Assembly: GCA_946482045.1 (NCBI GenBank)
Contig: CAMLPZ010000046.1
Location: forward strand, 1-18,941
Source of the DNA: an uncultured Asticcacaulis sp.
GTDB lineage: Bacteria; Pseudomonadota; Alphaproteobacteria; Caulobacterales; Caulobacteraceae
Direction: 5' to 3'
Length of the DNA stretch: 18,941 nt
Part shown: piece after piece, positions 1 to 18,941 of the stretch
Position numbering within the stretch: the stretch's first letter is position 1
How the letters are laid out: each line of letters starts with the position of its first letter
Translations under genes and position numbers: made by a program
Notes under the pieces: model-generated
Seen by the model: the letters and a program-made list of their open reading frames with translations, nothing else
Told to the model about the DNA's origin: nothing
Databases searched by the model: none

Positions 1-684
1 GATCGCGAAATGATCCGCACGGTTGCCGACCCGATCATGGAACGCGCCGGCTTCATGGTGCTGAAGGGGAATTTGTTCGACTTCGCCATCATGAAGACGA
101 GCGTGATTTCGAAGGAGTTCCGCGACCGCTACCTTTCGCGTCCGGGCCAGGAAAACATCCTGGAATGCCGGGCGGTCGTCTTCGACGGCTCGACCGACTA
201 TCACAACCGTATCAACGACCCGTCGCTGAATATCGACGAGAACACCATCCTGGTCATCCGCGGTTCCGGCCCGATCGGCTGGCCGGGTTCGGCCGAAGTC
301 GTCAACATGCAGCCGCCCGACGCGCTGCTGAAGGCAGGCATTACTTCGTTGCCGACGCTTGGCGACGGCCGTCAGTCGGGTACGTCCGATTCGCCATCCA
401 TACTGAACGCTTCGCCGGAAAGCGCGGCGGGCGGGGGGCTGGCTTGGCTCAGGACCGGCGACGTGATCCGTATCGACCTTAACACAGGCGCTTGCAATGC
501 GTTGGTCGACGACGCCGTCATCGCCGAACGCAAGAAGGACGGCATTCCTGCGGTGCCTGAGTCGATGACACCGTGGCAGGAGATCTATCGCGCTACGGTT
601 TCGCAGTTGCATACCGGCGCCGTCATGGAGCCGGCTTTGAAATTCACGAAGATTGCCGAGAAGCTTCCCCGGCATAACCACTAA
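1..684 (+). CDS. xylD: D-xylonate dehydratase, C-terminal part (5' end outside window)
   Basis: This is the last 227 residues of an IlvD/Edd-family dehydratase. The reading frame is open from base 1 and the gene begins upstream; full-length relatives have about 590 residues. The family uses a [2Fe-2S] cluster and Mg2+ to convert D-xylonate to 2-keto-3-deoxy-D-xylonate, step three of the oxidative Weimberg xylose pathway. Visible family motifs are LKGNLFDFAIMK (visible residues 21-32), IRGSGPIGWPGSAEVVNM (86-103) and GDGRQSGTSDSPSILNASPE (121-140). The Ser in RQSGT matches the serine proposed as catalytic base in this family. The end, KLPRHNH, and most of the segment agree with C. crescentus XylD as I recall it, which favours xylonate over dihydroxy-acid or arabonate dehydratase. 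It ends in TAA just before a strong terminator. The xylE-like symporter nearby supports a xylose role. Confidence 0.93.
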   Translation, partial: DREMIRTVADPIMERAGFMVLKGNLFDFAIMKTSVISKEFRDRYLSRPGQENILECRAVVFDGSTDYHNRINDPSLNIDENTILVIRGSGPIGWPGSAEVVNMQPPDALLKAGITSLPTLGDGRQSGTSDSPSILNASPESAAGGGLAWLRTGDVIRIDLNTGACNALVDDAVIAERKKDGIPAVPESMTPWQEIYRATVSQLHTGAVMEPALKFTKIAEKLPRHNH

Positions 685-763
685 GCTAAGTTATTGCTTT
701 TTCGCGATATTTTGGCGAAGGCCCCAAAAACGCTTCTTGGCACTTTTCGCCATATCGCTCCAG

Positions 764-787
764 CAGGCCCCGCTCATACGGGGCCTG
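764..787 (+). terminator. Rho-independent terminator after xylD
   Basis: A perfect 9-bp stem (CAGGCCCCG at 764-772, CGGGGCCTG at 779-787) has a 6-nt loop and is followed by TTTTATT. It lies 80 bp after the xylD stop and just past the end of the convergent ThuA-like gene, so it may stop transcription from both sides. The run of T's favours the plus direction. Confidence 0.85.
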
Positions 788-789
788 TT

Positions 790-1713
790 TTATTGCGGCA
801 GCACCAGTTCGGGCCTGATCGAGACCGCTTCGGTGGTCGGGAAATCGGCGGGGAGCGGATAGTCAACTTTTCGCCTGGCCAGCCATTGCAGAGCGCGGAT
901 CAGAATCACTTGGACATCGGCGCTGCGCAAAGTAACGGGCTGGTTGTCGCCTTTCCAGACGTGGCCATAGTTGGCGATGTAGGACCGTCCCTCGCCATAG
1001 GTCACTGTCCATTCCATCGGCCAGTTCTTCGCGGTTTGGGGCTCCAATGCGTAGGACAGTACGGTAAGGTTACGCGCGGGGCCCCGGCCGTATCGGTAGA
1101 GTTCGACGTCGGCCGTCATCCAGGCGCGCGGGAAACCCTCGTGGACCGGATGATTGCCAATGCGGTGGACCACGGCGTCGAAGCGCTGACCGTGGCCGGT
1201 ATCTTCGCCGTCTCCGGCGGGCACCGCGACCAGTTTTTCACGCTCGTCGACATATATAGCCGGCCCAAAGTCCTTCTTGCGCCATCCCAGGCCGATCATC
1301 TCGTTATAGGCCGGCCAGTCCGGGAAAGCGTTGTTGGCCGAATGCAGGAAGTAGACGCCGCCACCTTCCCGGACATAGGCTTCGAAATCGGCTTTGACGG
1401 TGTCCGGCCAGGATGGGCCGCCATTGATGTCGTTGTAGGTCTGAAGGACGACATCGCAGGCGCCGAAGTCGGGCCGCCAGCGGTCCCATCCCGGGGCTTC
1501 GGCCGTAGGAGGCGATGTGGAGACCGAGACGTCGAACAAGCCGGTCGGTTCCAGAATGGCGCGAAGCATCCGGGTTGTCATTTGCCAGTCGTGATTGCTG
1601 ACGCCGTCAATAATTAGGATGCGGATGCGACGGCTGGCGCTCAAGGCGGCATCTGGTGCCAGGAGGAGGGTGGCGGTCATCAGGATGCGGCGGCGATCGA
1701 CAAGCATGGACAT
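790..1713 (-). CDS. ThuA-like family protein with Tat-type signal peptide
   Basis: This 307-residue protein belongs to the ThuA-like family (trehalose-utilisation fold, class I glutamine-amidotransferase-like). Many members are secreted proteins near sugar genes, and their biochemical function is poorly defined. The N-terminus reads VDRRRILMTA followed by a short hydrophobic stretch and ALSA, which looks like a twin-arginine signal with cleavage near residue 26. The mature part starts with a beta strand (RIRILIIDG). Near residues 105-140 it has ADFEAYVREGGGVYFLHSA, and towards the end the family signature PMEWTVTYGEGRSYIANYGH. The start at 1713 is preceded by AAAGGAAA 8 nt upstream. The gene converges on xylD and diverges from the xylE-like gene across a 523-bp region. 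An exported role on a sugar or glycoside is inference; a specific reaction cannot be assigned. Confidence 0.85.
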   Translation of the reverse strand: MSMLVDRRRILMTATLLLAPDAALSASRRIRILIIDGVSNHDWQMTTRMLRAILEPTGLFDVSVSTSPPTAEAPGWDRWRPDFGACDVVLQTYNDINGGPSWPDTVKADFEAYVREGGGVYFLHSANNAFPDWPAYNEMIGLGWRKKDFGPAIYVDEREKLVAVPAGDGEDTGHGQRFDAVVHRIGNHPVHEGFPRAWMTADVELYRYGRGPARNLTVLSYALEPQTAKNWPMEWTVTYGEGRSYIANYGHVWKGDNQPVTLRSADVQVILIRALQWLARRKVDYPLPADFPTTEAVSIRPELVLPQ

Positions 1714-2026
1714 GTGACGTTTCCTTTACGTTACATGTAGCGCTGTTTCAGCGAGGCGAAAAGGCCGTAATCCGGACCGCGTGCCCGCTAACGTCGCAAC
1801 GAAGGTCACGGCTGGTACCGCTATCTCACGACTAGTCCAGAAAAGTTGCGAACGAGCCGTTAGATTACACCCGGCATCCGGTCGAATGATTTTCTGTGGC
1901 CGGTGTTGCGGTTGCACATCGTGCGCCAATGACTTGGACATTGAAATATAGTGAGATTTCCGTAGTTGTGACCGTCGAAGGAAGGTAAGCGCTGTCAGTT
2001 TATTGCGCCGCCGCATGCGGTCTCTG

Positions 2027-2042
2027 TTGTTACCGTTAACAA
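2027..2042. promoter_or_regulatory. LacI-family-type operator palindrome upstream of xylE
   Basis: TTGTTACCGTTAACAA is an inverted repeat of two 8-bp halves with one mismatched pair and a central CG step, the usual architecture of LacI/GalR-family operators. It sits about 195 bp before the xylE start in the divergent promoter region. Binding by a XylR-like repressor is inference; no such regulator is encoded in the window. Confidence 0.45.
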
Positions 2043-2059
2043 TTATACGGTATCATAAG

Positions 2060-2150
2060 GCCGGTTTCGGCGTTAACTCTTTATGTTTTATGGGAGTTTT
2101 TCCGGGCGGGGCTTGCTGAAACCGGCTTTCGGAGTTAAGGTTTCGTTAAG
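2060..2150 (+). repeat. Repeat cluster in the presumed xylE leader
   Basis: A near-repeated element occurs as CCGGTTTCGGCGTTAA (2061-2076) and CCGGCTTTCGGAGTTAA (2122-2138), with a shorter TTTCGTTAAG at 2141-2150. In addition, GCCGGTTTC (2060-2068) and GAAACCGGC (2118-2126) are exact inverted repeats 49 bp apart. The cluster could therefore be a set of protein-binding sites or a folded RNA leader. The symbols are seen directly; the role is unknown. Confidence 0.4.
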
Positions 2151-2236
2151 CGGAAAACACGGGTGCGTTCAAGCGCCGGGCCGCAGAGACCAGGGAATAT
2201 GGTGCGGGTAGAAGCCCGCAAATTAGGGAGAATTTC

Positions 2237-3664
2237 ATGTCCACAGCAAAGTCTGTGAATACGGGCCTGATCCTCGGATTGGCCGTAGGCGCGTCGCTGG
2301 GCGGTTTGTTGTTCGGTTACGACACGGCCGTTATTTCCGGCGCTGAGCAGTCCATCAAGTACAACTTCGTGCTGCCGCACACCGATTGGTCGGTCGATTA
2401 CCAGAACACGGTGCATGGCTTTGCCGTCGGCATCGCGCTCCTGGGCTGCGTCATCGGTTCGGCGATTGCCGGTCCGCTGGCCACCGCGCTTGGCCGCCGC
2501 GTCGGCATGATCATTGCCGCCGGCCTCTTCTTCTTCTCGTCCCTGTTGTCGGCCTATCCGGAAACCTTCATCGCTCCGGTCGGGCAACTGGGCGTCGAAG
2601 GCATCTGGCCGTTCATGATCTACCGTATGTTCGGTGGCGTCGCCATCGGCATGGCGTCGCTGATTTCGCCGATGTACATTTCGGAAATCTCGCCGGCGAA
2701 GCAGCGTGGCCTGTTCGTTTCGCTCGAACAGATCGCCATCGTGGTCGGTATTACGCTGGTCTACTTCGTCAACATGCAGATCGCCAAGATGGGCTCGCAG
2801 GAATGGATCCATGCGACCGGCTGGCGCTACATGCTGGCTTCGTGCGCGATTCCGGCCGCCATGTTCCTGATCGCGGCCTTCCTGATGCCGGACACACCGC
2901 GCTGGTACATGCTGAAGGGCAAGGAAGACAAGGCGCGGGAAGTGCTGCAAAAGGTTAATGATCCCGCCACGATCGACGCCACCATGGACGAAATCCGCGG
3001 CAGCCTGACCAAGCATTCCGGTAAGTTGTTCTCCTTCGGCGGCGCGGTCCTGCTTGTGGGTATCCTACTGTCGGTCTTCCAGCAGGTCGTCGGCATCAAC
3101 GCCGTCCTCTACTACGCGCCGACCATGTTCGAGAACCTGGGGCTCGGCAAGGACGCGGCCATGATGAACACCGTCATCCTCGGCCTAGACATGGTGCTGT
3201 TCACCTTCGTCGCCCTGTTCACCGTCGACAAGCTAGGCCGCAAGCCGCTGCTGATCTGGGGTGCGGTTATCATGGCGGCCTCGCTGATCTATCTCGGCTT
3301 CCTGTACAACACCCATCAGCAAGGCATCACCTTCCTGATCGCCGCCATCGTCTACATCGCCGGCTTCTCGCTGTCTTGGGGGCCGATCGTGTGGGTCATG
3401 CTGGCGGAAATGTTCCCGAACTCGATCAAGGGCAAGGCCATGTCGGTGGCGGTCGCCGCCCAGTGGATCGCCAACTTCATCGTGTCGCAAACCTTCCCGA
3501 TGATGGACGGCAACCCCCAACTGGTCGCCATGTTCAACCACGGCTTCTCTTTCTATGTCTACGGCGCCTGCGCCATCCTGGCGGCGCTGTTCGTCTGGAA
3601 GTTCGTGCCGGAAACCAAGGGCAAGACGCTGGAAGCCATCGAAGGCCTCTGGAAGAAGTCGTAA
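2237..3664 (+). CDS. xylE: D-xylose:H+ symporter, MFS sugar porter family
   Basis: This 475-residue inner-membrane carrier has the twelve hydrophobic segments of sugar porters. Diagnostic motifs are FGYDTAVISG (residues 26-35), GRR after TM2 (86-88), ISPMYISEISP (143-153), GRKP in the middle loop (334-337) and PETKGKT near the end. The sugar-contact residues known from E. coli XylE all line up: D29 (D27), Q165 (Q168), Q282/Q283 (Q288/Q289), N288 (N294), W386 (W392) and W410 (W416). This makes xylose a better guess than a generic hexose. The ATG at 2237 follows AGGGAG with 6-nt spacing. It is separated from xylD by the ThuA-like gene and probably has its own regulated promoter in 1714-2236. 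A terminator follows at 3691. Glucose uptake as a side activity cannot be excluded. Confidence 0.92.
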   Translation: MSTAKSVNTGLILGLAVGASLGGLLFGYDTAVISGAEQSIKYNFVLPHTDWSVDYQNTVHGFAVGIALLGCVIGSAIAGPLATALGRRVGMIIAAGLFFFSSLLSAYPETFIAPVGQLGVEGIWPFMIYRMFGGVAIGMASLISPMYISEISPAKQRGLFVSLEQIAIVVGITLVYFVNMQIAKMGSQEWIHATGWRYMLASCAIPAAMFLIAAFLMPDTPRWYMLKGKEDKAREVLQKVNDPATIDATMDEIRGSLTKHSGKLFSFGGAVLLVGILLSVFQQVVGINAVLYYAPTMFENLGLGKDAAMMNTVILGLDMVLFTFVALFTVDKLGRKPLLIWGAVIMAASLIYLGFLYNTHQQGITFLIAAIVYIAGFSLSWGPIVWVMLAEMFPNSIKGKAMSVAVAAQWIANFIVSQTFPMMDGNPQLVAMFNHGFSFYVYGACAILAALFVWKFVPETKGKTLEAIEGLWKKS

Positions 3665-3690
3665 GCTTTTCCATATAAGTATGCATAATT

Positions 3691-3716
3691 GCGGGGGCTC
3701 CTCGACGAGCCCCCGC
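3691..3716 (+). terminator. Rho-independent terminator after xylE
   Basis: A perfect 10-bp GC-rich stem (GCGGGGGCTC at 3691-3700, GAGCCCCCGC at 3707-3716) has a 6-nt loop and is followed by TTTCGTTT. It sits between xylE and the epimerase gene with only 40 bp left before the latter, so the epimerase either depends on partial read-through or has a promoter squeezed into or before this hairpin. Confidence 0.85.
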
Positions 3717-3756
3717 TTTCGTTTCAACGACAATAAAATGCCATCGGGGAATGACC

Positions 3757-4608
3757 ATGATACGTCTCACGGCGGGAGACACGGTACTCGACATTAATCC
3801 GGCTATTGCCGGGGCGATGTGGCGCCTTACACACAAGGGCAGGGACGCCCTGCGGCCGACGGCGGACGGTACGACCGACGCGTTGATGACGGCCAATTTT
3901 CCGCTTGTGCCCTGGTGCAATCGGCTGCGCGATGGCGCTTTTGTCGCCGAGGGCCGCAAGGTGCAGTTGCCGGCCAATTTTGGCGACAGTCCACATCCCC
4001 TGCATGGCCATGGCTGGCAGACGGCCTGGACGGTCGTGGAGGCCTCTCCGACGCGGGCGGTGCTGTCTTATCGTCATGTGCCTGATGCCTGGCCGTGGGA
4101 TTATGAGGCGACCGTCGTCTATGAACTGAGGCCTGCGGGCGTGCGCTGCTTTGTAACCGTCAAGAACCTGGCGCGCGGGACGATGCCGGCGGGACTGGGC
4201 TTCCACCCCTATTTCAACCGCACGCCGCAGACGCGCCTGAAGGCTGCGGTCGACGGCGTGTGGCTGGTCGATGACCAGACCCTGCCGCGCAACTGGCATG
4301 CCGGCGTGGTCAAGAAGGACTGGACGCACGGCGATGTGGTGACGCACGATATCACCATCGACAACTGCTATACGGGCTTCAAGGGCAAGGCCGAGATTTT
4401 CGAAGGCGAGCGGCTAACGCATACCTTGCGCGCTTCGCCGAACTGCCATTGGCTGCATATCTTCGCGCCGACGCACGATCCTGGGATTTTCTGTGCCGAA
4501 CCGGTCAACCATATGCCCGATCCGTTCAACAAGCCGAACTCGGGCTTGCACTGTCTGAAAAGCGGCCAGACGGACATGGTGTGGATGGACCTGACGCTGC
4601 ATGACTGA
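3757..4608 (+). CDS. Aldose 1-epimerase (sugar mutarotase)
   Basis: This 283-residue protein belongs to the GalM-like aldose 1-epimerase superfamily. It interconverts alpha and beta anomers of aldoses in the cytoplasm; there is no signal peptide. Active-site landmarks are HPLHGHGW (residues 80-87), the general-acid histidine in GLGFHPYF (H150) and the general-base glutamate in CAEPVNHMPDPFN (E248). An in-frame ATG at 3751 exists, but GGGGA at 3746-3750 touches it and is spaced 6 nt from the ATG at 3757, so the second start (MIRLTAGD) is preferred. It lies directly after xylE in the same direction, so a role in supplying the correct xylose anomer to a xylose dehydrogenase is likely, but galactose or another aldose is possible. 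Confidence 0.88.
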   Translation: MIRLTAGDTVLDINPAIAGAMWRLTHKGRDALRPTADGTTDALMTANFPLVPWCNRLRDGAFVAEGRKVQLPANFGDSPHPLHGHGWQTAWTVVEASPTRAVLSYRHVPDAWPWDYEATVVYELRPAGVRCFVTVKNLARGTMPAGLGFHPYFNRTPQTRLKAAVDGVWLVDDQTLPRNWHAGVVKKDWTHGDVVTHDITIDNCYTGFKGKAEIFEGERLTHTLRASPNCHWLHIFAPTHDPGIFCAEPVNHMPDPFNKPNSGLHCLKSGQTDMVWMDLTLHD

Positions 4609-4658
4609 CAGCGCAGATAACTAACGGAGTTGGGGCCTGCGGTCCCAAGGCCTTTATA

Positions 4659-4705
4659 ATCAAAAGAACAGCCTGGCCTTTTTCGGGCCAGGCTGTTCTT
4701 TTGAT
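4659..4705. terminator. Bidirectional terminator, 20-bp perfect stem
   Basis: Bases 4659-4678 and 4686-4705 are exact inverted repeats of 20 bp, enclosing the 7-nt loop TTTTTCG. The stem opens with CAAAAG and closes with CTTTTG, so each strand gives an RNA hairpin ending in a U-rich arm. It lies between the convergent epimerase gene and the last gene of the minus-strand fucose operon and can serve both. Confidence 0.9.
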
Positions 4706-4744
4706 ATCAGAAGGTTTGAAAGCAAATCGGCGCTCTACGCCCTT

Positions 4745-5470
4745 TTAGTTTATCCAGCCGCCGTCAATTATGTGCGTCTGGCCCGTCGTAAAGCTCGACT
4801 CGTCCGAGCCGAGGTAAACGGCCAGCGCCGCCAGTTCATCCACCTTGCCGAAGCGGCCCATGGCCTGGCGCGCCGTGAACTCGGCATAGGCCTTGTCGAA
4901 GTCGCCGGTGTCGCGCAGGCGCTGCAACAGCGACGGCGTTTCCACAGTGCCTGGGCAGATGGCGTTACAGCGGATGCCCTGCGTCACGAAGTCGGCGGCC
5001 ACGGCCTTGGTCAGGCCGATCACGGCCGCCTTGGTGGCGCCATAGGCGAAGCGGTTGGGGATGCCTTTGACGGAAGACGCAATCGACGACATGTTGATGA
5101 TCGACCCGCCACCGCGTTCAAGCATGCCCGGCAAGAAGGCGCGCACCATGCGGTACATGGCCGTGACATTCAGATTGAGCGAGAACTGCCAGGCATCCTC
5201 GTCGCATTCCAGGATGTTGCCGGCATGGACCGTACCCGCGCAATTATAGAGCACGTTCACATCCGGGAACCTGGCCGCCAGCGCCTTGACGGCTTCGGCG
5301 TCGGTGATGTCGGCGACATGGCCGATGCCGCCGAAATCCTTCAGCGTCTCGCCATTGATATCGACGGCGATGACCGTGGCGCCTTCCGCCAAGTAGGCGT
5401 CCGCCGTGGCGCGACCGATTCCTTGCCCCGCTGCGGTGATCAGCGCGGTTTTTCCAGCTAGTCTTCCCAT
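4745..5470 (-). CDS. SDR dehydrogenase, probable 2-keto-3-deoxy-L-fuconate dehydrogenase
   Basis: This 241-residue classical short-chain dehydrogenase has the nucleotide-binding motif TAAGQGIG (residues 12-19), D37 at the end of beta-2 favouring NAD+ over NADP+, NCAG (76-79), catalytic S129 in NMSS, and Y143-K147 in YGATK. It ends with the substrate-pocket segment CPGTVETPS and IIDGGW. It closely resembles animal BDH2/DHRS6 and bacterial 2-keto-3-deoxy-L-fuconate dehydrogenases, which are near relatives. In this operon the expected job is oxidation of 2-keto-3-deoxy-L-fuconate to the 2,4-diketo acid. The start at 5470 has AGAGG about 6 nt upstream; a longer in-frame start at 5494 lacks a site. 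It is the last operon gene, set off by a 111-bp spacer, and ends before the bidirectional terminator. Confidence 0.88.
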   Translation of the reverse strand: MGRLAGKTALITAAGQGIGRATADAYLAEGATVIAVDINGETLKDFGGIGHVADITDAEAVKALAARFPDVNVLYNCAGTVHAGNILECDEDAWQFSLNLNVTAMYRMVRAFLPGMLERGGGSIINMSSIASSVKGIPNRFAYGATKAAVIGLTKAVAADFVTQGIRCNAICPGTVETPSLLQRLRDTGDFDKAYAEFTARQAMGRFGKVDELAALAVYLGSDESSFTTGQTHIIDGGWIN

Positions 5471-5581
5471 TTCTAACCTCTGTAGAATTTCCAAAGCTGT
5501 GGCTTTGGCAAGGCCGACCGGCCGCCGCCGCTTGTGCGGCGAGCCTGCGCGGCCTCTGAGCGCATATAAAAAGCGAAGCCG
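5471..5581 (-). other. Spacer with GC-rich hairpin inside the fucose operon
   Basis: This 111-bp gap is the only sizeable one in an otherwise overlapping operon. It contains CGCCGC (5526-5531) and GCGGCG (5536-5541) around a TTGT loop, plus several GGCC-rich repeats. It could be an mRNA-processing or stability element, a weak attenuator, or the site of a secondary promoter for the SDR gene. No coding capacity is seen. Confidence 0.4.
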
Positions 5582-6853
5582 CTATCCCGCTTGTGGTGCG
5601 GTAGCAGGGCGGAGCGGCAGGCAGGCGGGACCCACGGGATCGAACGCCTTGTAGGTGAGAATGAATTCCTGGTGGCCCATGGCTTCCGACTTACTGGGCT
5701 CGCCTGAGGACACACGCAGGATCAGGTCGGTGATCTCGGCGCCGACCTCATCCAACGTCGCGCGGCCTTCCATGATCCGGCCGGCATCGACGTCCATGTC
5801 GCCTTCAAGCCGGCGGTAAGTCTCCGGATTGGCGCAGACCTTGATAACCGGAGAGATGGCGGAACCGACGACACTGCCGCGGCCGGTGGTGAACAGGGTC
5901 AGGTGGCAACCGCAGGCAATCATCTCGACGATCTCGGCATTGTCCGAGATGTTCGGAAAGCCGAAGCGCGGCTCGCCGTCCGGCACGACGTCGAGCAGAT
6001 AAAGCCCGCCGGTCGGCGGCACGTCGCCGGGCTTAAGAATGCCGCAGATCGGCGCCGAGCCCGACTTGGAATAGGCGCCCATGGACTTTTCCTCGAGCGT
6101 CGTCAGGCCGCCATCGGAATTGCCAGGGGCGAACGAGCCGAAGCCCATGATCGAATAGTATGTCTCGGCCTTCTGCACGCAGGCTTCAAGCTCCGCGCCC
6201 AGTTCCGGCGTGATGGCGCGGCTGGCCATGATCTTCTCGCAGCCGATCAGTTCGCCCGTCTCTTCGAAGACGCAGGTAGCGCCGATGGCGCCCAAGGTAT
6301 CGAAGGCGCGGCCGACCGCCGGATTGGCAGTGATGCCCGATGTGCCGTCCGAGCCGCCGCAGATGGTGCCGATGACCAGCTCCGACGTCTTCATCTGGGT
6401 CTTAGGTGCTGCGTCGGCAATGGCGCGGATACGGGATACCGCATCGACGCCTTTTTGAATTGTCGAAGCCGTGCCGCCTTCCTGCTGGATGACGAAGACC
6501 TCGACAGGGCGGCCGGAGGCTTCGATGGCCTTGCGCAGGGCTTCGCGGTTGAAGCTTTCGCAGCCGAGCGACACCAGGACGACCCCGCCGATATTCGGAT
6601 GGGTGCACAGGGCCTGCATCATCGTCAGGGCATACTGGTTGGGATAGCAACCGGGGAAGCCGATCAGATGGACGTCATCGCGTCCAGATTTATCCACGAT
6701 GCGGCGCGCGACGTGGTGCGCGCATTCCACCAGGTAGGCAACGGCGACGATATTGCGGATACCCTTACGTCCGTCGGCGCGCTGCCAGGCGGGGAAGGTA
6801 AAGGTTGTCGGATCGATATGTGCGGGCACCGCAATGGGGCTTAGGCTATCCAT
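5582..6853 (-). CDS. UxaA-family dehydratase, large (catalytic) subunit; predicted L-fuconate dehydratase
   Basis: This 423-residue protein matches the C-terminal catalytic domain of altronate/galactarate dehydratases (UxaA/GarD family), which remove water from C2-C3 of sugar acids using a metal centre. Signatures are WQRADGRKGIRN (residues 23-34), GFPGCYPNQY (65-74), CGGSDGTSGITANPAVG (165-181) and, near the end, LFTTGRGSVVG with ISPVIKVCANPETY. Conserved cysteines (C69, C98, C165) are present. The N-terminal SAF domain found in single-chain UxaA is encoded separately by the gene upstream, with which it overlaps by 8 nt. The ATG at 6853 has GAGG 7 nt upstream; the in-frame start at 6931 would run deep into the SAF gene. 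Operon context predicts L-fuconate as substrate, giving 2-keto-3-deoxy-L-fuconate. D-altronate or another hexonate remains possible. Confidence 0.87.
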   Translation of the reverse strand: MDSLSPIAVPAHIDPTTFTFPAWQRADGRKGIRNIVAVAYLVECAHHVARRIVDKSGRDDVHLIGFPGCYPNQYALTMMQALCTHPNIGGVVLVSLGCESFNREALRKAIEASGRPVEVFVIQQEGGTASTIQKGVDAVSRIRAIADAAPKTQMKTSELVIGTICGGSDGTSGITANPAVGRAFDTLGAIGATCVFEETGELIGCEKIMASRAITPELGAELEACVQKAETYYSIMGFGSFAPGNSDGGLTTLEEKSMGAYSKSGSAPICGILKPGDVPPTGGLYLLDVVPDGEPRFGFPNISDNAEIVEMIACGCHLTLFTTGRGSVVGSAISPVIKVCANPETYRRLEGDMDVDAGRIMEGRATLDEVGAEITDLILRVSSGEPSKSEAMGHQEFILTYKAFDPVGPACLPLRPATAPQAG

Positions 6854-7145
6854 GGGTTGCCTCACGGGTATGGGTCTTGATGTAATCGCTTTGCATGTTG
6901 TGCATATGGACATGGTCGCCGGCTTTTGCATCGGTCGTCATCGAACCGATCGGAGCGCCATACTTATAGATCTTGTCCCCGATCTTCAGGTCGCGGCGCG
7001 CGATCTTGTGGCCAACCTCGACCGGAGACGTCAATGTCAGGATCTGATCGTCCACCGCGACCGTCTCGCCGGTCTCGGCGCGGGCGCGGCAGACGAGGAC
7101 ATTGTCGTCTCCGTGCAAAAGGATGAAGGACGCGTGCGTACTCAT
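6846..7145 (-). CDS. UxaA-family dehydratase, small subunit (SAF domain)
   Basis: This 99-residue protein equals the N-terminal SAF domain of altronate dehydratases. Recognisable parts are FILLHGDDNVLV (residues 7-18), VEVGHKIARRDLKIGDKIYK (42-61), KYGAPIG (61-67) and the histidine-rich end GDHVHMHNMQSDY (76-88). In the two-gene members of the family such small proteins pair with the large subunit to form the active enzyme. Its ATG overlaps the aldo/keto reductase stop as ATGA, and its own last 8 bases overlap the large-subunit gene, so the three are probably translationally coupled. It has no catalytic cysteines and is not expected to work alone. Confidence 0.87.
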   Translation of the reverse strand: MSTHASFILLHGDDNVLVCRARAETGETVAVDDQILTLTSPVEVGHKIARRDLKIGDKIYKYGAPIGSMTTDAKAGDHVHMHNMQSDYIKTHTREATHG

Positions 7146-8173
7146 GTGTGAACTTTCTCCGGCGCCGGTGTCGGCGCGTCATCGGGCAGCAGGTTTTCGG
7201 CCTTGAGATCGCTCCAAAGGCCAGCGGGGATGGACCGGTCAAACCAGTCGATATTTTGCGTCACCTCGGTCGGGCTGGCCATACCGACGACTGCACCGGC
7301 AATAGCCGGGTGCGCGAGTGGAAATTGCAGGGCGACCGCAGACAGCGGGACGTCATGGCTGTCACATACGGCTTTCAGAGCCTGAACGCGTGACCGGACG
7401 GCTTCTGGTGCGGGCGCGTAATTGTAGGCCGTTCCGCCACTGAGGATTCCGGAATTGAAGACCCCGGCGGCCAGCACACTCACTTCGCGGCGTTCGCATA
7501 AGGGCAGGAAGCTCGATAGCGCGGTCTGTTCCAGCAGGGTGTAGCGTCCGGCCAGCAGAACGACATCGATGTCGGCGTGGCTGAGGATCTCTTCGCAGAT
7601 CTGCCATTCATTGACACCCAGTCCGATCGCCTGGACCTGGCCGGAGTCCTTCAGTTCAGACATGGCGCGGTAGCCGCCGTCGAGGAAGGCCTTCAGATGA
7701 TGGGCGTGGGCGTCTCCATGCGTCACCACGCCCAGGTCGTGGGCCAGAAGGATACCTATGGGCGCGCCGCCCAGCCGCTGGCGGCTGTCGTCGAAAGATC
7801 GCATGACGCCGTCATAGGAGTAGTCGAACACCGGTTCATACGGGTCACCATCAATAAAGCCGTGGCGTTCGGTCCCTGGGACGTACGGTCCGGCAGGTTT
7901 CAGGACACGGCCGACCTTGGTCGACAGGATGACATCGTGGCCGGAAACCGCAGCGCCGACACGGCGTTCGCTTAAGCCCTGGCCGTAATGCGGCGCGGTG
8001 TCAAATAGGGCGATGCCGTTATCCAGCGCGCATTGCAGGGTCGCCCGGGCGGCCTCATCGCTCATGGCGCGGTAGAGGTTGCCGACCGACGCCGCGCCAA
8101 ACCCGAGCGCGGGAACGGTAAGATCTGTGCGGCCTATCGATGTTCTGTGAAGGCGGTTCACGGGTGGATACAT
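7142..8173 (-). CDS. Aldo/keto reductase, probable L-fucose 1-dehydrogenase (D-threo-aldose 1-dehydrogenase type)
   Basis: This 343-residue TIM-barrel NAD(P)-dependent oxidoreductase has the aldo/keto-reductase tetrad D58, Y63, K86 and H145, in FDTAPHYG, STKVGRV and LLAHDLG. It resembles the D-threo-aldose 1-dehydrogenase / pyridoxal 4-dehydrogenase branch, whose members oxidise L-fucose at C1 to the lactone. Being directly beside a lactonase and a FucP-type permease supports L-fucose to L-fuconolactone as the reaction. The ATG at 8173 is 3 nt after the IclR stop; its likely ribosome site GGGAG lies in the last codons of that gene, 8 nt upstream. The end overlaps the next gene by 4 nt. Cofactor preference (NAD or NADP) cannot be read with confidence. 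Confidence 0.85.
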   Translation of the reverse strand: MYPPVNRLHRTSIGRTDLTVPALGFGAASVGNLYRAMSDEAARATLQCALDNGIALFDTAPHYGQGLSERRVGAAVSGHDVILSTKVGRVLKPAGPYVPGTERHGFIDGDPYEPVFDYSYDGVMRSFDDSRQRLGGAPIGILLAHDLGVVTHGDAHAHHLKAFLDGGYRAMSELKDSGQVQAIGLGVNEWQICEEILSHADIDVVLLAGRYTLLEQTALSSFLPLCERREVSVLAAGVFNSGILSGGTAYNYAPAPEAVRSRVQALKAVCDSHDVPLSAVALQFPLAHPAIAGAVVGMASPTEVTQNIDWFDRSIPAGLWSDLKAENLLPDDAPTPAPEKVHT

Positions 8174-8176
8174 CTC

Positions 8177-8941
8177 CTAGGCTCCCATGCTGCGGCTGAG
8201 CGCGGCGGCGGTGGCGCGGAGGTGGGCGGTCGTCTCTTCTATGCCTGCGCTTTCCGTTGAGCGGATGAACGGCATGGTCAGGGCGGCGATAACTGAAACG
8301 TCGTTATGGATCGGGCAGGAGATATCGACGATTCCTTCGGCGTAGCCGCTCTTGACGGCAATAAATCCTTGCGCGATGGCACGGTCAGCCTGGGCGTCGA
8401 ATTCCTGCCATTCCTCGGGTGTCAGGATCGGATGCATCTGGTTGCGCCAGCTTTCGCGGACCTTCGGCTTCTGGAAGGCGTAGAGGATGATGCCCGAGGT
8501 CGACTTGCACAGCGGGCGCTGATAGCCGACACGCACTGAAAAACCGATGTCGCCGGGGGCTTCGACGCGGGCGATGACCACGATGCGGTCGTCGGAGGCA
8601 ATGACGAGATGACAGGCCTGGCGTGTCTGCTCGCTCAGTTCCTGCATCATAGGCAGGGCGCTCAGCAAGAGGTTCTGGTTCGGGCCGCGTGAAATGCCGA
8701 GCGAGAACAGTTTGTTGGTCAGTTCAAAGCCGTCGCCGCGCGCTGAAGGCCCGACGTAACCGCGCGCCTCCAGCACCTGAACCATGCGGAACAGTTCGCT
8801 GACCGAGCGATCGAGCCGCGTGGAAATCTGCGACAGGGTCAACGGCGCCTTGGCGGAAGCCAGCAGTTCCAGGACGTCGAGCCCTTTCTCCAGAGCGGGC
8901 GCGCGGTATTTGGCGGTCTTGTCGGATTCGGAATCGAGCAT
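8177..8941 (-). CDS. IclR-family transcriptional regulator, probable L-fucose operon regulator
   Basis: This 254-residue protein has an N-terminal winged helix-turn-helix (about residues 15-75, with LTLSQISTRLDRSVSELFRMVQ at 35-56 split across the two helices) and a C-terminal IclR effector domain (about 90-250) containing VRVGYQRPLCKSTSGIILYAF-like and GFIAVKSGYAEGIVDISCPI-like segments. IclR proteins usually bind a small metabolite and act on their own operon. Embedding between the lactonase and the dehydrogenase suggests autoregulation in response to fucose or a pathway acid. The chosen ATG at 8941 starts 8 nt after the lactonase stop; its ribosome site is weak (AAGA), so coupling to the upstream gene is likely. 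A longer start at 9097 would overlap the lactonase widely and lacks family similarity. Confidence 0.87.
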   Translation of the reverse strand: MLDSESDKTAKYRAPALEKGLDVLELLASAKAPLTLSQISTRLDRSVSELFRMVQVLEARGYVGPSARGDGFELTNKLFSLGISRGPNQNLLLSALPMMQELSEQTRQACHLVIASDDRIVVIARVEAPGDIGFSVRVGYQRPLCKSTSGIILYAFQKPKVRESWRNQMHPILTPEEWQEFDAQADRAIAQGFIAVKSGYAEGIVDISCPIHNDVSVIAALTMPFIRSTESAGIEETTAHLRATAAALSRSMGA

Positions 8942-8949
8942 GTTGGGTC

Positions 8950-9771
8950 TTAAGTCAGTTGATAAAAGCTGCGGGCGGTACCGCCGAAAACAGCGGCGCG
9001 GACAGCTTCGGATTGCGGCGCCAGCCACGCCGATGTCCAGTCCTGCCATGTGTCGTAGGTCGTGCGCAAGTTCACGACTGGCCAGTCTGAGCCCCACATG
9101 AGGCGATCGGGGCCAAAACAGGCCAGAATATGATCGGCATAAGGTTTGGCGGCGTCAAGCGACAGGCTGCCCGCCATTTCGGTCGCCAGGCCTGACAGTT
9201 TGCAGAAAACGTTGGAATTCTCCGCCACCCGCGCCATGCCATCGCGCCACTGGCCGTCATTGCCGCTGCCGATTTGAGGCTTGGCGCAGTGGTCGATGAC
9301 GATGGGCAGGGTCGGGTAAGCGCGCGCCAGCCGGTCAATGATTGGCAGGTGGCGCGGAAAGATCAGGGCGTCGAAACGCAAACCAAGGTCAGTAATCGCG
9401 CTGAGCGCGGGACGCACCGTCCCACGCAAGATCCACGCGTCGTCGGCAAGGCCCTGTAACATCGGACGTATGCCCTTCACCTTGGGGCTGCGAGACAGTT
9501 TCGCCAGCCGGGCAGGCGCTGACGGCGCCTCCAGATCCGCCCAGGCGACGATGCCCTTTATGAACGGGGTGCGCTCCGCGACCTCACACATCCAGTCGGT
9601 GTCGAGATCGCTGGGCTGCGATTGCACCAGCACGCTTGCGTCCACACCCATGGCTTCGGCCCGGAAGTCTTCCGGGCCGAAATCGCGATGAATGGCAGTA
9701 AGATCGGGTGTCGGCCATTCATGGCCGTTGCGCCCGATCTGCCAAAGATGCTGGTGCGAATCGACGATCAT
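8950..9771 (-). CDS. Amidohydrolase-family lactonase, probable L-fuconolactonase
   Basis: This 273-residue enzyme is a COG3618-type metal-dependent hydrolase with a TIM-barrel amidohydrolase fold. Visible motifs are DSHQHLW (residues 4-10, metal/active-site histidines H6 and H8), LVQSQPS (48-54), IDHCAKP (159-165) and the catalytic aspartate in WGSDWPV (D229). Characterised members include L-fuconolactonase, L-rhamnonolactonase and 4-sulfomuconolactonase. Here it should open L-fuconolactone to L-fuconate after the aldo/keto reductase step. Its ATG overlaps the permease stop by one base (TGATG), a strong sign of coupled translation; a TTG one codon earlier is an alternative. There is no signal peptide, so it acts in the cytoplasm. 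L-galactono- or L-arabinonolactone are plausible extra substrates. Confidence 0.87.
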   Translation of the reverse strand: MIVDSHQHLWQIGRNGHEWPTPDLTAIHRDFGPEDFRAEAMGVDASVLVQSQPSDLDTDWMCEVAERTPFIKGIVAWADLEAPSAPARLAKLSRSPKVKGIRPMLQGLADDAWILRGTVRPALSAITDLGLRFDALIFPRHLPIIDRLARAYPTLPIVIDHCAKPQIGSGNDGQWRDGMARVAENSNVFCKLSGLATEMAGSLSLDAAKPYADHILACFGPDRLMWGSDWPVVNLRTTYDTWQDWTSAWLAPQSEAVRAAVFGGTARSFYQLT

Positions 9772-11069
9772 CAATGCCCCGTCATGGCGACAGGCGTCAC
9801 CGTCTTGGGCGAGCGGAAGGCGTAAAATGCGATAACCGCGAAGCAGACGACCGTAACGACAAAGGCTGTCCGAATGTGGCTGGCGTCCGAAATCAGGCCC
9901 ATCACCATGGTCAGGGCGCCGCCGCCAATGATGCTCATCACCAATAGCGAAGAGCCGGTCTTCGTGAGATTGCCCAGCCCCTGCACCGAGGTGGCGAAGA
10001 TGGTCGGGAACATGATGGACATGAAGAAGGAGGACGCGACAAGGGCGTACAGGCCGTTTTGCCCGCCGGCGACAACAGCATAAAGGGTCAGGCCGATGTT
10101 GATGACGGCAAAAACGCCGAGGATCAGAGAAGCACTGACACGGCTCATCAGCGCGGTGCCGAAGAACCGGCCGATGGCAAAGGCGATAAGGGCGAAATAG
10201 AGGTAGTTGGCGGCTTCCTTTTCCCCGAGGCCGATCTCAGCCTGGGCGTAACGGATGGTGAAGCTCCAGATACCGACCTGGGCGCCGACGTAAAAGAACT
10301 GCGCCACGACGCCGAAAAGGAAGTGCGGTTTGCTGAACAGCCGGGTAATCGATGTGAAGAAGCCAATGTCCTCACCCGTGTCCTCGTGCGAGTTCTGCGT
10401 CGCCGCGGCGGGGAATTTCGACAACAGAACCAGCGCTGCCCAGGCCAGGACGACGCAGCCAATGACCAGGTAAGGGCCCTGAACGGCCTTGACTTCGGAG
10501 ACGTAGAAGGCCTGGCGCGCGGCCTCGCTCATGGCCGCCAGGGCCTGCTCATCGTGCTCGATGCCGGACAGGATAAAGTGCTGGCCGATGAAGATGCCCG
10601 AAAGGGCGCCAAGCGGGTTGAAACTTTGGGCGAGATTGAGCCGGAAGGCGGCTTTTTCCGGAGAACCCAGGACGGTGATTAGGGGGTTCGCCGAAGTTTC
10701 CAGGAAAGCCAGCCCCGAAGCGATGACGAACAGGCCGCCGAGGAACCAGCTATATTGATGATTGTCGGCCGCCGGATAGAAGAGGAAGGCGCCGGCCGCG
10801 TAGAGCAGGAGGCCGATGACCACCGAGAACTTGTAACCCAAGGTGCGCATGACAAAGGCGGCGGGCAGGGCCAGCAGGAAATAGCCGAGATAAAAGGCCC
10901 ATTGGACCAGTCCCGTCTGAAGGTCGGTCAGGATGAAGGCCTTCTTGAATTGCGGGATCAGAATGTCGTTGAGGTTGTTGGCCACGCCCCAGAAAAAGAA
11001 CAGGCTGGTAATTAATATAATGGGCCAAAGGCCTGTTGACGCTTTTGCGTCCGTCTTCGCTTCCGACAT
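9771..11069 (-). CDS. fucP: L-fucose:H+ symporter, FucP type (FHS family of MFS)
   Basis: This 432-residue inner-membrane carrier has twelve hydrophobic segments. Motifs are FFFWGVANNLNDILIPQFKK (about residues 24-43), GYFLLALPA (62-70) and AFLETSANP (121-129). The two acidic residues essential in E. coli FucP, D46 and E135, correspond to D35 and E124 with the same 11-residue offset. This points to L-fucose rather than the glucose/galactose branch, which has Q at the second site. The ATG at 11069 follows AGGAGGG with 9-nt spacing. A longer in-frame start at 11132 has no ribosome site and adds a charged, non-conserved tail. It is the first gene of the seven-gene minus-strand operon, so the operon promoter should lie between 11070 and 11229. 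Confidence 0.92.
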   Translation of the reverse strand: MSEAKTDAKASTGLWPIILITSLFFFWGVANNLNDILIPQFKKAFILTDLQTGLVQWAFYLGYFLLALPAAFVMRTLGYKFSVVIGLLLYAAGAFLFYPAADNHQYSWFLGGLFVIASGLAFLETSANPLITVLGSPEKAAFRLNLAQSFNPLGALSGIFIGQHFILSGIEHDEQALAAMSEAARQAFYVSEVKAVQGPYLVIGCVVLAWAALVLLSKFPAAATQNSHEDTGEDIGFFTSITRLFSKPHFLFGVVAQFFYVGAQVGIWSFTIRYAQAEIGLGEKEAANYLYFALIAFAIGRFFGTALMSRVSASLILGVFAVINIGLTLYAVVAGGQNGLYALVASSFFMSIMFPTIFATSVQGLGNLTKTGSSLLVMSIIGGGALTMVMGLISDASHIRTAFVVTVVCFAVIAFYAFRSPKTVTPVAMTGH

Positions 11070-11229
11070 GGTCCGAGATCCCTCCTGTGCGCGGCGTCTT
11101 TCGTTGGCCGCTTTGAGGAAATAGCTCATCACATATGAACGAACGCGTCAAATATGAAATTTACTTAAGGTGAGGAATGTGGAACGAGTAGCGCAAAAGG
11201 ATATACCCTGAAACAATGGAGGACGCCTC
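11070..11229. promoter_or_regulatory. Divergent promoter region, fucP operon / mutarotase
   Basis: This 160-bp region must drive the fucose operon leftward and the mutarotase rightward. It contains a direct repeat ATATGAA at 11133-11139 and 11152-11158, 19 bp apart start to start, around the inner sequence GAACGCGTC. These are candidate binding sites for the operon's IclR regulator. No confident -35/-10 elements were found. The mutarotase ribosome site GGAGG lies near 11218-11222. Confidence 0.45.
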
Positions 11230-11580
11230 ATGAACAAGCTCTATTTTTGCCTCGATCTCAAGGACGACGCCGCTGCTATCGAGCGCTACAAGCAGTGGCA
11301 TGCGCCGGGTCAAGTGCCGGCGCCTATCAACGCCTCGATTCGCGATGCCGGTATCGAAGCCCTGGAAATCTTCCTCGCCGGTAATCGGATGGTCATGGTC
11401 CTGACGCCAGGGGCAGGCTTCGATCCCGCGGCAAAGGCGGCGGCCGACGCCGCCAGTCCCGACGTCCAGGCGTGGGAGAAGCTTATGTGGGACTTCCAGC
11501 AGCCCCTGCCCTTTGCCGCACCGGGCGAAAAATGGGTACCTATGACGCGAATATACGCACTGTCTGAGCAACCGCTATAA
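11230..11580 (+). CDS. L-rhamnose/L-fucose mutarotase (RhaM family)
   Basis: This 116-residue cytoplasmic protein is of the RhaM (YiiL) family, which speeds alpha/beta anomer exchange of 6-deoxy sugars and is unrelated in fold to the epimerase at 3757. Family features are the short ferredoxin-like alpha/beta layout, Y20 and H24 in ERYKQWHAPGQV (matching Y18 and H22 of E. coli RhaM), EALEIFLAGNRMVMVL (43-58), and the tryptophan-rich AWEKLMWDFQQPLP (about 80-93). It begins at an ATG with a good GGAGG ribosome site. Divergence from the fucP operon and lack of any rhamnose gene nearby favour L-fucose as substrate, as in the Xanthomonas-type fucose cluster. It would supply the anomer used by the aldo/keto reductase. 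Confidence 0.88.
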   Translation: MNKLYFCLDLKDDAAAIERYKQWHAPGQVPAPINASIRDAGIEALEIFLAGNRMVMVLTPGAGFDPAAKAAADAASPDVQAWEKLMWDFQQPLPFAAPGEKWVPMTRIYALSEQPL

Positions 11581-11696
11581 TATGATAATTGCCAAGCTGG
11601 CACGTCGTGCTATGAGGACAAAAACTCTGACAAATGCAGGCACAGCGATACTCCGAAAAGTGTGCAGCGGTTTTCGGCTAAAATATCGCGAATAAC

Positions 11697-11711
11697 AGGC
11701 AAGCGCTTACA
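11697..11711. promoter_or_regulatory. Possible LacI/GalR-family operator before the galactose dehydrogenase gene
   Basis: The 8-bp palindrome AAGCGCTT at 11701-11708 is followed by ACA, so the right half GCGCTTACA fits the common LacI/GalR-type operator form TGTAAGCGCTTACA, while the left half (AGGC) does not. It lies just upstream of the ribosome site AAGGGA (11713-11718), a typical place for repression. Supported only by pattern. Confidence 0.35.
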
Positions 11712-11727
11712 CAAGGGACTTTTGGTA

Positions 11728-12666
11728 ATGTTCGGCAGTAAACCCCTCAAAATCGGTTTGATCGGCCTCGGCAAGATTGCGGTGGATCAGCATATCCCCT
11801 CGATCAACGCCAACAGGAAGCTGACCCTGGTCGCCGGTTGTTCGCCCAGCTCGCGCCCTGACGGCGTCAAGGCCTACAACACCTATGAGGAAATGGTCGC
11901 GGCTCATCCTGATATCGAGGCCGTCGCCATCTGCACCCCGCCGCAGGTCCGTCACGTCATCGCCCAGCAGGTGATCAATGACGGCCGTCATGTGTTCCTG
12001 GAAAAGCCGCCCGCGGCGACGCTCGGCGAGGCCATGGCGATCAAGGCCCTCGCCGCCCAAAAAGGCGTCAGCCTGCTGGCCAGCTGGCACTCGCGCTTCG
12101 CCCCGGCGGTCGAGCGTACGCGCCAGTGGATCGCGTCGCGTAAGCTGAAGTCGGTGGTCGTCCACTGGAAGGAAAACGTCCGCCAGTGGCACCCAGGCCA
12201 GAAGTGGATTTTCGAAGCCGGTGGCATGGGGGTCTTTGATCCAGGCATTAATTCACTGTCGATCGTAACCCGCATCCTGCCGGGCGCCGTTATGGTCAAG
12301 AAGGCCGACCTGCACATTCCGGGCAATTGCGAAGCCCCGATCCAGGTCGAGATGGACATGCTGACGACCAACGGCGTGCCGGTGCGTGCCGAGTACGACT
12401 TCCTGCAGACCGGCATCCAGACCTGGAGCATCTTCGTCGAGTCCGAAGCCGGGGAAAAGCTGACCCTGTCGATGGGCGGCGCCGAGCTGGAAATCGACGG
12501 CCAGGTGATGACCAAGGAAAAGGAGGCCGAATATCCGGGCCTCTATGCGCACTTCCACGACCTGATCAAGTCGAAGTCGTCGGATGCGGATTTTGAGCCG
12601 CTGCGTATCGTGGCGGATGCCATGTTGCTCGGCAAAAGGATTACTGCCCCCGACTACATCGAATAG
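11728..12666 (+). CDS. Gfo/Idh/MocA oxidoreductase, probable D-galactose 1-dehydrogenase
   Basis: This 312-residue protein starts with a Rossmann fold (KIGLIGLGKIAVDQHIP, residues 8-24), then ICTPPQ (68-73), the family EKP motif in FLEKPPAATLG (90-100), and SWHSRFAP (119-126). The stretch WKENVRQWHPGQKW (147-160) followed by EAGGMGVFDPGIN (163-175) closely matches the Pseudomonas galactose dehydrogenase sequence as I recall it. That enzyme oxidises D-galactose with NAD(P)+ to the galactonolactone, the first step of the oxidative (DeLey-Doudoroff) route. The ATG at 11728 follows AAGGGA with 9-nt spacing; the longer frame from 11662 has no ribosome site. D-fucose or L-arabinose may also be substrates, since this enzyme type is known to be relaxed. 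Later galactonate genes are not in the window. Confidence 0.85.
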   Translation: MFGSKPLKIGLIGLGKIAVDQHIPSINANRKLTLVAGCSPSSRPDGVKAYNTYEEMVAAHPDIEAVAICTPPQVRHVIAQQVINDGRHVFLEKPPAATLGEAMAIKALAAQKGVSLLASWHSRFAPAVERTRQWIASRKLKSVVVHWKENVRQWHPGQKWIFEAGGMGVFDPGINSLSIVTRILPGAVMVKKADLHIPGNCEAPIQVEMDMLTTNGVPVRAEYDFLQTGIQTWSIFVESEAGEKLTLSMGGAELEIDGQVMTKEKEAEYPGLYAHFHDLIKSKSSDADFEPLRIVADAMLLGKRITAPDYIE

Positions 12667-12749
12667 CCGAAAATCCTCGAATTTTTGTGATGCGCTACCA
12701 CTTCGTTGCTTGAGCGCGGAGCGATCTGCGTCGCAGTCTGCGCTTGCAG

Positions 12750-12782
12750 GTACTTAAGTTCCTGCGGCGCTAGCCGGCTAGC
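12750..12782. repeat. Adjacent palindromes between convergent genes
   Basis: Two symmetric elements lie side by side: GCAGGTACTTAAGTTCCTGC (about 12746-12765, imperfect at two positions) and the perfect 14-bp GCTAGCCGGCTAGC at 12769-12782. They lie between the galactose dehydrogenase gene and the terminator shared with pyruvate kinase. They may form RNA hairpins at the transcript's 3' end. Function unknown. Confidence 0.45.
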
Positions 12783-12820
12783 ATCTCATCCAAATTGGAG
12801 GATTTTCCCCGGGTGGCTTA

Positions 12821-12858
12821 AAAAAACGCTGCGCTCTTTCCGGAGCGCGGCGTTTTTT
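12821..12858. terminator. Bidirectional terminator between the galactose dehydrogenase gene and pyk
   Basis: A 16-pair inverted repeat (12821-12836 with 12843-12858) has a 6-nt loop, starting with six A's and ending with seven T's. One inner pair is T-G, a wobble in plus-strand RNA but an A-C mismatch in minus-strand RNA, so it should fold slightly better for the plus transcript. It serves both converging genes. Confidence 0.9.
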
Positions 12859-12874
12859 TCAGATGTCCGAAGAC

Positions 12875-14347
12875 CTATTTCGTTTCGGCCGCGCCGTCGT
12901 CGAACTCGGCTTCGACGGCGTTGGTGCGGGTGACGCGGGCGACGCGGAGCGCATTGGTCGAGCCCGACTTGCCGAACGGCATGCCGGCGACGATGACGAT
13001 GTCCTGGCCAGGTTCCGCGACGCCTTCCGAACGCGCCAGCTTGGAGGCCACGGCCACCGTTTCGGTCATCGAGTGGGTGATTGGGGTTACAACCGGGTGC
13101 ACGCCCCAAGTCAGGGCCAGACGGCGCGACGTTTCCACGTTTGGCGTCAGTCCCAGGATCAGCGAGGTCGGGCGTTCACGGGCGACGTGCAGCGCGGTCG
13201 CCGCCGAATTGGTCATGGCGGCAATGGCGACGGCGTCAATCGTCTGGGCAACCTGGCGGGCGGCTGCGGCAATGGCGCCTGACGTCGATTTTTCCGGCTC
13301 CGGACGGCGGCGGTCGGTCAGGCCGCGCCAGCCATCGTCCTTTTCGACGCGGGCAATGATGCGATCCATTATGGTGACGGCTTCGACCGGATACTGGCCG
13401 GCGGCGGTTTCGGCCGAGAGCATGACGGCGTCCGCACCATCGAACACGGCAGTCGCCACGTCTGACGCTTCGGCGCGGGTCGGCGTCGGCGCCGAAATCA
13501 TCGATTCCAGCATCTGGGTGGCGACGATGACGGGCTTACCCATCTGACGGGCAGTCATGACGATGCGCTTTTGCGCCAGCGGCACTTCTTCAGGCGGCAG
13601 TTCGACGCCCAGGTCGCCGCGCGCCACCATGACGGCGTCGCTAAGGCGCATGATTTCTTCGAGATTGTCGAGCGCCTGCGGCTTTTCAAGCTTGGACAGG
13701 ACCCAGGCGCGGCCCTTGATGATGCCCTTGGCCTCGATGACGTCCTCGGGGCGCTGGACGAAGGACAGGCCGACATATTCGATGCCGCGTTGCAACGCGA
13801 ACTCCATGTCGGCGCGGTCCTTCTCGGTCAGGGCCGGGATCGGCAGGACGACGTCGGGGACGTTGACGCCCTTGCGGTCGGACAGACGGCCACCGGTGAC
13901 GACGACGGTTTCGAGATGATCGTCGCGCACATGCGTGACGCGCAGCTTCAGCTTCCCGTCATCGAGCAGGAGGTGCGAGCCGATCTGGGCGGCGGCGATG
14001 ATTTCCGGGTGGGGCAGGTTGGCGCGGCGCGAATCACCGGGCGTCGGGTTGAGGTCGAGCCGGAAGGTCTGGCCCGGGTTGAGCACTACGGCGCCGCCCA
14101 GGAAGCGGCCGACACGCAGCTTGGGGCCCTGGACGTCGGCCAGGATGCCAATCGGGCGTTTAGACTTGTGCTCCAGTTCGCGGATCAGCTCGATATTGCG
14201 GCCGTGATCCTCGTGGCTGCCGTGGCTGAAGTTCAGCCGGAATACGTCGGCGCCAGCGTGCAGCAGCTGCGTCATCATCTCCAGATTCGAGCTTGCGGGC
14301 CCGAGCGTGGCGACAATTTTGGTTTTACGGCGGCGAAGGATTTTCAA
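12875..14347 (-). CDS. pyk: Pyruvate kinase
   Basis: This protein of about 490 residues converts phosphoenolpyruvate and ADP to pyruvate and ATP. It shows the full set of family motifs: RRKTKIVATLGPAS at the start, FRLNFSHGSHEDH, DVQGPKLRVG, the metal-site region SDAVMVARGDLGVELP, KPVIVATQMLESM and DAVMLSAETAAGQYPVEAV, followed by the C-terminal regulatory domain. No ATG opens the frame upstream of the conserved RRRKTK segment. The most likely start is TTG at 14347 (MKILRRRK) with GAAGAG 8 nt upstream; an in-frame TTG at 14392 would add 15 basic, non-conserved residues and has a weak site. It stands alone, facing away from the transporter gene. As the last step of lower glycolysis it would also drain the Entner-Doudoroff flux from sugars handled by its neighbours. 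Confidence 0.95.
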   Translation of the reverse strand: MKILRRRKTKIVATLGPASSNLEMMTQLLHAGADVFRLNFSHGSHEDHGRNIELIRELEHKSKRPIGILADVQGPKLRVGRFLGGAVVLNPGQTFRLDLNPTPGDSRRANLPHPEIIAAAQIGSHLLLDDGKLKLRVTHVRDDHLETVVVTGGRLSDRKGVNVPDVVLPIPALTEKDRADMEFALQRGIEYVGLSFVQRPEDVIEAKGIIKGRAWVLSKLEKPQALDNLEEIMRLSDAVMVARGDLGVELPPEEVPLAQKRIVMTARQMGKPVIVATQMLESMISAPTPTRAEASDVATAVFDGADAVMLSAETAAGQYPVEAVTIMDRIIARVEKDDGWRGLTDRRRPEPEKSTSGAIAAAARQVAQTIDAVAIAAMTNSAATALHVARERPTSLILGLTPNVETSRRLALTWGVHPVVTPITHSMTETVAVASKLARSEGVAEPGQDIVIVAGMPFGKSGSTNALRVARVTRTNAVEAEFDDGAAETK

Positions 14348-14498
14348 GGGCGCGACTCTTCGTCTGGGAAGGGATTTTGAGCGCGGGCACAAAGCCCATC
14401 TTATGCCGTCGGGTCAAGCTAAAACTTGTTCAAACCTTTGGAAGATCACGGTCGAAACCGTTGCGACCTGAGCCTTCAATTGTCTGATTATTATTCGG

Positions 14499-14510
14499 GT
14501 TAGCGCTAAC
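14499..14510. promoter_or_regulatory. XylR-like (LacI family) operator
   Basis: GTTAGCGCTAAC is a perfect 12-bp palindrome with a central CG. With its right flank (AT) it differs at only one position from the operator I remember in the C. crescentus xylX promoter (GGTAGCGCTAACAT). It lies 291 bp before the FHS transporter start and 152 bp before the pyk start, so it could control either. Which repressor binds is inference. Confidence 0.6.
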
Positions 14511-14708
14511 ATCCCTTGCCGGTCTGGATTAGGTGACGTAAAGCGTAAACATGGCTTAATGCGCGGTCGCGCCCCGACCTGGCTTTGGCATCGTAAAAGG
14601 ACGGTACGGATAGCGTTCTCCCTTGAGGCGCGCGCTCTGGCACGGACACGGCGATGTGTTACAAAGTCGTTGGCGGCGGAAGAAACGCACATTTTTCGCC
14701 GCAGGCAC

Positions 14709-14731
14709 TTGCAAAAAGTCATTTTTTGCAA
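14709..14731. repeat. Inverted repeat upstream of the FHS transporter gene
   Basis: TTGCAAAAA (14709-14717) and TTTTTGCAA (14723-14731) are exact inverted repeats separated by GTCAT. It lies 70-92 bp before the transporter start. As DNA it could be an operator; as RNA it would be an A/U-rich hairpin in the leader. Confidence 0.4.
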
Positions 14732-14800
14732 TTTGATTTATTTAATCGGGGGAGGCTAGGTGTGCGCCGGCTTTCACCATAACTGTGCACAGGTAGGTAT

Positions 14801-16147
14801 ATGTCCTCATCCTCAGAAACGGCTAAACCCGGCGGCCTTGCGCTTGCCGTGGTATACGTTACGTGTCTCTTCTTCATATGGGCGCTGGTGACCAACCTGC
14901 TTGACCCACTGCTGAAGACCATGAAGACCGTCTTCACCCTGACGCCCGTCCAGGCCAACCTGACCGGCTTCGCCTTCTTCATCGCCTATGGCGTGATGTC
15001 GCTGCCGTCGGCGGCTTTCCTGTCGAAGTTCGGTTACGCCAACTCCGTCATGGTCGGCCTTGGCGCCATTGTAACCGGCTGCTTCATGGCCATCGCCGCG
15101 GCGAACGTCCACATCTACACCATCTTCCTGGTCGCCCTGTTCGTCATGGCCTCGGGCGTCACCCTGCTGCAGGTCGCGGCTAACCCGCTGATCGCCTCCA
15201 TGGGCAAGCCTGAGGATTCGGCCTTCCGTCTGAACCTGTCGCAGTCGTTCAACAGCCTGGGCGCTGCCTGCGGCCTTTTCTTCGGCGCCAAGTTCCTGCT
15301 GAACGGCGAGATTTTTGAAAAGGACGTGGTCATCACCGACGTCATGCGCGAAGAAGCCCTTGGCTTCGTCTCGAACGTCTACCTCGCTATCGGCGTTGCC
15401 CTGGCCCTGTTCATCTTCGCCATCTTCCTGGTCCGCAAGAAAATCACCGCCGCCGCCCCCAAGACCGGCAAGCTGGTTTCTCCGTTCAGCGCGCTGAAGT
15501 CCAAATGGGCCAACCTTGGCTCGATCGGCATCTTCCTCTATGTCGGCGCTGAAGTGGCTATCTCGCTCAACCTGCTGCTGTTCCTTGAGCAGAAAAACAT
15601 CCTGAACATCGAAGCCCAGTCGGCCGGTCAGCTGACCACCTTCTACATGCTGTTCGCCATGATTGGCCGCTTTGCCGGTTCGGCCCTGCTGAAGGTCGTT
15701 CGCGACTACGTCATGCTGACTATGGTGGCCCTGGGCGCCATCGCCCTGTCGCTGGTTGTTATCTTCACCAAGGACCTGGTCCCGACTGAACCGACCGGCA
15801 TGATCAATGTCATCCTGACCTCGGTCCCGGAAACCTCGGGCCTGATCCCGGCTTTCGCGGCCCTGCTGATCGGCCTGTTCAACTCCATCATGTTCCCGAC
15901 CATCTTCACCCTGACCCTGCAGCGTTCGACCGCGCCGACCTCGGCGACTTCGGGTCTGCTCTGCATGGCCATCGTCGGCGGTGCCTTCCTGCCGCTGGCC
16001 TTCGCCAAGATCCAGGAACTGACCGGTTCGATGTCGCTCGGCTTCATCGCCCCGCTGCTCTGCTACGTCTATGTGCTGTGGTTCTCGTTCGCCTGCCGCA
16101 AGGCGCCGACCCACGCCATCGAAGAAGGCGTCACCGGCGGCCACTAA
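14801..16147 (+). CDS. Sugar:H+ symporter, glucose/galactose-type FHS family (MFS)
   Basis: This 448-residue carrier has twelve hydrophobic segments and belongs to the same FHS family as the FucP protein at 9771. Shared landmarks are FFIWALVTNLLDPLL (residues 24-38), AYGVMSLPSA (62-71), LLQVAANPL (122-130) and FNSIMFPTIFTLTLQ. The conserved aspartate is D35, but the position of FucP's essential E135 is Q124. Glutamine here is typical of the glucose/galactose (GluP-like) branch, so a hexose rather than L-fucose is expected. The following Mak-type kinase gene, 124 bp downstream and in the same direction, suggests fructose, mannose or glucose. The palindrome at 14499 suggests repression by a LacI-family protein. 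A terminator hairpin follows directly. Confidence 0.88.
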   Translation: MSSSSETAKPGGLALAVVYVTCLFFIWALVTNLLDPLLKTMKTVFTLTPVQANLTGFAFFIAYGVMSLPSAAFLSKFGYANSVMVGLGAIVTGCFMAIAAANVHIYTIFLVALFVMASGVTLLQVAANPLIASMGKPEDSAFRLNLSQSFNSLGAACGLFFGAKFLLNGEIFEKDVVITDVMREEALGFVSNVYLAIGVALALFIFAIFLVRKKITAAAPKTGKLVSPFSALKSKWANLGSIGIFLYVGAEVAISLNLLLFLEQKNILNIEAQSAGQLTTFYMLFAMIGRFAGSALLKVVRDYVMLTMVALGAIALSLVVIFTKDLVPTEPTGMINVILTSVPETSGLIPAFAALLIGLFNSIMFPTIFTLTLQRSTAPTSATSGLLCMAIVGGAFLPLAFAKIQELTGSMSLGFIAPLLCYVYVLWFSFACRKAPTHAIEEGVTGGH

Positions 16148-16165
16148 GGTTTGACTACGCGTAAT

Positions 16166-16204
16166 GGCCTCCGGGGGCGCCACTGAGGTGGCACGCCGGA
16201 GGCC
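16166..16204 (+). terminator. Rho-independent terminator after the FHS transporter gene
   Basis: The outer stem GGCCTCCGG (16166-16174) pairs perfectly with CCGGAGGCC (16196-16204), and an inner GCCAC (16179-16183) pairs with GTGGC (16188-16192) around a TGAG loop. It is followed by GCATTTTAAT. Because it sits between the transporter and kinase genes, the kinase may be expressed partly by read-through or from a promoter in 16205-16258. Confidence 0.8.
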
Positions 16205-16271
16205 GCATTTTAATGAAAAGCCGTCCGGCCACAGGACGGGATACATAACAATCGCTGCAGGACCTTTTTGA

Positions 16272-17198
16272 ATGTTATATGTCGGTGTTGATTTTGGCGG
16301 CACGAAGATCGAAGCCGCCGCCCTGTCGCAGGACGGTGACTTCCTGTCGCGGCAAAGGGAGCCCAATCCCGGCAACTACCACGATGCCATCCGCACGGTG
16401 TGCGAACTGATCAATCGTGTCGAAACCGAAGCCCGCCAGAAAGACCCCAGTCTCGCCCATCGTATCGGCACCATCGGCGTCGGCGCTCCCGGTTCAGTGA
16501 GTCCGCGCACCGGCGTGATGCGCAATGCCAATTCGACATGGCTGAACGGCAAGACCTTCCGCGAGGATCTCGAGGCCGCGCTCCAGCGCCCGGTCCGTCT
16601 GGCCAACGACGCCAACTGCCTGGCCCTGTCCGAAGCCATCGATGGCGCGGGCAAGGGGCTGAAATCCGTTTTCGCCATCATCATCGGCACTGGGTGCGGT
16701 GGCGGCCTGGTCGTTGATGGCCGTCTGGTCGAAGGCGCCAACGGGGTCACCGGAGAATGGGGCCATATGCCACTGCCATGGCCGCGACCTGAAGAATTCC
16801 CCGGGCCGACCTGCTGGTGCGGTCAAAAGAGTTGCCTTGAAACCTGGGTGTCCGGTTCCGGCTTTGCCCGCGACTTCCACCATGTGACTGGCCGCGCGAT
16901 GAAGGGCGAACAGATTATCGAAGCCATGCGCGCCGGCGATCCGGATGCGGATGCAGCTTTTGACCGTCTGGTCGATCGCCTGGGCCGCGCCCTGGCCGTC
17001 GCCGTCAACATGATCGATCCCGACGCCTTCGTCTTCGGCGGCGGCCTGTCGAACGTGCAGGAACTGTATGACCGCCTGCCGGGCAAGATCCGCCCCTATG
17101 TGTTCAGTGACGCGTGGGCGGCAACCCTGGCGCCGGCGAAGTGGGGCGACAGTTCCGGCGTGCGCGGGGCCGCTCAGCTCTGGCAGCAGGGCCGTTAA
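16272..17198 (+). CDS. mak: ROK-family fructokinase/mannokinase (Mak type)
   Basis: This 308-residue cytoplasmic sugar kinase uses ATP to make fructose 6-phosphate or mannose 6-phosphate. ROK landmarks are the phosphate loop DFGGTK (residues 7-12), GAPGSVSP (71-78), ANSTWLNG (86-93), the catalytic aspartate in LANDANCLALSEA (D113), IIGTGCGGG (137-145), GEWGHMPLPW (161-170) and the zinc site formed by H165 with C181, C183 and C188. It matches E. coli Mak (302 residues) almost throughout, including the end motif KWGDSSGVRGAA, so fructose/mannose is preferred over glucose or N-acetylglucosamine. The ATG at 16272 has AGGA 9 nt upstream. Downstream of the FHS transporter, it probably phosphorylates the imported hexose. 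Confidence 0.9.
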   Translation: MLYVGVDFGGTKIEAAALSQDGDFLSRQREPNPGNYHDAIRTVCELINRVETEARQKDPSLAHRIGTIGVGAPGSVSPRTGVMRNANSTWLNGKTFREDLEAALQRPVRLANDANCLALSEAIDGAGKGLKSVFAIIIGTGCGGGLVVDGRLVEGANGVTGEWGHMPLPWPRPEEFPGPTCWCGQKSCLETWVSGSGFARDFHHVTGRAMKGEQIIEAMRAGDPDADAAFDRLVDRLGRALAVAVNMIDPDAFVFGGGLSNVQELYDRLPGKIRPYVFSDAWAATLAPAKWGDSSGVRGAAQLWQQGR

Positions 17199-17234
17199 CG
17201 CTATAGTGTCGGCGTATTGCATCCGGAGCCGGCC

Positions 17235-18941
17235 ATGACCGCCAAATCCATAACATCGAAGTTGTTCCTGTTGACCGCGTCCCTGTGCCTTGTCGCTGGG
17301 ACCGCCGACGCGCAGTCCAAGCGCTGGCGCGGCAGTTTCAAAGGCAATACGACGACGGTAAAAAAGGCCCCGGTCAAGAGCTGGCGCGCCGAGGATTATC
17401 CACCAGAGATGCAGGAAGAGGTGCCGGCCGAACCGCAAGCCAACGCTGCCTCGCCCATCGTTTATGGCCCCAGGGCCGATGTCGAGCTTTCGGTAACCGG
17501 CGGCCTTATCGGCGGCGACCGGCTGGATGATGGCTCGGTCGTCTTCAAGGCCGTTCCCTTTGCGCGACCGCCGGTTGGCAATCTGCGCTGGACCCCGCCG
17601 CAGCCGCCGCTCGGCTGGAGCGGCGTTCGCTTTGAGACCCAAAGCGCGCCGGCCTGCCTCCAGGTCTCCTATGGCTGGAACGCCGACATGGCGAAGACCA
17701 GTTCCGAGGACTGCCTTTACCTTGAGGTCCGCACGCCGGAAATCCATCCCGACGCACCGCTACCCGTCATGGTCTTCGTCCATGGTGGCGCCAATCGCGC
17801 CGGCAATGGGGCGGGGACCGTCATGTCGGGCTTGGTCGGCGAAGGCGTTGTGCTGGTGTCGCTTCAATACCGCCTGGGTGTGTTCGGCTTCCTGTCGCAT
17901 CCAGCCCTGACGGACGAGGGGGGCGGGGCATCTGGAAACTACGCCCTGATGGACCAGATCAAGGCGTTGGAATGGGTACGTGATAATATCGCTGCCTTTG
18001 GAGGGGATCCGGACAATGTCACCCTGTTCGGCCACAGCGCAGGCGCCCAGGATGTCGGGCTTCTGGTAGCTTCGCCGCTGGCGGACGGCCTGTTCGACAA
18101 GGCGATCATCCAGAGCGGCCCGCCGCAGTTCGGTTTGCCGCCGCGTACCCTGGCTGAGAACGAAGCCCTGGGAATCGAATTGGCGCGGCAATACAGTCCG
18201 CGCGCCGGTGAGCGCGCGCCGGCGGGCGCCGAAGCGCTGGAAGATCTGCGCCGCGCCCCGGCCTTGGCCTTGCAGGCCGCCGCCGATAAGCTGACCCCGC
18301 CGGTCGATGACGCCAGCTTCATCTGGCTCCAGGCCGTGGTCGACGGCCATGTCCTGCCGAAATCGCCCTATGACGTCTTTCGTGCGCACGATCAGGCCAA
18401 GGTGCCGCTGATCATCGGTGTGTCGGCACAGGAACTGGGCCTGCACGGCGGCGAAGATGCCATTTATCCGACGGTCCACGAAGCCTTTGGCCCGAACCGC
18501 ATGAAGGCCCTGAGCTTCTACGGCATCGACACCAGGCTGCGCACGAAGCCTGATCCGGTGCTGGGCGACACCGCCATGCAGCTGTCGACCGACCTGATGA
18601 TGCGTTGTCCGTCGGACTGGACGGCGTGGCAGGTCAATGCCTCCGGTCAGGACACCTGGCTCTATCAGCTCGATGTCGATGCCTCCGGGGGCGTGGCGCA
18701 CCACGGTTCGGAGCTGGCCTTCGTGTTCAACCACAGGCCGGACGGTAAAGCGGCGCGGCAATGGCCGCCGTTGCTGGAGCACTGGGCACGGTTCGCGAAG
18801 ACCGGCAATCCGAACGGGGAGGGGCTGCCCTTCTGGCCCTTCTATGGCTCAGACGGCTATTATTTGCAGTTCGAACACAAGGGACCGGTGGCGCGCAAAG
18901 GCATGCGTTATGAGGTCTGCCGGTATCGGGATACGCCTTAA
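17235..18941 (+). CDS. Secreted type-B carboxylesterase
   Basis: This 568-residue alpha/beta-hydrolase is of the carboxylesterase type B family. It begins with a Sec signal peptide (hydrophobic core about residues 9-22, cleavage near A26 in ADAQ), followed by a basic, proline-rich linker of about 50 residues. Then come AVPFARPPVGNLRW, SEDCLYLEVRTP, the oxyanion-hole HGG (183-185), the nucleophile S268 in GHSAGA, and the catalytic histidine H490 in HHGSELAFVFNH. The nucleophile elbow has His where GESAGG is usual. The ATG at 17235 has GGAG 6 nt upstream; an in-frame TTG at 17217 is unlikely. It acts on esters outside the cytoplasm. Neighbouring pentose and fucose genes suggest acyl groups on plant polysaccharide, which is inference. 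The TAA stop is the last codon of the window. Confidence 0.88.
   Translation: MTAKSITSKLFLLTASLCLVAGTADAQSKRWRGSFKGNTTTVKKAPVKSWRAEDYPPEMQEEVPAEPQANAASPIVYGPRADVELSVTGGLIGGDRLDDGSVVFKAVPFARPPVGNLRWTPPQPPLGWSGVRFETQSAPACLQVSYGWNADMAKTSSEDCLYLEVRTPEIHPDAPLPVMVFVHGGANRAGNGAGTVMSGLVGEGVVLVSLQYRLGVFGFLSHPALTDEGGGASGNYALMDQIKALEWVRDNIAAFGGDPDNVTLFGHSAGAQDVGLLVASPLADGLFDKAIIQSGPPQFGLPPRTLAENEALGIELARQYSPRAGERAPAGAEALEDLRRAPALALQAAADKLTPPVDDASFIWLQAVVDGHVLPKSPYDVFRAHDQAKVPLIIGVSAQELGLHGGEDAIYPTVHEAFGPNRMKALSFYGIDTRLRTKPDPVLGDTAMQLSTDLMMRCPSDWTAWQVNASGQDTWLYQLDVDASGGVAHHGSELAFVFNHRPDGKAARQWPPLLEHWARFAKTGNPNGEGLPFWPFYGSDGYYLQFEHKGPVARKGMRYEVCRYRDTP

Follow-up and report, generated by a model that had tools for sequence, protein, structure and literature searches.

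The window is the whole stretch of 18,941 nucleotides analysed here, from an uncultured Asticcacaulis sp. Between positions 4745 and 11069 its minus strand carries seven open reading frames which, according to the open reading frame list and profile searches, form a fucose-type gene set. These are the genes that an earlier note on this DNA had read as an oxidative L-fucose operon, and all seven were recovered at the positions, on the strand and in the families that it had claimed. Their ends had also been described as overlapping throughout, which holds for three of the six junctions; at two others 3 and about 8 bases separate the genes, and at the SDR junction the end of the large-subunit gene and the start of the SDR gene lie 87-111 bases apart, the true SDR start being probably near 5470. 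Furthermore, a divergent mutarotase-family gene, absent from the earlier list, lies just beyond this range. The features are as follows:

4745..5494, minus strand: SDR, most likely the L-2-keto-3-deoxyfuconate 4-dehydrogenase (FucF role); PF13561/PF00106 and PDB relatives.
5582..6853, minus strand: large subunit of UxaA/GarD type, proposed to be the catalytic part of an L-fuconate dehydratase; PF20629 and PF04295.
6846..7145, minus strand: SAF-type protein of 99 amino acids, small subunit of the proposed dehydratase; PF08666 below cut-off, TIGR03248 weak.
7142..8173, minus strand: aldo/keto reductase (AKR), probable L-fucose 1-dehydrogenase; PF00248 and PDB relatives.
8177..8941, minus strand: IclR-family regulator, start at about 8941 by manual count; PF09339 and PF01614.
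8950..9774, minus strand: COG3618-type amidohydrolase, probable L-fuconolactonase; PF04909, NF052480 below cut-off.
9771..11069, minus strand: L-fucose:H+ symporter FucP; TIGR00885 and alignment to 3o7q.
11230..11580, plus strand: RhaM-family mutarotase, probable L-fucose mutarotase; PF05336, 75.2 bits.

The permease matched the FucP profile TIGR00885 at 435.6 bits (cut-off 280.4). On the 3o7q alignment, with positions counted by hand, it is identical to FucP at D46, E135 and N162, which are functionally important residues. The closest PDB matches of the AKR were L-galactose dehydrogenases (8scc, 9w6y and 7smi; 92-100 bits), and the amidohydrolase scored 175.8 bits against the L-fucono-1,5-lactonase profile NF052480, under its cut-off of 400, with the 4dlf group as its top PDB match (114 bits). 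L-2-keto-3-deoxyfuconate (KDF) 4-dehydrogenase is the best solved relative of the SDR (8y11/8xwk/8y4j; 316-317 bits), which by alignment and manual count has arginine at all three substrate-arginine positions, 148/192/214, whose roles have been described under that numbering (PMC11199699); the KDF dehydrogenase has been reported as a stereoselective L-KDF/D-KDP dehydrogenase (PMC6336799). By family and best relative, the Route III fucose genes present in the window are the mutarotase, the sugar dehydrogenase, the lactonase and the KDF 4-dehydrogenase. The genes annotated in the window include neither an enolase-type FucD, in agreement with the earlier description of an operon without it, nor a 2,4-diketo-3-deoxyfuconate hydrolase (FucG) or fumarylacetoacetate-hydrolase-family (FAH) gene.

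The dehydratase-type genes of the operon are the SAF/UxaA pair, in which the domain profile search found no enolase-type domain. The large subunit contains the GD_AH second and C-terminal domains of the UxaA/GarD superfamily (COG2721), with PF20629 at 272.7 bits and PF04295 at 100.3 bits, both well over their cut-offs. Its putative partner reached 17.1 bits against PF08666, below the cut-off of 21, and matched the GarD N-terminus (TIGR03248) weakly at 25.6 bits. The large subunit belongs to a clade of 85 sequences located mostly amid fucose genes, its nearest relative being that of A. solisilvae (96% identical). Cys44, 69, 98 and 165 are present in 85 of the 85 aligned clade rows (1.00) and in 0.89-0.94 of 18 outgroup rows; they are the proposed iron ligands of the superfamily and correspond, as equated by order and last spacing only, to Cys134/173/208/276 of PMC6336799. 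D-altronate dehydratase UxaA and galactarate dehydratase GarD share this superfamily and the conserved cysteines. Unlike them, the window enzyme is encoded by two separate genes, and its clade is set apart by an insertion of 11 residues near 291-302 and by a C-terminal end that differs, hallmarks verified on full frames for 18 outgroup rows, six clade rows and the window. UxaA proper is also a single chain found in hexuronate context, in contrast to two genes in fucose context here.

To compare neighbourhoods, as the earlier note had proposed, we scored 80 genome loci that carry a member of the clade at identity thresholds of our choosing. The small subunit occurs at 76/80 loci, the AKR at 72/80, the IclR regulator at 69/80 and the KDF-dehydrogenase-type SDR at 68/80, followed by the lactonase and FucP (54/80 each), a mutarotase relative at 40% identity or more (39/80), the FAH hydrolase (33/80) and an alpha-L-fucosidase (GH29) homologue (23/80). 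This fucose kit is missing from 12 control UxaA-family regions, taken from ten of the same genomes under the same thresholds: the SDR, lactonase, AKR, FucP and GH29 were found in none of them and the FAH hydrolase in one. The control UxaA-family genes are 32-36% identical to the window large subunit, and seven of their 12 regions contain a weak tagaturonate-reductase-like match (28-31%). Among 15 genomes, GH29 was found in 13 and the L-fucose isomerase family in none.

In another reading, the pair would dehydrate D-altronate or L-galactonate and serve an L-galactonate branch joined to a fucose operon, comparable to the mixed loci with lgoD, uxaB and uxaA that are on record for Halomonas (PMC5507952). 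In the same direction point a Sphingomonas parapaucimobilis locus (L083) in which tagaturonate-reductase-like and Zn-alcohol-dehydrogenase genes adjoin the pair, Zn-alcohol dehydrogenases at 10 of the 80 clade loci, and A. solisilvae, in which no second UxaA-family gene was found. We regard this reading as very improbable, since the window operon has neither of the two accompanying genes among those annotated, further UxaA-family genes are available in 10 of the 15 genomes (12 additional copies, of which 11 lie in frames of at least 509 aa), and the operon would be left with no L-fuconate dehydratase.

A few clade members lie outside the kit, e.g., L034, L058 and L071, which are without SDR, lactonase and AKR matches, and also the Rhizobium locus L082; the Devosia and Rhizobium contexts might reflect a different substrate. 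Such contexts (L071, L082), together with the name (2R)-sulfolactate sulfo-lyase subunit that a source gives to some relatives, could suggest that the pair acts on another sugar-acid or on a sulfolactate-type substrate and that its position in the operon is incidental. This is scarcely credible given that the kit context is found again and again, in loci that bear the labels Caulobacter, Sphingomonas, Nitrospirillum, Cellvibrio and Paraburkholderia, and that the clade keeps its four cysteines, the corresponding four being described as absent from sulfolactate sulfo-lyase, SuyAB (PMC6336799).

FucD was scored by homology to the X. campestris enzyme at a threshold of at least 65% identity in the 78 genomes carrying the clade; it was present in ten and without a match in 68, including all 21 genomes labelled Asticcacaulis, Caulobacter or Brevundimonas. 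The reaction proposed for the window pair is that of the X. campestris FucD, which comes from a different protein family, and in related genomes FucD itself stands amid similar genes. In the Sphingobium family, seven of nine FucD regions contain a KDF-dehydrogenase-type SDR that is 55-60% identical to the window's, another has the gene order FucD, mutarotase, AKR, IclR, FucP, lactonase, and none of the nine 20-kb regions contains the UxaA pair. The conserved context, the lack of a FucD match in the nearest genomes and the occurrence of FucD among similar genes in relatives together support a role of the SAF/UxaA pair as L-fuconate dehydratase in the absence of FucD. Judged from sequence, this pair most likely acts on L-fuconate, as a non-homologous substitute for the enolase-type enzyme.

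Replacement of FucD by the pair is not universal, since both coexist in all nine Burkholderiaceae genomes of the sample, in Sphingobium lactosutens and in genome G176. Four of the Burkholderiaceae FucD regions were examined, and all were without the fucose kit. The idea that FucD and the pair exclude each other found no statistical support, the Sphingobium-family counts (FucD in nine, the pair in seven and both in one of 199 genomes) fitting independence. On balance we lean towards a view in which FucD and the UxaA-type enzyme of two subunits are modules that can stand in for each other within a shared L-fucose set and have been exchanged repeatedly across several proteobacterial families, with the clade as a dedicated L-fuconate subfamily marked by its own insertion. 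Genomes such as Sphingobium lactosutens would then hold both a FucD cluster and a pair cluster.

D-arabinonate and L-galactonate have a stereochemistry similar to that of L-fuconate. An operon mainly for D-arabinose, or a dual one, would make the pair a D-arabinonate dehydratase whose product, D-2-keto-3-deoxypentonate, is also oxidised by the SDR. A bacterial AKR-family dehydrogenase does act with similar efficiency on D-arabinose and L-fucose, the KDF dehydrogenase takes D-KDP (PMC6336799), and the family member C785_RS13685 is active on D-arabinonate. We nevertheless consider this unlikely, as FucP, the GH29 homologues at 23 of the 80 loci and the position of FucD amid similar genes favour L-fucose; moreover, the L-fucose and D-arabinose clusters of Paraburkholderia mimosarum are each induced by their own sugar only, and its heteromeric pair presumably lies in the fucose cluster.

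The earlier note had raised the possibility that the substitution was new, which does not stand. In 2019, A19U_RS0100650/A19U_RS0100655 of P. mimosarum were assigned, from gene context, as a heteromeric L-fuconate dehydratase belonging to this superfamily (PMC6336799). A paper whose title opens 'Characterization of a novel L-fuconate dehydratase ...' (Watanabe 2024, 10.1093/bbb/zbad161) has been cited for the same organism, and the Campylobacter papers propose the L-fuconate dehydration step for C. jejuni cj0482-cj0483. The two-subunit idea is already in print and the window operon would be a further case. By published description, the P. mimosarum system likewise has a two-gene UxaA/GarD-superfamily dehydratase in a non-phosphorylating L-fucose route, and the window pair, with its two genes set in a Route III fucose context, resembles it in this respect. 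In Paraburkholderia relatives (L074, L076, L079 and L080) the pair is accompanied by AKR, lactonase, SDR and FAH genes, and the large subunits of the Paraburkholderia loci are 70-72% identical to the window's. In contrast to the P. mimosarum system, the window operon includes FucP and has IclR as an internal gene, and it lacks FAH. The C. jejuni locus, also compared by description, resembles it in having small and large altronate-dehydratase-type proteins, FucP, an amidohydrolase and a mutarotase, and differs in having FucX, described as a short chain dehydrogenase, along with a DapA-type protein. A knockout of cj0483, reported as not essential for L-fucose metabolism (PMC9100392), speaks against the proposed role.

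In the proposed pathway, L-fucose would be taken up by FucP through proton symport, its anomers interconverted by the mutarotase, and the sugar oxidised to L-fuconolactone by the AKR and opened to L-fuconate by the amidohydrolase. The products of 6846-7145 and 5582-6853, predicted to associate as a two-subunit and probably iron-dependent UxaA/GarD dehydratase, would convert L-fuconate to L-2-keto-3-deoxyfuconate, which the SDR would oxidise at C4 to L-2,4-diketo-3-deoxyfuconate. Confirmation would allow the clade members that databases list as 'UxaA family hydrolase', 'altronate hydrolase' or '(2R)-sulfolactate sulfo-lyase subunit' to take the name L-fuconate dehydratase, and it would complete the oxidative fucose pathway of those Asticcacaulis and Caulobacter genomes that gave no FucD match.

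The last step, from the diketo acid to pyruvate and L-lactate, would fall to an FAH-family enzyme, probably encoded elsewhere with L-rhamnose genes and shared between the two routes, which have one diketo intermediate in common (PMC11199699). In A. solisilvae, a 2,4-didehydro-3-deoxy-L-rhamnonate hydrolase over its NCBIfam cut-off adjoins an L-rhamnonate-dehydratase-like gene. The enolase-family gene by the FAH gene in this genome (L117) was rejected as a FucD; its best solved relative is 2oz3, followed by L-rhamnonate dehydratases. The entry 2oz3 is itself named only as a mandelate racemase/muconate lactonizing enzyme.

The operon at 4745-11069 on the reverse strand is real and coherent, and each of the seven genes that the earlier note had assigned to it was found in its place and in the family named. 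Overlapping ends had been described throughout, which holds for three of the six junctions; the other three have gaps, one of 3 bases, one of about 8, and one of 87-111 between the end of the large subunit and the start of the SDR. The pair and a neighbouring gene are:

5582-6853, reverse strand: UxaA/GarD-type large subunit
6846-7145, reverse strand: SAF-type small subunit
11230-11580, divergent from the operon: RhaM-family mutarotase

The permease matched the FucP profile at 435.6 bits (cut-off 280.4). In an alignment with 3o7q, on which positions were counted by hand, it keeps the acidic residues D46 and E135, as previously claimed, together with N162, all of which we take to be functionally important. 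The solved entries closest to the SDR are the L-2-keto-3-deoxyfuconate (KDF) 4-dehydrogenases 8y11, 8xwk and 8y4j. Passages of PMC11199699 give Arg148, Arg192 and Arg214 as substrate ligands of KDF 4-dehydrogenase; these correspond to R144, R188 and R210 of the 8xwk chain (a constant offset of four, counted by eye), and the window SDR has arginine at all three. The best solved relatives of the AKR are L-galactose dehydrogenases, at no more than 100 bits, the lactonase scored 175.8 bits against the L-fucono-1,5-lactonase model, under its cut-off of 400, and the small subunit matched SAF only below cut-off.

Judged from its sequence and gene context, the pair is most probably an L-fuconate dehydratase. 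For comparison we took the 80 best of 557 confirmed genome loci, a sample that leans to close relatives and in which Asticcacaulis solisilvae was nearest (96%), and added four plasmid loci. Relatives in the plasmid collection formed two separate groups, 9 records with 60-80% identity and 308 with less than 60%, where the highest value listed was 39%. A FastTree phylogeny of 103 large-subunit match segments, midpoint rooted, placed the window and 84 loci in one clade (85 tips, support 0.879, branch length 0.94), with 18 sequences outside. Four cysteines are conserved throughout the clade. In a full-frame alignment with six clade loci and the window, the clade differed from all 18 others by an insertion of 11 residues near 291-302 and by its C-terminal end.

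Comparing neighbourhoods of close homologues, as the earlier note had proposed, showed that the fucose genes recur. At identity thresholds chosen by us, the best 80 of 557 genome loci contained the small subunit in 76, AKR in 72, IclR in 69, a KDF-dehydrogenase-type SDR in 68, lactonase and FucP in 54 each, mutarotase in 39, a fumarylacetoacetate-hydrolase-family (FAH) gene in 33 and a GH29 fucosidase in 23. Among the 62 loci longer than 19.9 kb the counts were AKR 58, SDR 54, lactonase 46, FucP 46, FAH 25 and GH29 18; three loci (L034, L058 and L071) were without SDR, lactonase and AKR matches. The controls were 12 regions of about 20 kb around non-clade UxaA-family genes from ten of the same genomes, and at the same thresholds none contained SDR, AKR, lactonase, FucP or GH29; FAH occurred in one, and a weak tagaturonate-reductase-like match (28-31%) in seven.

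A genome search for FucD, the enolase-superfamily L-fuconate dehydratase, had also been suggested and was run on the relatives, using L121:612-1907 from the genome of a Paraburkholderia humisilvae locus (562 bits to 2hxt) as query against 78 genomes of the 80 loci (L048 and L055 come from the same assemblies as L046 and L037 and were omitted). FucD was present at 65% identity or more in ten, nine Burkholderiaceae and Sphingobium lactosutens, the remaining matches being partial and at most 41% identical; all 21 genomes with the label Asticcacaulis, Caulobacter or Brevundimonas were without it, some genomes being metagenome bins and possibly incomplete. In the family to which Sphingobium scionense belongs, nine of 199 genomes had FucD, seven the pair and one both, counts which do not show mutual exclusion. 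Seven of the nine FucD regions in this family carry a KDF-dehydrogenase-type SDR, 55-60% identical to that of the window, one holds FucD, mutarotase, AKR, IclR, FucP and lactonase without SDR, and one GH29 and IclR only; the UxaA pair lies in none of these 20 kb regions, and in one genome (G176) it lies about 25 kb from the FucD region. Separately from its UxaA-type locus, S. lactosutens has a cluster in which FucD is accompanied by mutarotase, lactonase, FucP, SDR and GH29, and the fucose gene set was absent from the four Burkholderiaceae FucD regions examined.

The earlier note had raised possible novelty; the pair in fact belongs to an already proposed kind of two-gene dehydratase. A passage of PMC6336799 assigns A19U_RS0100650/A19U_RS0100655 of P. 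mimosarum, from gene context, as a heteromeric L-fuconate dehydratase, and cj0482-cj0483 are proposed for L-fuconate dehydration in parts of PMC12566272 and PMC9100392, the latter reporting from a cj0483 knockout that the gene is not essential for L-fucose metabolism; Cj0483 appears as a dehydratase of the fucose locus in an excerpt of PMC6946681. Text from PMC5507952 describes a fucose locus without FucD, as well as Halomonas loci that carry lgoD, uxaA and uxaB. An L-fuconate dehydratase of P. mimosarum is credited to Watanabe 2024 in a sentence that names it alongside enolase-type enzymes; we infer that the paper concerns the heteromeric enzyme. The passages of PMC12263773 and PMC13313319 do no more than cite it. 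Literature titles, in a search with most subscription journals outside it, included none on this dehydratase in Asticcacaulis. What is added here is the members from Caulobacter and Asticcacaulis, and a comparison between gene sets of the FucD type and those of the UxaA type.

For the last step, no FAH-family hydrolase is among the annotated window genes. The rhamnonate-dehydratase region of A. solisilvae encodes, accompanied by an SDR and an amidohydrolase, a 2,4-didehydro-3-deoxy-L-rhamnonate hydrolase (544.8 bits, NCBIfam cut-off 500; best PDB match 8gsr) that shares 57-59% identity with two hydrolases from fucose clusters. According to a section of PMC11199699, the same diketo intermediate arises in the rhamnose and fucose routes; this hydrolase may be common to both. 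Of 15 genomes searched, none yielded a member of the L-fucose isomerase family, 13 had GH29 and ten had additional UxaA-family genes; in A. solisilvae the operon copy is the sole UxaA-family gene.

The window holds other genes of interest, the first three forming a second sugar gene group beside the fucose operon, whose sugar-acid dehydratase comes from a different family:

10-684, forward strand: IlvD/Edd-family dehydratase, C-terminal part (NF009560, 334 bits, below cut-off)
2237-3664, forward strand: XylE-like permease
3751-4608, forward strand: aldose 1-epimerase
11662-12666, forward strand: Gfo/Idh/MocA oxidoreductase, adjoining the mutarotase; at least 60% identity in 8/80 loci, all labelled Asticcacaulis
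14801-16147, forward strand: second FucP/GluP-family permease, below the FucP cut-off
16272-17198, forward strand: ROK kinase adjoining the second permease, closest to a fructokinase model, below cut-off

Variants were seen among the relatives. Asticcacaulis tiandongensis (L010) has the pair with AKR, FucP and IclR and without lactonase or SDR match. A Zn-dependent alcohol dehydrogenase (L012 6870-7874; best PDB match RspB) occurs in ten of the 80 UxaA-type loci, most of them from Caulobacter, as well as in three clusters of the FucD type (L175, L177 and L179). In Devosia (L071) the pair lies near a Zn-dependent alcohol dehydrogenase, an SDR and, recognised by eye, TRAP-transporter-like and RraA-like genes, and in Rhizobium (L082) it is likewise without the fucose gene set; both contexts perhaps reflect sugar-acid import. 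On a plasmid of Rhodobacteraceae bacterium SC52 (L170 3586-13487), a single-chain altronate dehydratase lies among AKR, amidohydrolase, SDR and FAH genes, so that enzymes of the single-chain branch, too, may act in pathways of this sort.
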